Origin: Caballeronia terrestris
GTDB taxonomy: Bacteria; Pseudomonadota; Gammaproteobacteria; Burkholderiales; Burkholderiaceae
Direction of reading: 5' to 3'
Assembly (NCBI RefSeq): GCF_001544515.1
Contig: NZ_FCOL02000011.1
Span: 62,001 to 126,000 of the forward strand
DNA: 64,000 nt
Shown: positions 1 to 64,000 of the stretch, one piece after another
Numbering within the stretch: the first letter of the stretch is position 1
Layout of the letters: the number at the start of each line of letters is the position of its first letter
The notes under the pieces: generated by a model
Seen by the model: only the letters and a program-made list of their open reading frames with translations
Database searches by the model: none
Told to the model about the DNA's origin: nothing
Program-made: the position numbers and the translations under genes

Positions 1-4
1 CAAA

Positions 5-868
5 ATGGGCGGCATCGTCACGCCCGCCGACGAACCGCGCTTCCACCAGATCCTCGCCGACACGGCGCGCCTGCGCGACCGCACGCTCGCGTGGGTGCTG
101 ATCGGCGTCGCGATCGTGGCGGGCGTCGCGTTCGGCCCGTGGACCTACGGCGACGAGCCGCTGCGCTGGGCGGCGGAGGTTACGGCGAACGGCGGGCGGA
201 TCGGCTTCGGCGGCTGGTGGTATCTGCTCGTCGTGCGGCCGCTCTTCATGGCACTGTGCTTTGCTTGGCTGTGGCGCCTCGTCCTGATGTGCGTGCTGTT
301 TCACCGGATCGCGCAATTGCCGCTCTCGTTCGTGCCGACGCATCCGGATCGCGCGGGCGGCATCGGTTTCATCGAGCGCTCGCTGACGATGTTCAGCCCG
401 GTCGTGTTCGGGCTGTCGGCGGTCGCGGCGTCGTCCTTTGCGCACGAAATCCTGTTTCACGGCGGCACCGTCACCGCGCTGCGCTTGCCGATGACGGCGG
501 TGGCGGTCGTGCTCTCGATCGTCTTCCTGCTGCCGATGCTGTGCTTCGTGAAGGCGCTCGCGGCGGCCAAGCGCCGCGCTGAAGCGGAATACGGCGCGCT
601 CGTCGCGAATCATGGGCGCGCGGTGCGCAGGCGCTGGATCGAGGGCGATCACACCGCGCCGCCCGCGATGCTCGACGCGCCTGAACTCGGCGCTACCGCG
701 GATGTGATGGTGCTCTACACGTCGGCGAAAAGCATGCGGGCCGTGCCGCTCTCGAAGCGCGGCATCGCGACGATCGTCGCGCCCGCCGCTTTGCCGATGC
801 TGGTCGCAGCCGCGACACAGGTGCCGATCAAGAGCATTCTGCTGAAGGTGCTCGGTTCGCTGGTGTAA
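5..868 (+). CDS. Multi-pass membrane protein of unknown function, possibly 5'-truncated by the window edge
   Basis: The frame encodes about 287 residues and stays open to the left edge of the window, so the ATG at position 5 may be internal. I see four hydrophobic segments, at about residues 28-48, 78-104, 132-155 and 165-186, followed by a hydrophilic region rich in Arg and Ala and a hydrophobic C-terminal tail. This suggests an inner-membrane protein with a cytoplasmic loop near residues 187-235. I recognise no catalytic motif and cannot assign a family. The next gene lies 240 bases downstream behind its own promoter, so the two are probably not one operon. Confidence 0.7.
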   Translation: MGGIVTPADEPRFHQILADTARLRDRTLAWVLIGVAIVAGVAFGPWTYGDEPLRWAAEVTANGGRIGFGGWWYLLVVRPLFMALCFAWLWRLVLMCVLFHRIAQLPLSFVPTHPDRAGGIGFIERSLTMFSPVVFGLSAVAASSFAHEILFHGGTVTALRLPMTAVAVVLSIVFLLPMLCFVKALAAAKRRAEAEYGALVANHGRAVRRRWIEGDHTAPPAMLDAPELGATADVMVLYTSAKSMRAVPLSKRGIATIVAPAALPMLVAAATQVPIKSILLKVLGSLV

Positions 869-896
869 GGTTGTTAGGCGAAGCCGTGTCGCTTGT

Positions 897-924
897 TTGA
901 CAACTTGAAATCACGTACTAGACT
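897..924 (+). promoter_or_regulatory. Sigma-70-like promoter for the semialdehyde dehydrogenase gene
   Basis: A perfect -35 hexamer TTGACA (897-902) is followed by a 16-base spacer and TAGACT (919-924), which matches the -10 consensus at four of six positions. It lies about 190 bases before the start codon at 1111, leaving a long 5' leader in which I see no clear riboswitch or terminator. Confidence 0.45.
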
Positions 925-1110
925 GCGCGGGAGCGAGCATCGCGATTGCGTGCCTTCCACCCTGTGCGGAACGCTTGGCGTCAGCGCGAGTCACTTCAAG
1001 ACACGTCCCGCCCGCTGGCCGCTTCTTATGCGACGACGGCCACGGCCATTCCAACCATCGCAGTCCGCGGGCGCTTGGCGCCACGCGCGGCTCATCAAGG
1101 AGTTCAGGAC

Positions 1111-2688
1111 ATGAAGATCACCGGAGAAATGCTGATCGGCGCAACGGCGGTGCGAGGTTCCGACGCCACGCTCCGGGCGTTCGACCCGGCCCGCAACGCC
1201 GACCTCGAACCGGTCTTCGGCGGCGGCGGAGCGGCTGAAGTCGCGCGTGCCTGCGAACTGGCGGAAGCCGCGTTCGAGCCCTACCGCCGCGCACCGCTCG
1301 AAACGCGCGCGCAATTCCTGGAAGCCATCGCGGACAACATCGTCGGACTGGGCGATGCGCTGATCGAGCGCGCTCACGCCGAATCCGCGCTGCCGAAAGC
1401 GCGGCTCGAAGGGGAGCGCGCCCGCACGATCGGTCAGTTGCGGCTTTTCGCGTCGCTCGTGCGCGAAGGTCGCTGGCTCGACGCGACGCTCGATTCCGCG
1501 CAGCCCGACCGCAAGCCGCTGCCGCGTCCTGATTTGCGCCTGCAGAAGATTCCGGTCGGCCCCGTCGCGGTGTTCGGCGCCAGTAACTTTCCGCTCGCGT
1601 TCTCGGTGGCGGGCGGCGATACGGTGTCGGCGTTCGCGGCGGGGTGTCCCGTCGTCGTGAAATCGCATCCGGCGCACCTCGGCACGTCGGAGCTGGTCGG
1701 ACGTGCGATTCAGAAGGCGGTGGCCGACAGCGGCCTGCCCGAAGGCGTGTTTTCGCTCGTCGTCGGCGCCGGGAACGCGATCGGCGAGGCGCTCGTCGCG
1801 CATCCGGCGATCCGCTCGGTCGGCTTCACCGGCTCGCGGCGCGGCGGGCTGGCGCTGCTCGACATCGCGTCGAAGCGCCCCGAGCCGATTCCCGTCTTCG
1901 CCGAAATGAGCAGCGTGAATCCGCTGTTCGCGCTGCCGGGCGCGCTCGCCGTGCGCGGCGACGCGCTCGCGACCGCTTTCGTTGATTCCGTGACACTCGG
2001 CGTCGGCCAGTTCTGCACGAGTCCGGGACTCGTAATCGCGGTGGAAGGGCCGCACCTTCAGGAATTCATCGACGCCGCCTCGGCCGCGCTCGACAAGAAG
2101 GGCGCTCAGACGATGCTGACGGCGGGCATCGCGGCGGCGTATGCCGATGGCATCGAACAGCGCGACGCCACGGGCGTGGCGCGGATGGCGACCGGCGCCT
2201 CCACCGATGCCGCGTGCAGCGCGCTGCCGGCCTTGTATCAGGCGAACGCGGAGCAATTCCTCACGACGCCGCAGTTGCAGGACGAGATTTTCGGGCCGAC
2301 GTCGCTGATCGTCGTATGCGCCGACGAGGACGAGATGATCAAGGTCGCGCGCCGGCTGGAGGGCCAGTTGACGGCGACGCTCCATCTCGAAGGTGACGAT
2401 TTTCCGCTCGCGAAGCGCCTGATTCCGGTGCTCGAACGCAAGGTCGGGCGCATCCTCGCGAACGGTTTTCCGACGGGCGTCGAGGTGTCGTACGCGATGG
2501 TCCACGGCGGGCCGTACCCGGCGACTTCCGACAGCCGATCGACCTCGGTCGGCGCGCTGGCGATCGAGCGCTTCCTGCGCCCGGTGTGCTATCAGGATCT
2601 GCCGGCTGCGTTGCTGCCACAGTCGCTCGCCGACGACAATCCGCTGAACCTTTGGCGACTGCGGGACGGCGAACTCGGCCCCAATTAA
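1111..2688 (+). CDS. 2-oxoglutarate semialdehyde (2,5-dioxovalerate) dehydrogenase, NADP-type aldehyde dehydrogenase
   Basis: This 525-residue aldehyde dehydrogenase has the length and sequence style of 2-oxoglutarate semialdehyde dehydrogenases, which oxidise 2,5-dioxopentanoate to 2-oxoglutarate at the end of non-phosphorylating pentose and hexarate pathways. The catalytic Cys is C302 in GQFCTSPG, the general-base Glu is E265 in FAEMSS, and the active-site Asn is N159 in ASNFPLAFS. The start at 1111 follows AAGGAG at a good distance. The frame extends upstream to 946, but that stretch is Arg/Pro-rich and unlike the family. An SMP-30 lactonase follows 39 bases later and an MHS transporter lies about 2.3 kb further on, consistent with sugar-acid use. 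The exact sugar cannot be read from sequence. Confidence 0.88.
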
Positions 2689-2727
2689 TTACGATAGCGG
2701 CTTACTGCGAATATAAGGAGACAAAAA

Positions 2728-3657
2728 ATGGAACGCCGCTACCCCGATCCCTCCGTGCGTGTGCTCGATCCGCGGTTCAATGCGCTGCGGATTGCGGCGG
2801 CATCGGTGGAATGTCTTTATGAGGGCGCGCGCTGGTCCGAAGGCCCGGTCTGGTTCGCCGACGGCCGCTATCTGCTGTGGAGCGACATTCCGAACAACCG
2901 CATCCTCCGCTGGGACGAAGCGACGGGCGAGGTCGGCACGTTCCGCCAGCCGTCGAACAACGCGAACGGTCACACGCGCGACCACGAAGGGCGGCTCGTG
3001 TCGTGCGAACACCTGACGCGGCGGGTAACGCGCACCGAATACGACGGATCGATCACGGTGCTCGCCGACCGCTTCGAGGGCAAACCGCTGAATTCGCCGA
3101 ACGATGTTGTCGTGAAATCGGATGGATCGATCTGGTTCAGCGACCCGACGTTCGGCATCGACGGCTTCTATGAAGGCGAGCAGCAGGCGCCGCAACTGAA
3201 GCCCGCCGTGTACCGCATCGACGGGCAGAGCGGCGAAGTGACCTTGATGACCGACGATTTCATTGGCCCGAACGGTTTGGCGTTCTCGCCGGACGAATCG
3301 GTGCTGTATGTGGTCGAATCGCGGGCGACGCCGCGCAAGATCTACGCGTTCGATGTCGCCGAGGGCGGCCGAGCGCTCAGCAACTGCCGCGAACTGATCG
3401 ATGCGGGCGCGGGCACGCCGGACGGTTTTCGCGTCGACGTGCACGGCAACCTGTGGTGCGGCTGGGGCATGGGCACCGACGAACTCGACGGCGTGCGCAT
3501 CTTCACGCCGCAAGGCGAGGCGATCGGGCATATCGCGCTGCCCGAGCGCTGCGCCAATGTGTGCTTTGGCGGGCGGCATCGCAACCGGCTGTTCATGGCC
3601 GCGAGCCACGGGTTGTATGCGGTTTACGTCAATACGCAGGGCGTCAAAGGCGGCTGA
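2728..3657 (+). CDS. SMP-30/gluconolactonase/LRE family lactonase
   Basis: This 309-residue six-bladed propeller hydrolase of the SMP-30 (SGL) family probably opens a sugar lactone to the aldonic acid in the cytoplasm. Family landmarks are present in order: SEGPVWF with the metal-binding Glu near residue 36, NANGHTRD, the metal-site motif NSPNDVVV, NGLAFSPDE, and PDGFRVD with the last metal ligand. The start has a strong AAGGAGA site seven bases upstream. It sits 39 bases behind the semialdehyde dehydrogenase and is probably co-transcribed with it, supplying the lactonase step of the same oxidative pathway. The convergent DUF2891 gene begins four bases after its stop. Confidence 0.88.
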   Translation: MERRYPDPSVRVLDPRFNALRIAAASVECLYEGARWSEGPVWFADGRYLLWSDIPNNRILRWDEATGEVGTFRQPSNNANGHTRDHEGRLVSCEHLTRRVTRTEYDGSITVLADRFEGKPLNSPNDVVVKSDGSIWFSDPTFGIDGFYEGEQQAPQLKPAVYRIDGQSGEVTLMTDDFIGPNGLAFSPDESVLYVVESRATPRKIYAFDVAEGGRALSNCRELIDAGAGTPDGFRVDVHGNLWCGWGMGTDELDGVRIFTPQGEAIGHIALPERCANVCFGGRHRNRLFMAASHGLYAVYVNTQGVKGG

Positions 3658-3661
3658 AAAG

Positions 3662-4684
3662 TCACGCTTCGAGCGCCAATAAAGCAAACGTCGCGAGCCA
3701 GTGCTCGCCCATGTAATCCCCCGCGACGTGCGCGATCCCCGACGCCAGATGCTCGTCCGCAGCGGCTTCGAGCAGCGCGACGCGCGCATCGCCCGCCGGC
3801 AGCGCCCGTGCGATCGACCGCTGGCACCACGCGCGGCTCAGATTCAGGCCGTCGAGATGGGCGAGCTTGCCGTCGCTGCGATCGGTGACGGTCGCGGGCA
3901 AGAAGAGCGCCGCCGGTTCGCGCGCGGCGAGCTGCGGCAAAAAGCGGTCGAACCAGCCGATGAACTCGCCCGCAGGCAGCACGCGCCGCATCAATTCCGC
4001 CTCCATCAGCGACGGCGACAGGAACTCGTCGCCCGCCGGCTCCCACGCCTGGCAGGCCTCGTCGTGCAGATACCAGCGCTTCGCCGCCTCAATAATCAGC
4101 GTCTCGAACGCCGCATCGCGCGTCTGCCGTGCGTAGCCGATCGAAAGCGACAGGGCGAACGCCATATTGAAATGCGTCCCGACGCGCAGCGGATATGTCG
4201 ACTTCGGCAGGAATTCGACGAAACGCGCGACGAACGCATCGGCGAGTGGCTGCAGCGTGTTGGCCCAGCGGCGGCCTTCGCCGGAGTCCATCGAACGAAG
4301 CTGGCCCGCGAGCGCCAACAGCCACGCCCAGCCGTACGGACGCTCGAAGCCGCGCGCGGCGGGGCGCTCCAGATATGCGACTTCCGCCGCGACGTTCGCC
4401 TCCGTCACATGCGCGTCGATCAGCGTGCGAATCTGCTCCGCTTCCGGCAATTGCGGAAACTGGTCGAAAAGCCGCGCGATCAGCCAGTACCCGTGCACGC
4501 AGGAATGCCAGTCGTAGCTGCCGTAGAAGATCGGATGCAGCGCGCGCGGGCCTTGCAAGTCCTCGGCGCTCGCCATGACGTGATCGAGCTTGTTCGGATA
4601 TTCGCGCGTCAGGTGTCCGAGCGCGACGCGCGCGAACTTCGATGCAAGCGTGCCGTCCAGGGCGATGGGTGTTTGGGTGGTCAT
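3662..4684 (-). CDS. DUF2891 family protein
   Basis: This protein of 340 residues matches my memory of the DUF2891 family, with the N-terminal pattern HPIFYGSYDWHSCVHG and a Trp/His-rich alpha-helical body resembling (alpha/alpha) toroid enzymes that act on sugars. No signal peptide is visible, so it is probably cytoplasmic. No enzymatic activity is established that I can cite. It is convergent with the lactonase gene, with only four bases between the stop codons. It shares the 4685-4949 intergenic region, including an 11-base inverted repeat, with the divergent MHS transporter, suggesting common control with sugar-acid uptake. Confidence 0.75.
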   Translation of the reverse strand: MTTQTPIALDGTLASKFARVALGHLTREYPNKLDHVMASAEDLQGPRALHPIFYGSYDWHSCVHGYWLIARLFDQFPQLPEAEQIRTLIDAHVTEANVAAEVAYLERPAARGFERPYGWAWLLALAGQLRSMDSGEGRRWANTLQPLADAFVARFVEFLPKSTYPLRVGTHFNMAFALSLSIGYARQTRDAAFETLIIEAAKRWYLHDEACQAWEPAGDEFLSPSLMEAELMRRVLPAGEFIGWFDRFLPQLAAREPAALFLPATVTDRSDGKLAHLDGLNLSRAWCQRSIARALPAGDARVALLEAAADEHLASGIAHVAGDYMGEHWLATFALLALEA

Positions 4685-4741
4685 GAGCGCCTCGTCGTTT
4701 TCAAACAGGGAAATGTAAGATGCCGCGAATCTCGACGCGAC

Positions 4742-4768
4742 ACTTTATCGATAAAAAATCGATAAAGT
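4742..4768. repeat. Perfect 11-bp inverted repeat between divergent DUF2891 and transporter genes
   Basis: ACTTTATCGAT (4742-4752) and ATCGATAAAGT (4758-4768) are exact reverse complements separated by five A residues. The element lies 57 bases upstream of the DUF2891 start and 181 bases upstream of the MHS transporter start. It is markedly A+T-rich for this window. It may be an operator for a dimeric regulator; no run of T follows it that would make it a terminator. Confidence 0.5.
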
Positions 4769-4949
4769 TTGTCCTAGGGGTAACTACGTAGGCACGTTGC
4801 GGCGGTTAAGCTTTTACGCCGATCGTCGTATAAACTTCCGCGCGAACGCCAGCAGAGCGGCCCGGGCGGTCGACTCAGTCGATCGGCCGGCAACGAAAAG
4901 CGGCCAGCCCGCCGCCATTCAAACAAGCGACAAAAGGAAACAGACCTTC

Positions 4950-6245
4950 ATGGCCGACCTTACACTTTCACAGGCAGCAGACACTCGGCGGCGCGTCATG
5001 GCGATCGTCGGCGCCTCGTCGGGGAATCTCGTCGAGTGGTTCGACTTCTATATTTACTCGTTCCTCGCGCTGTATTTCTCGGCCGCGTTCTTCCCGAGCG
5101 GCAACTCCACCACGCAGTTGCTCAACACGGCCGGCGTTTTCGCGGCGGGCTTCCTGATGCGTCCGATCGGCGGCTGGCTGTTCGGCCGCATCGCCGACAA
5201 GCACGGCCGCCGCAACGCGATGATGATCTCCGTGCTGATGATGTGCGGCGGCTCGCTCGTGATCTGCTTTCTGCCGACCTACGCGAGCATCGGTGCATGG
5301 GCGCCGTTTTTCCTCTTGCTCGCGCGACTGTTCCAGGGCTTGTCGGTGGGCGGCGAATACGGCACCAGCGCCACCTACATGAGCGAAGTGGCGCTGAAAC
5401 GGCGGCGCGGCTTCTTCGCGTCGTTCCAGTACGTGACGCTGATCGGCGGGCAGCTTGCGGCGCTGCTCGTGCTCGTCGTGCTGCAACTGTTCCTTTCGGT
5501 CGATGAACTGAAGGCCTGGGGCTGGCGCATTCCGTTTTTCATCGGCGCGTGCGCGGCGCTGGTCTCGCTCTATCTGCGTAAATCGCTCGATGAAACGACG
5601 ACCGCCGAGTCACGCCAGCGCAAGGAAGCCGGCACGCTGCGCGGCCTGATGATGCACAAGCGCGCGTTCCTCACGGTGGTCGGCTTCACGGCCGGCGGCT
5701 CGCTGATCTTCTACACATTCACGACCTACATGCAGAAGTACCTCGTCAACACGGCGCACATGGAAGCGAAGACGGCCAGCAACGTAATGACGGCGGCGCT
5801 TTTCGTCTACATGATCTTGCAGCCGGTGTTCGGCGCGCTGTCGGACCGCATCGGCCGCCGCCAGTCGATGCTGTGCTTCGGCGCGCTCGCCACGCTCTGC
5901 ACGGTGCCGCTGCTGCACGCGCTCAAGGACGTGACGAGCCCCGTGATGGCGTTCGTGTTCGTGATCATCGCGCTCGCGATCGTCAGCTTCTATACGTCGA
6001 TCAGCGGCCTCATCAAGGCGGAAATGTTCCCGCCGGAAGTGCGCGCGCTCGGCGTCGGGCTGTCGTATGCGGTCGCGAACGCGGTGTTCGGCGGCTCGGC
6101 GGAATACGTCGCGCTGTACATGAAGTCGATCGGCAGCGAATCGACGTTCTACTGGTACGTCACAGTGATGTGCGCGATCTCGCTGATCGTTTCGCTGCGC
6201 ATGCGCGATCCGAGCAAGGAAGGCTACCTGCGCAACGAACCGTGA
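4950..6245 (+). CDS. MHS family (metabolite:H+ symporter) MFS transporter
   Basis: This 431-residue inner-membrane protein has about twelve hydrophobic segments and the MHS-family hallmarks: the N-terminal [14 protein letters not shown] segment, [18 protein letters not shown] in loop 2-3, the [13 protein letters not shown] motif, and a second DRIGRRQSM loop. Members take up dicarboxylic or aromatic acids such as 2-oxoglutarate, citrate or shikimate with protons. I chose the ATG at 4950 because AAAAGGA precedes it and the hydrophobic core follows at once; the frame runs back to 4797 without a plausible site. Its neighbours suggest an organic or sugar acid substrate. A strong terminator follows. 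Confidence 0.88.
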
Positions 6246-6276
6246 ACCGGCTTCGATCGCCGCATGTGATGCACTG

Positions 6277-6310
6277 AAAAACGCACGGCCTTCGCGCCGT
6301 GCGTTTTTGT
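6277..6310 (+). terminator. Rho-independent terminator after the MHS transporter
   Basis: ACGCACGGC (6281-6289) pairs with GCCGTGCGT (6296-6304) around a six-base loop. Runs of A before and T after (TTTTTGTTT) complete a strong intrinsic terminator 32 bases after the stop codon. Confidence 0.9.
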
Positions 6311-6510
6311 TTGCGGCCGACGTTGTTGTTGCCGCGCGAAAAGCGGAACATGTGAATCGATTGATTTCGAGATGACGTTAAGATTGCGGTGAAACGAAGA
6401 GCCCGCACGCGGCGCGCGGGCCTGAACTGGACACGGCTCTCGCGCGGTCACGGCCAGCGAACGAAGCGAATAGCGCACTTGAGCGCGTCCGTCTGCTTGG
6501 AGACTAGCCC

Positions 6511-7170
6511 ATGGAAGATTTCGACGAAGCGCTGTATCACGTGTGGCAGGCGAATCTGAACGTGCTGACGGGCTCGCCCGGCGGCGCGTCGCGGCTTGCG
6601 CGGATGATGACGTTCTCGCCGTCGCACATGAAGCTGATCGTGGCGGGGCGGCGCGATTTCAGCGAGGAATTCGTGCGGGGCGTGGAGACGGTCACGGGCC
6701 TCCCGCCGCACTGGATGGACGAACGGCGCGGGCGCGCCGATATCCCGGCCGAGGCGCAGCGCGCGCTCGACGAGGAATCGCCCGTCGCCGTGTTTCGCGG
6801 CACGGCGCACCCGGCGCCGAAGCGCCCGGTGCTGCGCGGCCCGGAGCCGCTTTTATCGCAGACGGAAGCCACCCGCCGCATCGCCGACCAGGCGTTGCAG
6901 CAGGCGGAGTCGCATCGGCGGGATCTGGTGTTCAGGCGCAACCGCGACCTGCTGCTGCAGGACTTGCGGCGGCTGGAGCGGCAACTGGCGCTGCTTCAGC
7001 TCGACGGGATGTCGCCGAAAGCGGAGGAACTGCTCGCCTCGGACAAACTGGGCGATGCCGCCAAGGCCGACCTCTCCGGGCGGCTCGAGCAGATCGACAA
7101 GCACAAGAAACTGCTGCTGCAGCACGTCGAGAAACTGGCGGCGCTGCTCGCCAGTACCGACGAGAACTGA
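6511..7170 (+). CDS. Hypothetical protein with N-terminal HTH-like segment and C-terminal coiled coil
   Basis: The product has 219 residues. Residues about 18-70 (PGGASRLARMMTFSPSHMK through GLPPHWMD) resemble a lambda-repressor/Cro-type helix-turn-helix in which a GRRDFS-like segment takes the place of recognition-helix contacts. Residues about 75-120 are Pro/Arg-rich and probably disordered. Residues about 122-215 are rich in Gln, Leu, Glu and Lys with heptad spacing, consistent with a long coiled coil. This suggests a dimeric DNA-associated protein, but I do not recognise the family. A GGAG site precedes the start. It stands alone downstream of a terminator and is convergent with the small gene at 7175-7321. 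Confidence 0.7.
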   Translation: MEDFDEALYHVWQANLNVLTGSPGGASRLARMMTFSPSHMKLIVAGRRDFSEEFVRGVETVTGLPPHWMDERRGRADIPAEAQRALDEESPVAVFRGTAHPAPKRPVLRGPEPLLSQTEATRRIADQALQQAESHRRDLVFRRNRDLLLQDLRRLERQLALLQLDGMSPKAEELLASDKLGDAAKADLSGRLEQIDKHKKLLLQHVEKLAALLASTDEN

Positions 7171-7174
7171 CTTT

Positions 7175-7321
7175 TTACTTCTTCGCTGGCTTCTCTTCCG
7201 GATCGGGATGGACCGCGATCGGATCGCTCGCGGGGAAGCTCTCTTCGAGCGCTTCGTCGAGGCGTTCTTCTTCATTCAGCGGTGCGTCTTCTGCCGGGGC
7301 TTCCGTCTTGGGCTTCGTCAT
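7175..7321 (-). CDS. 48-residue acidic protein with SFPASDP motif
   Basis: A short frame encodes 48 residues with AAGGAG ten bases before its ATG. The product is rich in Glu, Asp, Pro and Lys and contains LDEALEESFPASDPIAV. The ESFPASDP motif recurs, from memory, in many small uncharacterised proteobacterial proteins. No hydrophobic core is visible, so it is probably disordered or a small interaction partner. It lies between the convergent HTH/coiled-coil gene, four bases from its stop, and the AraC gene on the same strand, 52 bases upstream of the small gene's stop codon side neighbour. Function unknown. Confidence 0.7.
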   Translation of the reverse strand: MTKPKTEAPAEDAPLNEEERLDEALEESFPASDPIAVHPDPEEKPAKK

Positions 7322-7373
7322 GGTGCGCTCCTTGGGCCGAGGGGAGATTCACTATAGCAGCGGCTTCGGGCTC

Positions 7374-8402
7374 TTAGGCCGATTCCGAGCGCCGGTAATC
7401 GGCCGGCCGCACGCCCGTCCACTTGCGAAACGCGCGCCGGAACGCGCTCGGCTCGGCGAAACCGAGCGCATCGGCGATTTCGGCGATCGTCTGGTTCGTG
7501 TCGGCGAGACGCGAGATCGCAAGGTCGCGCCGCAAGCCGTCCTTGATCGCCTGATACGTCACGCCTTCCTGCTTCAGATGGCGGCGCAGCGTCGCCTCGG
7601 CCATGTTCAGCGCGGCGGCGACGCGGTCGCTGTCGGGCCAATCGCTGGGCGGAAGCTGGCGCAGACGGCGGCGCACGCGGGCCGCGAGCGAATCGGGATT
7701 GCGGTACTTGACGAGAAAATTGGCGGGCGCGCCGCGCAAGAACGATTTCAGCGATGCGACCGTCTGCACGACTGGCAGCGCTGCGCATTCCGGCGACAGA
7801 TCGACATACGACGCGGCTTGGTCGAAGTACAGGTCGTCGCAGAACATCAGGCGGTATTCGTCGCTTGCGGGCGGCTCCGGGCAGCGCAAGTGCGCGGCGA
7901 GCACCGGAATCCGTCGTCCGACCAGCCAGCACAGCACGCCGTAAATCAGGATGAACGCCGTCGCGTACGCGAACATGCTTTTCGGCTCGCGACGGTCGCG
8001 CAGGCGGATGCGCACGCGCGTCGTATCGATATCGGGTTCGAAGCTCAAATCGTCGAGCACGAGGCGCAGGAAGTTCGCGATGCGCTTGAGCGCCTGCGCG
8101 CCGTCGCGCGAACTCAGTGCCGCGTGGCACAGCAGCACGAAGCTGCCGCGCCGCATCGGATGGCGGTCCTGGCCGAAAAATTCGTCGTCCAGGGCGTCGG
8201 CGGTGGCGTTCCACAGCTTGCCGTACTGCGCCGGCGACACCCGCGCGCGCGACGAGTCGAGCGTCGCGGGCGCGATGTCGGCGGCGGCGAGCAGCGTCCC
8301 GCGCGCGATGCCGCGAGCTTCGGCGCAGCGCAGCGCTTCTTCGACGAGGCTCACCGAGATCGATCCGCGTTCGCGCGCGGGTTTGTGCGTTGGGGTTGTC
8401 AC
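7374..8402 (-). CDS. AraC family transcriptional regulator with arabinose-binding-like N-terminal domain
   Basis: The product of up to 342 residues has a C-terminal AraC double helix-turn-helix at about residues 240-338 (LNMAEATLRRHLKQEGVTYQ, then IAEIADALGFAEPSAFRRAF ending in WTGVRPADYR). Residues about 20-210 resemble the ligand-binding domain of the OruR/ArgR-like AraC subgroup. The start is uncertain: the longest frame begins with GTG at 8402 and has no clear ribosome site. It is divergent from the acyl-CoA dehydrogenase operon starting at 8569, across 166 bases, and is the obvious candidate regulator of that operon. Confidence 0.85.
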   Translation of the reverse strand: MTTPTHKPARERGSISVSLVEEALRCAEARGIARGTLLAAADIAPATLDSSRARVSPAQYGKLWNATADALDDEFFGQDRHPMRRGSFVLLCHAALSSRDGAQALKRIANFLRLVLDDLSFEPDIDTTRVRIRLRDRREPKSMFAYATAFILIYGVLCWLVGRRIPVLAAHLRCPEPPASDEYRLMFCDDLYFDQAASYVDLSPECAALPVVQTVASLKSFLRGAPANFLVKYRNPDSLAARVRRRLRQLPPSDWPDSDRVAAALNMAEATLRRHLKQEGVTYQAIKDGLRRDLAISRLADTNQTIAEIADALGFAEPSAFRRAFRKWTGVRPADYRRSESA

Positions 8403-8568
8403 TAGGTGGCGAAAGCGCTCAGATAGCGTGATCGTTTTGGGGCTGGGCTAACGTGCCGCGATTGCCTAGACTCGGTCGCAACGCCTTGATTCCGCGCGGC
8501 CGCCGAGCCTCGGGTCGAAAGTGTAACCCAGCTCCGAAGCGCATCCCGCCCCATTCCCAGAGCCCACC

Positions 8569-9705
8569 ATGATCGACAGTTTCCTCACCGAAGAGCAGCG
8601 CATGATCCGCGACGCCGCTCGCGAATTCGCGGGCGAAGTGCTCGCGCCGAACGCCGCGCAGTGGGACCGCGAAGCGAAAATCCCTGACGCCGTGATCCGC
8701 CAGCTCGGCGAACTCGGCCTGCTCGGCATGATCGTGCCGGCGGAACTCGGCGGCACCTATAGCGACTACACGGCCTATGCGCTTGCGATGGAGGAAATCG
8801 CGGCGGGCTGCGCCTCGTGCGCGACGCTGATGAGCGTGCACAACTCGGTCGGCTGCGGGCCCATCCTGAAATTCGGCACCGACGCGCAAAAAAACCAGTA
8901 TCTGCCGAAACTGGCGAGCGGCGAGGTGATCGGCGCGTTCTGCCTTACCGAGCCGCAGGCGGGGTCAGAGGCGAACAACCTGCGCACGCGCGCCGTCGAG
9001 CGCGACGGGCAGTGGGTGCTCTCGGGCAGCAAACAGTTCGTGACGAACGGCGCGCGGGCGGGTATCGCGATCGTCTTCGCCGTCACCGATCCGGACCTCG
9101 GCAAGAAGGGCATCTCCGCGTTCATCGTCCCGGCCGATACGCCCGGCTTCAACGTTGGCCCGCCGGAGCACAAGCTTGGTATCCGCGCGTCCGACACGTG
9201 CCCGATCACCTTCGATGACTGCGCGATTCCCGCCGCGAACCTGCTCGGCGCGCGCGGCGAGGGGCTGAAGATCGCGCTGTCGAATCTGGAGGGCGGGCGC
9301 ATCGGCATCGCGGCGCAGGCGCTCGGCATCGCGCGCGCGGCCTTCGACGCGGCGCGCGCGTATTCCCACGAGCGCGTGCAGTTCGGCCGGCCGATCCACG
9401 AGCATCAGTCGGTCGCGAACATGCTCGCCGACATGCAGACGCAGATCAACGCCGCCCGCCTGCTCATCTTGCATGCGGCGCGCATGCGGACCGAAGGCAT
9501 TCCGTGCCTGTCGGAGGCGTCGCAGGCGAAGCTGTATGCGTCCGAAATGGCCGAGCGTGTCTGCTCCGACGCCATCCAGATTCACGGCGGATATGGCTAT
9601 CTGCAGGACTATCCGGTTGAGCGTCACTATCGCGACGCACGCATCACGCAGATTTACGAAGGGACGAGCGAAGTGCAGCGGATGGTGATCGCTCGGCAAC
9701 TGTAG
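8569..9705 (+). CDS. Acyl-CoA dehydrogenase, isobutyryl/short branched-chain type
   Basis: This 378-residue FAD flavoenzyme has standard acyl-CoA dehydrogenase architecture: helical N-domain, beta domain containing [11 protein letters not shown] (about 124-134), and helical C-domain with the catalytic base E364 in [11 protein letters not shown]. Glu at this place is typical of short-chain and isobutyryl-CoA dehydrogenases. It would convert isobutyryl-CoA or a related thioester to the 2-enoyl-CoA. It leads an operon with an acyl-CoA synthetase and a 3-hydroxyisobutyryl-CoA hydrolase, which supports branched-chain (valine-type) degradation. The start codon is the first ATG after the divergent AraC gene. 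Confidence 0.88.
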
Positions 9706-9733
9706 GCAACCCATAAAAACGACTGGAGACACG

Positions 9734-11440
9734 ATGAACCCGGCCGACGCTTTTATCGACGCGAGAGATTTCCTGCTGCACCACCGCACCGACTACGACA
9801 CCGCGTACCGCGATTTCCGCTGGCCGGTGCTCGATCGCTTCAACTGGGCGCTCGATTACTTCGATCCGATGGCGCGCGGCAACGATGCGCCCGCGCTCGC
9901 GATCGTCGACGAAAGCGGCGCCGAGACGCGATTTTCGTTCGCGCAGATGAGCGAGCGATCGGCGCGCGTGGCGAATCATCTGAAGCATCTGGGCGTCGCG
10001 CGCGGCGACCGCATCCTGCTGATGCTGCCAAACCGCGTCGAACTGTGGGACACGATGCTCGGCGCGATGAAGCTCGGCGCGATCGTGCTGCCCGCGACGA
10101 CGCAACTCGCGAGCGCGGACCTGCGTGACCGTATTGCGCACGGGCGCGTGCAGCACGTGATCGTCGATGGCAACGAACTGCACAAGTTCGACGAGGTCGA
10201 AGTGCCATCGCTGCGTATCGCGGTGGGCGGCGAGCGCGCAGGCTGGCTCCCGCTCGATGCCGCTTACGACGCGTCGCCGGAATTCGTTGCGCAAAGTGAA
10301 ACGAACGCCGCCGATCCGTACCTGCTGTACTTCACTTCCGGCACGACGTCGAAGCCGAAACTCGTTGCGCATACGCACCAGAGCTACCCGGTCGGCCATC
10401 TGTCGACGATGTACTGGATCGGGCTGCAACCCGGCGACGTCCACTGGAACATCAGCTCGCCCGGCTGGGCGAAACACGCGTGGAGCTGTTTTTTCGCGCC
10501 ATGGAACGCGCTCGCTTGCGTGTTCATCTACAACTTCAGCCGTTTCGATGCCGCGCGCACGCTGGAGATTCTCGTGCGCCACGAAGTCACGACGCTCTGC
10601 GCGCCGCCGACCGTCTGGCGCATGCTCGTGCAGGAGCCGCTGAAATCGTACGCGGTGAAGCTGCGCGAGATCGTCGGCGCGGGCGAGCCGCTCAATCCGG
10701 AGGTCGTCGAGCGCGTGCAGGCCGCGTGGGGCGTGCCGATCCGCGACGGCTACGGCCAGACCGAAACCACCGCGCAGATCGCAAACTCGCCGGGCCAGCG
10801 TCTGGTGCCCGGCTCGATGGGGCGGCCCTTGCCTGGGTACCGCGTGACGCTGCTCGATCCCGACGGCCATCCCGCCGACGAAGGCGAAATCGCGCTGCCC
10901 GTCGACGAACCGCCGCTCGGCCTGATGACCGGTTACGCCGACAACCCCGCCGCAACCGCGAACGCGATGCGCGACGGCCATTACCGCACCTCCGACGTGG
11001 CCGCACGCACGCCGGACGGCTATTTCACCTACATCGGCCGCGCCGACGACGTGTTCAAGTCGTCCGACTACCGGCTGAGTCCGTTCGAGCTGGAAAGCGT
11101 GCTGATCGAGCACGAGGCGATCGCCGAGGCGGCCGTCGTGCCGAGCCCCGACGCGCTGCGGCTTTGCGTGCCGAAGGCGTTCGTCACGCTGCGGCACGGT
11201 TTTACGATCGGTCCGGAACTCGCGCGCAGCGTGTTTGCGTTTTCGCGTGAACGGCTCGCGCCGTACAAGCGCATCAGGCGCATCGAATTCGCGGAATTGC
11301 CTAAGACGATTTCGGGAAAAATCCGACGGGTTGATTTGCGTCGTCAGGAAGCGGCGCGGGCGGAAGGCGCGGCGCGCGGTGAATTCGAGTTCTGGGAAGA
11401 GGATTTTCCGGAGTTGCGCCAGAGCGCGAAGGCCGACTGA
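9734..11440 (+). CDS. Acyl-CoA synthetase (AMP-forming)
   Basis: This 568-residue adenylate-forming enzyme has the P-loop FTSGTTSKPK (about 200-209), the A5 motif GYGQTE (339-344), an A8 hinge near YRTSDVAARTPDGYF, and the catalytic Lys K529 in TISGKIRR. It activates a carboxylic acid to its acyl-CoA with ATP. The sequence is of the medium-chain/acetyl-CoA-synthetase-like type. It starts 28 bases after the acyl-CoA dehydrogenase behind TGGAGA, so it is co-transcribed and probably feeds that enzyme, for instance by activating isobutyrate or a similar acid. Confidence 0.87.
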   Translation: MNPADAFIDARDFLLHHRTDYDTAYRDFRWPVLDRFNWALDYFDPMARGNDAPALAIVDESGAETRFSFAQMSERSARVANHLKHLGVARGDRILLMLPNRVELWDTMLGAMKLGAIVLPATTQLASADLRDRIAHGRVQHVIVDGNELHKFDEVEVPSLRIAVGGERAGWLPLDAAYDASPEFVAQSETNAADPYLLYFTSGTTSKPKLVAHTHQSYPVGHLSTMYWIGLQPGDVHWNISSPGWAKHAWSCFFAPWNALACVFIYNFSRFDAARTLEILVRHEVTTLCAPPTVWRMLVQEPLKSYAVKLREIVGAGEPLNPEVVERVQAAWGVPIRDGYGQTETTAQIANSPGQRLVPGSMGRPLPGYRVTLLDPDGHPADEGEIALPVDEPPLGLMTGYADNPAATANAMRDGHYRTSDVAARTPDGYFTYIGRADDVFKSSDYRLSPFELESVLIEHEAIAEAAVVPSPDALRLCVPKAFVTLRHGFTIGPELARSVFAFSRERLAPYKRIRRIEFAELPKTISGKIRRVDLRRQEAARAEGAARGEFEFWEEDFPELRQSAKAD

Positions 11441-11451
11441 GGATGGACGCA

Positions 11452-11613
11452 ATGATCGAAATCAAACGCGAGGCGAATGCGTTCACGTCCGACGGCCTGC
11501 TGAATTTGCAACAAACGATTGAAAATTTGAAGGCCCCCGCGATCTTGACCACCGGCCACGGTCCGAAATTCTTCATCGCGGGCACCGATTTCAACGGGTG
11601 GAGCACGCGATGA
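11452..11613 (+). CDS. Truncated enoyl-CoA hydratase/isomerase (crotonase) N-terminal fragment, 53 residues
   Basis: A 53-residue frame sits between the synthetase and the hydrolase. It reads like the first quarter of a crotonase: it starts MIEIKREANAF and reaches AILTTGHGPKFFIAGTDF, which aligns with the crotonase oxyanion-hole segment (compare LRGAGEKAFCAGGDI in the next gene). It then ends at TGA instead of continuing into the second oxyanion half and catalytic Glu. GAGG lies nine bases before the ATG at 11452; another in-frame ATG is at 11443. Its TGA overlaps the ATG of the next gene as ATGA, so it may survive as a translational coupler. It could equally be the remnant of a deleted hydratase gene. 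Confidence 0.5.
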   Translation: MIEIKREANAFTSDGLLNLQQTIENLKAPAILTTGHGPKFFIAGTDFNGWSTR

Positions 11614-12719
11614 GCACGCAAAGCGTGGCTCAGGACGAGCCGGTCATCGGCTTCGAGATCGTCAACCGGGTGGCGATCGTGACGCTCAACCGGCCGCGCG
11701 CGTTGAATGCGCTGTCGCATGAAATGATCGTGCTGCTCGCCGATGCCTTCGAGCGCTGCCGCAACGACGACGCCATCGCCGCGGTCGTGCTGCGCGGCGC
11801 GGGCGAAAAGGCGTTCTGCGCGGGCGGCGACATCCGGGCGCTCTACGACGGCGCGCGCAGCAACACGCCGTGGCTGCCGTTTTTCATCGACGAATACCGG
11901 CTCGATTACGCGATTCATCATTTTCCGAAGCCGGTCGTCGCGCTGATGGACGGCATCGTGCTTGGCGGCGGCATGGGGCTCGCACAGGGCGCGGCATTGC
12001 GCGTCGTCACCGAGCGCACGAAGATGGCGATGCCGGAAACGCGCATCGGCATGCTGCCCGACGTCGGAGCGACGTATTTCATGCGCCGGATGCCGCTCGA
12101 TGTCGAGTTGTACGCCGGTCTCACGGGCGCGATGCTCGGCGGCGCGGACGCGGTCGCGTACGGTCTCGCGGATGTCTGCGTGCCGTCGGCGTGGCTGCGC
12201 GATTTCATGCAGCGGATCGAAGCGCTCTCCTGGGATAAGCCGCTCGACGCGCTGCGGCGCGTGTTCGTCCCGCCCGCCAACATCGAACGCGACGCGCCGC
12301 TCGACGCACATCGCGCGCAGATCCGGCGCCATTTCGGCGGCGCGACGAGCGGCGGGGTGGAGCGCATCGTGTCGAGCCTCGCGGGCGACACGTCGACGGA
12401 ATTCGGCGCCGCGACGCTCGCCACGCTCACGTCTCACTCCCCGACGATGCTCGAAGTCACGCACCGCGCGCTCCTGCGAGGACGCCACATGTCGCTCGCG
12501 GACTGCTTCCGGATGGAAATGGGGATCGTGTACCGCGCGATCAGCGACGGCGATTTCCTGGAGGGCGTGCGCGCGCTGATCGTCGACAAGGACCAGCGGC
12601 CGCGCTGGGCGCCCGCGACGCTCGCCGAAGTGCGCGCCGAGCGCGTGCAGCACTTTCTGGCGTCGCCGTGGCGGCGCGAGATGCATCCGCTCGCAGACCT
12701 GGGCGCCGCAATAAGCTGA
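11610..12719 (+). CDS. 3-hydroxyisobutyryl-CoA hydrolase (enoyl-CoA hydratase/isomerase family)
   Basis: This 369-residue crotonase-fold protein has the features of HIBCH enzymes: EKAFCAGGDIRALYD (first oxyanion segment, about 67-80), LGGGMGLAQGA (118-128), and PETRIGMLPDVGATYFM with the catalytic Glu near 143 and Asp near 151. The length fits HIBCH (about 350-390) rather than enoyl-CoA hydratases (about 260). It releases 3-hydroxyisobutyrate from its CoA ester in valine breakdown. The ATG at 11610 overlaps the stop of the small upstream frame. A GTG at 11598 is possible but less likely. The operon lacks an intact hydratase and a 3-hydroxyisobutyrate dehydrogenase. Confidence 0.85.
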   Translation: MSTQSVAQDEPVIGFEIVNRVAIVTLNRPRALNALSHEMIVLLADAFERCRNDDAIAAVVLRGAGEKAFCAGGDIRALYDGARSNTPWLPFFIDEYRLDYAIHHFPKPVVALMDGIVLGGGMGLAQGAALRVVTERTKMAMPETRIGMLPDVGATYFMRRMPLDVELYAGLTGAMLGGADAVAYGLADVCVPSAWLRDFMQRIEALSWDKPLDALRRVFVPPANIERDAPLDAHRAQIRRHFGGATSGGVERIVSSLAGDTSTEFGAATLATLTSHSPTMLEVTHRALLRGRHMSLADCFRMEMGIVYRAISDGDFLEGVRALIVDKDQRPRWAPATLAEVRAERVQHFLASPWRREMHPLADLGAAIS

Positions 12720-12819
12720 AGTAATTCGCAAGCAAATGTTAACGGGACGAACCGCTGAAATGACCGCCGGTCGAAAGGGCTCGATCGATCATCGGACAAT
12801 TTAAAGGGAGATTCCGAAC

Positions 12820-13521
12820 ATGGCGAAACGCGCATCCTGGATCGCAATGCTGGCGGCGGCGGTGCTCATCGCGCCCGCTGCTTCGTACGCGCAGCTCAAT
12901 CTGCAGCAATTCGGCTTCGGCAGCGGTAAAGCGGAGCCGGCTGCCAACGGCGCGGCGGAGCCTTCGGCGCTGAGTTCGCTCGTGCAGAACTACCTTGGCG
13001 CGAACCAGCAGGTGCTGAGCGGGCAGTCGACGCTCGCATCGTCGATGGGGATGACGGGCGTCGCGAGCCAGGCGCAATCGGCGGCGGGGTTGCTGGCGGG
13101 CGGTTCCAGCGGCGCCGGCGCGTTGCCGAGCGCGAGCGTGCTGTCGCAGATGGGCGGGACGCAGCAGAGCGTGTCGCAGTCGCTGATGCAGGCGTTCGCG
13201 AACCGCTCGTCGACGCCCGCGCCGACGGGTGCGAGCAAGCAGGCGTTCAGCGAGGGGCTGGCGTCGCTCGGCAAGGGCGTGAGCCAGTACGCTGGGCTGC
13301 AGTCGGATCTCGGCGCGGTGAGCAATACGATGAGCATGTCTTCGTTGCTGCAGGCGGGATCGAACCCCGCGACGACGCAGGCGGCGACCTATATCGCGCA
13401 GGCGGCGCCAGGGCAGTTGCAATCGCTCGTGTCGACGCTGTCGCAGGCGGTGCAGTACGCGAAGACCAACGGGATTTCGGTGCCGGCGGTGGCTACGTCG
13501 GCTCTCGGGAGCGTGAGATAA
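12820..13521 (+). CDS. Secreted Ala/Ser/Gln-rich protein of unknown function
   Basis: The 233-residue product opens with a clear signal peptide (MAKRASWIAMLAAAVLIAPAA, cleavage probably after SYA). The mature part is low-complexity and rich in Ala, Ser, Gly and Gln, with helical stretches such as LQSLVSTLSQAVQYAK near the C-terminus. No cysteine or catalytic motif is visible. An AAAGGGAGA site lies just upstream of the ATG. It is monocistronic, being followed by a terminator. I do not recognise a family. Confidence 0.75.
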   Translation: MAKRASWIAMLAAAVLIAPAASYAQLNLQQFGFGSGKAEPAANGAAEPSALSSLVQNYLGANQQVLSGQSTLASSMGMTGVASQAQSAAGLLAGGSSGAGALPSASVLSQMGGTQQSVSQSLMQAFANRSSTPAPTGASKQAFSEGLASLGKGVSQYAGLQSDLGAVSNTMSMSSLLQAGSNPATTQAATYIAQAAPGQLQSLVSTLSQAVQYAKTNGISVPAVATSALGSVR

Positions 13522-13535
13522 CGACGCGCGTAAAA

Positions 13536-13573
13536 AAGCGGCCGAGCCCGGAGGGCTGGCCGCTTGTCTTTCT
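13536..13573 (+). terminator. Rho-independent terminator after the secreted protein
   Basis: GCGGCC-G-AGCCC (13538-13549) pairs with GGGCTGGCCGC (13553-13563) around a three-base loop with one bulged G. Six A residues precede it and TTGTCTTTCTT follows. Confidence 0.8.
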
Positions 13574-13592
13574 TCCATGGCGCCGATTTATG

Positions 13593-13645
13593 TTTTGAAC
13601 GTCACGGCTTGCTTGGGCGGCGCGCGCAATTCGGCACGTTCAAAA
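13593..13645. repeat. Perfect 10-bp inverted repeat in the 13574-13754 gap
   Basis: TTTTGAACGT (13593-13602) and ACGTTCAAAA (13636-13645) are exact reverse complements 33 bases apart. They lie between a terminator and the end of the DUF6572-like gene on the other strand. No gene is supported here; its role is unknown. Confidence 0.4.
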
Positions 13646-13754
13646 AATCACCACCCCCCAGTTCGGGGATGTCGCTCGTGTCGATGTCCTCGTCAGCCAT
13701 GTTGTAGGGTCGGTTCCAGTCGCTTCCTGCGTTCCAGTCCCGCAAATCCTCACC

Positions 13755-14231
13755 TCAAATCGACACGACATGCCGCAGCGAAGGCATCGCGGGCGCGTCA
13801 TCCTGATTCAACCGCGGGGCGAGCAACAGCGGCGCCGCATCGACTTCGACTTCGTCATCCGCCGATGCCGGTAAATCCCCCGGCTCGAGCAATCCCAACG
13901 CCGGCCGCACGTCCACCGTCCGGCTGCGCACCTCGAACCCCGACATCCGGATGATCTGTTCGCGGGTCGTCCAGAAACGCGCCGCCGACGGCGTCATCGG
14001 CAGGGTGGCGACGTACTCGAAGACGATGTCGAAACCGCGCACGTTGGGATAGCCGGCCAGCAACTGGCCGGAACGAATGTACTGTGTATACCGATCGATT
14101 TTCTTCGTCAGCAACGCGAAATGCGTGGCTTCGTCGTCCCAGTCGAGATCGTCGAAAATGCCGACGTGGACGTTTTTGTAGAGGATGTTAACGCCGATGT
14201 AATCGATGGAGTCCACATCGAGCAAAGACAT
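13755..14231 (-). CDS. DUF6572-like protein
   Basis: The product has 158 residues from the ATG at 14231, which follows a GGGGGAA site; an extension to 14261 adds only Arg/Gly residues. The region VDSIDYIGVNILYKNVHVGI followed by DDLDWDDEATHFALLTKKID and an IRSGQL segment matches my recollection of DUF6572 proteins. These are small cytosolic proteins whose biochemical role is not established. Residues about 105-150 are variable and acidic. It is probably monocistronic; the AI-2E family gene on the same strand is 182 bases upstream. Confidence 0.65.
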   Translation of the reverse strand: MSLLDVDSIDYIGVNILYKNVHVGIFDDLDWDDEATHFALLTKKIDRYTQYIRSGQLLAGYPNVRGFDIVFEYVATLPMTPSAARFWTTREQIIRMSGFEVRSRTVDVRPALGLLEPGDLPASADDEVEVDAAPLLLAPRLNQDDAPAMPSLRHVVSI

Positions 14232-14413
14232 GGCAATTCCCCCGCGCCCGCGAACGGGCAAATATTCAAGGCGCGTATTGTAATGGAGTACGCCATCCTA
14301 AACATTCAATCCGGGCGTGAATGCAACACGTCGCGATCTGCAGCAATCGTCGCGCATTTGCGTCCATACGATACGTCTTAAATCGACTCCATCGTTCGCG
14401 AAAAATTACGCCG

Positions 14414-15541
14414 TCAAGCATCCCTCGGATGCCGGGCTTGCGTAACGGCGTCGCGGGTCGGCGCCGTCGTATCGGCGACTTGCGGGAGCGGCGGCTGTTC
14501 GTTGATCCATGCGTTGAGCAGCGTCGAGGTGACGGCGAGGATCACCGGTCCGATGAACAGCCCCACGATGCCGAACGCGAACATGCCGCCCAGCACGCCC
14601 GACAGGATCAGCAGCATCGACAGGTTCACGCCGCGCTTGATCAGAAGCGGCCGCAGCACGTTGTCGAGCATCGCGATCATGACCGACCACACGAGCAGTA
14701 GGCTCGCGGCGATCGTCGCGTCGTGCCAGAAGAGCCACGCGACGCTGCCGAGCAAGGGCAGCAGCGGCCCGATCTGCGCGAGGCAGAACATCAGCATCAC
14801 GGCGGTCAGGATGCCCGCCGCCGGCACGCCCGCGATCCACAGGCCGATGCCGCCCAACGCCGACTGCGTCACCGCCGTCACGACGATGCCGAGCGCGACC
14901 GCGCGGATCGAGAGTCCGGCGAGCTTGATCGCTTCCCCGCCGCGCAGGCCCGCGATGCGCGTGGCGAAGCGCGTGACGAACGCCGCCGCCTGTTCGCCCT
15001 GCATGTACAGGATGCCCGCGATGATCACCGTGATGAACATGTGGATCACGAACACGCCGACGACCGCCGCGTGCCCGAGCATCCAGCGCGCGGCGATCGT
15101 CACGTACGGTTCGATCTTCGCGAGCAGGCCGCCGGGGCCGGCGTCGGAGAGCGTCTGCCATTCGCGTGCGATGCGCGCGCCGGCGAGCGGGACGTCGTGG
15201 ATCCACGACGGCGGCGGAGGCAGCGCGTAGGACGGCAGGCCCTTGATCGCCGCCATGATCTCGCCGCCGTGCAGGGCGAGCGTGGAGATCGCCTGGTAGA
15301 GCGGCAGCACGATCACGATCAGCAGGATCAGGATCATGATCGTCGTGGCAAGCCAGCGGCGATTGCCGCAGCGCCGCTGGATCGCCTTCATCATCGGCCA
15401 TGTGGCGACGACGATCGTCGTCGCCCAGATCAGGCCCGGCAGGAACGGTCGCAGGACATAAAGGCTGCCGATCGTCAGCGCGGAAAGGATCGCGATGATC
15501 AGCAGAATGCGGGCGATGTCGACCGGCTGGCGTGGATTCAA
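14414..15541 (-). CDS. AI-2E family transporter (PerM/TqsA-like permease)
   Basis: The 375-residue protein has about eight hydrophobic segments in the AI-2E exporter pattern: two N-terminal helices, a long amphipathic region (about 90-200), and a C-terminal cluster containing LFCLAQIGPLLPLLGSVAWL and GMFAFGIVGLFIGPVILAV, which is the signature end of the family. Members export small metabolites or sodium; the substrate here is unknown. I chose the TTG at 15541 because AAGGGA lies seven bases upstream. The frame extends to an ATG at 15625 without a ribosome site and with an Arg/Cys-rich, non-membrane extension. No operon partner is evident. Confidence 0.83.
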   Translation of the reverse strand: MNPRQPVDIARILLIIAILSALTIGSLYVLRPFLPGLIWATTIVVATWPMMKAIQRRCGNRRWLATTIMILILLIVIVLPLYQAISTLALHGGEIMAAIKGLPSYALPPPPSWIHDVPLAGARIAREWQTLSDAGPGGLLAKIEPYVTIAARWMLGHAAVVGVFVIHMFITVIIAGILYMQGEQAAAFVTRFATRIAGLRGGEAIKLAGLSIRAVALGIVVTAVTQSALGGIGLWIAGVPAAGILTAVMLMFCLAQIGPLLPLLGSVAWLFWHDATIAASLLLVWSVMIAMLDNVLRPLLIKRGVNLSMLLILSGVLGGMFAFGIVGLFIGPVILAVTSTLLNAWINEQPPLPQVADTTAPTRDAVTQARHPRDA

Positions 15542-15712
15542 TTTGGATTCCCTTGTAACGGCGGTAGCGCATTGTGCACTACGCGACGCGTGCCTCAGGC
15601 GGAAGCATGATGCCCGCATCATCAAACCATACTACTCAAAATCACGGGAATTGCATCCGCAGCCGACAGAAGCCTTTCACCGCATACGTTTTAAGTCGGA
15701 GCATTAGTAATT

Positions 15713-15742
15713 TTGGCAAAGCCGTTTCAAATTGCCTATTCT
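15713..15742 (+). promoter_or_regulatory. Candidate sigma-70 promoter for the PQQ dehydrogenase operon
   Basis: TTGGCA (15713-15718, five of six -35 matches) is followed by an 18-base spacer and TATTCT (15737-15742, four of six -10 matches), about 70 bases before the dehydrogenase ATG at 15815. It is located in an A+T-richer stretch. Confidence 0.4.
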
Positions 15743-15814
15743 CTAGCCGAGCGGATCGCGGGAAGCATCTTGCTCAATCAACCGCCTTACAACAATAAAT
15801 ATCGGGAGACTGTC

Positions 15815-17542
15815 ATGGCCGGGTCCCGTACCAATCTTGTCCCACTGTTGATCTGCGGCACGCTGATGTGGAGCGCCGCCGTCCCCGCTGCCGATGAAAT
15901 ACAGAACGCGGCAACCACGCAAGGTTCCCCGGTGCCCGACGGGCTGCTTCCTGTCACGCAGCCGCAGCTCGACAGCGCCGCGAACGATCCCGCGTCCTGG
16001 CTGCATTCGAACGGCTCGTATGCGGAAACGCGCTACGCGCCGAGTACGCAGATCAATACGACGAACGTGTCGAAGCTGCGGCCCGCTTTCATCTTCCAGA
16101 CGGCCGTAATGGAGTCGATGGAAACGGCGCCGATCGTCTCGAACGGCGTGATGTTCCTGACGACGTCCTACAACCACGTCTACGCGATCGATGCCGTCAC
16201 CGGCAAGGAATTCTGGCATTACAAACACCGCATGGGGCCGGTCACGACTTTCTGCTGCGGCCCGAACAACCGCGGCGTGGCGATCGCCGGCGACCGCCTC
16301 TTCATGGGCACGCTCGATTCGAAACTCGTCGCGCTCGATGCGAAGACCGGGCGCCTGCTGTGGCAAACGCAGATCGCCGATCCCGAACTCGGCTATTCGG
16401 AGACGATGGCGCCGGTTGTCGTGGACGGCAAGGTGCTGATCGGCACCAACGGCGGCGAATACGGGATTCGCGGCTTCGTGAAGGCCTTCAACGCGAACAC
16501 GGGCGATCTGCTCTGGACCTTCTACACGATCCCCGAGACCGGCCACGAAGGCGTCTGGGCCGAAAACGACGCGGTCGGCCGCAACATGAAGCGTGATATC
16601 GCGGCGGAGAAGCAACAACTCGCATCGAAGGGCGGCGATTTCTATCGCACGCTCGGCGGCGGCGTGTGGATGGCCCCCGCCGTCGACCGGCAGACGCACA
16701 CGGTGTTTTTTGTCGTGGGCAATCCTTCGCCGGACCTGTATGGCGCGATTCGCCCCGGCGACAATCTCTACACCGATTCGCTCGTCGCGATCGATCTCGA
16801 GACCGGAAAATACAAGTGGCACTACCAGTACATCGCGCACGACGTCTGGGACCTCGACGCTGCGAGTCCTCCGATCCTGGTCGATGTCCGCGACAAGAAC
16901 GGCCAGACGATCCCCGGCGTGATCCACGGCGGCAAGAGCGGCTACGTCTATGTGCACGACAGGCGCGACGGCCGGCTGATCCGCATATCTGAAGCGATGA
17001 TCCCGCAGGAGGGCGTCTGGACGCTGCCCACGCCGGACGGCGCGCGCATGCTGCCGGGGGCGAACGGAGGCGTCGAATGGTCGCCGATGGCCTACAGCCC
17101 GAAAACGCACATGGCCTACGCGGCGAACCTGCATCAGCCGATGACGTATCAGGTCGAGGATGTCGCCTATCCCGGCGGCAAGCTGTGGCTCGGCGGCGCA
17201 TTCAAGGTGATCGCTTCGGAACAGCAATGGGGCCGGCTGGTCGCGGTGAACGTCGATACCGGGAAAATTGCGTGGGGCTTCAAGACCGAGCAGCCGCTGA
17301 TCGGCGGCGTGCTCGCCACTGCGGGCGGGCTCGTCTTCAACGGCGAAGGCAACGGTCTCTTCCGCGCATTCGATGCCGCGACCGGCAAAAAACTCTGGGA
17401 ATACCAGTGCGGCGCGGGGGTGAACGCGCCGGCGGTGTCGTATACGGTGCACGGCAAGCAGTACGTCGCGGTAGCGGCGGGCGGCAACACGCAGCTCGAC
17501 TTCAAGCGCGGCAACGCCGTGCTCGTGTTCGCGCTGCCTTGA
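15815..17542 (+). CDS. PQQ-dependent alcohol dehydrogenase, periplasmic, with lanthanide-type Asp-x-Asp site
   Basis: This 575-residue quinoprotein of the methanol/ethanol dehydrogenase family has a signal peptide ending near PAADE (about residue 26). Family landmarks are the vicinal disulfide C147-C148 ([10 protein letters not shown]), the metal ligands E215 (GGEYGIRG) and N303 ([11 protein letters not shown]), and the catalytic base D346 in [11 protein letters not shown]348, two residues after the catalytic Asp, is the position that carries an extra Asp in lanthanide-dependent XoxF and PedH and Ala, Ser or Thr in calcium enzymes. There is no C-terminal haem domain; a di-haem cytochrome gene follows 20 bases later. 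The ATG at 15815 follows CGGGAGA. Oxidised alcohol unknown. Confidence 0.88.
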
Positions 17543-17562
17543 ACCGCCGGGACGCTCGCCGG

Positions 17563-18147
17563 ATGCGGAGAATCAATCTTTTGCTCGCGGCGGCGCTTGC
17601 TTCGCTCGCCGCGCTGCCGCTCGCCGCGCGCGCCGATGCAGAAGCGGGCAAGACAAAAGCCGTCGTCTGCGCGGCGTGCCACGGCCAGATGGGCAATTCG
17701 ACGAATCCCGACTATCCGGTCCTCGCCGGGCAGACCGCACGCTATCTCTATCTCGAATTGCGCGATTTCAAGGCGGGCCGCCGCAGCGATCCGCAGATGA
17801 GTCCGATGGCGGCGAACCTGTCGCCCGACGACATGCACGATCTCGCCGATTATTTCGCCGCGCAAAAACCCGCGCCGATCGTGTTCAAGGCCGATCCGGT
17901 GAAAGTCGACGCGGGCCGCAAGAAATCGGAGGAAGTGCTGTGCACGATGTGCCACCTCGGCGGTTTCACCGGACAAAACGAGATTCCGCGCGTGGCGGGG
18001 CAGCAGTATCAGTACATCGTCAAGCAACTCGGGGATTTCCGCGCCCGAAAGCGCACGAACGACGCGGGCAGCATGACGAGCGTCACCAAGACGCTGTCCG
18101 ACGCCGATATCGAAAATCTGGCGAACTACGTCGCCAATCTGCAATGA
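17563..18147 (+). CDS. Di-haem cytochrome c (c4-like)
   Basis: The 194-residue product has a signal peptide (residues 1-23, ending AARA) and two CxxCH haem sites, CAACH at 36-40 and CTMCH at 127-131, in two similar halves with probable Met ligands downstream of each (QMSPMA and SMTSV). This is the layout of cytochrome c4 or of the c-type subunit of alcohol dehydrogenases. It starts 20 bases after the quinoprotein and should accept its electrons in the periplasm and pass them to the respiratory chain. The start ATG at 17563 has only a weak GCCGG site, which suggests translational coupling. Confidence 0.87.
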   Translation: MRRINLLLAAALASLAALPLAARADAEAGKTKAVVCAACHGQMGNSTNPDYPVLAGQTARYLYLELRDFKAGRRSDPQMSPMAANLSPDDMHDLADYFAAQKPAPIVFKADPVKVDAGRKKSEEVLCTMCHLGGFTGQNEIPRVAGQQYQYIVKQLGDFRARKRTNDAGSMTSVTKTLSDADIENLANYVANLQ

Positions 18148-18154
18148 CCACGAC

Positions 18155-18805
18155 ATGACGATCAGGCGCATCGGATGTGCGGCGGCGTTCGCGCTGCTGG
18201 CCGCGAGCGGCGCATCGGCGGCGCAGGATGCCTTCGGCGTGAACGCGCAACTGCTCGACGCCGTGCGCGCGAGCGATCAGGCGGGCGTCACGCGGGCGCT
18301 CGAACAGGGCGCGGCGATCGATTCGCGCAACCGCATCGGCGACACGGCGCTCATCAGCGCGTGCAAGAAGGGCATGACGCCGATGGCGCGCATGCTGATC
18401 GAGCGCGGCGCGAACGTGAGCCAGGCCGACGTGCAGGGCGTCACGCCGCTGATGGCCGCCGCGTTCGACGGCAACGAGGAAATCGTCGCGCTCCTGCTCG
18501 CGCATCACGCCGACGCGAACGCCGCCGACCGCATCGGCAAGACGGCGATCGAATATGCGTCGGGGAAAGGGCGCACGGCCGTGGTGCGGCAACTGCTCGA
18601 CGCGGGCATCGAGGTGAACGCGGCCTATCGCAATCACCTCACTGCGCTGATGTGGGCCGCCGGCTACGACCAGACGCAGACCGTGTCGCTCTTGCTCGAA
18701 CGCGGCGCGAACCGCGACCTGCGCGACGATCGCGGGCTGACGGCGAAGGACATCGCCGAGCAGACCGGCTCGACGCACGCCGCGTTATTGCTCTCCGGCC
18801 ACTGA
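18155..18805 (+). CDS. Periplasmic ankyrin repeat protein
   Basis: The 216-residue product has a signal peptide (about 1-24, GASAAQ) and five ankyrin repeats of about 33 residues starting near residue 30, recognisable by GDTALISACKKGMTPMARML, GVTPLMAAAFDGNEEIVALL, GKTAIEYASGKGRTAVVRQL and LTALMWAAGYDQTQTVSLLL. It begins seven bases after the cytochrome stop, so it belongs to the same operon. Exported ankyrin proteins are known beside periplasmic redox enzymes (for example AnkB near catalases), where they may assist assembly or protect against oxidants. Its partner here is presumably the quinoprotein or cytochrome; this is inference. Confidence 0.82.
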   Translation: MTIRRIGCAAAFALLAASGASAAQDAFGVNAQLLDAVRASDQAGVTRALEQGAAIDSRNRIGDTALISACKKGMTPMARMLIERGANVSQADVQGVTPLMAAAFDGNEEIVALLLAHHADANAADRIGKTAIEYASGKGRTAVVRQLLDAGIEVNAAYRNHLTALMWAAGYDQTQTVSLLLERGANRDLRDDRGLTAKDIAEQTGSTHAALLLSGH

Positions 18806-18808
18806 AAC

Positions 18809-19711
18809 CTACCGGCGCGCGCCCGAACCGCTGCGCATCACCAGCAGGATGCCGATCGCCGCGAGCGCCATGCCGGCCCAGGCGAGCGGCGGAATCGGCT
18901 CGCCGAGCAGGAGGAACGCGATCACCGCCGTCGACGGCGGCACGAGGAAGAACAGCGCCGACACGCGCGACGCTTCGCCGTAGCGGATCATCGCGAGATA
19001 GAGCGAGATCGCAACAATCGAATTCGCCAGCACGAGATAGGCGAGCGAGGCGAAGAGGCCGCCGCTCCAGACGATGTGCATCGGTTCGAGCAGCACGGCG
19101 AGCGGCGCCGAGACCGCGAGGCCGACCGCGTACTGCACGAGATTGGCCGTTACCGGATGCCCGGCCTCGCCGAAGCGCTTTTCATAGAGCGTGCCCGCGG
19201 TCATCGAAAGGAGCGCGAGCACCGCGAACAGGATGCCGATTGGCGCGCCCGGATGTACCGTCGAGCGGGCGAGGATGACGATCCCCGCGCCCGCCACGCC
19301 GAGCGCGAGACCCGCCCAGCGCACCGCATCGACGCGCTCTCCGGCGATCGCCGGCGCGAGCAGGCCGATCAGAATCGGCTGCTGCGACGTGATCAGCGCG
19401 ACTTCCGCAGGCGTGCTGCCCGCCTTCAAACTCAGGTAAGTGAACGCGAAATACCCCGCCTGGATCAGCAGGCCGACCATCGCGAGATGGAGCCAGCCGG
19501 CGCGGCTCGCGGGCAGCGGCGGACGGATCGCGACGAACGGCACGGTCAGAATCGCGACGACGCAGGCGTAGCGGAGCGCGAGGAACGTCAGCGGATCGGC
19601 GTAGGCGAGGCCGAGCTTCAGGAAGACGAATCCGCTCGACCACAGCAGCAGGAAGAGAGCTGGCGCGATTTTCAGCCAGGGCGGGGCGGTGGTGGTGGGT
19701 TTCTCACTCAT
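18809..19711 (-). CDS. EamA/DMT superfamily transporter
   Basis: This 300-residue inner-membrane protein has ten predicted helices formed by two EamA domains, with landmarks such as LLLWSSGFVFLKLGLAYADP at the N-terminus and the second-domain ending LLLGEPIPPLAWAGMALAAIG. Members export amino acids, purines or similar metabolites. Its ATG at 19711 overlaps the stop of the LysR gene (ATGA), so the two are translated as a unit from the LysR promoter. The stop lies four bases from the stop of the convergent ankyrin gene. The substrate is unknown. Confidence 0.85.
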   Translation of the reverse strand: MSEKPTTTAPPWLKIAPALFLLLWSSGFVFLKLGLAYADPLTFLALRYACVVAILTVPFVAIRPPLPASRAGWLHLAMVGLLIQAGYFAFTYLSLKAGSTPAEVALITSQQPILIGLLAPAIAGERVDAVRWAGLALGVAGAGIVILARSTVHPGAPIGILFAVLALLSMTAGTLYEKRFGEAGHPVTANLVQYAVGLAVSAPLAVLLEPMHIVWSGGLFASLAYLVLANSIVAISLYLAMIRYGEASRVSALFFLVPPSTAVIAFLLLGEPIPPLAWAGMALAAIGILLVMRSGSGARR

Positions 19712-20637
19712 GGCGTGACGGCAAGCCCTTCGACCAGCAGCCTGGCCAGCCGCGGCTCCCGGAACTGTTCGAGCCACCATTGCAGCGCGCGGCCTTCGTG
19801 GTCGCCGCGCCACGCGACATACAGCGTGTTCGGTTCGCGCGGATCGGCGGTCGGTTTCTCGATCAGCTCGCCGCTTTTCATGAGCGATGCAACCCGATGC
19901 CGCGGCAGCCAGCCGATCCCCAGCCCTTGCCGCTGCGCAAGTACCTTGGCCCGCATGTTCGGCACGGCGAGCGCGGCCTGTCCGCCGAGCAGCCCATACG
20001 CGCGCCCCGCCGACATCCGCGACGAATCTGCCACCACGACCGCCCGGTGCGCGAGGATCAGCTCGCGCCTGAGCGGACCGTCGACGGATGCGAGCGGATG
20101 GCGCGGCGACACCGCGAACACCCACTCCATCACGCCGAGTTCGAACCAGCGCAGGCCGGGGATCGCGGGCGGTTCGTTGGTCGCGCCGACGATCAGGTCT
20201 GCGCGGCCGTCGCGCAAGGCTTCCCAGGTGCCGCTCAGCACCTCGTGCGTGAAGCGCAGCGTGACGCCGGAATCGAGCGCATCGAAGGCGCGGATTACGG
20301 GCAGGAGCGTATCGAATTCGAGGATTTCATCGGAGACGATCCACAGCCGGTCTTCCCAGCCGCTTGCGATCTGGCGCACGCGCTGGGTCATCCGCGAGAC
20401 GTCGAGCATCAGGCGCGCCGCTTCCTCCGCGAGCAGATGCCCTGCGGGCGTCAGTTGCAGCCGATAGCGGCGGCGGTCGAACAGAAGGGCGTCGAAGCGG
20501 GTTTCGAGCTGGCGGGCGGCGTGCGAGACCGTCGATGGCGCTTTGCCCAGGCGTGCGGCGGCGCGCGAGAGACTGCCGGTTTCGCGGATCGCATCGAGTA
20601 GGGCCAGTTCTTCCTCGGACAACATGTTCGACTCCAT
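19708..20637 (-). CDS. LysR family transcriptional regulator
   Basis: The 309-residue protein has an N-terminal winged helix-turn-helix (about residues 5-64: ETGSLSRAAARLGKAPSTVS and AARQLETRFDALLFDR) and a C-terminal periplasmic-binding-protein-like effector domain (about 90-300). The ATG at 20637 has a second in-frame ATG four codons later; either could be used. It is followed by a four-base overlap with the EamA exporter gene, an arrangement in which the regulator usually controls the exporter in response to the exported metabolite. Confidence 0.85.
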   Translation of the reverse strand: MESNMLSEEELALLDAIRETGSLSRAAARLGKAPSTVSHAARQLETRFDALLFDRRRYRLQLTPAGHLLAEEAARLMLDVSRMTQRVRQIASGWEDRLWIVSDEILEFDTLLPVIRAFDALDSGVTLRFTHEVLSGTWEALRDGRADLIVGATNEPPAIPGLRWFELGVMEWVFAVSPRHPLASVDGPLRRELILAHRAVVVADSSRMSAGRAYGLLGGQAALAVPNMRAKVLAQRQGLGIGWLPRHRVASLMKSGELIEKPTADPREPNTLYVAWRGDHEGRALQWWLEQFREPRLARLLVEGLAVTP

Positions 20638-20711
20638 CGAACGGGTTTACCGGGGGAATCCTACGGCCAAACGTGAGCGCGCGTCCATAACGGCGAGGAG
20701 GGCTGCGTCGC

Positions 20712-22004
20712 CTACAAAATTCCTTCGATGAATTCGCTGTAGCGGTCCTTCAGTTGCGCCCGCGAATAGCTCAACTGCGCCGCGAGCAGCCCGGCCGGTT
20801 TGAACGCCGACGCCAGCCCGAAGCGGCTGAACTGCTTCCAGCCGTCGCCGCCTTCCGCGATGGCCGATGCGATGGTCTCGCCAGCGAGCGTCGTCGGTGC
20901 GACGCCGTGGCCGCCGAAGCCCTGCGCGAACCACAGGTTCGGCTCGCTTTGCCCGATCTGCGGCATCTGATGGCGCGCGTAGCTCATGAGCCCCGACCAC
21001 GCGTAATCGACGCGAATGCCCGTCAGCGACGGGAACACCTTCAGCAGATCCTTCGTCAGCAGCGCTTTCACCTGCGCGGGCGAGCGGTCGAGCACCGAAA
21101 TCCGCCCGCCCCAGAGAATGCGTGTATCGGCGAGCGGCCGGTAATAGTCGAAGGCGAAGCGCGTGTCGTAGATCGCGGCGCGCGTACCGAAGCAATCGGC
21201 GAGACGCGCGCCGAGCGGCTCCGTCACGAGGATGTAGGTGGCGACAGGCAGGATGCTCGCGTCGATCTCGCGTCGCAGGCCAGCCAGATAACCGCCGCAC
21301 GACAGCACGACGTGCTCGGCGTGCACGCTGCCGGCGGCGGTCGTGACGATCCACCCGGCGCCTTCGCGCGTGAGCGATGTAACCGGCGACGCCTCATGCA
21401 GCCGTACGCCCCGCGCTTCGGCGACACGCGCGATGCCACGCAGATAGTCGAGCGGATGAAAATGCAGCGCGTTGGGCTCGAAAAGCCCCGAGTGATAGCG
21501 CTCGCTATGGATGCGCTCGCGCATGCGGGCGCGGTCGAGGTAGTCCCACTCGATGCCGAACGCGTCCTTCAGGACGCGCTGGCGGCGCAGCATCGCGGCA
21601 TCGTTGCGGAACCAGTTCGCGAGGATGACGCCGCTGTCCTCCACGCTGCATTCGATCGCGTGACGCGAGATCCGCTCGCGGATCAGTTCCACCGACGCGA
21701 CCGTCCCCGCGTACAACGCCCGCGCCTTGTCGGCGCCGAGTTCGGCGAGCAACGTCTCCTCGCCGAGTGAGAAGCCGCCGAACACGAAGCCCCCGTTCCT
21801 GCCCGACGCCCCGCGTCCGATGTAATGCGACTCCAGCAGTACGACGTCCTGCACGCCACGTTCCGCGAGCCCGAGCGCCGTGTTGACGCCCGCAAACCCG
21901 CCGCCGACGATGCACACCTTCGCATCGACACGGCCCGCGAGCGGTTTATAGATGGCCTTATCGCGGACGGTGGCGTGGTAGTAGTTGTGATCTTCGACGA
22001 TCAT
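20712..22004 (-). CDS. FAD-dependent amine oxidoreductase, gamma-glutamylputrescine oxidase-like (PuuB/OrdL)
   Basis: The 430-residue DAO-family flavoprotein has an N-terminal dinucleotide-binding motif (VCIVGGGFAGVNTALGLAERG, about 37-57), the RGASGRNGGFVFGG segment that is characteristic of PuuB/OrdL-type oxidases, and a C-terminal GFGGHGVAPTTLAGE motif that closes the FAD site. It probably oxidises a secondary or primary amine. I chose the ATG at 22004; the frame extends to 22148 but overlaps the upstream gene. It starts eight bases after the 3-hydroxybutyryl-CoA dehydrogenase stop and may be co-transcribed, although the two activities do not form an obvious pathway. Confidence 0.83.
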   Translation of the reverse strand: MIVEDHNYYHATVRDKAIYKPLAGRVDAKVCIVGGGFAGVNTALGLAERGVQDVVLLESHYIGRGASGRNGGFVFGGFSLGEETLLAELGADKARALYAGTVASVELIRERISRHAIECSVEDSGVILANWFRNDAAMLRRQRVLKDAFGIEWDYLDRARMRERIHSERYHSGLFEPNALHFHPLDYLRGIARVAEARGVRLHEASPVTSLTREGAGWIVTTAAGSVHAEHVVLSCGGYLAGLRREIDASILPVATYILVTEPLGARLADCFGTRAAIYDTRFAFDYYRPLADTRILWGGRISVLDRSPAQVKALLTKDLLKVFPSLTGIRVDYAWSGLMSYARHQMPQIGQSEPNLWFAQGFGGHGVAPTTLAGETIASAIAEGGDGWKQFSRFGLASAFKPAGLLAAQLSYSRAQLKDRYSEFIEGIL

Positions 22005-22012
22005 GCGGCCGT

Positions 22013-22864
22013 TCAGTCGTACCGGTACACGCCGCGCTTGGTCTTGCGCCCGAGATGCCCCGCCGCGACGAGTTCGCGCAACAGCGGACACGCGCGATAT
22101 TTCGAATCGCCGAAGTCCTTCAGGAACACGTCCATCACCGAGAGGCACACGTCCAGCCCGACCAGATCGGCCAGCGCGAGCGGCCCGATCGGATGATTCG
22201 CGCCGAGCTTCATGCCTTCATCGATTTCCTCGGCCGTCGCGACGCCTTCCTGCAGCACGAAGAACGCCTCGTTGATCATCGGCACGAGAATGCGGTTGAC
22301 GACGAAGCCCGGCGAATTCTTCACGCCGATCGGCGATTTGCCGAGCTTTTCGGTCAGTTCGCGCACGCTGGTCGCGGTGTCGTCGCTCGTCTGCACGCCG
22401 CGAATCACTTCGACGAGCGGCAACAGCGGCACCGGGTTGAAGAAGTGCATGCCGATGAAGCGCTCGGACTTGTCGAGCGTGGCGCCAAGCGCGGTGATCG
22501 AAATCGACGATGTGTTCGACGCGATGATCGCCTCGGCCCGCACGACGGCTTCGATCTGCTTCAGGATGCGGATCTTGAGGTCGGCGTTCTCGGTCGCCGC
22601 TTCGATCACGATGTCGGCGGCGGCCAGGCGCTGGTAATCCGTCGACGTTTCGATGCGTGCGAGCGCGGCGTCGCGCGTGGCGGCGTCGAGCTTGTCCTTC
22701 GAGACGAGGCGCGCGAGGCTGCCGGTGAGCGTCGCGACGCCCTTTGCGAGCGCGGCATCGGTGACGTCGATCATGATGGTCTTGAGGCCCGCGACCGCCG
22801 CGATCTGCGCGATGCCGTTGCCCATCGTTCCTGCTCCGACGATGCCGACGGTTTCGATCTTCAT
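22013..22864 (-). CDS. 3-hydroxybutyryl-CoA dehydrogenase
   Basis: The 283-residue protein has the NAD-binding fingerprint GIVGAGTMGNGIAQIAA at its N-terminus, the catalytic His in GMHFFNPVPLLPLVEVI, and the C-terminal dimerisation domain of the monofunctional HbdA/PaaH family. It oxidises (S)-3-hydroxyacyl-CoA to 3-oxoacyl-CoA or runs in reverse. I prefer the second ATG (22864), eight bases from AGGAG, to the ATG at 22870, which is too close. It follows the long acyl-CoA dehydrogenase gene by 57 bases on the same strand; together they supply two beta-oxidation oxidations. Confidence 0.9.
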   Translation of the reverse strand: MKIETVGIVGAGTMGNGIAQIAAVAGLKTIMIDVTDAALAKGVATLTGSLARLVSKDKLDAATRDAALARIETSTDYQRLAAADIVIEAATENADLKIRILKQIEAVVRAEAIIASNTSSISITALGATLDKSERFIGMHFFNPVPLLPLVEVIRGVQTSDDTATSVRELTEKLGKSPIGVKNSPGFVVNRILVPMINEAFFVLQEGVATAEEIDEGMKLGANHPIGPLALADLVGLDVCLSVMDVFLKDFGDSKYRACPLLRELVAAGHLGRKTKRGVYRYD

Positions 22865-22921
22865 TTGCATTGCTCCTGTCTGCCGGGTTGGATTCGGTCA
22901 GTCATTGTAACCAGCGCAAAT

Positions 22922-24712
22922 TCAGAACTGGTCGATGTCCAGCGCGAGGACGCTCCGGTTGCCCTTCGCGCTGACGATCGACGCCTCCAGCGCGGCGGCC
23001 TGCGGCAGGATGTGATCGGCGAAGAAGTGCGCGGTGGCGATCTTCGCGTCGTAAAACGACGGATCGGCGGCGTGCTTTTGCGTCGCTGCGATCATGGCGC
23101 GCGCCATCTGCCAGCCCGACAGCACGATCCCCGCGAGCTTCAGGTACGCGACGCTGCCCGCGAACACGGCGTTCGGATCGCTCTTCGTGTTCTGCAGCAC
23201 GAAATCGACGACGTTCGCGAGCGCGACGCGGCCCGCTTGCAGACGGCTGTGCATTGCATCGAAGGCGGCGCCGTCGTGCTGCTGGAGAGCGGCGAGCGTC
23301 GCATCGATTTGCGCAAGGATGGCGCGGGCCGCCGCGCCGCCGTCGCGCACGGTCTTGCGGCCGATCAGGTCGTTGGCCTGGATCGCGGTCGTGCCTTCGT
23401 AGATCGTCAGGATGCGTGCATCGCGATAGTGCTGCGCCGCACCCGTTTCCTCGATGAAGCCCATGCCGCCGTGCACCTGCACGCCGAGGCTCGCGACATC
23501 GATCGACATCTCCGTGCTCCAGCCTTTCACGACCGGCACGAGGTATTCGTAAATCGCGGCGTGGTCGGCGCGCTTGGCGGTATCGTCGGAATGATGGGCG
23601 ATGTCCGAATGCGCGGCGGCGACGTAGGCGAGGGCGCGCGCGCCTTCGGTCAGCGCACGCATCGTCATGAGCATGCGGCGCACGTCCGGGTGATGGATGA
23701 TCGCGACCGACTGCTTCGCGGAGCCATCGACGGGGCGGCTTTGCACGCGCTCCTTCGCATACGCGGCGGCGAGTTGATACGCGCGCTCCGCCACTGCGAT
23801 GCCCTGCACGCCAACCGCGAAACGCGCCGCGTTCATCATGATGAACATGTATTCGAGGCCGCGATTCTCCTCGCCGATCAGGTATCCGATCGCGCCGCCG
23901 TGATCGCCGAATTGCAGGACGGCGGTCGGGCTCGCCTTGATGCCGAGCTTGTGTTCGATCGAGACGCAATGCACGTCGTTGCGCGCGCCGGGCGAACCGT
24001 CTTCGTTCACCATGAATTTCGGCACGAGGAAGAGCGAGATGCCCTTGACGCCTTCGGGCGCATCCGGCGTGCGCGCCAGCACGAGATGGACGATGTTCTC
24101 CGCCATGTCGTGCTCGCCGTACGTGATGAAGATCTTCGTGCCGAACACCTTGTACGTGCCGTCGCCTTGCGGCTCGGCGCGGGTGCGCACGAGCGCGAGA
24201 TCGGAGCCGGCTTGCGGCTCGGTGAGGTTCATCGTGCCGGTCCATTTGCCTTCGATGAGTTTCGGCAGATAGCGCGCTTTCAGGTCGTCGGAACCGGCGG
24301 TCAGGAGCGCTTCGATGGCGCCGTCGGTCAGCAACGGACAGAGCGCGAAGGACATGTTCGCGCTGTTCAGCATTTCGATGCACGGCGTGGCGATGAGTTT
24401 CGGCAGCGCCTGTCCGCCGAACTCGGACGGATGCATCACGCCTTGCCAGCCGCCTTCGCCGAACTGGCGGAACGCGTCCTTGAAGCCGGCGGACGTCGTG
24501 ACAACGCCCTCGTGCCATGCGCTCGGATGTTTGTCGCCTTTGATATTCAGTGGCGCCAGAACCTCGCCGTTGAACTTCGCGGCTTCGTCGAGCACGGCTT
24601 GCGCGGTTTCGAGCGTGGCGTCCTCGAAGCCCGGCAACGTGGCGACGTTGGCGATGTTGGCGAGTTCGTCGATCACGAACAACATGTCTTTCAGCGGGGC
24701 GGTGTAGGTCAT
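22922..24712 (-). CDS. Acyl-CoA dehydrogenase, long (about 600-residue) DmdC-like type
   Basis: At 596 residues this is about 200 longer than a standard acyl-CoA dehydrogenase. It contains an extra N-terminal helical segment, the central flavin region ([19 protein letters not shown]), the catalytic region ILTIYEGTTAIQANDLIGRK, and a C-terminal extra domain (about 470-590). This is the layout of DmdC-like enzymes, which accept methylthiopropionyl-CoA or fatty acyl-CoAs. The specificity here is not readable. The first ATG follows a weak GAGACAGACAAAG site. It heads a run of three same-strand genes with 3-hydroxybutyryl-CoA dehydrogenase and an amine oxidase. Confidence 0.87.
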   Translation of the reverse strand: MTYTAPLKDMLFVIDELANIANVATLPGFEDATLETAQAVLDEAAKFNGEVLAPLNIKGDKHPSAWHEGVVTTSAGFKDAFRQFGEGGWQGVMHPSEFGGQALPKLIATPCIEMLNSANMSFALCPLLTDGAIEALLTAGSDDLKARYLPKLIEGKWTGTMNLTEPQAGSDLALVRTRAEPQGDGTYKVFGTKIFITYGEHDMAENIVHLVLARTPDAPEGVKGISLFLVPKFMVNEDGSPGARNDVHCVSIEHKLGIKASPTAVLQFGDHGGAIGYLIGEENRGLEYMFIMMNAARFAVGVQGIAVAERAYQLAAAYAKERVQSRPVDGSAKQSVAIIHHPDVRRMLMTMRALTEGARALAYVAAAHSDIAHHSDDTAKRADHAAIYEYLVPVVKGWSTEMSIDVASLGVQVHGGMGFIEETGAAQHYRDARILTIYEGTTAIQANDLIGRKTVRDGGAAARAILAQIDATLAALQQHDGAAFDAMHSRLQAGRVALANVVDFVLQNTKSDPNAVFAGSVAYLKLAGIVLSGWQMARAMIAATQKHAADPSFYDAKIATAHFFADHILPQAAALEASIVSAKGNRSVLALDIDQF

Positions 24713-24852
24713 CTTTGTCTGTCTCCGTATGGGGTCCGCGCTTCACTGCGCGCGGTGCAATGCGAATAACCGATCGTAGCGCCTTACCTCGCTATCGCAC
24801 GTATCCGAATCTGCCCTTTGATTGACAAATCAGGCCGCTTTCGTGCAAACCC

Positions 24853-25851
24853 TCAGATGGTCTTCCGGTACGCATTCGGCGTGCTTCCCGTCCAGTGTCG
24901 GAACGCCCGGTGAAACGCCGTTGGGTTATCGAACCCCACGTCATACGCGATCTCCGCGATCGCGTCGCCCGAGCGCGTGAGCCGATGAATCGCGATATCG
25001 CGCCGCACTTCGTCCTTGATCGCCTGAAACGTGGTGCCTTCGGCCGCAAGCCGCCTGCACAGCGTGCGCACGGAGTGGTGCAGGTCCTGCGCGACGGCAT
25101 CGACGGTCGGCGTCCCCGGCAGCCGCTCGGCCATGTATTGCCGCACGCGATGTGAGGTCATCTGCTCGGCGAACGAGACGAAGATCCAGTCCTCCGGCGC
25201 ACGCGCGAGAAACTTCTTCAGGTCGGGCTTGCGCTGGCGGATCGGCATGTCGAGATAAGCGGCATCGAAACGAATACCCGTCGTCTCGCAGCCGAAACGC
25301 ACGGGGCCGGGAAAGAGATCGGCGTGATCGCCCGCTTGCGGCGGACGCGCGAAATCGAAATCGACTTCCGCGAGCGGAATCTTCTGTCCGATAAGCCACG
25401 ACGCCACGCCGTGCACGAGCTTGAGCATCAGGACGCACCCCAGCTTGCTGACCTTCGGCCCATCCGGATTCGCGATCATTTCGACGTAGCCGAGCGCGCC
25501 GTCGCGTTGGGACTGCAGGCGAAAGTCGTCGAGGATCAGATGGAAGAACTGCCCGAATCGATGCAACGCGATCTCCAACTTCGATGCGTCGAGCAGGCTC
25601 AGGCACAGATATTTCAGCGTGCCGTTGCGCAGCGGCCGGCTGAAGATGCCGGGCATTTCGTCATCGAGTTCCATCGCGAGCAGGCGATAGAGCGTCGAGA
25701 ACTGTTCCTGCGTCACGCGCGCGGCCGGCTCGCGCAGCAACTCGTGCGGGATGCCCGAGCGCTCGGCGAGCCGCGCGATGGCTCGACGGTCGGCGCCCGA
25801 CAGAAAGCCGTTGACGACCGAGATGGGAACGGTGGCGGAAAGCGGGTTCAA
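24853..25851 (-). CDS. AraC family transcriptional regulator
   Basis: The 332-residue protein has a C-terminal AraC DNA-binding domain (about 235-332, ending HWTGSTPNAYRKT) and an arabinose-binding-like sensor domain of the same subgroup as the regulator at 7374-8402. The longest start is a TTG at 25851 with no good ribosome site, so the true N-terminus is uncertain within about ten residues. It lies 140 bases upstream of the long acyl-CoA dehydrogenase on the same strand and may regulate that cluster. Confidence 0.83.
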   Translation of the reverse strand: MNPLSATVPISVVNGFLSGADRRAIARLAERSGIPHELLREPAARVTQEQFSTLYRLLAMELDDEMPGIFSRPLRNGTLKYLCLSLLDASKLEIALHRFGQFFHLILDDFRLQSQRDGALGYVEMIANPDGPKVSKLGCVLMLKLVHGVASWLIGQKIPLAEVDFDFARPPQAGDHADLFPGPVRFGCETTGIRFDAAYLDMPIRQRKPDLKKFLARAPEDWIFVSFAEQMTSHRVRQYMAERLPGTPTVDAVAQDLHHSVRTLCRRLAAEGTTFQAIKDEVRRDIAIHRLTRSGDAIAEIAYDVGFDNPTAFHRAFRHWTGSTPNAYRKTI

Positions 25852-25908
25852 GAGGTTTTTAGCGAGCCGGGAGCGTGGCCTATTTTGTCATACGCCCGTA
25901 TTGATGGC

Positions 25909-26379
25909 TCAACGAAACGCCGTCAGATCGCGCGGCTCGATGCCGTTCGCCGCGCAATAGGCCGCGTAGCGGTCCCAGCCGCTGCGCCAGTTCTCGATCG
26001 CGATCACCTGTTGCCGCTCGTTCATGAACAGCAGTTCGCCCTGGATGATGTTGAGCGTCACGATATCCTCGTCGCCGGGAAGCGCCTGCGGCGTGTGGCT
26101 CGATCCTGCCACCTCGTACACGATGCTGCCCTTGTCGGCGATCCAGTCGTGCTCGCGATATTTCCACCGCCCCTGCACCGTGTAGACGATCACCGTGCCG
26201 GTGTGATGATGGATCGGCATCTCGCCGCTGGCGGGCGCCTTCAGCAGCGCGATGACTTCGCCGCGGATCGGGTCGAGCTTGAAATACTTGACGAACACCT
26301 TGTCGCTGTACGGCGTGAACGGCACCCACGGGACGTCCGCATCGTTGATGCAGGCGGTTTCGATTTGTTCGAACAGCAT
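25909..26379 (-). CDS. Cupin protein of the 2,4'-dihydroxyacetophenone dioxygenase family
   Basis: The 156-residue cupin has a metal-binding motif 1 (MPIHHHTGTVIVYTVQGRW, about 53-71) with two or three His and a Glu-equivalent position, and a weaker motif 2 near SSHTPQAL. The length and pattern resemble the 2,4'-dihydroxyacetophenone dioxygenase family, whose name is applied broadly; carbon-carbon cleavage here is unproven. The ATG at 26379 follows GAGGAG at eight bases. It is divergent from the ABC transporter, with 104 bases between them, and downstream of nothing on its own strand. Confidence 0.75.
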   Translation of the reverse strand: MLFEQIETACINDADVPWVPFTPYSDKVFVKYFKLDPIRGEVIALLKAPASGEMPIHHHTGTVIVYTVQGRWKYREHDWIADKGSIVYEVAGSSHTPQALPGDEDIVTLNIIQGELLFMNERQQVIAIENWRSGWDRYAAYCAANGIEPRDLTAFR

Positions 26380-26483
26380 GGCTCTCGCTCCTCGTTGAAT
26401 GCATCGGCTGTTGCACCGCGTCATTGTGACAGGCGGCCCGGCCGGTCGAGCCGATTTCGACGGTATCTGATATTGTCCACGCC

Positions 26484-27406
<923 letters not shown>

Positions 27407-27410
<4 letters not shown>

Positions 27411-28168
27411 ACCTCCACGCAGTGCGCGCGATCTACCGCTTCGAAATGGCACGCACGGCGCGCACGCTGATGCAGAGCATCGTGTCGCCGGTGATTTCGA
27501 CGTCGCTTTATTTCGTCGTGTTCGGTGCCGCGATCGGCTCGCGCATTCCGGAAGTCGAAGGCATCAGCTACGGCGCGTTCATCGTGCCGGGGCTCGTGAT
27601 GCTGTCGCTCCTGACCCAGAGCATTTCGAACGCATCGTTCGGCATCTACTTTCCGAAATTCACCGGGACCATCTACGAACTGCTCTCCGCGCCGATCTCC
27701 CATCTGGAGATCGTCGTGAGCTACGTCGGGGCGGCGGCGACGAAATCGGTCGTGCTTGGCCTCATCATTCTCGTGACCGCGCGGCTTTTCGTGCCGCTTC
27801 GCATCGATCATCCGGTCTGGATGATCGTGTTTTTGTTGCTCACGTCGGTGACGTTCAGCCTGCTCGGGTTCATCATCGGCATCTGGGCGGACGGCTTCGA
27901 GAAGCTGCAGGTGATCCCGCTTCTGATCGTCACGCCGCTGACGTTCCTCGGCGGCAGCTTCTACTCGATCAACATCCTGCCGCCGTTCTGGAAGGCGGTT
28001 GCGCTGTTCAACCCGGTTGTGTACCTGATCAGCGGCTTTCGCTGGAGCTTCTACGGACTCGCGGACGTGAGCGTCGGCGTGAGTCTTGCGATGACGCTCG
28101 TGTTCCTCGGCGTGTTCACGGGCATCGCCGCGTGGATCTTTCGGACGGGTTATCGGCTCAAAGCATAG
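27407..28168 (+). CDS. ABC-2 type transporter permease (YadH-like)
   Basis: The 253-residue inner-membrane protein has six hydrophobic helices and the ABC-2 family region around [19 protein letters not shown] and the C-terminal [20 protein letters not shown] segment followed by [16 protein letters not shown]. It is the membrane partner of the ATPase directly upstream, with a four-base overlap. The pair resembles E. coli YadGH, whose exported molecule is not known. Confidence 0.9.
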
Positions 28169-28224
28169 TAACCAGGCATCCTGGCGCGTCTAACATGGAT
28201 TGGCGAATCTTTCGGGTGACCATC

Positions 28225-28731
28225 ATGAAAGGCACCAAACGCAGTTTCCTCGGAGCGCTCGCGGCGACGGTCGCGGGCGGCGCCGGGTCGTGGCGCGCAA
28301 TGGGATCGGCGTCGGCGCAGACGTCCGCCGCCACGTCATACGAAATCACCCGCAGCGAATCCGCGTGGCGCAAGCTGCTGACGCCCGCGCAATACAAGGT
28401 ACTGCGCCAGGAAAACACGGAGCGGCCGTTCACGAGCCCGCTCAACGACGAACATCGCGCGGGCGTCTTCGCGTGCGCGGGCTGCGGGCTGGACCTCTTT
28501 TCGTCCAAGACGAAGTTCGAGAGCGGCACCGGCTGGCCGAGCTTCTGGCAGCCGCTCGACGGCGCGGTCGCCACGCGCACGGACGCGTCGTTCGGCATGG
28601 AGCGCAACGAGGTGCACTGCCGGCGCTGCGGCGGCCACCTCGGCCACGTCTTCGACGACGGCCCGAAACCCACCGGTCTGCGCTACTGCATGAACGGCAT
28701 CGCGATGACGTTTGCGCCGAAGGCGGTTTGA
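28225..28731 (+). CDS. msrB: Exported peptide-methionine (R)-S-oxide reductase
   Basis: The 168-residue protein is an MsrB with a complete active site: Zn-binding C84/C87 (CAGC) and C132/C135 (CRRC), the GTGWPSF substrate motif (101-107), HLGHVF, and the catalytic C155 in LRYCMNG. An N-terminal segment (KRSFLGALAATVAGG, to about residue 32) resembles a twin-arginine signal with Lys-Arg in place of Arg-Arg, so a periplasmic location is likely. It would repair oxidised methionines in exported proteins. The start could also be the ATG at 28195. It lies 56 bases after the ABC permease and 23 bases before an isochorismatase-like gene. Confidence 0.9.
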   Translation: MKGTKRSFLGALAATVAGGAGSWRAMGSASAQTSAATSYEITRSESAWRKLLTPAQYKVLRQENTERPFTSPLNDEHRAGVFACAGCGLDLFSSKTKFESGTGWPSFWQPLDGAVATRTDASFGMERNEVHCRRCGGHLGHVFDDGPKPTGLRYCMNGIAMTFAPKAV

Positions 28732-28754
28732 TTCACGGTCACGGGAAGATTCAA

Positions 28755-29336
28755 ATGACTATCGACGATTTCAGGCTCGAAAGCCGTTCCACCGCGCTTG
28801 TCCTGATCGACTTGCAGGCGGGCATTGCCGCGTTGCCGGTGCAGCCGTACAGCGCCGCCGACGTCCTCGCCAACGCGCGCACGCTCGCCGACCGTTTCCG
28901 CGCACTCGATGCGCTCGTCGTGCTGGTGAAGGTCGCGTTCCCCGGCGCGCCCGGCGGCTTGCGGCCGATCACCGATGCCGGCCAGGCGCCGCCCGCCGCC
29001 GAACCCGCCGGCTGGACGGACCTGTGTCCGGAGATCGGCGCGCAGGCGTCGGATGTCGTGATCACGAAGCGGCAGTGGGGCGCGTTCTACGGCACCGAAC
29101 TCGATCTTCAGTTACGCCGGCGCGGCATCGAGACGATCGTGCTCGGCGGCATCGCGACGCATGTCGGTGTCGAATCGACGGCGCGCGCGGCCTTCGAGCA
29201 CGGCTATCAGCAGATTTTTGTCGAGGACGCGATGAGCGACCTCCACGCCGATACGCACGAATCCACCTTTCGCTACGTGTTTCCGCGCGTCGGGCGCATT
29301 CGCTCGACGGAGCAGGTGATCGCGGCGCTGGTTTAA
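28755..29336 (+). CDS. Isochorismatase-fold hydrolase lacking the nucleophilic Cys
   Basis: The 193-residue protein has the isochorismatase-like fold, with the conserved D19 (LIDLQAG) and K105 (ITKRQWG) of the catalytic triad. At the nucleophile position the expected Cys is Gly138 (GIATHVGVESTARAA). True isochorismatases such as EntB also carry Gly there, whereas nicotinamidases and other cysteine hydrolases need the Cys. It may therefore hydrolyse a vinyl ether or act by a cysteine-free route. It starts 23 bases after msrB and ends two bases before the stop of the convergent transporter gene. Confidence 0.82.
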   Translation: MTIDDFRLESRSTALVLIDLQAGIAALPVQPYSAADVLANARTLADRFRALDALVVLVKVAFPGAPGGLRPITDAGQAPPAAEPAGWTDLCPEIGAQASDVVITKRQWGAFYGTELDLQLRRRGIETIVLGGIATHVGVESTARAAFEHGYQQIFVEDAMSDLHADTHESTFRYVFPRVGRIRSTEQVIAALV

Positions 29337-29337
29337 G

Positions 29338-30666
29338 TCAGACCGCTTCGCGCGCCGCCGCCGTTCCCACCGTCGTCTGACGGTCTTCCGCGCCGTGCCT
29401 CAGGCGCAGGCTGCACACCGCGGCGATGACCAACGCGACAGCCAGCGCCACGAGCCCGTTCATCGCGCGTCCGGTCGATTGCTCGATCAGGCCCATGACG
29501 GTCGGTCCGACGAATCCGCCGAGCAGCCCGCACGAGTTGACGAGCCCGAGGCCGCCCGCGAGCGCGCTGCCGGACAATCGCGACGACGGAAACGTGAAGA
29601 TGATCGACTGCACGACGAAGAACATCGACGCCGACAGGCAGACGCCGAGCAGGCCGATCGCGGGCGTCGAATAAGCGGCGATCAGGAGACCCGACGCCAT
29701 CACCACCAATCCGCCGACGAGAATCCGGCGGCTTCGCACAGAATCGCTCGCGAAGCGCGGCAGCGTCGCGGCTCCCACTGCGGCAGCGAGCCAGGGCGTC
29801 GCGCTCAAAAGCCCGATCGTGAACGGCGAAAAATGCCCCGACTTCCCGATGATCCCGGGCAAAAAGAAGATCGTCGTGTAGATCGTCAACTGGTGACAGA
29901 AATACACGAAGATCGCGAGCCAGACCTGACGGTCGCGCAAGCACGTACGGAACGAATGCGCGGAACGGCCGCCGCTGCGGCTATCCTGCTCGGCGGCGAG
30001 ACGCTTTTCCAGCGCTTCGGCTTCGGCGCGCGGGAGCCACGACGCCGTCGTCGGACAATCCGGAAGCACCTTCCAGACGACATAAGCAAGTACCACCGCC
30101 GGCAGCCCTTCGATTGCGAACAGCCACTGCCAGCCGTGAAAGCCGAGCGCGCCGTCGAGTTCGAGCAGCGCGCCGCCAAGCGGCCCGCCGACGATATTCG
30201 CGATACACACGCCGAGCAGGAAATAGCCCGTCGCCCGGGCGCGTTCCTCACGGCCGAACCAGTACGTCAGGTACAGCATCACGCCCGGAAACAGCCCCGC
30301 TTCAGCCGCGCCGAGCAGAAGCCGCATCACGTAGAACGACGTCTCACCGCGCACGAACGCCATGCCGATCGAGAGCAGCCCCCACGTAATCATGATCCGC
30401 GTGATCCAGAAGCGCGCACCGACCTTGTGCATCACGAGGTTGCTCGGGATTTCGAACAGCGCGTAGGTCAGGAAGAACAGGCCGGCGCCGAGCCCGTAAG
30501 CGGCCGAAGACATGCCGAGGTCGATACCCATCGATGCCTTCGCGAGCGCGATGTTCGTGCGGTCGAGAAAGCTGATCACGTAGACGATCACGAGAAGCGG
30601 CATCAGCTTCCTGATCAATAGCTTGTTCAGCGACGATTGCTGTGTTGGCGCGTTGTGCGTTGACAT
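29338..30666 (-). CDS. MFS transporter, ACS (anion:cation symporter) family
   Basis: The 442-residue protein has twelve hydrophobic segments and the ACS family signature near the N-terminus (YVISFLDRTNIALAKASMGIDLG) and the loop 2-3 region around FEIPSNLVMHKVGARFWITR. Members import sugar acids, phthalates and tartrate-like anions. TGGAG precedes the ATG at 30666. It is the last gene of a same-strand set (GntR regulator, SDR, BKACE enzyme, transporter), so it likely takes up the acid that those enzymes degrade. The substrate is not identifiable from sequence. Confidence 0.88.
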   Translation of the reverse strand: MSTHNAPTQQSSLNKLLIRKLMPLLVIVYVISFLDRTNIALAKASMGIDLGMSSAAYGLGAGLFFLTYALFEIPSNLVMHKVGARFWITRIMITWGLLSIGMAFVRGETSFYVMRLLLGAAEAGLFPGVMLYLTYWFGREERARATGYFLLGVCIANIVGGPLGGALLELDGALGFHGWQWLFAIEGLPAVVLAYVVWKVLPDCPTTASWLPRAEAEALEKRLAAEQDSRSGGRSAHSFRTCLRDRQVWLAIFVYFCHQLTIYTTIFFLPGIIGKSGHFSPFTIGLLSATPWLAAAVGAATLPRFASDSVRSRRILVGGLVVMASGLLIAAYSTPAIGLLGVCLSASMFFVVQSIIFTFPSSRLSGSALAGGLGLVNSCGLLGGFVGPTVMGLIEQSTGRAMNGLVALAVALVIAAVCSLRLRHGAEDRQTTVGTAAAREAV

Positions 30667-30774
30667 GGTTACTCCAGAAGGTGCGCGGCGGCGGGGCGGC
30701 CGCGCGGAGCCGAAACGGTTAGGCGAGGGCCGGCAGCCGGCCGGCGACGGCGGGCCGCAGCCCGTTTGCGCGTT

Positions 30775-30822
30775 TCATCGACGCGAGTGGCCGGTGCGCT
30801 TGCTGTTTGTTGCGGTTTTCAT
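30775..30822 (-). CDS. Possible 15-residue leader peptide between BKACE and transporter genes
   Basis: A frame of 15 codons (MKTATNSKRTGHSRR) has a well-spaced GGAGACAACCGAC ribosome site before its ATG, better than those of many longer genes here. It lies in the 207-base gap downstream of the BKACE gene and upstream of the transporter. It is very basic. It could be a leader peptide or the remains of a gene start; no protein evidence exists, so the confidence is low. Confidence 0.3.
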   Translation of the reverse strand: MKTATNSKRTGHSRR

Positions 30823-30873
30823 GTCGGTTGTCTCCGGATTTTTTAATGATTTGAGATAAATGCGGGTGCGGAA

Positions 30874-31806
30874 TCAGAACGCGACGTTGTCGCCGCCTTT
30901 CAACGCAAGCATCGCGCGGGCTTCCTGCGGCGTCGCCACTTCCAGCGACAGCCCTTCGATCACCTGGCGGATCTTGCGTACTTGCGCCGCGCTCGATTCG
31001 GCGAGCTTGCCCGGCGCGATCCACAGCGAATCTTCGAGCCCGACGCGCACGTTCGACCCTTGCGCCACGCCGAGCGTCGCCAGCGGAATCTGGTTGCGCC
31101 CGGCGCCGAGGATCGACCAGACGAAGTCGTCGCCGAACAGGCGATCGGCGGTGCGCTTCATATGCGCGAGGTCTTCCGGATGCCCGCCGATGCCGCCGAG
31201 CAGCCCGAACACGCTCTGGACGAAGAACGGCGCCTTGGCGAGCCCGCGGTCGACGAAATGCGCGAGGTTATAGAGATGCGAGATGTCGTAGCACTCGAAC
31301 TCGAAGCGCGTGCCGTTCGCGCCGCACGACGTCAGGATGTATTCGATGTCGGCGAACGTGTTCTTGAAGACGAGGTCGCGGCTGTTCGCGAGATGCTCGC
31401 GTTCCCAGTCGTGCTTGAACTCCTTGAAGCGGTCGAGCATCGGATAGAGGCCGAAGTTCATCGATCCCATGTTCAGCGACGCCACTTCCGGCTGGAAATG
31501 ATGCGCGGGCTTCAGCCGCTCGGCGACCGTCATGTGCGGGCTGCCGCCCGTCGTCAGGTTGATGACGGCGTCGGTTTCGACCTTCACGCGCGGCAGGAAA
31601 CGCTCGAAGACGGCGGGGTCCTGCGTCGGGCGGCCGTTTTCGGGATCGCGCGCGTGCAGGTGCAGGATCGCGGCGCCTTCCTTGGCGGCGGCGAGCGCGG
31701 CGTCTGCGATCTGATCGGGCGTGACCGGCAGATGCGGCGACATCGACGGCGTGTGGATCGCGCCCGTCGGGGCGCAGGTGATGATGACTTTGCGAGTGGT
31801 TGCCAT
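30874..31806 (-). CDS. BKACE family beta-keto acid cleavage enzyme (3-keto-5-aminohexanoate cleavage protein family)
   Basis: The 310-residue TIM-barrel enzyme has BKACE motifs: the N-terminal ITCAPTGAIHTPSMSPHLP, the zinc-binding ILHLHARDP (H49 and H51), and the LTTGG loop (about 85-88). BKACE enzymes react a beta-keto acid with acetyl-CoA to give acetoacetate and a new CoA ester. The upstream SDR, 24 bases before it, probably makes the beta-keto acid from a 3-hydroxy acid, and the MFS gene downstream imports it. The family contains many different substrate classes, for example dehydrocarnitine and 3-keto-5-aminohexanoate, and the specificity here is unknown. Confidence 0.9.
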   Translation of the reverse strand: MATTRKVIITCAPTGAIHTPSMSPHLPVTPDQIADAALAAAKEGAAILHLHARDPENGRPTQDPAVFERFLPRVKVETDAVINLTTGGSPHMTVAERLKPAHHFQPEVASLNMGSMNFGLYPMLDRFKEFKHDWEREHLANSRDLVFKNTFADIEYILTSCGANGTRFEFECYDISHLYNLAHFVDRGLAKAPFFVQSVFGLLGGIGGHPEDLAHMKRTADRLFGDDFVWSILGAGRNQIPLATLGVAQGSNVRVGLEDSLWIAPGKLAESSAAQVRKIRQVIEGLSLEVATPQEARAMLALKGGDNVAF

Positions 31807-31830
31807 GAGATTTTGTCCGTGACCTATGTA

Positions 31831-32628
31831 TCAGAGGGTTTCGACGTTGCCGCAGACCGACAGCGCCTGTCCCGAAATCGCGCTGCCAGCGGGCGAGGCG
31901 AGGAACAGCACGCTCGCCGCCACTTCTTCCTGCGTGACCATGCGGCGCAGCGAAATCTTTTCGAGATAACGTGCTTCCATGTCTTCGTAGCTGATGCCGA
32001 GCTGCTTCGCGCGCGCGGCGATCACGCCTTCCATGCGCGGTCCCTTCACGATGCCCGGCTGCACGGCGTTCACGCGGATGTTGTCCGGGCCGAGCTCGAT
32101 CGCGAGGCTCTTGGCCAGCCCGACGACCGCCCATTTGGTCGCCGAATAGGGCGTGCGAAAGCCGTATCCGAGCCGTCCGGCCACCGACGAAATGAACACG
32201 ATCACGCCGCCGTCCGCCGCGTGGCGCAGCATCGGCACGGCGCGCCGCGTGAACTGAAAATGGCTGTTCAGGTTGATGTCGACGGTTTTTTCCCAGTCGG
32301 ACGCCTCGATTTCGTCGATGCCACCCGTCGGACCGGCGATGCCCGCGTTGTTGATCAGCACGTCGAGGCCGCCGAGTTCGCGATTGACGTCGTCGAAGAC
32401 GCGCGCGACGTCGGCTTCGTCGGCGACGTTGGCACGCGTGCCGGTGATGCCGGGCGTCGCGGTGGCGAGGGTGTCGATCGCCTTGCCGTCGATGTCGCAG
32501 ACGTGCACGCGCGCGCCCGTCGACAGAAACGCCTTCGCGATGGCGAGACCGATGCCCGATGCGCCGCCAGTGATCAGAACGCGCAAGCCAGCGCGCGGCG
32601 CGAGAAGTTCGAGTGCTGTCATATCCAT
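31831..32628 (-). CDS. SDR family NAD(P)-dependent oxidoreductase
   Basis: The 265-residue Rossmann enzyme has TGGASGIG (20-27) for coenzyme binding, NNAG, and the catalytic Ser (SSVAG), Tyr and Lys (YSATK). The Asp after the second strand (HVCDIDG) suggests NAD preference. The GGAGG site is nine bases before the ATG at 32628. It sits between the GntR regulator (25-base gap) and the BKACE gene (24-base gap), so it is best read as the dehydrogenase that oxidises a 3-hydroxy acid to the beta-keto acid used by BKACE. This pairing is inference. Confidence 0.87.
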   Translation of the reverse strand: MDMTALELLAPRAGLRVLITGGASGIGLAIAKAFLSTGARVHVCDIDGKAIDTLATATPGITGTRANVADEADVARVFDDVNRELGGLDVLINNAGIAGPTGGIDEIEASDWEKTVDINLNSHFQFTRRAVPMLRHAADGGVIVFISSVAGRLGYGFRTPYSATKWAVVGLAKSLAIELGPDNIRVNAVQPGIVKGPRMEGVIAARAKQLGISYEDMEARYLEKISLRRMVTQEEVAASVLFLASPAGSAISGQALSVCGNVETL

Positions 32629-32653
32629 GCGTTGTTTCCTCCAGTGATTGTTT

Positions 32654-33379
32654 TCAGCGCGATGCTGCGGCGACGTTTGCGACGGGCGTGTCGTTATCCC
32701 GAAGTCGCTCGCTCAGATCGCCCGCCGCGTCGCCGATGTCCTGCGCGATGCCGGCGCGCGCTTCAACGCCGTCGCGGCGCCAGAGCGCATCGACGATGCG
32801 CCGGTGCGCGGCCATCGAGCGCCGCATGTGCGGGATGTCGGGCGCGACCATGTTCAGGAACGGCCCGATCCGCATCCACATGTTCTGGATCGTGGCGAGC
32901 GTGATGTCGCTCGCGCCGTGCGTGTAGATGCTCGTGTGGAACGCGAAATTGGCGCGCAGGTAGGCGGCGGCATCTCCTGCTTCTACGTGCGCGCGCATCG
33001 AGTCATAGATTTGCTGGACGGCGGCGAGGTGCGCATCGGTCATCCGCGAGGCCGCGCGCTCGGCAACGCAGCCCTCCAGCGCGATGCGCACGTCGCGCAG
33101 TTCCTCGATCAAGTCGAACGTCATCGGCGGCACCATCAGCGCGCGGCCGGGCCCGTCGACGAGCGCGCCTTCCGCCTGCAAACGCGTGAGCGCGCCGCGC
33201 ACCGGCATCGTCGACGAGCCGACGGCTTCCGCGACGCCGCGCAGGCTGAGCGCCTGGCCGGGCGCGAAGCGGCCGCTCATGATCGCTTCGCGCAATTGCT
33301 GATACACCTTGCCCGCCATCGTCTCGTGCGCGACGACTTCGAGCGCGGGCATGGCGTGCTGGACCGAACGAATTCCCAC
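32654..33379 (-). CDS. GntR family regulator with FCD domain
   Basis: The 241-residue protein has an N-terminal GntR winged helix (about residues 20-85: REAIMSGRFAPGQALSLRG and GSSTMPVRGALTRLQAEGAL) and a C-terminal FCD effector domain (about 95-225) with helical His/Asp metal-site residues. I chose the GTG at 33379 because AAAGGAG lies six bases upstream; the ATG at 33352 is also possible. It is the first gene of the operon with SDR, BKACE and MFS and should control it, probably through the palindrome at 33409-33420. Confidence 0.85.
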   Translation of the reverse strand: MGIRSVQHAMPALEVVAHETMAGKVYQQLREAIMSGRFAPGQALSLRGVAEAVGSSTMPVRGALTRLQAEGALVDGPGRALMVPPMTFDLIEELRDVRIALEGCVAERAASRMTDAHLAAVQQIYDSMRAHVEAGDAAAYLRANFAFHTSIYTHGASDITLATIQNMWMRIGPFLNMVAPDIPHMRRSMAAHRRIVDALWRRDGVEARAGIAQDIGDAAGDLSERLRDNDTPVANVAAASR

Positions 33380-33408
33380 CGACGACTCCTTTCTCTGCGA
33401 TGTGTGAC

Positions 33409-33420
33409 CTGTGATCACAG
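33409..33420. promoter_or_regulatory. Perfect 12-bp palindrome, candidate GntR operator
   Basis: CTGTGATCACAG is a perfect palindrome 30 bases upstream of the GntR start codon. FCD-type GntR proteins bind short palindromes at their own promoters, so autoregulation of the BKACE operon is plausible. The 355-base gap 33380-33734 holds no gene that I can support; its other contents are the inverted repeat at 33521-33584 and a TTGACA at 33630-33635. Confidence 0.45.
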
Positions 33421-33520
33421 TGGTACGCAGTGTCGTATCCGCAGGTGGCAATGTCAACGTCGACGGCGTAGGGGAAAACACGGAGCACCGGTGAACCGGA
33501 CGTGGAGTAACTCAACGCGG

Positions 33521-33584
33521 ATTAATCGCTTTTAGATTGAGCTAAAAATGCCCCGCAACAAATTGCCGAATATCAGCGATTAAT
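33521..33584. repeat. 10-bp inverted repeat in the gene-free gap before the first DUF5666-like gene
   Basis: ATTAATCGCT (33521-33530) and AGCGATTAAT (33575-33584) are exact reverse complements 44 bases apart in an A+T-richer region. A TTGACA at 33630-33635 lies downstream. The spacing is too long for a simple operator half-site pair; it may be two separate sites. Confidence 0.35.
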
Positions 33585-33734
33585 GCGGTTGTCTCGGAAA
33601 TAAGGAATAGCGGAAAGAAACTGAATGGGTTGACAAGGGTTATCTCGAAAAACAGACTCGTTTCTCTCGCGATTTTCACCCCGATCGAAATGATCGCTGC
33701 GAGAAAATCCCCAAGTCCCAGCCGGAGCAATATC

Positions 33735-34208
33735 ATGAACGTCAAATTCCTTTCGCATATTTCGTCCGTCGCCATTCTTGCCGCCGCCTCGCTCGCCGCG
33801 AACGCCGCGCCGGGCGCTGCCACGCTCGATGGCGAAGCGTCGATGCAGGTCTCGGGAACGGTGAAATCGGTCGACGCGGCCAGGCGCATCGTCACGATCG
33901 ACGACGCACAGGGCGGCACCGCGACGCTTGAAGTCGGCGCGGACGTCCCGAATCTCGACAAGCTGCAAAGCGGCCAGCGCGTGTTCGGCACGACGACTCG
34001 CCGCGTCCACCTGACGATGCTTGGTGACGGCGAACAAGCCGCGCGCATCGCGGAAATCGTCAGCGCCGACGAAAAAACCGGCGTCGTGACGCTCAAGGAC
34101 GCTCAGGGCGCGGAAATGTCCGTGCAGGCCAGCGACGCGGCCAAGGCCTCGGCGATGAAGGCGGGCTCGCGCGTTTCCGTCGATATCGGCGCGCAAGCCG
34201 GCGCGTAA
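33735..34208 (+). CDS. Periplasmic small beta-rich protein, DUF5666-like
   Basis: The 157-residue product has a signal peptide (MNVKFLSHISSVAILAAASL, cleavage near ANA) and two similar beta-rich modules of about 50 residues. Each carries a pattern like VSGTVKSVDAARRIVTI or IAEIVSADEKTGVVTL, with a GxxV ending. This looks like a repeated OB-type/DUF5666 domain. The ATG at 33735 follows CCGGAGCAA. It is related to the protein at 35794-36372, which lies across a divergent metallophosphoesterase gene. No function is known. Confidence 0.7.
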   Translation: MNVKFLSHISSVAILAAASLAANAAPGAATLDGEASMQVSGTVKSVDAARRIVTIDDAQGGTATLEVGADVPNLDKLQSGQRVFGTTTRRVHLTMLGDGEQAARIAEIVSADEKTGVVTLKDAQGAEMSVQASDAAKASAMKAGSRVSVDIGAQAGA

Positions 34209-34320
34209 TTTTCCGACGCGCCTTTCGGATTTGTCGGAGTTTTCCAGTATCGCCGCGGTCCGCGCCTCGGTAACTTCTCGCTTCCGTTGATTGGCAGTTT
34301 CCCCGACCGCCAGCGACGGA

Positions 34321-34361
34321 CGTCCGGTGGCCCGAAAGGGCCCTTTGAGGTCCGCCGGACG
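34321..34361 (+). other. Nested inverted repeats in the 34209-34471 intergenic gap
   Basis: CGTCCGG (34321-34327) pairs with CCGGACG (34355-34361). Inside it, GGCCC-GAAA-GGGCC (34329-34342) forms a tight stem with a GNRA-type loop followed by CTTT. The gap separates the first DUF5666-like gene from the end of the metallophosphoesterase on the other strand. It may act as a bidirectional terminator, although no long T-run is present, or be a structured RNA. No gene is supported in the gap. Confidence 0.35.
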
Positions 34362-34471
34362 GCGCGCTTTCCCCGAGCGCGGAACGCGGGATAGAGTTGT
34401 ATCTCAGCGAAATCCCGTCGTTTTCCCCAGGCCATCCGAAGCAATACGGATGGCCACCTCGCTTTTTCCTC

Positions 34472-35635
34472 CTATACGCCCGAACCCGCCACCAGACGCA
34501 GGCGCGTTATCTCCGATGGCGCTCCGAGCCGCTTTGGCGGTCCCCAATAGCCGGTTCCGCGACTCGTGTAGACCCAGAGTCCGCCGAGCTTGTCGAGACC
34601 AGACACGAACGGCTGCTGCAGCCGCACGAAGAAATTCCACGGAAAAAACTGCCCGCCGTGCGTGTGCCCGGAGAGTTGCAGCGTGAAACCGGCGTCCGCT
34701 GCGGCCGGCGCGCTGCGCGGCTGGTGCGCGAGCAGGACACGCACGGTGGCATCGGCGGGAGCCCCGCGGAGCGCCGCCGCCGGATCGCTCTTGTGCGACG
34801 GGTCGAAGCTGCCCGCGTTGTAATCGGTCACGCCCGCGATGATCGCGCGCGCGCCGTCGTGTTCGACCACGACGTGCTGGTTCATCAGCACCGTCAGGCC
34901 GAGCCGACGGAATTCCGCAATCCATTTTTCAGCGCCGGAGTAGTACTCGTGGTTGCCCGTCACGAGAAACGCGCCGTGCCGCGCGCTCAGTTCACCGAGC
35001 GGCCGCGTGTGATCGGCGAGATGCGGCACGGCGCCATCGACGACATCGCCCGTTACCGCGATCAAATCTGGCTGGAGCCCGTTGACCGCCGCGACGATCC
35101 GCTCCACGTAATGGCGCTTGATGGTCGGCCCGACGTGGATGTCGCTGATCTGCACGATCGTGAAGCCGTTCAGCGCGGCGGGCAGGTTGTCGATCGGCAC
35201 ATCGACGGTGACGACGGGCGCCCGCCGCCGCGCGTTGTAGAACCCGACCGCCGACGACAGCACCGCCAGCGCCGGCACGGCCAGCGCGCTCCAGGCGACG
35301 AACCCGGGCGAGCCGACCGGCGCGCCGCGCGCCCAGTCGACCAGGTGGATCACGAGCAGCACCACGTCGCGCGCGAAAGTCAGCACGAGCAGCGATGAGA
35401 AAAATCCCATCACGATCAGGCCGATCCAGGCGAGGCGATCGGAGAGCGGCTGCTGTTCGATCGTGCGCGCGGACATGCCGAGCGGAATCAGCAGGATCGA
35501 TGCGACGAGCACGAGCGCCGCGAGCCAGCGCAGCGGAGCGCCGACGGGCATCGCCGGAATCAGCCGCATGCCGACGTAGAGGTGAAACAGGATGCCGATA
35601 CCGATGACGCGAAGAAAAAACGCGGAGCGTCGCAT
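34472..35635 (-). CDS. Membrane-anchored metallophosphoesterase (YkuE/YaeI-like)
   Basis: The 387-residue protein has four or so hydrophobic N-terminal helices (within residues 1-140), followed by a calcineurin-like phosphoesterase domain. Metal-ligand motifs appear in order: QISDIHVG, VTGDVVDG, VTGNHEYYSG and LSGHTHGGQF. YaeI/YkuE-type enzymes act on phosphodiesters such as lipid headgroups or UDP-diacylglucosamine-like substrates; the true substrate here is unknown. The domain faces the side reached from the N-terminal helices, which I cannot determine. The two DUF5666-like genes lie on either side on the opposite strand. Confidence 0.85.
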   Translation of the reverse strand: MRRSAFFLRVIGIGILFHLYVGMRLIPAMPVGAPLRWLAALVLVASILLIPLGMSARTIEQQPLSDRLAWIGLIVMGFFSSLLVLTFARDVVLLVIHLVDWARGAPVGSPGFVAWSALAVPALAVLSSAVGFYNARRRAPVVTVDVPIDNLPAALNGFTIVQISDIHVGPTIKRHYVERIVAAVNGLQPDLIAVTGDVVDGAVPHLADHTRPLGELSARHGAFLVTGNHEYYSGAEKWIAEFRRLGLTVLMNQHVVVEHDGARAIIAGVTDYNAGSFDPSHKSDPAAALRGAPADATVRVLLAHQPRSAPAAADAGFTLQLSGHTHGGQFFPWNFFVRLQQPFVSGLDKLGGLWVYTSRGTGYWGPPKRLGAPSEITRLRLVAGSGV

Positions 35636-35793
35636 AGAGCGCCTGAAGGAGGAAAAGGCGGGCGGCGTGACGCCGCGCCGGGGACGTAGCCGATTCTACC
35701 GGTTCGCTTAAGACCGCGCCCCAGTGGGGTGGACAGCGGGTAAATGCGCGCGGTATAAATTGTTTTCGCGCGTCAATTCTCTGGAGATATCGA

Positions 35794-36372
35794 ATGAAAG
35801 CAAAATGGAGTGCGGCGCTGATTATCGCGGCATCGGCTATTACGATTTCCGCTTACGCTCAAAACGATTCGCTTGCGACATCGGCGCAGAAAATCGCTGG
35901 CGCCGCGCAGCCGGTTCATTTGCAGGCGCAAATCATCGGTATCGATGCCACCACGCGCACATTGACATTGCGCGGCGCGAAAGGCGTCGTGACGACGGTG
36001 GTCGTCAGCAATGAAGTCAACAATTTCGATCAATTGAAAGTCGGCGATCAGGTCGATGTGCTTTACAAGAATGCGCTACTCGTGACCGCAGAGAAAGCAT
36101 CCGGCGCCGACAAGGGAATTCGCAAGCGCGTCGATACGTCGGTTTATGCGCCGGCTTCGGGAGCGTCGGGATTCGAATCGGCGCGGCAGGTCGAGATTCT
36201 CGCGACCGTTCAGAGCATCAATCGCAAGAACGGCACGATTACGCTGCGCGGCCCGTGGCGTACCGATACGTTCGATATTCCGCACGACATCGATACCAAA
36301 GGGCTTAAACCCGGTGATACCATCCACGCAGTATTCGTTTCAGCGGCTGCGGTTGAAGTGAAGCCGAAATAG
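35794..36372 (+). CDS. Periplasmic small beta-rich protein, DUF5666-like, paralogue of the 33735 gene
   Basis: The 192-residue product has a signal peptide (MKAKWSAALIIAASAITISA, cleavage after YAQ) and two beta-rich modules, VHLQAQIIGIDATTRTLTLR (about 48-68) and VEILATVQSINRKNGTITLR (about 130-150), each ending in a GDxV-type turn. A CTGGAGA site precedes the ATG. The coding sequence is less G+C-rich than its neighbours, with more AAA, ATT and TTT codons, suggesting a different history or expression level. A strong terminator follows the stop by one base. Confidence 0.72.
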   Translation: MKAKWSAALIIAASAITISAYAQNDSLATSAQKIAGAAQPVHLQAQIIGIDATTRTLTLRGAKGVVTTVVVSNEVNNFDQLKVGDQVDVLYKNALLVTAEKASGADKGIRKRVDTSVYAPASGASGFESARQVEILATVQSINRKNGTITLRGPWRTDTFDIPHDIDTKGLKPGDTIHAVFVSAAAVEVKPK

Positions 36373-36409
36373 AAAAACGGCCTGGCGATTTATTGCCAGG
36401 CCGTTTTTA
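36373..36409 (+). terminator. Rho-independent terminator, bidirectional
   Basis: AAAAACGGCCTGGC (36373-36386) pairs exactly with GCCAGGCCGTTTTT (36395-36408) around an eight-base loop. The A- and T-runs make it functional on both strands, serving the DUF5666-like gene and the convergent gabD. Confidence 0.93.
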
Positions 36410-36417
36410 TTGGCGAA

Positions 36418-37866
36418 TCAAACCGCCATACACAGATACTTGATGACGACATAATCATCGATGCCGTAATGCGAGCCTTCGCGGCCTAAACCGGATTGCT
36501 TCACACCACCAAACGGCGCGACTTCGTTCGAAATCAAACCGGTATTGATGCCGACCATGCCGTATTCCAGCGCTTCCGCTACGCGCCAAACGCGACCGAT
36601 ATCGCGGCTGTAAAAATAAGCAGCCAGTCCAAATTCCGTGTCGTTCGCCATTCGCACGACTTCTTCATCCGACGAGAATTCGAAAATCGGCGCGAGCGGT
36701 CCGAACGTTTCTTCTTTCGCGACTTTCATGTCCGGCGTGACGCCGGTCAAAACCGTCGGTTCGAAGAAGCCGTGGCCGAGCGCGTGACGCTTGCCGCCAG
36801 CAACGATCGATGCGCCCTTATTCAGCGCGTCCTCGATATGCGATTCGACTTTCAGTACCGCTGCTTCGTTGATCAACGGTCCGAGCGCGACGCCGCTTTC
36901 CGTGCCGCGTCCGACTTTGAGCTTGCCGACGGCTTCAGCCAATTTGGATGCGAACGCATCATAAACACGCTCGTGCACGTAAAACCGGTTCGTGCACACA
37001 CAAGTCTGCCCGCTGTTCCGATACTTTGACGCGATTGCGCCTTCGACTGCGGCATCGATATCCGCATCGTCGAACACGATGAACGGCGCGTTGCCGCCCA
37101 GTTCCAGCGACACTTTCTTGACCGTCGGCGCGCTTTGCGCCGCGAGCAACCGCCCGACCGCGGTCGATCCCGTGAACGACAGCTTGCGCACGATCGGATT
37201 GCTCGTCATCTCACCGCCGATCGCCTTCGGATCGCCGGTGACGATGCTCAGCACGCCCTTCGGCACGCCCGCGCGCTCGGCGAGCACGGCCATCGCGAGC
37301 GCGGAAAACGGCGTCGCTTCGGCGGGTTTCACGACGATCGGACAGCCCGCCGCGAGCGCCGGCCCGACCTTGCGCGTGATCATCGCCGCCGGGAAATTCC
37401 ACGGCGTGATCGCGGCGCAGACGCCGATCGGCTCCTTGGTCACGACGATGCGTTTGTCGGCGGCGGGCGAGGCGAGCGTGTCACCCGCGACGCGTTTTCC
37501 TTCCTCCGCGAACCATTCGATGAACGACGCCGCGTAACCGATCTCGCCCTTCGCCTCGGCGAGCGGCTTGCCTTGCTCGGTCGTGAGGATCAGCGCGAGA
37601 TCGTCGGCGTTTTCCATCATCAGCTCGTACCAGCGGCGCATGATCGCGGCGCGTTCCTTCGCTGTTTTCTTGCGCCACGCGGGCCACGCCGCGTTGGCTG
37701 CGTCGATCGCGCGGCGCGTTTCCGTCGCGCCCATCTTCGGCACGGTTCCGAGCGAAACACCATTCGACGGATCGACGACTTTGAAAGTCGCGCCATCGTC
37801 GGCGCCTTGCCATTCGCCATTGATATAAGCGTCGTGACGCAGGAGCGCCGGGTCTTTCAGATTCAT
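36418..37866 (-). CDS. gabD: NAD(P)-dependent succinate-semialdehyde dehydrogenase
   Basis: The 482-residue aldehyde dehydrogenase contains the catalytic Glu region SLELGGNAPFIVFDDAD and the catalytic Cys in GQTCVCTNRFYV. The CxC pair is typical of GabD enzymes, in which the second Cys forms a redox-switch disulfide. It converts succinate semialdehyde to succinate. I chose the ATG at 37866, nine bases after AGGAG, over a GTG three codons earlier. It follows gabT by 16 bases on the same strand, so the two form the GABA shunt operon. Confidence 0.93.
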   Translation of the reverse strand: MNLKDPALLRHDAYINGEWQGADDGATFKVVDPSNGVSLGTVPKMGATETRRAIDAANAAWPAWRKKTAKERAAIMRRWYELMMENADDLALILTTEQGKPLAEAKGEIGYAASFIEWFAEEGKRVAGDTLASPAADKRIVVTKEPIGVCAAITPWNFPAAMITRKVGPALAAGCPIVVKPAEATPFSALAMAVLAERAGVPKGVLSIVTGDPKAIGGEMTSNPIVRKLSFTGSTAVGRLLAAQSAPTVKKVSLELGGNAPFIVFDDADIDAAVEGAIASKYRNSGQTCVCTNRFYVHERVYDAFASKLAEAVGKLKVGRGTESGVALGPLINEAAVLKVESHIEDALNKGASIVAGGKRHALGHGFFEPTVLTGVTPDMKVAKEETFGPLAPIFEFSSDEEVVRMANDTEFGLAAYFYSRDIGRVWRVAEALEYGMVGINTGLISNEVAPFGGVKQSGLGREGSHYGIDDYVVIKYLCMAV

Positions 37867-37882
37867 TGAGAACACTCCTATA

Positions 37883-39190
37883 TCAAGCCGCCACGCCGAC
37901 CGTTTCGGTCAGCACGTCTTCCAGGATGGCGAGCGCTTCGTCGAACACAGCGTCCTGAATGGTGAGCGGAAACAGGAAGCGCACCACGTTGCCGTACACG
38001 CCGCAGACGAGCAGCAACAGGCCGCGTTCCAGCGCGCGCGTCTGGACGCGCTTCGTGAAATCGACGTCGCCGTCGGTCGTGCCGGGCTTGCAGAATTCCA
38101 CCGCGACCATGCCGCCCGGGCCGCGCACGTCGGCGATCTGCGGCACATCGCTCTTGAGCGCCGTGAGCTTCGCCTTCAGCTTGTCGCCGAGGACGACCGC
38201 GCGCTCCGACAGCTTCTCGCTCTCGATGATGTCGAGCACAGCATGCGCCGATGCCACCGCGAGCGGGTTGCCCGCATACGTGCCGCCGAGGCCGCCGGGC
38301 GCGGCTGCGTCCATGATTTCCGCGCGTCCGACCACGCCCGACAGCGGCATGCCGCCCGCGAGGCTCTTCGCGATCGTCATCAAATCGGGGGCCACGTCGT
38401 AGTGCTGCATCGCGAAGAGCTTGCCGGTGCGCGCGAAGCCCGTCTGGACTTCATCGGCGATCAGAATAATTCCGTGCTCGTTGCAGATTTTTCTCAGCGC
38501 CCGCACGAATTCGAGCGGTGCCTGATAGAAGCCGCCTTCGCCCTGAACCGGTTCGAAGATGATCGCCGCGACGCGTTTCGCTTCGATGTCGGCCTTGAAG
38601 AGATGCTCGATGGCGCGCAGCGAATCCTCGACGGTGACGCCGTGCAGCGGATTCGGGAACGGCGCGTGGAACACGTCCGACGGGAACGGCCCGAAACCGA
38701 TCTTGTACGGCGCGACCTTGCCGGTCAGCGCCATGCCCATCAGCGTGCGGCCGTGGAAGCCGCCCGTGAACGCGATCACGCCCGGACGGCCGGTCGCCGC
38801 GCGCGCGATCTTCACCGCGTTTTCGACAGCTTCCGCGCCCGTCGTGAAGAACGCGGTCTTTTTGGGATGATCGCCGGGCGCGCGAGCGCTGATTTTTTCG
38901 GCGAGAGAAACATAAGACTCGTAGGGAACGATCTGATACGCGGTGTGCGTGAAGCAATCGAGCTGCGCGCGGATCGCCTCGACGATTTTCGGATGGCGGT
39001 GACCCGTATTGCACACGGCGATGCCGGCGGCGAAGTCGATGAAACGACGGCCTTCGACGTCCCACAACTCCGCGTTCTCGGCGCGCGCTGCGTAGAAATC
39101 GCACATCACGCCGACGCCGCGCGGCGTCGCGGCGTTCTTGCGGGCTTGCAGGTCGGCGTTTTTCAGAGTGCTTTGGGCAGGGTTCGTCAC
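37883..39190 (-). CDS. gabT: 4-aminobutyrate--2-oxoglutarate transaminase
   Basis: The 435-residue class III aminotransferase has the PLP motifs IADEVQTGFARTGKLFA and the Schiff-base Lys in TIAKSLAGGMPLS, plus the GTYAGNPLA segment. It transfers the amino group of GABA to 2-oxoglutarate and yields succinate semialdehyde for GabD. A GTG start at 39190 is preceded by AAGGAG at the right distance and gives the family's usual N-terminus (MTNPAQSTL). It is divergent from the GabR-like regulator at 39305, across a 114-base region with repeated operator sequences. Confidence 0.93.
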   Translation of the reverse strand: MTNPAQSTLKNADLQARKNAATPRGVGVMCDFYAARAENAELWDVEGRRFIDFAAGIAVCNTGHRHPKIVEAIRAQLDCFTHTAYQIVPYESYVSLAEKISARAPGDHPKKTAFFTTGAEAVENAVKIARAATGRPGVIAFTGGFHGRTLMGMALTGKVAPYKIGFGPFPSDVFHAPFPNPLHGVTVEDSLRAIEHLFKADIEAKRVAAIIFEPVQGEGGFYQAPLEFVRALRKICNEHGIILIADEVQTGFARTGKLFAMQHYDVAPDLMTIAKSLAGGMPLSGVVGRAEIMDAAAPGGLGGTYAGNPLAVASAHAVLDIIESEKLSERAVVLGDKLKAKLTALKSDVPQIADVRGPGGMVAVEFCKPGTTDGDVDFTKRVQTRALERGLLLLVCGVYGNVVRFLFPLTIQDAVFDEALAILEDVLTETVGVAA

Positions 39191-39255
39191 GGCTTGGATC
39201 TCCTTCGCGCGGGGCGCGGCTGGTTCAGAGTAGGTGTGGTGACTATAGTAAGATT

Positions 39256-39300
39256 TGGCTCTCAAGTTCAGAGCCATTTCAATAAATATATAGGAGCCAA
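39256..39300. promoter_or_regulatory. Repeated GabR-type operator between gabT and the regulator
   Basis: TGGCTCT (39256-39262) and AGAGCCA (39270-39276) form an inverted repeat with a seven-base spacer. A third copy, GGAGCCA (39293-39299), lies as a direct repeat of the second. TATAGT on the minus strand (39242-39247) is a good -10 for gabT next to it. GabR/MocR regulators bind repeats of this kind at divergent promoters. The third copy overlaps the ribosome-binding region of the regulator, so it may also act in translation. Confidence 0.6.
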
Positions 39301-39304
39301 TTCG

Positions 39305-40780
39305 ATGCCTGCGAGCGTCTTGTCTGATTGGCTGGCGCAGCGGCTAGACCGCGGCAGCGTCCAGCCGATCTACCGGCAACTGCATCGGCTGTTGCAGCAG
39401 GCGATCTTGTCGCGCGAATTGCCGGCGGGGGCGAAGGTGCCGTCGTCGCGCTTGCTGGCGGCGGAATTGGGCGTCGGGCGCAATACCGTTACTCAGGTGT
39501 ACGAGCAGCTCGCGCTGGAGGGCTATGTTTCGTCGGCGACGGGGCGCGGCACGTTCGTCGCCGACAGCGCGCCCGATGAGATCGTTTTCGACGAGCTGCC
39601 GTCGGCGGTCGAGGCAGCGCCCGCCGTGCTGTCGGCGCGTGGCGAGCGGCTGATCGCGGGCGCGGGCGTTTCCAAGCGCCAGGGCGGGGCGTTCATGCCG
39701 GGCGTGCCGGACGTGTCGCGCTTTCCGGCGCGCGTCTGGAGCCGGCTGCACGCGAAATACTGGCGGCGCTTGCGGCCCGATCTGCTGACCTACGCGCCGG
39801 GCGGCGGGCTCGCGTCGCTGCGGCATGCGCTCGCGGATTACCTGCGCACGTCGCGCTCGGTGCATTGCTCGCCGGAGCAGATCATCGTGACGACCGGCAT
39901 CCACCAGTCGATCGATCTCGCCGTGCGCCTGCTCTCCGATGCCGGCGACACCATCTGGACCGAGGACCCGTGCTATTGGGGCGTGAGAAGCGTCTTGCAG
40001 GTTTCGGGGCTTGATCTGAAGGCAATTCCCGTCGATGAAGAAGGCATCGCGCCTTCGTCCGACGATCTTGCGAATCCTCCTAAGCTGATCCTGGTGACGC
40101 CGTCGCATCAGTATCCGTTGGGCATGGTGATGAGCCTCGCGCGACGCCGGATGCTGCTCGAATACGCGCGGCAAAACCGCTGCTGGATCATCGAGGACGA
40201 TTACGACAGCGAGTTCCGCTATGGCAGCCGGCCGCTCGCGTCGCTGCAGGGGCTGGATGCGTCGGGGCAGGTGATCTACGTCGGCAGCTTCGGCAAGACG
40301 CTGTTTCCGGGACTGCGGATCGGGTACATCGTCGTGCCGGAGGCGCTGGCGGCGAGTTTCGCGACGGCATCGGCGGAGTTGTATCGCGAAGGGCAGTTGC
40401 TGCAGCAGGCGGTACTCGCGGAATTCATCACGGAAGGGCACTTCACGTCGCATATCCGGCGGATGCGGGCGCTCTACGGGCAGCGGCGGGAGTTGATGCT
40501 CGCGACGATCGCGGCGCGCTACGGCGAGACGCTGACGATCGCGGGCGGGGATGCCGGGCTGCATCTGGTGCTTCGGCTCCCAGAGGGCGTCGATGACCGG
40601 GCGGTCGCGGCGCGGGCGCTGGAGGAGAACATCGTCGTGCGGCCGCTGTCGGGTTATTTCGCGCGGCGGGATCGCGCGGCGTCAGGGCTGCTGATCGGGT
40701 ATGCGTGCGTGCCGGATGAGGAAATCGAGCCGGCTTTTGAGACGCTGGCGGGAGTGGTGGACCGGTTTATTAATCGGTAG
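39305..40780 (+). CDS. GabR-like MocR-family regulator (GntR DNA-binding plus aminotransferase domain)
   Basis: The 491-residue protein joins an N-terminal GntR winged helix (about residues 15-80: ELPAGAKVPSSRLLAAELG and VGRNTVTQVYEQLALEGYV) to a C-terminal type I aminotransferase fold (about 120-490). The Schiff-base Lys is in YVGSFGKTLFPGLRIGYIV, and the Asp/Arg sites for PLP and carboxylate binding are in their usual context (IEDDYDSEFRYG). GabR binds PLP and GABA and activates gabTD. The gene is divergent from gabT and probably autoregulated through the operator at 39256-39300. Confidence 0.9.
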   Translation: MPASVLSDWLAQRLDRGSVQPIYRQLHRLLQQAILSRELPAGAKVPSSRLLAAELGVGRNTVTQVYEQLALEGYVSSATGRGTFVADSAPDEIVFDELPSAVEAAPAVLSARGERLIAGAGVSKRQGGAFMPGVPDVSRFPARVWSRLHAKYWRRLRPDLLTYAPGGGLASLRHALADYLRTSRSVHCSPEQIIVTTGIHQSIDLAVRLLSDAGDTIWTEDPCYWGVRSVLQVSGLDLKAIPVDEEGIAPSSDDLANPPKLILVTPSHQYPLGMVMSLARRRMLLEYARQNRCWIIEDDYDSEFRYGSRPLASLQGLDASGQVIYVGSFGKTLFPGLRIGYIVVPEALAASFATASAELYREGQLLQQAVLAEFITEGHFTSHIRRMRALYGQRRELMLATIAARYGETLTIAGGDAGLHLVLRLPEGVDDRAVAARALEENIVVRPLSGYFARRDRAASGLLIGYACVPDEEIEPAFETLAGVVDRFINR

Positions 40781-40825
40781 CCGATATCCATAATGTCGAA
40801 TTCGCCCGCCCGCCCCGAGAACACA

Positions 40826-42007
40826 ATGACCACCTACACCACGATCCCCGACCTCACCGACGACGCCGAATCCCTTCGCGAAATCCGCCACCACATCCAC
40901 CAGCACCCGGAACTCGCCTACGAAGAATTCGCAACCTCCACGCTCGTCGCCGAAAAACTCGCCGAATGGGGCTGGCAGGTCACGCGCGGTATCGGCGGGA
41001 CGGGTGTCGTCGGGACGCTAAAACTCGGCGACGGCTCGCGCAGCATCGGCCTGCGCGCCGACATGGACGCGCTGCCGATCGTCGAGCAGACCGGCAAGCC
41101 GTACGCCAGCACGACGCCCGGCAAGATGCACGCGTGCGGCCACGACGGCCACACGACGATGCTCCTCGGCGCCGCGCGCCAGCTCGCGCGCACGAAGCGC
41201 TTCAGCGGCACCGTGCACCTCTATTTCCAGCCGGCCGAGGAATACGGCGTGCCGAGCGGCGCGCAGAAAATGATCGCCGACGGCCTCTTCGAGCGCTTTC
41301 CCTGCGACGCCGTCTTCGGCGTGCACAACCATCCGGGCATGCCGCCGGGCGTCTTCCTGTTCCGCAAGGGCGCGTTCATGGCCGCGGGCGACAAAGTGAC
41401 GATCACAATCGAAGGCTTAGGCGGGCACGCGGCGCGGCCGCACCTGACGGTCGATCCGGTCGTGGTGGCGTCGAGCGTCGTGATGGCGCTGCAGACGATC
41501 GTCGCGCGCAACGTCGATCCGTCGCAGCCGGCGGTCGTGACCATCGGCTCGCTGCATGCGGGCACGGCGAACAACATCATCCCGAATTCAGCGACGATGG
41601 CGCTGAGCGTGCGCTCCTTTAGCGAGGACGTGCGCGCGCTGCTCAAGCGCCGCATTTCGGCGCTCGTCGAAGCGCAGGCGGCGAGTTACGGGGCGAAAGC
41701 GGTGGTGAAGTACGAGGAGGGCTATCCGGTCGTCGTGAACACGGACGCGGAAACCGAATTCGCCGCGCAGGTGGCGCGCGAACTGGTGGGGGAGGAGAAC
41801 GTCGTCGCGCACGCCGACATCCTGATGGGCAGCGAGGACTTCGCGTTCATGCTGCAGCAGCGGCCCGGCGCGTTCCTAAGGCTCGGCAACGGAGCAGGCG
41901 AGGACGGCTGCATGGTCCACAACCCGCACTACGACTTCAACGACAGGAACCTTCCGATCGGCGCGGCATACTGGACGCGGCTTGTCGAACGGTATCTTTC
42001 GCAATAA
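40826..42007 (+). CDS. M20 family metallo-amidohydrolase (hippurate hydrolase/N-acyl amino acid amidase type)
   Basis: The 393-residue protein has M20 motifs: GLRADMDALPI with the Asp after the first metal His region, MHACGHDGHTTMLLGAA (first metal His and Asp), FQPAEEYG (catalytic Glu), and MGSEDFAFM near the C-terminus. This group removes acyl groups from amino acids or hydrolyses hippurate, indoleacetyl amino acids and similar amides in the cytoplasm. The ATG at 40826 follows CCGAGAAC; an in-frame ATG at 40793 is possible. Its stop codon overlaps a 16-base palindrome that precedes the next small gene. Confidence 0.88.
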   Translation: MTTYTTIPDLTDDAESLREIRHHIHQHPELAYEEFATSTLVAEKLAEWGWQVTRGIGGTGVVGTLKLGDGSRSIGLRADMDALPIVEQTGKPYASTTPGKMHACGHDGHTTMLLGAARQLARTKRFSGTVHLYFQPAEEYGVPSGAQKMIADGLFERFPCDAVFGVHNHPGMPPGVFLFRKGAFMAAGDKVTITIEGLGGHAARPHLTVDPVVVASSVVMALQTIVARNVDPSQPAVVTIGSLHAGTANNIIPNSATMALSVRSFSEDVRALLKRRISALVEAQAASYGAKAVVKYEEGYPVVVNTDAETEFAAQVARELVGEENVVAHADILMGSEDFAFMLQQRPGAFLRLGNGAGEDGCMVHNPHYDFNDRNLPIGAAYWTRLVERYLSQ

Positions 42008-42033
42008 GTTTTATAAAACTTTATGCGCATAAA
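42006..42033. repeat. Two overlapping perfect palindromes covering the start of the 42.0 kb gene
   Basis: AAGTTTTATAAAACTT (42006-42021) is a perfect 16-base palindrome, and TTTATGCGCATAAA (42020-42033) is a perfect 14-base palindrome sharing two T residues with it. The first overlaps the stop codon of the amidohydrolase, and the second contains the ATG at 42023. No Shine-Dalgarno sequence is present between them. They may be operators or RNA hairpins that control the small gene. Confidence 0.6.
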
Positions 42034-42337
42034 AGCGCGAGGGTCTATTTCGCCGACACTCCCCATCCGCTCCTTTGTAGTCTCCTACGACGAAGAGGAA
42101 GAAAAACTGGTTGTGTGCGCGGTGAATCGTGCGGACATCGATCCGTTCATCGCTGGCGCGCTCAAGGCTGAATGGCCGTTGTCGAGTATGGAAAACCAGA
42201 TCGATGACAAGATAGCGCGACGCCTGGGGATTACCGCGTTCGAGGTTCTGGCGCTATACAACCCTTCGTTGAAGCAGCACTTGCGTATCACTCCGCTAGA
42301 GCCGCTCGATCAACCTCCGCCGCCGGAATCGAAATGA
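42023..42337 (+). CDS. Hypothetical protein of 104 residues with uncertain start
   Basis: The frame encodes 104 residues with no signal peptide. It contains an acidic DEEEEKL stretch near residue 24 and a helical C-terminal half (IDDKIARRLGITAFEVLALY), ending in a Pro-rich tail. I do not recognise a family. The ATG at 42023 lies inside a palindrome and lacks a ribosome site, so it may be silenced, leaderless, or use another start. It is followed at once by a strong terminator, and downstream lies the chemoreceptor on the other strand. Confidence 0.55.
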   Translation: MRIKARGSISPTLPIRSFVVSYDEEEEKLVVCAVNRADIDPFIAGALKAEWPLSSMENQIDDKIARRLGITAFEVLALYNPSLKQHLRITPLEPLDQPPPPESK

Positions 42338-42338
42338 C

Positions 42339-42363
42339 AAAGCCCCGCATCTGCGGGGCTTTG
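42339..42363 (+). terminator. Rho-independent terminator after the 42.0 kb gene
   Basis: AAAGCCCCGC (42339-42348) pairs with GCGGGGCTTT (42353-42362) around ATCT, with a short T-run. It lies directly after the TGA and also faces the convergent chemoreceptor gene. Confidence 0.88.
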
Positions 42364-42397
42364 TCCGTTCCGAAGCCTTAGCCGCTCCGAATTGCGC

Positions 42398-43948
42398 TTA
42401 CGCCGGCAACGAAAAACTCTCGATCGCCTCACGCAGCACATCGACCTGATCCTTGAGCGAATGTGCCGCCGCAGCAGCTTCCTCGACCAGCGCGGCGTTC
42501 TGCTGCGTCACCTGATCCATCTCGACTACCGCCCGATTCACCTGCTCGATCCCCGCGCTTTGCTCGCGCGAGGCGTGGCTGATTTCATCGAGGATTTCGT
42601 TCACACGCCGCACCGACTGCACGATTTCGCCCATCGTCGCGCCCGCATTCGTTACGAGGGACGCACCTTCTTCCACCGTCTGCGTCGAAGTTTCGATCAG
42701 CGCCTTGATTTCCTTCGCCGCCGTCGCCGAGCGCTGCGCCAGGCTGCGAACTTCCGCCGCCACTACCGCAAATCCGCGTCCCTGCTCACCCGCGCGCGCC
42801 GCTTCCACCGCGGCATTCAGCGCAAGAATATTCGTCTGAAACGCAATCCCGTCGATCACGCCGATAATGTCTCCGATCTGCTTCGAACTGTCGGTAATGC
42901 GCGTCATCGTTTGAATGACGTCATCGACTACGCTGCTTCCGCGCGTCGCCACGTCCGCCGCCTGTTCGGCCAAACGCGCCGCCTGCGTCGCGCTGTCGGC
43001 ATTCTGCTTCACGTTGGCGGTCATCTCGTCCATGCTCGATGCCGTCTCGACGAGCGCTGCCGCCTGCTGCTCGGTGCGTTGCGACAGATCCGTATTGCCC
43101 GCCGCGATCTCCGATGCGCCGACGTTGATGTTTTCCGTACCGTTACGCACGCGCGACACCGTCTCGACCAAACCGCTCTGCATCGCCGCGAGCGCATACA
43201 GCAGGCTCGACGTATCGTTGGCGTTCACGCGTACCGGCGTCGTCAAATCGCCGCGCGCGATGCGGTGCGCCGCGCTCACCGCGAGTTCGAGATCGCCGCC
43301 GAGATTGCGTTTGATGCTGCGCAGGACCAGCAGCATCGCGACGGTCGCGAGCACGCCGAGCAGCGCCGTGATCGCGAGCCAGCGCAGGGCGCTCGCGTAG
43401 AACGCGGCCTGCACGTCGTCCATGTACATGCCGGTGACGAGATACCAGTCCCACGGGGCGAAGCGCTGCGAGTAGCTGAGCTTCCCGACCGGCTTCTCGT
43501 TGCCTGGCTTCGGCCAAAGGTAACTGACGAAGCCGCCGCCCTGCTGGTTGCCCGCCTTCACGATCTCGACGAAGAGCTTCGTGCCCTGGGGATCGGCAAA
43601 ATTCGACACGTCCTGACCGTTCAGCGAAGTCTTGATCGGATGCATCACGATGAAGGGACGCGAGTCGTTGATCGAAATGTAGCCGTCGCGGCCGTAGCGC
43701 ATCGCGGCGATCACTTCCAGCGCCTTCTGCTTCGCTTCGTCCTCGCTCAACTTGTGATTTGCCGCGAGCGCCTGATAGTGCACGGCAACGCTGTGCGCCT
43801 CGCCGACGAGCGCCGTCAATTGTTCGCGCCGGTCGTCGATCATCGACGCGCGGTTTTGCCACGCGCCGATGATCCCGATCGCGATCAGCCCGATCCACAG
43901 CACGGCGATCATCGAGCCGAGCTTTTGATTCAACGTCAGTTTGTTCAT
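42398..43948 (-). CDS. Methyl-accepting chemotaxis protein with periplasmic Cache-type sensor
   Basis: The 516-residue protein starts with one transmembrane helix (about 11-31), followed by a periplasmic domain of about 155 residues (33-187) with the sCache_2-like core [21 protein letters not shown] second helix (about 190-212), a HAMP domain (213-265) and the long coiled-coil signalling domain follow, with the hairpin tip in [40 protein letters not shown]. It senses a small periplasmic ligand, probably a carboxylate, and controls CheA. No other chemotaxis genes are nearby. Confidence 0.92.
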
Positions 43949-44058
43949 GTTCCGCCAGCCGCCTGTATGAATAGTCCGGGCGCGGCGAAAGGCCGCGCAT
44001 GAGGGCTTTACGGCAGTGCGCGGCGCGGTTTTAGGGGCGGGAAAACCCTTAAACGTCT

Positions 44059-44211
44059 TTAAATCGGGTCCTTATCAGGCGGGGCGTCGGGGTGCTGGGG
44101 CTCGTCCGGACGATGCCCGGGCGACGGCGGCGTCAATGGATCGGCTTCGGGGTCGCGGTTCGGATCGGCGATCGGGTCCGGAACGGGGCTGGTCTGCATC
44201 TCGTAGTTCAT
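44059..44211 (-). CDS. 50-residue Pro/Asp-rich protein
   Basis: A short frame encodes 50 residues with many Pro and Asp ([20 protein letters not shown] and [11 protein letters not shown]). It has no hydrophobic segment or cysteine and is probably disordered. The region before its ATG (ACGACGAGTGCCACC) has no strong ribosome site, so its reality is uncertain. It lies 28 bases from the GT9-like gene on the same strand. Confidence 0.45.
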
Positions 44212-44239
44212 GGTGGCACTCGTCGTCAGGTAGGAACGC

Positions 44240-44818
44240 TCAGGCTGCGGCATGCAGCGCGGGCGTGTGCAGCGTGAACGGGTCGCCCGGATGCGCGGTG
44301 TCCTCGCCCGCGAGCGCGGCGCGCGCATCGATCGCGATGGCTTCGCTGGTTGCGTCGCCGGGGCGTTCGTCCAGCGCAATCTGCGGCGTGCCGAGTTCGC
44401 GCGCCGCGGCGACCGGGGACGGCAGCGCGGCGTCGTCGCTCAGGACGAAGCGGGCGTCGCCGATCAGGCGCGTCAGCGTCGCGGGCGACATCGTGCCGGC
44501 GAGAAAGAGCGCGGCCGTCTGCATCGCGCCCAGGACGGCGCCGGTGCGCTCCGGCTCGAGCGCATCGCCGACGATCGCGATCTGCCAGCCGTCGGCGGCG
44601 AGCTGGTCGGCGACTTCGGCGTAGCGCTCGACGGGCCACGCGGGCGCCGCGCCGTGGCTGCCCGGGTGGATCAGCACGAGCCGCTCGCGCTCGATGCCAT
44701 GAAACGCGACGAGTTCGTCATAGTCCGGATCCTGCTCGACGGCGCCGTACGGCGCGGCGGGCGCGTCGGGCATCAGCGCGAGTTCGTCGGCGAGCGGGGT
44801 GAGGGGATGGCTTCGCAT
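44240..44818 (-). CDS. Truncated glycosyltransferase family 9 protein (C-terminal half)
   Basis: The 192-residue product resembles the C-terminal, donor-binding half of GT9 heptosyltransferases: LVLIHPGSHGAAPAWPVERY, then AEVADQLAADGWQIAIVGD and TMSPATLTRLIGDARFVLSDDAAL. GT9 enzymes are about 330-370 residues with an N-terminal Rossmann domain for acceptor binding; here that half is absent. Where family members end this segment with NDSG-H-type residues, this one has SDDAALP, so the site is weakened. GGAG precedes the ATG at 44818. It may be a decayed gene or a domain with another role. Confidence 0.6.
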   Translation of the reverse strand: MRSHPLTPLADELALMPDAPAAPYGAVEQDPDYDELVAFHGIERERLVLIHPGSHGAAPAWPVERYAEVADQLAADGWQIAIVGDALEPERTGAVLGAMQTAALFLAGTMSPATLTRLIGDARFVLSDDAALPSPVAAARELGTPQIALDERPGDATSEAIAIDARAALAGEDTAHPGDPFTLHTPALHAAA

Positions 44819-44890
44819 CGCGGCTCCTGCAAGGGGCATGAGATTTTTGATCAGCCGACCGAGTCAGCATGCATCGTGCCAGCGCGACGC

Positions 44891-47191
44891 TCATGCCTTC
44901 GCCATCGCCTGGAGCCGCACTGGAACCGCCTTGGCCGCCGGCACCTTGCTGCGCTTCGCGTGGTGCGCGAGCGGGATCAGCGGATTGCACTCCGGGTAAT
45001 AGCCCATCACGCAGCCGGCGGGGATGTCGAACGCGTGGACGCGCAGCCCGTCGAGCTTGCGTTCGACGTCGTCGTTCGCGACGGTCGAGACCGTCACCGC
45101 TTCGTCTTCCGCGAGGCCCAGGCGCGTCATGTCGTCGCGATTCATCAGCAACACCTGACGGGTATTGAAGATGCCGCGAAAGCGATCGTCAAGGGAATAA
45201 ACGGTCGTGTTGAACTGACTGTCGCCGCGCGTGGTCATGAGGCGCAGCGTGCGCTCGCCGTCGAAGCGCATGTCGAGGTCCTCGCCCATGCCTTCCGGCG
45301 TGATGAAATTGGCCTTGCCGGTTTTGGTCTTCCATTCGCGGTGCGCGGCGGCGAGCGGCCGGTGAAAGCCGCCCGGCTGCGACATGCGCTGGTTGAAGTC
45401 ATTGAACTGGTCGGGATACGTGCGCTCGATCGCCTCACGCACGAGCGAATAGTCGCCGACCCAGGCGTCCCAGTCGACGGAACCCCTTTCCGGCGTGAGC
45501 GTCGCCTTCGCGAGGCCCGCGACGATCGCCGGCTCCGACAGCAAATGCTCGCTCGCCGGCGTCGCGAACCCTTGCGATGCGTGGATGCACGCGGTGCTGT
45601 CCTCGACCGTGACGATCTGCGCGCCGGCCGCCTGCCGGTCGACTTCGATACGCCCCAGGCACGGCAGCAAGTACGACGCGCGGCCGTGCAGCAGATGGCT
45701 GCGGTTCAGGTGCGTCGCGATCTGCACGGTGAGCGGCAGCTTTTTCCACGTGGGCGCCAGCACGTCCTGATCGGGCGTCGCGCGCGCGAAATTGCCGCCG
45801 AGTCCGAGAAACGCGTCGACGGTGCCGTCGCGCACGCCCGCGCAGATGTCGACGGTCGCCATGCCTTCGTCGCGCGGCGGCTCGAAGCGATACAGCTCGG
45901 CGAGCTTGTCGAGCGGCACGAGCGCGGGCTTCTCCGTGATCCCGACGGTGCGCTGCCCCTGCACGTTCGAATGCCCGCGAATCGGGCAGATTCCCGCGCC
46001 GGGCTTGCCGATGTTGCCGCCGAGCAGCATCAGGTTGGTCAGCATCTGCACGGCGAGCACGCCTTCCCGATGCTGCGTGATGCCCATGCCGAACAGGATC
46101 ATGACGGCCTTCGCCTTCGCGTATTCGGCCGCGGCGCCTTCGAGCGCGGCGCGCGTCAAGGCGCTTTCGGCTTCGATATCGGTCCAGTTCGCGGCGCGCA
46201 TGGCGTCGGCGAAGGTGTCGAAGCCGTGCGTGTGCCCGGCGATGAACGCGGCGTCGAGCACGCGCGAACGGCCTGCTTCGCGCGCGCGGTCATCGGCTTC
46301 GATCAGCGCCTTGCAGATGCCCGTGACCGCCGCGATATCCCCGCCGATCTTCACCTGGTGAAATTGCGTGCTGATGCGGGTTTCATCGGACGAAAGCATC
46401 TGTCCCGGCGACTGCGGATTCGCGAACGACACCAGCCCGCGCTCCTTGATCGGATTGAACGTGATGATCTGCGCGTTGCGTTTCTGCCGCGCGTCCTGCA
46501 GCGGATGCAGCATGCGCGGCGCGTTCGTGCCGGTGTTGTGGCCGAAGAAGAAAAAGCAGTCGGTGTGATCGAAATCGTCGAGCGTCACGGTGCCGACCGG
46601 CACGCCGATCGTCTCCGGCAGCGCCACCGACGTGCTCTCGTGGCACATGTTCGAGCTGTCCGGCAGGTTGTTCGTGCCGTACATGCGAGCGAAGAGCTGA
46701 TACATGTACGACGTTTCGAGCGACGCGCGCCCCGACGCGTAGAACACCACGCGCTTCGGATCGAAGCCGCGCAACTGCGCGCCGATTTCGTCGAAGGCTT
46801 CGCTCCAGGCGATCGGGATGTAGCGGTCGGAGGCGGCGTCGTAGCGCATCGGCTCGGTGAGGCGGCCTTGCGATTCGAGCTCGAAATCGGTCCACGCTTC
46901 GAGCGCGGCCAGCGTGTGATGGCGGAAGAATTCGGGCGTACAGCGCTTCGTCGTGACTTCCCACGCGGTGGCTTTCGCGCCGTTTTCGCAGAATTCGAAG
47001 AGATGCGGATCGGCGGGCTTGGCCCACGAGCAACTGACGCATGCGAAGCCGTCGGGCTTGTTCTGGTGCATCAGGATGCGCGCGCCGTTCAGCGCAACGT
47101 GCTCTTTCACGAGGATCGACGCGACCGATTTCACCGATCCCCAGCCGCCGGCCGGGTGGTCGTATTTTTCGATGCGGGGTGGCTTGCTCAT
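44891..47191 (-). CDS. FdhF/YdeP-type molybdopterin oxidoreductase
   Basis: The 766-residue protein matches the YdeP/FdhF-like family of molybdopterin enzymes, with the N-terminal GFACVSCSWAKP motif and blocks such as DHTDCFFFFGHNTGTNAPRML and QRTVGITEKPA that line the bis-MGD cofactor. YdeP of E. coli is tied to acid resistance but its reaction is not settled. There is no separate iron-sulfur subunit gene nearby. The ATG at 47191 is preceded by GAGAAGAAC. A terminator-like stem lies 89 bases upstream (47280-47313), so its promoter is in the short gap between. Confidence 0.85.
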   Translation of the reverse strand: MSKPPRIEKYDHPAGGWGSVKSVASILVKEHVALNGARILMHQNKPDGFACVSCSWAKPADPHLFEFCENGAKATAWEVTTKRCTPEFFRHHTLAALEAWTDFELESQGRLTEPMRYDAASDRYIPIAWSEAFDEIGAQLRGFDPKRVVFYASGRASLETSYMYQLFARMYGTNNLPDSSNMCHESTSVALPETIGVPVGTVTLDDFDHTDCFFFFGHNTGTNAPRMLHPLQDARQKRNAQIITFNPIKERGLVSFANPQSPGQMLSSDETRISTQFHQVKIGGDIAAVTGICKALIEADDRAREAGRSRVLDAAFIAGHTHGFDTFADAMRAANWTDIEAESALTRAALEGAAAEYAKAKAVMILFGMGITQHREGVLAVQMLTNLMLLGGNIGKPGAGICPIRGHSNVQGQRTVGITEKPALVPLDKLAELYRFEPPRDEGMATVDICAGVRDGTVDAFLGLGGNFARATPDQDVLAPTWKKLPLTVQIATHLNRSHLLHGRASYLLPCLGRIEVDRQAAGAQIVTVEDSTACIHASQGFATPASEHLLSEPAIVAGLAKATLTPERGSVDWDAWVGDYSLVREAIERTYPDQFNDFNQRMSQPGGFHRPLAAAHREWKTKTGKANFITPEGMGEDLDMRFDGERTLRLMTTRGDSQFNTTVYSLDDRFRGIFNTRQVLLMNRDDMTRLGLAEDEAVTVSTVANDDVERKLDGLRVHAFDIPAGCVMGYYPECNPLIPLAHHAKRSKVPAAKAVPVRLQAMAKA

Positions 47192-47279
47192 GCGTTCTTC
47201 TCCACGAACACTGGTTTAATCGTGGATTGAGCAATAAACAGGCTCGATGCGGCGGTTTTTGCAACGTTCAGCAAAACGA

Positions 47280-47313
47280 AAGCCGCCGGCCCGCGATTGC
47301 GGAGCGGCGGCTT
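47280..47313 (-). terminator. Rho-independent terminator on the minus strand
   Basis: AAGCCGCCG and CGGCGGCTT (47280-47288 and 47305-47313 on plus) form a nine-base stem. Read on the minus strand it ends in CTTTCGTTTTG. It would stop transcripts from the 47585-48079 gene and the vapB remnant before the FdhF/YdeP gene. Confidence 0.65.
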
Positions 47314-47378
47314 CCAGTTTTCCTGCTTGACGGCTGCGGTCGCGGCGGCGATGGCGCGACAGGTTGCAGATTAGCGCA

Positions 47379-47572
47379 CCACGATTCCTTCAGTTTGCGT
47401 CGGGGAACGGGTTCGAGATCGGCCTCGGTTTCGGCGAGACGGCTCAGGCGTCTCGCGCTTTCACCTCGATCAGCGCGCGCAGCGCTTCACGAACCAACAC
47501 TGATTCTTCCATGAGGCCCGTCAAGGCTTGCGCCTTGGCGAGCAAATCGTCATCGAGGGCTAATGACGTGCG
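47379..47572 (-). pseudogene. Remnant of a VapB-type antitoxin gene (start lost, frameshift)
   Basis: Read on the minus strand from 47572, the frame gives RTSLALDDDLLAKAQALTGL, then EESVLVREALRALIEVKA, and stops at TGA (47446-47444). Shifting by one base (from 47453) continues RRLSRLAETEADLEPVPRRK. Together these match VapB antitoxins (typically MRTTLxLDDDLLAxAxxLTG...EALRALIExESARRLARLGG...PRRR). The position of the start Met is CCG instead of ATG, and a one-base loss lies after GAGGTGAAAGCG. No PIN-domain toxin gene lies on the downstream side. It fills most of the 393-base gap 47192-47584. Confidence 0.75.
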
Positions 47573-47584
47573 CGGCGCCGGTGC

Positions 47585-48079
47585 TCACGTCTCCCCATTC
47601 CCGTCATCGGCGGGAAGAGTCTTCGGCACGAACGCTCCCGCGCGCTCGCGAATCGCTTCGATCTCGCCGGTCACAAACGTCCGGTTATCCGCCGCGAGCG
47701 CGCTCTGGTACGACGCGCCTTCCGGCAACCGATGCAGCAGCGCGCGCAATTCACCTTGCGTCGTCTGCTCGACGGGTTCGAAGTTGTACAACCGCAGCAT
47801 TAGTTCCGTGCGCTCATGCAGCACGAACAAACACCCCGCGAACACCGCGACGCCCAGCACCTCCTGCGCGCCGAAGCGAAACTCGGCCGGCACCGGCGAA
47901 AACGGCAGCCAAACGATCGCGGCGAAGCCGGCGAGCGCCAGCGCGATCGTCACGTTCAGCAAGAGCCGCACGCGCGCGACGATCCGGTCATGTTCCGCCC
48001 GGAGCTGCCCGGCCGATTTCGGCACGAGCGCAGTACGTTGTTTTTGCTGGCGAAGTTCTGAGAACGGGAGAGCGGCCAT
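47585..48079 (-). CDS. Two-TM membrane protein of unknown function
   Basis: The 164-residue protein has two hydrophobic segments near residues 41-62 (LLLNVTIALALAGFAAIVWL) and 75-92 (VLGVAVFAGCLFVLHERTEL), flanked by charged cytoplasmic parts with a C-terminal region rich in Glu and Arg. I recognise no motif. The ATG at 48079 has only a weak site. Its stop codon lies 12 bases before the degenerate vapB remnant, so the latter may have been its operon neighbour. Confidence 0.65.
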   Translation of the reverse strand: MAALPFSELRQQKQRTALVPKSAGQLRAEHDRIVARVRLLLNVTIALALAGFAAIVWLPFSPVPAEFRFGAQEVLGVAVFAGCLFVLHERTELMLRLYNFEPVEQTTQGELRALLHRLPEGASYQSALAADNRTFVTGEIEAIRERAGAFVPKTLPADDGNGET

Positions 48080-48185
48080 GTGAGCGGTGTGCCTCGAAGC
48101 GTGAAGGTAACGCCCGTATTAACGCTTGGCTTACAGGAACGTTGACGCCGGTTACGTCCTGTTTCATCACACACGCCCGAAAATT

Positions 48186-49661
48186 TCACGCCTTGAGCGG
48201 CGTCCTCACGCTGGCGGTGCCGTCGGCGATCTGGCTCGCGAACACGAGCGCCTCGACGATCGTCCCGAATACCTCGTCGCGTACCTTCGGGTCCATCACG
48301 CGCAGCACGTACGACGGGTGATAGGTCGGCACGACCAGCCGTCCGCGATGCTCGATCGTCTTGCCGAGATACTCGGAGAGCGCCGTCCGATGTCCCGTCA
48401 GCGACTTGAGCGCCGTCGCCCCGAGCGCGACGACGACCTTCGGCGCGACGCGCGCCAGTTCCTCGTCGAGCCAGTGGCGGCAGGCCTCGCGCTCGCGCTG
48501 CGCGGGCTGCTGCTGCACGCGCTCCTCGCCCTGCGGCTCCCACTTGAAGTGCTTCACCGCGTTGGTCAGATAGAGCGTCTCGCGCGGGATCTGCGCCTCG
48601 GCGAGCGCTTCGTCGAGCAGCTTGCCCGCCGGCCCGACGAACGGCTTGCCCGTCAGGTCCTCCTGATCGCCCGGCTGCTCGCCGACCAGCATGATCCGCG
48701 CGTTCGCCGGCCCGATCCCCCCGACCGGCTGCGTCGCGTTGCGCCACAGCGCGCAGCGCTTGCAGGCATCGAGGGAGGGGGGCTTCGTCTTGAGCGACGG
48801 CCCGTCGAGCGGCTCCATGTCGATCGCGACTTCCATCTCCGGCGGCACGTTGCGCGGACGGCGGTCGCGCCGCGCGCCGGGATCGGGGCGGCCGATCAGC
48901 GCCGGATCGGCTTTCGCGTCCGGCGGACTCTTCCAGTAGCGCACCGGCATGTGCGACGCCATCTCGGCTGCGTTGGCGAGCGCCGGGGCGAACGTGCTTT
49001 CGTAGTACGCGAGCCAGAGCGCTTCGATCGCGTCGCCGCTGACGGCTTCGCCCGGCGACGCCAGTTCGGTCGGCTTCGGCTCCGGCTCGCTCGTGCGATC
49101 GACGCGCAGCAGGGCGCCATCCCAGAACGCGGCGCCGTGCGGCGTCGCGATCATCCAGGTGGCGCTGCCCATGCGCGTCGCGAAACTGAGCGCGGCGTGC
49201 TCCAGCAGGTCGTGCACCGGCTCGAACCAACTGATGAACTCGGGCGGCCCGAGCGACGGATCGCGATGCCGAAAGCGCAGGAACTTCTTCATGTGCGTCT
49301 CTTCGGCCTGCACGGCTTCGACCATCTCATGCAGGCGCCGGCCGTCGGGGTCGTCCAGCGAGGCGACCGCGCGATCGCCCTGCGTCCAGCGCCAGAGCGC
49401 CTTGTAGAGAAACGGCCAGCGGTCGCGCACGCGATAGCACGAGGCTGTCTCGATCATGTCGAGAAAGCCGCGCGCGATCTTCACGGGCGGCGGCGCGCCG
49501 GGCGCGTCCGGGATGGGATCGATGGTGCCGAACACGGTCGCCGAGTCGGATGCCTCTCGCCACAAGAGCCCCTCCGGCGAGATGCCGCGCGCGAGCAGGT
49601 CCCGCGCGGCGTCGCGCCACGAGGCATAGGACGGTTCGATGACGACGCTGTTCAACGGCAT
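48186..49661 (-). CDS. DUF4130-UdgX fusion: uracil-DNA glycosylase superfamily protein with altered catalytic loop
   Basis: The 491-residue protein joins a DUF4130 domain (about 1-240) to a UdgX-type domain (about 290-480). Motif A GEQPGDQED is at 327-335, the iron-sulfur CxxC (C300, C303) is in ACKRCALW, and motif B HPSYVLR begins at 448. UdgX proteins bind uracil-DNA covalently through a His in a KRRIH loop; here that loop reads GEERVQQQ (378-385), so the His position is probably Q383 and two basic residues are Glu. The start ATG at 49661 lies 28 bases from a LexA box; a start at 49724 would read through it. No radical SAM partner gene is adjacent. Confidence 0.8.
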   Translation of the reverse strand: MPLNSVVIEPSYASWRDAARDLLARGISPEGLLWREASDSATVFGTIDPIPDAPGAPPPVKIARGFLDMIETASCYRVRDRWPFLYKALWRWTQGDRAVASLDDPDGRRLHEMVEAVQAEETHMKKFLRFRHRDPSLGPPEFISWFEPVHDLLEHAALSFATRMGSATWMIATPHGAAFWDGALLRVDRTSEPEPKPTELASPGEAVSGDAIEALWLAYYESTFAPALANAAEMASHMPVRYWKSPPDAKADPALIGRPDPGARRDRRPRNVPPEMEVAIDMEPLDGPSLKTKPPSLDACKRCALWRNATQPVGGIGPANARIMLVGEQPGDQEDLTGKPFVGPAGKLLDEALAEAQIPRETLYLTNAVKHFKWEPQGEERVQQQPAQREREACRHWLDEELARVAPKVVVALGATALKSLTGHRTALSEYLGKTIEHRGRLVVPTYHPSYVLRVMDPKVRDEVFGTIVEALVFASQIADGTASVRTPLKA

Positions 49662-49688
49662 GACTGGATCGGCAAAAATCGATGAAAG

Positions 49689-49708
49689 TACTGTATATCC
49701 ATACAGTA
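49689..49708. promoter_or_regulatory. LexA (SOS) box upstream of the UdgX-like gene
   Basis: TACTGTATATCCATACAGTA carries the CTGT-N8-ACAG core (49691-49706) and matches the E. coli-type LexA consensus almost exactly, as expected for beta-proteobacteria. It ends 28 bases before the minus-strand ATG at 49661 and overlaps the expected transcription start, a classic repressing position. DNA damage should therefore induce the gene. Confidence 0.85.
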
Positions 49709-49737
49709 TTCTAACGACGCCCACGCCGTCGCCGCAA
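49708..49737 (-). promoter_or_regulatory. Candidate promoter of the UdgX-like gene
   Basis: On the minus strand, TTGCGG (49737-49732) and TAGAAT (49713-49708, five of six -10 matches) are separated by 18 bases. The -10 adjoins the LexA box so that LexA would cover the transcription start. Confidence 0.5.
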
Positions 49738-49882
49738 CTTTTTCGAAATGATCAGGCCCTTTGTTCTCAAGGGGTTAGCCGTCGTTGCACAACGTGAAAC
49801 GCTGGGAACAGTGTTTGCTGAACGCTCCGCATCGCGGCCGCCGGCAACGGCCCGCCGAACCAATACGAACGGAGTCAACAAC

Positions 49883-50575
49883 ATGCTCGGCATCGTCATA
49901 CCCGCCCACAACGAGGCAGCGCACATCGGGGAATGCGTGGCGTGCGCCCAGCGCGCCGCGAATCATCATCAATTGCTGGGGGAAGAGGTCCGCGTGATCG
50001 TCGTGCTCGACAGTTGCACCGACGACACCGAAGCCATCGCAAGCGCGCTCGGCGCCGACGTGACGGTCATCGACGCGCGCAACGTCGGCATGGCGCGCGC
50101 GCACGGGGCGGAGCGGGCGCTCGCGCTCGGGGCGCGCTGGCTCGCGTTCACCGACGCCGATACCACCGTCGCCGACGACTGGCTCGTGCAGCAACTCGAC
50201 TGCTGCGCCGATGCCGTGTGCGGCGTGGTCGGCGTGCGCGACTGGTCGCCGCATGTCGCCGAGGTGCGGGCGCATTTCGGCGCGACCTACACCGATGCCG
50301 ATGGTCATCGGCACATTCACGGCGCGAATCTCGGGGTGTCGGCGCATGCGTATCTGCGCGCGGGCGGCTTCGCGCCGCTGGAGTCGAGCGAGGATGTGGC
50401 GCTCGTCGAATCGCTGATCGCGACGGGCGCGCATATCGAATGGAGCGCGGCGCCGCGCGTGGTGACGAGCGCACGGACGGATTTTCGGGCGAAGAAAGGC
50501 TTCGGAGCGACGCTGGTGGAAGCCGGGCGGCGTTATTTCACGCCTGCGGACCCGGTCGGGGCAATGGCGGCTTGA
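49883..50575 (+). CDS. Family 2 glycosyltransferase
   Basis: The 230-residue soluble GT2-type enzyme begins with IVIPAHNEAAHIGECV and contains DSCTDDTEAIA and the metal-binding motif FTDADTTVADDWL (DxD type). An acceptor region ESSEDVALVESLI follows, with His/Asp residues typical of the GT-A fold. There is no transmembrane segment. The start at 49883 follows ACGGAGTC. It could glycosylate a lipid or small molecule; nothing adjacent identifies the acceptor. It is separated by 221 bases from the divergent UdgX-like gene and is convergent with the MocA-like gene. Confidence 0.82.
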   Translation: MLGIVIPAHNEAAHIGECVACAQRAANHHQLLGEEVRVIVVLDSCTDDTEAIASALGADVTVIDARNVGMARAHGAERALALGARWLAFTDADTTVADDWLVQQLDCCADAVCGVVGVRDWSPHVAEVRAHFGATYTDADGHRHIHGANLGVSAHAYLRAGGFAPLESSEDVALVESLIATGAHIEWSAAPRVVTSARTDFRAKKGFGATLVEAGRRYFTPADPVGAMAA

Positions 50576-50714
50576 TCGACGTTCGAAGCGCGGAACGTTC
50601 CGCTTCATTGCGGCAAGTCAGCGCGGCCTGCGCGCTGCTCAATCGCGCGTTGGGAAGTGTCGCGGCTGTGGTCGCGCACGGCAGAGCCGCGCCACGCCAG
50701 CCGACCCAAAACCT

Positions 50715-51302
50715 TCACCCCATCCCCAAATCCCCCGGCAAATCGACATCGCGCAGGATGTTCGGATCGTCTACATCGATACGACGCACCGGGTTGAGCG
50801 TGATCAGCGAGCGCGCGCCGGCGTCGCCGTCGAGTGTTCCGAGCGCCTTCGCGTGCGCGCGCCCGAAACCCACCGGATGCCCGCGCTGGTCGCGATAGTA
50901 GGGCGCCACGAGCGGCGTGCCGCCGTCGAGCGCGCGTGCCACCGCTTCGATCGTCTGCGGCTCGATCCACGGCATGTCGCCGAGCGCGACCAGCCAGCCT
51001 TCCGCGTCGGACCTTGCGCGCACCGCGGCGGCGAGCGTCGCGCCCATGCCGCGCTCGGCATCGATCGCGAAAATCACGTCGCAGCCCGCTTCGTTCAGCA
51101 CATCGGCGAGTTTTTCCGCGCCCGGCCGCACGACGGCGACCACCTGCGCCACCACCGACAACAACCGCCGCGCCGACTGGAACACGACCGGCGTACCGTC
51201 GGGCAGCGTCGCTAGCAGCTTGTTGTGGATGCCGGAGGGGTCGAAACGCGTGCCGAGACCAGCGGCGAGCAGAACGCCGGTCGCATTCGATGAAAAGGTC
51301 AT
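50715..51302 (-). CDS. MocA-like molybdopterin cytidylyltransferase (NTP-transferase)
   Basis: The 195-residue nucleotidyltransferase has the GT-A-type N-terminus GVLLAAGLGTRFDPSG, a Lys in IHNKLLATLPDG, and the loop DMPWIEPQTIEAV. This is the MobA/MocA fold that adds CMP to molybdopterin. The ATG at 51302 follows a weak site; a longer frame to 51362 is less likely. It lies downstream of paoABC on the same strand, after a terminator. PaoABC-type enzymes need the cytosine dinucleotide cofactor that MocA makes, so the neighbourhood supports a MocA role. MobA (guanylyltransferase) cannot be excluded. Confidence 0.75.
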   Translation of the reverse strand: MTFSSNATGVLLAAGLGTRFDPSGIHNKLLATLPDGTPVVFQSARRLLSVVAQVVAVVRPGAEKLADVLNEAGCDVIFAIDAERGMGATLAAAVRARSDAEGWLVALGDMPWIEPQTIEAVARALDGGTPLVAPYYRDQRGHPVGFGRAHAKALGTLDGDAGARSLITLNPVRRIDVDDPNILRDVDLPGDLGMG

Positions 51303-51370
51303 GGCCGGTCCGTCGCAAAGGGGGATGGCGTCGATTGTGCAGCGCGTCGAAGGCAGTCGCAAGTTGTCAC

Positions 51371-51404
51371 AAAAAACCCGCGCGAAGTTGTGTCGCGCGG
51401 GTTT
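51371..51404 (-). terminator. Rho-independent terminator after the molybdenum subunit gene
   Basis: AAACCCGCGCGA (51374-51385) pairs with TCGCGCGGGTTT (51393-51404) around a seven-base loop. Read on the minus strand it ends in six T residues, five bases past the stop at 51410. Confidence 0.92.
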
Positions 51405-51409
51405 GACAC

Positions 51410-53632
51410 TTACACGGACTGCTTCGTCAGCACCTTGTCGAGGGTCACCGGCAGGTCGCGCACGCGCACGCCGGTCGCGTGATAAACAGCATTCGCGATC
51501 GCCGCCGACACCCCCGTGATCCCGATCTCGCCGATCCCCCGCGCCCCGAGCGGGTTGATATACGGATCACCCGGGCCGACGAACGAGATATCCAGCGCGC
51601 CGATATCCGCATTCACCGGCACGTGGTACTCCGCGAGATTTGCGTTCGTATAGCGGCCGTAGCGCGCGTCGAGATCGCTTTTTTCGAGCAGCGCCGTCCC
51701 GATCCCCCACACGATGCCGCCCATCAACTGGCTGTGCGCCGTCTTCGCGTTCAGCAGATTGCCGACGTCGTACACGCCGACCACGCGCGCCACGCGAATC
51801 GTGCCGAGGTCTTCATCGATGTGGACTTCGGTGAACACCGCGCCGAACGAGTGAAACGAATATTGCTGCTTCTCGCCGCCCGGCTTGACCGTCGCCGACG
51901 CCTCGACTGGCTTCCCGCCGTTTCGCGCGATGATCGCCGCCGCCGGATCGCGCTTCGACGGCGTCGAGCGGCTCATGACCCAGCCGTTCTCGACCGTGAC
52001 ATCGTCACGCGCGACGCCCGCGAGCGGCGAGCCGCTATCGGCTAGCGCGAGCGCGATCAGCCGGTCGCGCGCTTCGGTCGCGGCGGCGCGCACCGCTGGC
52101 GAAACACTCGCAACCGACTGCGATCCGCCCGACACCGGCGCCTTCGGCAGCGACGAATCGCCGAGCGCGAAATGCACGTTCTCAGGCGCGAAACCAAGCG
52201 CATCGGCGGCGACCTGCGTCATCACCGTATAGGTGCCGGTGCCGAGATCCTGCGTGCCGGAGGCGACCATCGCGGTGCCGTCGGGCAGGATGCGCGCGAT
52301 CGCCGACGCCTCGCTGCGGTTCGCTGGATACGTCGCCGACGCCACGCCCATGCCGATCAGCGTATGTCCGTCGCGCATCGAACGCGGCTTCGGATTGCGC
52401 CGCGCCCAGCCGAATTTATCCGCGCCCGCCTGATAACACTCGCGCAGCGCCTTGCTGGACCAGGGCTTTTTCTCCTGCGGCTCGGTTTCGGCGTAGTTCT
52501 TCAGGCGAAACGCGATCGGGTCCATGCGCAATTGCGACGCCATTTCGTCCATCGCCGATTCCAGCGCGAACGATCCACTCGTCTCGCCGGGCGCACGCGT
52601 GAACGTCGGCGTGCCGATGTCGAGCTTGACCAGCTTGTGCGACGTCGATTGATGCGGCACCGCGTACATCATGCGCGAGACGATCGCGGAGGTTTCGGTC
52701 CAGTCCTCGAAGGTCGAAGTGGTCGAGATCGAATCGTGGCGCATGCCGGTGAGCGTGCCGTCGTCGCGGGCGGCGACCTGCATGTGCTGCTCGGTGAACG
52801 GCCGGTTGCCGACGAGGCCCCACATCTGCGTGCGCTCCAGCACGAGCCGCACGGGCCGCCCGGTCTGCTTCGCGGCCATCGCGGCGAGCACGACGTGCGA
52901 CCAAACCGAGCCCTTGCAGCCGAACCCGCCGCCGACGAACGGGCAGATCACGCGCACATTGGCGTCCGGGATGCCGAGCAGCTTCGCGACCGCGCTTTTT
53001 GCGCCTGAAACGCCTTGCGTGGCGTCGTAGAGCGTGAGATTCGGGCCGTCCCAGCGGGCAAGTGTTGCGTGCGGCTCCATCGGATTGTGGTGCTCGTAGG
53101 GCGTCGTGTAGACGGCGTCGAGCCGCGTCGGGCCTTGCTGCAGGCCGGCATCGACGTCGCCGCGCTTCGTCGTCACCGGGCGGTTGTTCATCTTTTCCGG
53201 CGCGTAGGCGCGCGGCTTTTCGCGCTGGAAATCGGCGGTCGGCGCGGCGGTTTCGTAGCGCACGGTGACGCGGCGCGCGGCATCGGTGGCACGCTCCAGC
53301 GTGTCCGCGACCACTACTGCAACCGGCTCGTTGCTGTAGCGCACCTCGTTGGTCTGCAAGAGTGTGAGCCGGCGCACGGCGGGCGGCTCTGCATCGGCGA
53401 CGCCGCCGTTCGGCAGGCGCATCGCCGTCTGGTAGGTCATCACGAGCAGCACGCCGGGCATCGACTGCGCTTGAGTCCTGTCGATCGACGCGATTTTTCC
53501 GCGCGCGATCGTGCTCGTCACGAGCACCGCGTGCGCCAGCTTGGACTCGGGATTATCGGCGGAATAGCGCGCCTGGCCGGTCACTTTGAGCACGCCGTCG
53601 GTGCGATCGAGCGGTTGTCCGATATAAGTCAT
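51410..53632 (-). CDS. paoC: Periplasmic aldehyde oxidoreductase molybdenum-binding subunit
   Basis: The 740-residue xanthine oxidase family subunit has N-terminal TYIGQPLDRTDGVLKVTGQA and a C-terminal cofactor region with the catalytic Glu E702 in GARGIGEIGITG, in the place expected for PaoC. The molybdenum-loop motif GGGFGCKGSVW is present mid-protein. It oxidises aromatic and aliphatic aldehydes to acids in the periplasm, with a molybdopterin cytosine dinucleotide cofactor. The ATG at 53632 overlaps the stop of paoB (ATGA). The frame continues upstream to 54373 only as antisense noise over paoB. Confidence 0.88.
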   Translation of the reverse strand: MTYIGQPLDRTDGVLKVTGQARYSADNPESKLAHAVLVTSTIARGKIASIDRTQAQSMPGVLLVMTYQTAMRLPNGGVADAEPPAVRRLTLLQTNEVRYSNEPVAVVVADTLERATDAARRVTVRYETAAPTADFQREKPRAYAPEKMNNRPVTTKRGDVDAGLQQGPTRLDAVYTTPYEHHNPMEPHATLARWDGPNLTLYDATQGVSGAKSAVAKLLGIPDANVRVICPFVGGGFGCKGSVWSHVVLAAMAAKQTGRPVRLVLERTQMWGLVGNRPFTEQHMQVAARDDGTLTGMRHDSISTTSTFEDWTETSAIVSRMMYAVPHQSTSHKLVKLDIGTPTFTRAPGETSGSFALESAMDEMASQLRMDPIAFRLKNYAETEPQEKKPWSSKALRECYQAGADKFGWARRNPKPRSMRDGHTLIGMGVASATYPANRSEASAIARILPDGTAMVASGTQDLGTGTYTVMTQVAADALGFAPENVHFALGDSSLPKAPVSGGSQSVASVSPAVRAAATEARDRLIALALADSGSPLAGVARDDVTVENGWVMSRSTPSKRDPAAAIIARNGGKPVEASATVKPGGEKQQYSFHSFGAVFTEVHIDEDLGTIRVARVVGVYDVGNLLNAKTAHSQLMGGIVWGIGTALLEKSDLDARYGRYTNANLAEYHVPVNADIGALDISFVGPGDPYINPLGARGIGEIGITGVSAAIANAVYHATGVRVRDLPVTLDKVLTKQSV

Positions 53633-54618
53633 GCGACACCTCCAGCCTGTTCGACGGCCCGGACGATCGCCCGCTGCGCCAGTTCGACCTTGAAACCGTT
53701 CTCGCGATACGGCTTCGCCTCGCGCACGGCGAGCGCCGCCGCGCTTTGCAGCGTCGCGCGCGAAAGCGGCTGGCCGGTCAGCATCCGTTCGGTTTCGGTC
53801 GCGCGCCACGGCTTGTGTGCGACGCCACCCAGCGCGATGCGCGCCGTCTTGACGGTGCCGCCCTCTATCTGTAGCGCCGCCGCGACCGAGACCAGCGCGA
53901 ACGCATAGCTCGCGCGGTCGCGCACTTTCAGGTACTTCGAGTGTTCCGCGAAAAGCGGCGGCGGCAGATCGACGGACGTGATCAGCTCGCCCGCCTGCAG
54001 TGTCGTGTCGAGGTCGGGACGTTCGCCCGGCAGGCGATGGAATTCTGCGAACGGAATCGCCCGCTCGCCGCGCGGGCCGGAGACGCGCACGACGGCGTCG
54101 AGCGCCGCGAGCGCGACGCTCATGTCGGACGGATTCGTCGCGATGCATTGCGTGCTCGCGCCGAGGATCGCGTGGATGCGGTTGTTGCCTTCCAGCGCCG
54201 CGCAGCCGCTGCCCGGTGTGCGCTTGTTGCACTGGGCGAATGCGGCGTCGTAGAAGTAATAGCAGCGCGTGCGCTGCATCAGGTTCCCGCCGACGGTCGC
54301 CATGTTGCGCAGTTGCGCCGACGCCCCCGCCAGAAACGCTTGCGAGAGCAGCGGATAGCGCTCGCGCACCCACGCGTGGTTCGCGGCGTCGCTATTGCGG
54401 GCGAGCGCGCCGATGCGCAGGCCGCCGTCGGGGAGCGGCGTGATCCGTTCCATCCCGTCGATGTGCGTGATGTCGACGAGTTTCAGCGGCCGCGCGATGC
54501 CACCTTTCATCAGGTCCAGCAGATTCGTCCCGCCGCCGATGAACACCGCGCCCGGCTGGCTCGCCGAGCGGATCGCGGCGGCGGCATCGGGGGCGCGTTC
54601 GTAGGAAATCGCATCCAT
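53629..54618 (-). CDS. paoB: Periplasmic aldehyde oxidoreductase FAD-binding subunit
   Basis: The 329-residue FAD subunit has the nucleotide motif FIGGGTNLLDLMKGG (about 27-41), TVGGNLMQRTRCYYF and a Cys-rich loop (CYYFYDAAFAQCNKRTPGSGC) that in E. coli PaoB holds a [4Fe-4S] cluster, a mark of PaoABC-type enzymes. It passes electrons between FAD and the molybdenum subunit. It starts ten bases after paoA and overlaps paoC by four bases. Confidence 0.88.
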   Translation of the reverse strand: MDAISYERAPDAAAAIRSASQPGAVFIGGGTNLLDLMKGGIARPLKLVDITHIDGMERITPLPDGGLRIGALARNSDAANHAWVRERYPLLSQAFLAGASAQLRNMATVGGNLMQRTRCYYFYDAAFAQCNKRTPGSGCAALEGNNRIHAILGASTQCIATNPSDMSVALAALDAVVRVSGPRGERAIPFAEFHRLPGERPDLDTTLQAGELITSVDLPPPLFAEHSKYLKVRDRASYAFALVSVAAALQIEGGTVKTARIALGGVAHKPWRATETERMLTGQPLSRATLQSAAALAVREAKPYRENGFKVELAQRAIVRAVEQAGGVA

Positions 54619-54628
54619 GTCGTGTCCC

Positions 54629-55309
54629 CTACGCCTTGTTCGTCGCGACGGCCGAAACCGCCGCGACGATGTTCGTGTACGCGCCGCAGCGGCAGATGTT
54701 GCCGCTCATGCGCTCGCGGATTTCGTCGGCGGAGAGCTGCGGCGGACGGGCGCGCACGTCGGCGGTGACGGCGCTGGCGTCGCCGGCGCGGAATTCGTTA
54801 AGGAGCGCGGTCGCCGAGCACAACTGGCCCGGCGTGCAGAAGCCGCACTGAAAGGCATCGTGTTCGATGAACGCGCGCTGGATCGGGCTGAGTGTGTCGT
54901 TAGAGGCGAGGCCTTCGACCGTCGTGATCGATTCCCCTGTGTGCATCACGGCAAGCGTCAGGCACGAGTTGATGCGCTTGCCGCCCGCGATCACCGTGCA
55001 TGCGCCGCACTGACCGCGGTCGCAGCCTTTTTTCGTGCCGGTGAGACCGGCGTATTCGCGCAGGGCGTCGAGGAGTGTCGTGCGGGCTTCGAGTTGCAGC
55101 TCGTAAGGACGGCCGTTGATTGTGAGATGAACCGGGAGTAGCGGGGCGGCCACGAGCGGTGGCGCGACCGCCGGTTGCTGCTGCGCGCGGGCGAGCGGCG
55201 CGGCACTGATCGCGACGGTCGCTGCGGCCGATTGCAGAAAGCGTCGGCGGGAGGGTTTTTCGGCGTGCTCGGATTCTATGGGGTCAGCGGGATCTTTGAT
55301 CTGGGACAT
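54629..55309 (-). CDS. paoA: Periplasmic aldehyde oxidoreductase [2Fe-2S] subunit, Tat-exported
   Basis: The 226-residue protein has a twin-arginine signal (PSRRRFLQSAAAT) and two [2Fe-2S] domains. The first has CDRGQCGACTVIAGG; the second has CGFCTPGQLCSATALL and NICRCGAY. This is the PaoA layout. The Tat signal carries the assembled three-subunit enzyme to the periplasm. The start ATG lacks a strong ribosome site. It opens the paoABC operon, whose promoter must lie in the 299-base gap 55310-55608, in which I see no gene. Confidence 0.88.
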   Translation of the reverse strand: MSQIKDPADPIESEHAEKPSRRRFLQSAAATVAISAAPLARAQQQPAVAPPLVAAPLLPVHLTINGRPYELQLEARTTLLDALREYAGLTGTKKGCDRGQCGACTVIAGGKRINSCLTLAVMHTGESITTVEGLASNDTLSPIQRAFIEHDAFQCGFCTPGQLCSATALLNEFRAGDASAVTADVRARPPQLSADEIRERMSGNICRCGAYTNIVAAVSAVATNKA

Positions 55310-55608
55310 GGGGATTCGACGCTCCTCGCTCGGTCGAGTGGACGCTGCGCTGGCTGGCTCGCCGGGCGCGCTGGCTTGGCGCAGCTAATGCGGTCCGTTT
55401 AGAACGACGAGCCGCGACTAACGGCAGGGAGCAAGGAAGGTGCCATGCGTTCGAATGCGGGTTTATCAAGGCGTCCGCTATTTGTTCGCAGGTAAATGCT
55501 GCAATTGGCGGTAATTTCGCACTTCAGTCGAAAAATTCGCATGACGGCGGCGAAAGTCGCGCGACCAGTTGATGCCAGTGAACTGCCACTTTCGCGCCAG
55601 ATTCAGCG

Positions 55609-55893
55609 TCAGTTCATTCGACCGTTGTTACTCGGCGCACCGCGTGACATGCGGCCCGGACCGTACGGGTCGGGATTGCCGAAGCGCGGGATCGTGCCGT
55701 CGGAACGGGCGCGGGCGAGATCGGCTTGCACTTGCTGACGTGTGAGCGGGCCGCTGCTCGTGTTCACGGGTCCGGCGGTCGCGGTTCCGACCAACTGTTC
55801 GTAGGTGTTCATCTGCGCGTAGTTCGTCTGCGCGCTCGCGGCGAGCGATGCCGCGCCGAGCGCGCAAGCCGCGAGGAATGTCGTCATCTTCAT
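55609..55893 (-). CDS. DUF4148 family small secreted protein
   Basis: The 94-residue product has a signal peptide (MKMTTFLAACALGAASLAAS, cleavage near AQT) and a DUF4148-type region with LTRQQVQADLARARSDGTIP. These are small Burkholderiales proteins of unknown function. The C-terminus is Gly/Pro/Asn-rich. A GGAGAAACGACG site precedes the ATG. It lies between the gap upstream of paoA and the terminator of the solute-binding protein, so it is likely monocistronic. Confidence 0.85.
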   Translation of the reverse strand: MKMTTFLAACALGAASLAASAQTNYAQMNTYEQLVGTATAGPVNTSSGPLTRQQVQADLARARSDGTIPRFGNPDPYGPGRMSRGAPSNNGRMN

Positions 55894-56056
55894 CGTCGTT
55901 TCTCCATCAACCGGCGACGGGTTGTCGTCGCTCTGTCTGTTATACGCGCTCGATGGAGAATCGGATGTGGATTAAAAGTGCAACTAACGGTCGATTTTTT
56001 GGACTTCAGCGAACTAAGGGTGATTCGAAGGCCAGGGAGTTACCCGGCTGGCAAAA

Positions 56057-56085
56057 GAAAGCGGGGCTTGAAAACGTAGCCCCGC
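56057..56085 (-). terminator. Rho-independent terminator after the solute-binding protein
   Basis: GCGGGGCT (56061-56068) pairs with AGCCCCGC (56078-56085) around a nine-base loop. On the minus strand it ends in TTTCTTTT, downstream of the stop at 56097. Confidence 0.82.
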
Positions 56086-56096
56086 CGTTCAGACAA

Positions 56097-56897
56097 TCAA
56101 AGATCCGCCGGATAAGGCGCCTTCAGCCATTTCGTCGAAAGCGCGTTCAGCGTGCCATCCTTCTTCGCCTGCACGATCGCCGCATCGACTTCCTTCAACA
56201 GACGCGGCTCGTTCTTGTTCAACCCCACGTGATCCGGCGAACTGAACAGTTCGAACTTCTGTTCCGGCTGGATCGGCGGATTGCGCGCGATGATCGTCGC
56301 GCCGACGTCGTTGCCGACCACCATCAACTGCGCCTGTCCCGACAGAAACGCCGAAATCGCGCCGTTCGGATCGTCAAAGCGCTTGATCGTCGCGCTCGGC
56401 GGCGCGACCTTGCTCACGCTCAAATCTTCCAGCGTGCCGCGCGCGACTGAAATCGTCTTGCCGGCGAGATCGGCCGTGCCCTTGACCGGCAGCGACTTCG
56501 GCCCAAAAACCGCGAGGTAATACGGCGCATAAGGACGCGAAAAGTCGAGGATCTTCTCGCGCTCCGGCGTCTGTCCGACGGACAGCAGCATGTCGGCCTT
56601 GTGCGTCGCGAGATACGCCATGCGGTTTTCACCCGTGATCGGCACGAGTTCGACCTTCGCCTTCAGCGCGCGGCCAAGGTAATCCGCCATTTCAATGTCG
56701 TAGCCCTGCGGCTTCATGTCGGGGCCGATCGAGCCGAACGGCGGGTAGTCCATGAATACGCCGATGCGCACGACGCCGCTCTTCTGGATCGTATCGAGGG
56801 CGTCGGCGTGGGCCGTCGACGTGAACGCGGCAAACGATGCGGCAAGGGCGAGCGTCGCGCAGAACTGCGTGGCGAGGCGGGAAACGCGAGTCGTCAT
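56097..56897 (-). CDS. Amino acid-type ABC transporter substrate-binding protein (orphan)
   Basis: The 266-residue periplasmic binding protein has a signal peptide (MTTRVSRLATQFCATLALAA, cleavage near THA) and the family 3 fold, with GVFMDYPPFGSIG, GYDIEMADYLGRALKAKVEL and the NRMAYLATHKADMLL motif. It probably binds an amino acid or similar solute. I chose the ATG at 56897; a longer frame to 57008 lacks a signal sequence. No permease or ATPase genes are nearby, so it must work with a transporter encoded elsewhere or signal to one. Confidence 0.88.
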   Translation of the reverse strand: MTTRVSRLATQFCATLALAASFAAFTSTAHADALDTIQKSGVVRIGVFMDYPPFGSIGPDMKPQGYDIEMADYLGRALKAKVELVPITGENRMAYLATHKADMLLSVGQTPEREKILDFSRPYAPYYLAVFGPKSLPVKGTADLAGKTISVARGTLEDLSVSKVAPPSATIKRFDDPNGAISAFLSGQAQLMVVGNDVGATIIARNPPIQPEQKFELFSSPDHVGLNKNEPRLLKEVDAAIVQAKKDGTLNALSTKWLKAPYPADL

Positions 56898-57004
56898 GAT
56901 GATGGCCTGAGGAGTTGAACGAGGAAGGTCGATGCACTCTAGGTACGCCAAAATCCCGTCACAATCGAAATGTACGCATGCCAGCCATGAGCGGCGTGCA
57001 TGGC

Positions 57005-57532
57005 TCACTTGATCAGGCGAAGCGCTTCCTTGAATTCGGGACGCTGGCAGGTGCCGAGCCAGTTGAAGATCGTGGTTTCGGTGGTCGTCAGGCGGGCGCC
57101 TTCCTGCTGCGCGCGGCTGATTGCGATCGACTTGTTCGCGGGATCGCGCGAGCCGATGGCATCAGCTATCAGCTCCACGCGATAGCCGAGCCGCAGCAAT
57201 CCGAGCGTCGTAAGCAGCACGCAGACATGCGCCTCGGCGCCCGCGACGAACAGCACGCTGTCCTCCGGTGCAGGCAACGCGGCGATAAAGGCATCGTCAA
57301 GCGTGGCATCGAAGGTATGTTTTTCGATCACGCGATGCGCCGGCGCAAGCAGTTCGTCGACCGTCGCGCCCAGCCCGCGCGGATTTTGCTCGGTCGCCAC
57401 GACGGGTACGCCGATCAAATCCGCGGCCCGCACGAGCGCACTGCAATGGCGCATGAGCGTGGCGTGATCGTCAATGTGCGGCATGAGCTTTTGCTGCACG
57501 TCGACGATCAGCAGAACCGTTTCAGGCTTCAC
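57005..57532 (-). CDS. Isochorismatase family cysteine hydrolase
   Basis: The 175-residue protein has the full triad of isochorismatase-like cysteine hydrolases: D11 (LLIVDVQQKLM), K71 (VIEKHTFDA) and C104 (GAEAHVCVLLTTLGL). The family includes nicotinamidases and N-carbamoylsarcosine amidases; the substrate is unknown. Its GTG start at 57532 lies 11 bases inside the upstream gene's 3' end, so the two are translationally coupled. It contrasts with the Cys-lacking relative at 28755. Confidence 0.83.
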   Translation of the reverse strand: MKPETVLLIVDVQQKLMPHIDDHATLMRHCSALVRAADLIGVPVVATEQNPRGLGATVDELLAPAHRVIEKHTFDATLDDAFIAALPAPEDSVLFVAGAEAHVCVLLTTLGLLRLGYRVELIADAIGSRDPANKSIAISRAQQEGARLTTTETTIFNWLGTCQRPEFKEALRLIK

Positions 57533-58802
57533 TTTCCATGATCCGGTCGATGAGCCGCGCGTTCTCGCCCGCCGAGCCGATACCCGCGTGCTTCGCCATC
57601 GGCACGAAAAAATGCATCGCGACGGGCAATTTCGAGCGTTCGAGCCAGCTCATCAGATGCGCGTTCAGCCGATGCGCGGGCGCCTTCAACTCCTCGCGCA
57701 GCACGGGCGGCAGCTTCTCGAAATGCTTCATCGCCGTCTGATACGGCTCGGGCGCGACGCAGAGCGCGTTCGGCCGGCCATCGACATCGACGGGAAGGCG
57801 CTCCAGCGCCTGATGCAGCAGCGCGACGCCGAGTCCCTCGCCGCGCCACGGCTTGCGCACTTCCCACATGCTGATATAGACCACGCGATGCGCGTTAAAC
57901 ACGCGGCACAGGTCCGTGTCGAGCGCCTCGGTCGCGGCGAGCGCGAGCGACAGCATCTCGCCCGAGTAAGTATCGAGCACGTAGACGAGGTCGGCGCTGC
58001 TGTGGATCGGGGCCACCTTCACGAGCTTCAGCTCGACCGCCGCCGCGACGATGTCCGTTCCCACCTCGTGGAACACGGCGAAGGCGGTGCCAAGCCGTTC
58101 GTCATCGACTTGCGGATATTCGTGGCGGTACGTCATCGTGAAATGAAACGGTCCGATCTTTTCGCGATAGGCGAGCGGGCGGTCGACGTCGTAGTCACTC
58201 GTGCCTTCGAGGCCGTAGGGGTCGTAGTCGCGCTTTTCGCGGTTTTCACCCGTATTCAGCGCGACGAGCGGACGGCGTGATTCAGGCACTAGATCCTCGG
58301 GCAAGCCTTCCCACGCGAGGCGCAGGAACTCGCGCGCGCCGCGGTAGTGCGTCTCGAAAAGCGTGATCAATTGATGCGTTGCGACCGGATCGATGATCTT
58401 CTGCACGCAATCGAGTGCGCGGTCGAGCAACTGGTCGGCTTCGGCCGGGTCGGGCGCGAGGTGCGGCTCGCCGGACGCCGGGCTCGCTGGCAGGCCTTCG
58501 GCGAGACGCGCCTTGTGCGTCAGGTCGAGCCATTCGTCGGCGGCGCACTCGGCGAGATAGCCCGCCGCGATGCGGTAACCCGGCAGCACGATGGACTGGC
58601 CGGTGGTCCCGAGCGGGAAGACGAACGCGTCGGACAGCGCCTCGTCGACAGTCACCGAGCGGAAGGTTTCGCGCGGCGAGATCGCGTTGGCGTCCGAATC
58701 GAAACGATCGTGCGACAGCACGTGCGCGACGAGATCGGACGCCGTGGGGCCGAAATCGGACCCATCGCCGGGAAGCAGCTTCAGCAAGGACAGGTTGCTC
58801 AT
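57522..58802 (-). CDS. GNAT-like protein of unknown function
   Basis: The 426-residue protein has a possible GNAT acetyltransferase motif in its C-terminal third (ISMWEVRKPWRGEGLGVALL, fitting the acetyl-CoA-binding R/Q-x-x-G-x-G/A pattern). The N-terminal 250 residues are mostly helical with no motif that I recognise. I chose the ATG at 58802 because CGGAG lies upstream; the frame runs on to 58850. Its stop overlaps the start of the isochorismatase gene by 11 bases, suggesting that the two act in one pathway. Confidence 0.6.
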   Translation of the reverse strand: MSNLSLLKLLPGDGSDFGPTASDLVAHVLSHDRFDSDANAISPRETFRSVTVDEALSDAFVFPLGTTGQSIVLPGYRIAAGYLAECAADEWLDLTHKARLAEGLPASPASGEPHLAPDPAEADQLLDRALDCVQKIIDPVATHQLITLFETHYRGAREFLRLAWEGLPEDLVPESRRPLVALNTGENREKRDYDPYGLEGTSDYDVDRPLAYREKIGPFHFTMTYRHEYPQVDDERLGTAFAVFHEVGTDIVAAAVELKLVKVAPIHSSADLVYVLDTYSGEMLSLALAATEALDTDLCRVFNAHRVVYISMWEVRKPWRGEGLGVALLHQALERLPVDVDGRPNALCVAPEPYQTAMKHFEKLPPVLREELKAPAHRLNAHLMSWLERSKLPVAMHFFVPMAKHAGIGSAGENARLIDRIMESEA

Positions 58803-58919
58803 GGTAGCCATCTCCGAGACGTGGGGCTCCATCGTAACAAACCGTTGCACGGATGGCGGGGCGAGATCGCGGCGCGCCGGTTGCTACCGCTTTCGTGGTT
58901 CGGGTCAGGAGGACGAAAT

Positions 58920-59315
58920 ATGAATACGCTCCATGAGGGCGGCTGCGCGTGCGGTGCCGTACGTTTTCGGGTCATGGCGGCGCCTCTGCGCGTCGGCATG
59001 TGCCACTGCATGACCTGCCGGCGGATTCACGGCTCGGCGTTTGGAGTCTATGCGGTTTTCGGACGCTCCGATGTTGAGTTTTCGGGCCGCACCGAAGCGT
59101 GGCGCAGTTCCGCTGAGGCGGAGCGCCACTTTTGCCCGGTGTGCGGATCGGTGGCGTTCATGGCGTATCCGGAGACACCGGAGATCGACGTGCCCCTCGG
59201 CGCGTTCGATGAAACCGGTCTCCACGAGCCGGCTTACGAGCTCTGGTGCCGGCGCCGCGAGCCTTGGCTGCCGCGCGGCATTCGCACGGAATATGAAGAG
59301 GATCGGCCGGAATGA
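58920..59315 (+). CDS. GFA family (glutathione-dependent formaldehyde-activating enzyme-like) protein
   Basis: The 131-residue protein has the GFA zinc sites: C9/C11 (GGCACGAVRF), C28/C30/C33 (CHCMTCRRIHGSAF) and C72/C75 (FCPVCGS). The family is named for a formaldehyde-glutathione activating enzyme, but most members are unproven. The ATG at 58920 follows AGGAGGACGA. It is divergent from the GNAT-like gene and heads a same-strand run with the SnoaL-like and methyltransferase genes. Confidence 0.82.
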   Translation: MNTLHEGGCACGAVRFRVMAAPLRVGMCHCMTCRRIHGSAFGVYAVFGRSDVEFSGRTEAWRSSAEAERHFCPVCGSVAFMAYPETPEIDVPLGAFDETGLHEPAYELWCRRREPWLPRGIRTEYEEDRPE

Positions 59316-59385
59316 AACGCTCGCCGCCGCGCGAGCCGCGACGTATTCTGCTGGTTCGACGACGCACGCAGCGGAGGAGACAGCC

Positions 59386-59769
59386 ATGAGCCAGCAGCTA
59401 GCCATTCTGCAAGACGCGTACAAGTGTTTCGAGAGAGGCGACATCGACGGGATCATGAAGTGCATCGCCGAGGACGTCGAATGGCGCGTGGTCGGCCCGG
59501 CGAGCGTGCCGTTCGGCGGGACGCGCCGTGGACGGCAGGAGGTGGCGGAGTACTTCCGGCAGCTCGCCGAAGCCGATGAAATCACGGGGCACGAGGTGCG
59601 CGAAGTCATCGACGCGGGAGACAAGTTCGTCGTGCTCGGCCACGTGAAGGCGAACGTGCGCGCGACCGGCAAGCCGTACGAAACGGAATGGGTGCACATC
59701 GTGACAATGAAGGACGGAGTGCTCACGCGCTGGATCGAGTTCTTCGATACGGCGGCGAGACAATGTTGA
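59386..59769 (+). CDS. SnoaL/NTF2-like protein (ketosteroid-isomerase fold)
   Basis: The 127-residue product has the cone-shaped alpha+beta fold pattern of SnoaL-like proteins: an N-terminal helix (LQDAYKCFERGDIDGIMKCI), the DVEWRVVGPASVPFGGT strand region and the C-terminal RWIEFFDT strand. Members may be isomerases, cyclases or simple binding proteins. GGAGGAGA precedes the ATG at 59386. It sits 70 bases after the GFA gene and 31 bases before the methyltransferase. Confidence 0.8.
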   Translation: MSQQLAILQDAYKCFERGDIDGIMKCIAEDVEWRVVGPASVPFGGTRRGRQEVAEYFRQLAEADEITGHEVREVIDAGDKFVVLGHVKANVRATGKPYETEWVHIVTMKDGVLTRWIEFFDTAARQC

Positions 59770-59800
59770 CGCGCGCGTTATTCTCACCAGGAGGCGCCGC

Positions 59801-60403
59801 TTGATCCACCTCGACCCGCCTACGTCCGCGCTTCTCGCGCGGCTCGAACGCTTCGCCGCCGACCACGACGCCAGCGCCGCCGATCGCAGCCAGAAGATGC
59901 TGAACCTCGAGCGCCCGACCGCTGAACTCGTGTTCCTGCTGGTCGCGTCGGCCAGCCGGCGGCGCGTGCTGGAGATCGGCACGTCGAACGGCTATAGCGC
60001 GATCTGGCTTGCAAACGCATTACGCGTGAGCCGCGAGGACACTCTCGTCAGCATCGAACGCGATCCGGTCAAGGCGGAGCTTGCGCGCGAGAACCTGCGG
60101 GCGGCATCGCTGGACACGCGCGTCACGGTGCTCGAAGGCGACGCGACCGCGCTCTGCGAATCGCTCGCGGGCTTCTTCGACTGCGTGTTCTTCGACGCCG
60201 ATCGCGTCAGCGCCCCCGCGCAACTCGCGGCGCTCCTGCCGAAGCTCACGGACGACGCGCTCCTGCTCGCCGACAACGTGCTCTCGCATCCCGATGAGAA
60301 CGCGGGCTACCTCGCCGCCGTCGATAAAACCGGTCAGTTCGACACGCTCACCGTGCCGGTCGGCAAGGGCTTGCACATCGCGCGCCGGCGTCATGCGCTG
60401 TAA
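59801..60403 (+). CDS. Class I SAM-dependent O-methyltransferase
   Basis: The 200-residue protein has the O-methyltransferase family 3 (catechol/caffeoyl type) layout. Motif I is RRVLEIGTSNGYSAIWLANAL (about 49-69), and the FFDCVFFDADRVSAPAQLA segment (about 126-144) carries metal and catalytic Asp residues. A TTG start at 59801 follows AGGAGG. It transfers a methyl group from SAM to an unknown hydroxyl acceptor. It follows the SnoaL-like gene closely and is probably in the same transcript. Confidence 0.83.
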   Translation: MIHLDPPTSALLARLERFAADHDASAADRSQKMLNLERPTAELVFLLVASASRRRVLEIGTSNGYSAIWLANALRVSREDTLVSIERDPVKAELARENLRAASLDTRVTVLEGDATALCESLAGFFDCVFFDADRVSAPAQLAALLPKLTDDALLLADNVLSHPDENAGYLAAVDKTGQFDTLTVPVGKGLHIARRRHAL

Positions 60404-60490
60404 CGAATGCGCAGGAACCGCGTCGGCATAAGACAGGTCCGATGAATTGAACGAAGCGACACGAAGCTCCACTCCGAGGACCATCGACAC

Positions 60491-62059
60491 ATGACGAAGC
60501 AACCGATAAGCGGCAGCGACAAGGTTGATCCGGAAGGCGCGAAGTGCGTGGGCGCCTGCGATCCGGCGGAACAGATCGAAGTGATCGTGATGCTGCGGCG
60601 GCAAGATGAGCAAGGCTTTCGCGAGCTGATGGCGAAGATCGACGCGGGGGAATCGCCCGCGCCCGTCGCGCGCGACGCGTTCGAAAAGCGCTTCGGCGCG
60701 TCGCAGGAGGACGTCGATAAGGTCACGAAATTCGCCCATCAGTACGGCCTTCAGGTGGTGCGCGCGGACCCGGGTTCGCGCAGCGTCGTGCTCAAGGGCG
60801 CGATCGAGCAGTTCCAGAAGGCCTTCGACGTGAAACTCGAACGCTTCGAGCATCACAACATCGGCGAGTATCGCGGGCGCACCGGCCCCGTCAACGTGCC
60901 CGACGACATGCACGACGCGGTCACCGCTGTCCTCGGCCTCGACAGCCGTCCGCAGGCGCGCCCGCACTTCCGCTTCCGGCCGCCGTTCAGGCCGGCGCGC
61001 GACGTGGCGGGCGCGTCGTTCACGCCGGTCGATCTCGCGCGCCTCTACGGTTTCCCCGAAGGCGACGGCGCCGGCCAGTGCATCGGCATCGTCGAGCTGG
61101 GCGGCGGCTATCGCGCGAGCGATCTCAGCGCGTATTTCTCGGAGCTCGACGTGACGGCGCCGAAGGTCGTCGCGATCGGCGTCGACGAGGCGAAGAACGC
61201 GCCGACCGGCAACCCCAACGGCCCGGACAGCGAAGTCACGCTCGATATCGAGATAGCCGGGGCGATCGCGCCGGGCGCGGTGATCGCCGTGTATTTCGCG
61301 CCGAACAGCGACGCCGGTTTCGTCGATGCCGTCAACCGCGCGATCCACGATTCGGTCAACCGGCCGTCGGTCGTGTCGATCAGTTGGGGCGGGCCGGAAT
61401 CGTCGTGGTCGGCGCAATCGGTCAGCGCGTTCAACGACGTCCTGCAGACGGCCGCCGCGCTCGGCGTGACCGTGTGCGTCGCCTCGGGCGACAGCGGCTC
61501 GGGCGACGGCGTCGGCGACGGGCGCGATCACGTCGATTTCCCGGCGTCGAGTCCGTACGCGCTCGCGTGCGGCGGCACGAACCTCGCGGCATCGGCGGCG
61601 GGCGGCATTCAGCGGGAAACCGTATGGAACGACGGCGCGCAGGGCGGGGCGGGTGGCGGCGGTGTAAGCGCGACGTTCGCGTTGCCGGTGTGGCGGAAGG
61701 GTTTGTCCGTGGCGCGCGTGGGCGGCGGGACGACGCCGCTCACGAAGCGCGGCGTGCCCGACGTCGCCGGCGACGCCTCGCCGATGACGGGCTACGAAGT
61801 GCTGATCGACGGCAACGAGACGGTGGTCGGCGGCACGAGCGCCGTTGCGCCGCTGTGGGCGGCCTTGATCGCGCGCATCAACGCGATCGACGGAAAGCCC
61901 GCCGGCCTCATCAACCCGAAGCTGTATCGCGCGAAGACGGCCTGCCGTGATATCACGCAAGGCGACAACGGCAGTTTCGCGGCCGCGCCTGGCTGGGATG
62001 CCTGCACGGGACTCGGCAGCCCGGACGGCGCGAAGGTGGCGGCGGCCCTGAAGACATAA
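60491..62059 (+). CDS. S53 family serine-carboxyl peptidase (sedolisin/kumamolisin type)
   Basis: The 522-residue protein has a pro-kumamolisin activation domain (about 25-165) and an S53 catalytic domain. The catalytic triad is E248 and D252 (in DSEVTLDIEIAG) and S450 (GGTSAVAP), with the oxyanion D334 in ASGDSGSGDG. The calcium site CRDITQGDNG...GWDACTGLGSP ends the chain. Sedolisins are usually secreted acid proteases, yet no signal peptide is visible. CGAGGACC precedes the ATG. An S10 peptidase gene follows by 51 bases, so the two may act together on peptides at low pH. Confidence 0.88.
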   Translation: MTKQPISGSDKVDPEGAKCVGACDPAEQIEVIVMLRRQDEQGFRELMAKIDAGESPAPVARDAFEKRFGASQEDVDKVTKFAHQYGLQVVRADPGSRSVVLKGAIEQFQKAFDVKLERFEHHNIGEYRGRTGPVNVPDDMHDAVTAVLGLDSRPQARPHFRFRPPFRPARDVAGASFTPVDLARLYGFPEGDGAGQCIGIVELGGGYRASDLSAYFSELDVTAPKVVAIGVDEAKNAPTGNPNGPDSEVTLDIEIAGAIAPGAVIAVYFAPNSDAGFVDAVNRAIHDSVNRPSVVSISWGGPESSWSAQSVSAFNDVLQTAAALGVTVCVASGDSGSGDGVGDGRDHVDFPASSPYALACGGTNLAASAAGGIQRETVWNDGAQGGAGGGGVSATFALPVWRKGLSVARVGGGTTPLTKRGVPDVAGDASPMTGYEVLIDGNETVVGGTSAVAPLWAALIARINAIDGKPAGLINPKLYRAKTACRDITQGDNGSFAAAPGWDACTGLGSPDGAKVAAALKT

Positions 62060-62110
62060 CCCTCGAAGCAACAACAACGACGAAACCAACGACGACCAGG
62101 AGCGACGACG

Positions 62111-63796
62111 ATGAACTCCGATTCAGTTGCAGCAAGCCCCGCCGAAGAGACGCCGGAACTGGCGGCGAAAGCGGCCAAGAAAGCGCCGAAGAAAAAGACA
62201 GCCAGGCGAGACCAGCCGTACTTCGATCCAGTCGCCTACGGCAACGGCCCCGACGATTCCGTCGAAGCCACCGAAGCCGACGAGAACGCCGCCGTCACGC
62301 ATCACTCGGTGACGGTCGGCGGGGCGAAGATCGCCTATGCCGCGACGGTCGGGCATCTCGTCACGGTCGATCCGAGCAGTTCGAAGCCCGACGCGAAAAT
62401 GTTCTACGTCGCGTTCACGAAGGACAACCAGAAGGCCGAACAGCGCGCCGTCACGTTTTTCTACAACGGCGGGCCGGGTTCGTCGTCGGTGTTCGTGCTG
62501 CTCGGATCGTTCGCGCCGCGCCGCATCAAGACGTCGATGCCGAGTTTCACGCCGCCCGCGCCCTACCAGATGGAGGACAACTCCGACAGCCTGATCGACA
62601 AGAGCGATCTCGTGTTCATTAATCCGGTCGGGACGGGCTATTCGGCGGCGATCGCGCCGAACAAGAACCGCGATTTCTGGGGCGTCGATCAGGACGCCGA
62701 TTCCATCAAGCAGTTCATCAAGCGCTATCTGACGAAGAACAATCGCTGGAACTCACCGAAATTCCTGTTCGGCGAGTCGTACGGCACAGCGCGCAGTTGC
62801 GTGCTCGCTTACCGGCTGCACGAGGATGGCGTCGATCTGAACGGCATCACGCTGCAATCGTCGATTCTGGATTACCGGCAGGCGGGCAATCCGGTCGGCG
62901 CGCTGCCGACCGCCGCCGCCGACGCGTGGTACCACAAGAGACTCGACGTCCACCCGCGCCCGACGAATCTGGAAGCGTTCGCGGAGGAAGTCGCGGAGTT
63001 CGCGCGCACGGATTATCTGAACGCGCTGCGCAAGTTTCCGCAGACCGACGATGACGTCGTGCAGAAACTCTCGGAATACACCGGCATCGACAAGGCGACG
63101 CTGCTCGCGTGGAGTCTCGACATCGCCGCCTACGACAGCCGCGGCAACTCGCTTTTCCTGACGACGCTGCTGAAATCGAAGGGGCAGGCGCTCGGCTCGT
63201 ACGACGGACGCGTGATCGGCGTGTCGAGCGGGATCGCGGGCAAGATCGACCCTAACTCCGGCGGCAACGACCCGACGATGACGGCGGTGAGCGGCGTCTA
63301 CACGTCGATGTGGAATTCCTACCTGAACGAGCAGTTGAAATTTACCTCGACATCCTCGTTCACCGATCTCAACGATCAGGCGTTCCTCAATTGGGATTTC
63401 AAGCACACGGACCCGACCGGCGCGCAAAAGGGCGTCGATTCGAAGGGCAATATCATTCTGTATACGGCGGGCGATCTGGCGGCGGTTATGGCGCTGAACG
63501 TGGATTTGAAGGTGCTCGCGGCGAATGGGATGTATGACTTCGTGACACCGTTCTACCAGACGGTACTCGATCTGCAGCAGATGCCGCTGATCGATAAAAC
63601 CGTGCGGCAGAATCTGTCGGCGACGTTCTATCCGTCAGGGCACATGGTCTATCTCGATGGTGGATCGCGCACGCAGTTGAAAAAAGACCTCGCGACGATG
63701 TACGAAGCGGCGACGACGAACGCCGTCGCGATGAACCGCATCATCGCGCTGCAGGATATGACGGCGGCAAAGATGAATGAGGCGGTCAAGCGTTAG
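62111..63796 (+). CDS. S10 family serine carboxypeptidase-like peptidase
   Basis: The 561-residue alpha/beta-hydrolase has the S10 motifs FFYNGGPGSSS (oxyanion region), the nucleophile S223 in FGESYGTARS, D476 in GMYDFVTPF and H511 in SGHMVYLDGG. Serine carboxypeptidases remove C-terminal residues at acid pH. The N-terminus is rich in Ala and Lys and has no recognisable signal peptide. GGAGCGAC precedes the ATG. With the S53 endopeptidase upstream it forms a plausible endo/exo peptidase pair. Bacterial S10 proteins are less studied than fungal and plant ones. Confidence 0.85.
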   Translation: MNSDSVAASPAEETPELAAKAAKKAPKKKTARRDQPYFDPVAYGNGPDDSVEATEADENAAVTHHSVTVGGAKIAYAATVGHLVTVDPSSSKPDAKMFYVAFTKDNQKAEQRAVTFFYNGGPGSSSVFVLLGSFAPRRIKTSMPSFTPPAPYQMEDNSDSLIDKSDLVFINPVGTGYSAAIAPNKNRDFWGVDQDADSIKQFIKRYLTKNNRWNSPKFLFGESYGTARSCVLAYRLHEDGVDLNGITLQSSILDYRQAGNPVGALPTAAADAWYHKRLDVHPRPTNLEAFAEEVAEFARTDYLNALRKFPQTDDDVVQKLSEYTGIDKATLLAWSLDIAAYDSRGNSLFLTTLLKSKGQALGSYDGRVIGVSSGIAGKIDPNSGGNDPTMTAVSGVYTSMWNSYLNEQLKFTSTSSFTDLNDQAFLNWDFKHTDPTGAQKGVDSKGNIILYTAGDLAAVMALNVDLKVLAANGMYDFVTPFYQTVLDLQQMPLIDKTVRQNLSATFYPSGHMVYLDGGSRTQLKKDLATMYEAATTNAVAMNRIIALQDMTAAKMNEAVKR

Positions 63797-63837
63797 CCGA
63801 GCGGCCGAGTAGCGCGTAAACACGTTCGGCGTTAAAC

Positions 63838-63861
63838 TGGCCTATGCCATAGCATAGGCCA
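63838..63861. promoter_or_regulatory. Perfect 10-bp inverted repeat operator for the antitoxin gene
   Basis: TGGCCTATGC (63838-63847) and GCATAGGCCA (63852-63861) are exact reverse complements with a four-base spacer. The element lies directly before the AGGAG site of the VapB gene. This matches the autoregulatory operator expected for a toxin-antitoxin operon. Confidence 0.7.
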
Positions 63862-63873
63862 GGAGTCATCATC

Positions 63874-64000
63874 ATGCCTACAACCGCTAGCCGACACGTT
63901 CGGCTGTTTCGCAACGGCCGCAATCAGGCCATCCGCATCCCTCGGGAATTCGAGCTGCCGGGCGACGAAGCCGTCATCCGGCGCGAGGGCGTGAATCTCA
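63874..64000 (+). CDS. VapB-type antitoxin with AbrB/SpoVT-like N-terminus, cut by the window end
   Basis: The first 42 residues are visible. They begin with MPTTASRHVRLFRNGRNQAI and continue RIPREFELPGDEAVIRR, a pattern typical of VapB/MazE antitoxins with a swapped-hairpin DNA-binding fold. A CCAGGAGTC site precedes the ATG, and the perfect palindrome at 63838-63861 lies just upstream. A VapC toxin gene is expected immediately downstream, outside the window. Confidence 0.8.
   Translation, partial: MPTTASRHVRLFRNGRNQAIRIPREFELPGDEAVIRREGVNL

Follow-up and report, generated by a model that had tools for sequence, protein, structure and literature searches.

The cross-linking of UdgX to DNA has been assigned to a single histidine, H109, with E52 as its dyad partner, and the pair R107 plus H109 serves as the published criterion for the family (PMC10359453). 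With each of the six residues tested in place of H109, Gln among them, the covalent complex disappeared and uracil-DNA glycosylase (UDG) activity emerged, at varying levels: H109Q is a poor enzyme (kcat/Km of 0.123 x10^-3 per min per nM vs. 0.671 for H109G), and H109K of the Mycobacterium protein is likewise a poor catalyst (PMC10359453). In UdgX from Mycobacterium smegmatis (MsmUdgX), Arg107 anchors the loop to D56/D59; no activity was detected for N91A and H178A, E52A is much reduced, and D59A and R107A combine no detected activity with disturbed folding (PMC10776899). Family 4 UDG enzymes carry A/G53, P107, and N109 at the corresponding sites (PMC10359453). The physiological role of UdgX is described as largely unknown, and cells are believed to rely on RecA-dependent pathways or on proteases to clear its complexes with DNA (PMC10359453). 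Some betaproteobacteria, Caballeronia arationis being named among them, have several udgx genes per genome; the portion of that article at hand does not discuss natural changes at position 109 (PMC10776899). DUF4130 had already been predicted to be linked with SplB-like radical-SAM proteins and with uracil glycosylases (PMC3323433, PMC3765255), and LexA had been predicted to control “splB” in alpha- and betaproteobacteria, and “hypA,” “hypB,” and “splB” in betaproteobacteria (PMC3323433). None of the literature matches listed concerns LexA control of an orphan UdgX-type gene, and none of the open-licence ones describes a natural UdgX lacking the histidine. Here we describe such a protein, encoded in a stretch of 64,000 nucleotides of Caballeronia terrestris DNA (hereafter the window) from a genome of 8.2 Mb. 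Its gene belongs to a paralogous clade, B, related to the canonical fused copy, A, and is preceded by a LexA box.

The fusion gene and its active site

The gene and the parts of it discussed below are as follows.

48186..49661, minus strand: DUF4130-UdgX fusion gene, clade B paralogue, 491 aa (translation and family matches)
48927..49640, minus strand: DUF4130/TIGR03915 domain, residues 8-245 (Pfam, NCBIfam)
48252..48791, minus strand: UdgX/UDG domain (TIGR03914 stretch), residues 291-470 (NCBIfam)
48657..48683, minus strand: motif A, GEQPGDQED, with the E52, Q53, D56, and D59 equivalents, intact (alignment)
48543..48566, minus strand: TNAVKHFK, with the equivalents of uracil-binding Asn91 and of Lys94, intact (alignment)
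48507..48530, minus strand: R-loop GEERVQQQ, residues 378-385, in place of GKRRLHKT, Arg107 equivalent kept (alignment)
48513..48515, minus strand: codon CAG, Gln383 at the His109 position (translation)
48300..48320, minus strand: motif B, HPSYVLR, intact (alignment)

The C-terminal half matches UdgX TIGR03914 with 231.6 bits (curated cut-off 189.95, NCBIfam), and the N-terminal half matches TIGR03915 with 142.3 bits (cut-off 112.25, NCBIfam) and DUF4130 with 89.5 (cut-off 27, Pfam). The reading frame stays open further upstream, to a GTG at 49724 (512 aa); more likely the ATG at 49661 serves as start, since the LexA box falls within the part that the GTG adds. Antisense to the whole gene runs a 519-aa frame (48126-49685, plus strand), whose arginine-rich translation resembles that of a shadow frame in GC-rich DNA.

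The original prediction, made from the DNA letters, placed Gln383 at the histidine position of a loop reading GEERVQQQ, and this holds: the loop aligns without a gap to GKRRLHKTP of the canonical fused copies (40 examined, all from Caballeronia). An alternative register bringing a His into the loop was sought and rejected, as the loop has the canonical length and there is no His between KHFK and CRHW. A sequencing error at Gln383 was rejected as well, the C. humi (98% identity) and C. glathei (84%) proteins likewise having Gln. Motifs A and B were rightly said to be intact; motif B contains R184 and has Tyr at its S/A position, the same as in the canonical A copies. The pocket keeps E52, Q53, F65, N91, K94, H178, and R184, and the loop anchor D56-D59-R107 is complete, Arg381 being the Arg107 equivalent. 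What has changed is the loop itself: of the R107 plus H109 signature the Arg is kept and the His is Gln383, and of the basic KRR only the third residue remains, the protein reading GEER. Two Glu residues at basic positions had also been noted, and they are there, but their tie to the loss of His does not stand: position 106 is Glu in 35/35 Caballeronia orthologues, those bearing His109 included, and at position 105 an acidic residue stands in 22 of the 33 distinct Caballeronia B domains tallied, again with His109-bearing ones among them. The Glu residues were therefore rejected as part of the His loss, and the change of R106 to Glu most simply preceded it.

Its fold, model score, and phylogeny all mark the protein as derived from UdgX. 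Judged by its residues it is not classed as a working UdgX, because the R107 plus H109 signature is broken. This substitution, taken together with the published mutants, is strong support for a loss of His-mediated trapping. The earlier expectation that changing the His yields an ordinary excising glycosylase is borne out in that the six H109 mutants lose the adduct and gain UDG activity; “ordinary,” however, overstates what H109Q can do. Structural comparison points to the same mutant, 6ioc (H109Q of UdgX) being the first PDB match both by sequence and by Foldseek, although other UdgX entries score nearly as well and 6ioc is 23rd, tied, among the 50 VIA matches listed. None of those 50 extends into the DUF4130 half, on whose fold they bring no evidence. 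AlphaFold models the whole protein with low confidence (pLDDT 63.1, pTM 0.41), and residues 375-390 lie below 50; the model is therefore silent on where Gln383 points.

Clade B and the repeated loss of His109

The original prediction implicitly dealt with a single odd protein. It turns out instead to be a member of a paralogue clade that has a LexA box and in which the loop has decayed repeatedly. An intact clade B orthologue occurs in 35 of the 58 Caballeronia genomes searched, its own included, at 73-100% identity, the nearest named relative among the loci found being C. humi, whose protein is 98% identical over its length. Residue 109 of these 35 is His in 27 (C. pedi among them), Gln in four, Pro in two, and Leu in two (C. 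concitans being one). Their loops vary, with insertions in some and an invariant Arg107; E52 and H178 are present in all 33 distinct domains tallied, and N91 in 35/35. In a tree built without the loop, the His-less genes lie in three places: a group of five (the window gene and its counterparts in C. humi, C. arationis, C. telluris, and C. glathei, with Q or P; support 93/88, and 94/79 in a second tree), the pair L024/L034 (Leu), and L073 (Gln). The starred branches force three changes, and hence at least three losses of His109 within Caballeronia B (8/35 genes). The closest sisters of the window gene have Pro, not Gln. Since Pro and Leu also occur there in relatives, position 109 seems to be an unconstrained site and not one selected to hold a water. 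The window protein looks like a repair enzyme evolving away from self-trapping, His109 having been lost independently in relatives.

The clade reaches beyond the genus. Among 299 genomes sampled from the family, 53 gave a match at E <= 1e-120, other genera being represented, and eight non-Caballeronia copies (L160-L167) were read, from two genera designated g13 and g20. They form one clade with Caballeronia B (support 100/100, 25 rows). All eight keep His109, have Glu for D56, and have D59 changed. The five g20 copies (L163-L167) read TYAVKHYK, with Tyr at the uracil-binding Asn91 (5/5) beside the kept His109. Two further g20 matches, in G145 and G236, may also belong to clade B.

Outside clade B the histidine is almost invariant, being kept in 148 of 149 distinct UdgX domains; these come mostly from matches over the UdgX cut-off, weak or odd members being under-sampled. 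Left outside the 149 are L196 (whose loop has His), L158, L224, L004, and L005 (the last two weak or family-4-like matches), and also the broken B pieces L057, L060, L074, L075, and L076. The one exception, L059, has Asn at 109, and clade B is thus not the sole His-less case. L059 is a DUF4130-UdgX fusion from a Bdellovibrionaceae MAG, and joins this Asn to Arg107 and Gln53 in a mix of UdgX and family 4 features. N91, R107, H109, and D59 are all present in 27/43 B domains vs. 145/149 others. For His loss alone (8/43 vs. 1/149), Fisher's test gives p = 2.7e-5 with related genes treated as independent, and the count of three changes on the tree is the safer measure.

The contrast with copy A is sharpest in the loop. 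Among the 35 B genes its mean pairwise identity is 61.1%, with gaps in seven columns; the 40 A genes, in every one of which KRRLHK is identical, reach 98.8% without a gap. The loop is the least conserved segment in B and the most conserved in A. The parts of the UDG domain before and after it are 85.1% and 88.9% identical in B, and 86.4% and 75.0% in A. The release of constraint in B is confined to the loop. Pairwise dN/dS (NG86) is 0.130–0.227 for eight His-keeping B pairs, 0.079–0.165 for seven A pairs, 0.155–0.280 for five pairs of the Q/P group, 0.163 for the two Leu genes, and 0.234 for L069 (His) compared with L073 (Gln); in the UDG half the window and C. humi genes give 0.394, with few changes. 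Values are well below 1 in both halves of B. The B gene is therefore constrained, somewhat less than A, and purifying selection continues in lineages without His109, where values at the upper end show that some relaxation is real.

Three Caballeronia genomes, all reduced in size, have B in broken form (G003, G005, and G019; pieces L057, L060, L074, L075, and L076), and two of them correspond to Candidatus Paraburkholderia calva and kirkii. In another genome, G015, His109 is lost, motif B is changed to HTS, and the A copy is in pieces.

LexA box, canonical copy and neighbouring genes

Two further features flank the gene.

49689..49708, minus strand: LexA (SOS) box TACTGTATGGATATACAGTA, a 20-base palindrome 27 bases upstream of the ATG (consensus and half-site match)
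47585..48079, minus strand: 164-aa protein with no Pfam match, downstream of B in the same direction (locus comparison)

Scored against a 20-base sequence that we take to be the LexA consensus, the box agrees at 18/20 bases, and no other site in the window reaches 14/20. It is also the only exact CTGT-N8-ACAG there, with no mismatch to the half-site pattern. With one mismatch allowed the window holds nine matches where 8.73 are expected by chance, and the weight therefore rests on the exact match and on its conservation. This conservation is complete, a box lying upstream of all 43 clade B genes examined (Caballeronia 35/35, g13 3/3, g20 5/5). An anchored scan gave 8/8 core bases in 34 of the 35 Caballeronia genes, the box of L071 being found on reading the whole locus, and mononucleotide shuffles of the upstream regions gave 0/2250. 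Over the whole source genome, allowing up to two mismatches to the pattern gives ten places, vs. one for the reversed control; six of the ten were read, and they lie at B itself and beside genes judged by eye to encode LexA, RecA, an ImuA-like protein, and a radical-SAM protein of another type, and beside the operon of TIGR03916 and A. That other radical-SAM gene (L246), the second of the source genome and not of TIGR03916 type, has its box with one mismatch. The box precedes the radical-SAM gene in 5/5 A operons inspected, and none was found in the scanned stretch of 14 other UdgX loci (13 standalone ones and L122, a broken A piece). Judging from the box, the B gene is probably damage-inducible through LexA.

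The sole TIGR03916 match of the source genome adjoins copy A on contig C14, another contig than that of B, and among 22 genomes checked a TIGR03916 match (E <= 1e-60) was found in 16, each time beside A, G015 having fragments of both. By coordinate comparison none adjoins B in these 22 genomes, and a TIGR03916 partner for B was rejected. Six genomes (G011, G025, G105, G089, G069, and G293) have B with neither TIGR03916 nor A detected, and B thus persists without the radical-SAM partner. The 164-aa protein stands beside B in 11/11 Caballeronia loci compared (10 distinct genomes; partly matched in L233) and was not found in the five loci of g13 and g20. The clade also has neighbours in common. 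A MobA-like gene adjoins B in each of the five long loci compared, and the three g20 loci among them carry xanthine-dehydrogenase-like genes. The source genome also has a standalone UdgX (L003, G000:C1:120785-121288), which keeps KRRMH and whose frame departs before motif B; it looks truncated.

Interpretation and comparison with known systems

The reading that we favor, at a probability of about 0.5, is that of an SOS-induced DUF4130-UdgX paralogue which has lost trapping and most likely performs slow, water-driven excision of uracil. LexA would repress the gene until DNA is damaged. The UDG domain would probably still flip uracil into the pocket described above, with the loop presumably still tied by Arg107 to D56/D59. 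Gln at 109 would offer no nucleophile for C1', and a Glu52-activated water would most likely complete the reaction, the abasic site being released slowly, while the DUF4130 half would act without a radical-SAM partner. Slow excision is most likely by likeness to the engineered H109Q Mycobacterium enzyme, and it is the most economical reading because E52 and the uracil contacts are kept. Against it stand the Pro of the closest sisters, the acidic loop residues, which are absent from the Mycobacterium mutants, the partly relaxed selection in His-less lineages, and the 27/35 Caballeronia B genes that keep His109, clade B being not uniformly non-trapping. In its other genera, moreover, the uracil Asn or Asp59 is changed yet His109 is kept, and uracil chemistry may thus not be the function selected in the clade.

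Catalysis might have been given up altogether, the UDG domain binding uracil or abasic sites non-covalently and bringing in DUF4130 or other repair factors. The variation of position 109 among Q, P, and L in His-less lineages, as if no chemistry depended on it, would fit such a recognizer, as would the poor catalysis of H109Q and H109K (PMC10359453) and the g20 relatives without the uracil-binding Asn91; the uracil-release residues are nonetheless kept throughout Caballeronia B (E52, H178, and N91 in every domain tallied), and we consider this explanation rather unlikely. Less likely again is a change of target, akin to the other lesion that the original prediction allowed for, in which clade B would have moved to a non-uracil base lesion of the SOS response, with uracil trapping no longer selected. 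Tyr at Asn91 in the g20 copies, together with Glu at D56 and the altered D59 in all eight non-Caballeronia ones, speaks for it; all eight keep the LexA box, and their five long loci share the MobA-like neighbor. The window protein itself keeps Asn91, D56, and D59.

That B is simply a decaying duplicate, its loop drifting while canonical A covers the function, appears quite improbable. The broken copies in the three reduced-size genomes, the state of G015, and the slightly higher dN/dS of the His-less pairs are what decay would leave, but full-length intact frames in 35/58 genomes, dN/dS well below 1 in both halves, the LexA box and shared neighbor across three genera, and the retention of B in the six genomes lacking any detected A or TIGR03916 are not. 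Trapping through another residue, such as a Glu of the acidic loop, is hardly credible: PDB entry 6l6s, titled as an H109E UdgX mutant cross-linked to DNA, indicates that a carboxylate at 109 can form an adduct, but Glu is at 105 and 106 here, not 109, and the published H109Q lost the adduct (PMC10359453).

Taken more widely, and tentatively, clade B could be a separate SOS-induced branch of UdgX without a radical-SAM partner, in which self-trapping has been abandoned piecemeal, through the His in three lineages of Caballeronia and through the uracil Asn or the anchoring Asp in the related genera. If so, it would represent a natural path, within the SOS response, by which a suicide cross-linker returns to turnover or acquires a new lesion as target. 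Abundant production of a trap during SOS may cost more than it gains, because UdgX-DNA complexes are thought to need RecA-dependent pathways or proteases. UdgX is used in genome-wide uracil methods; here the trap appears dismantled in a LexA-box paralogue, while the canonical A of the same genome keeps its loop. Nature supplies His, Gln, Pro, and Leu orthologues whose comparison could tell whether the cell needs trapping or excision, and the LexA boxes indicate the condition under which the function of B should be sought.

How does the proposed slow, water-driven excision by an SOS-linked paralogue sit among the known systems? Relative to MsmUdgX, the protein has Gln for His109 and Glu at K105 and R106, is fused to DUF4130, and has a LexA box upstream. 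With the engineered H109Q MsmUdgX (PDB 6ioc, 8iio, 8iip) it shares residue 109 and the rest of the site, but that protein is a laboratory mutant in which the other residues of the KRRIH loop stay basic. The canonical fusion copy A (TIGR03915 plus TIGR03914, with a TIGR03916 neighbor) has the same two domains and a LexA box; unlike B, it has KRRLH (40/40) and the adjacent TIGR03916 (16 genomes). Finally, the family 4 enzymes (UDGa) have the same fold and a hydrolytic mechanism, which for the window protein is a proposal, the latter carrying Q, R, and Q at positions 53, 107, and 109.
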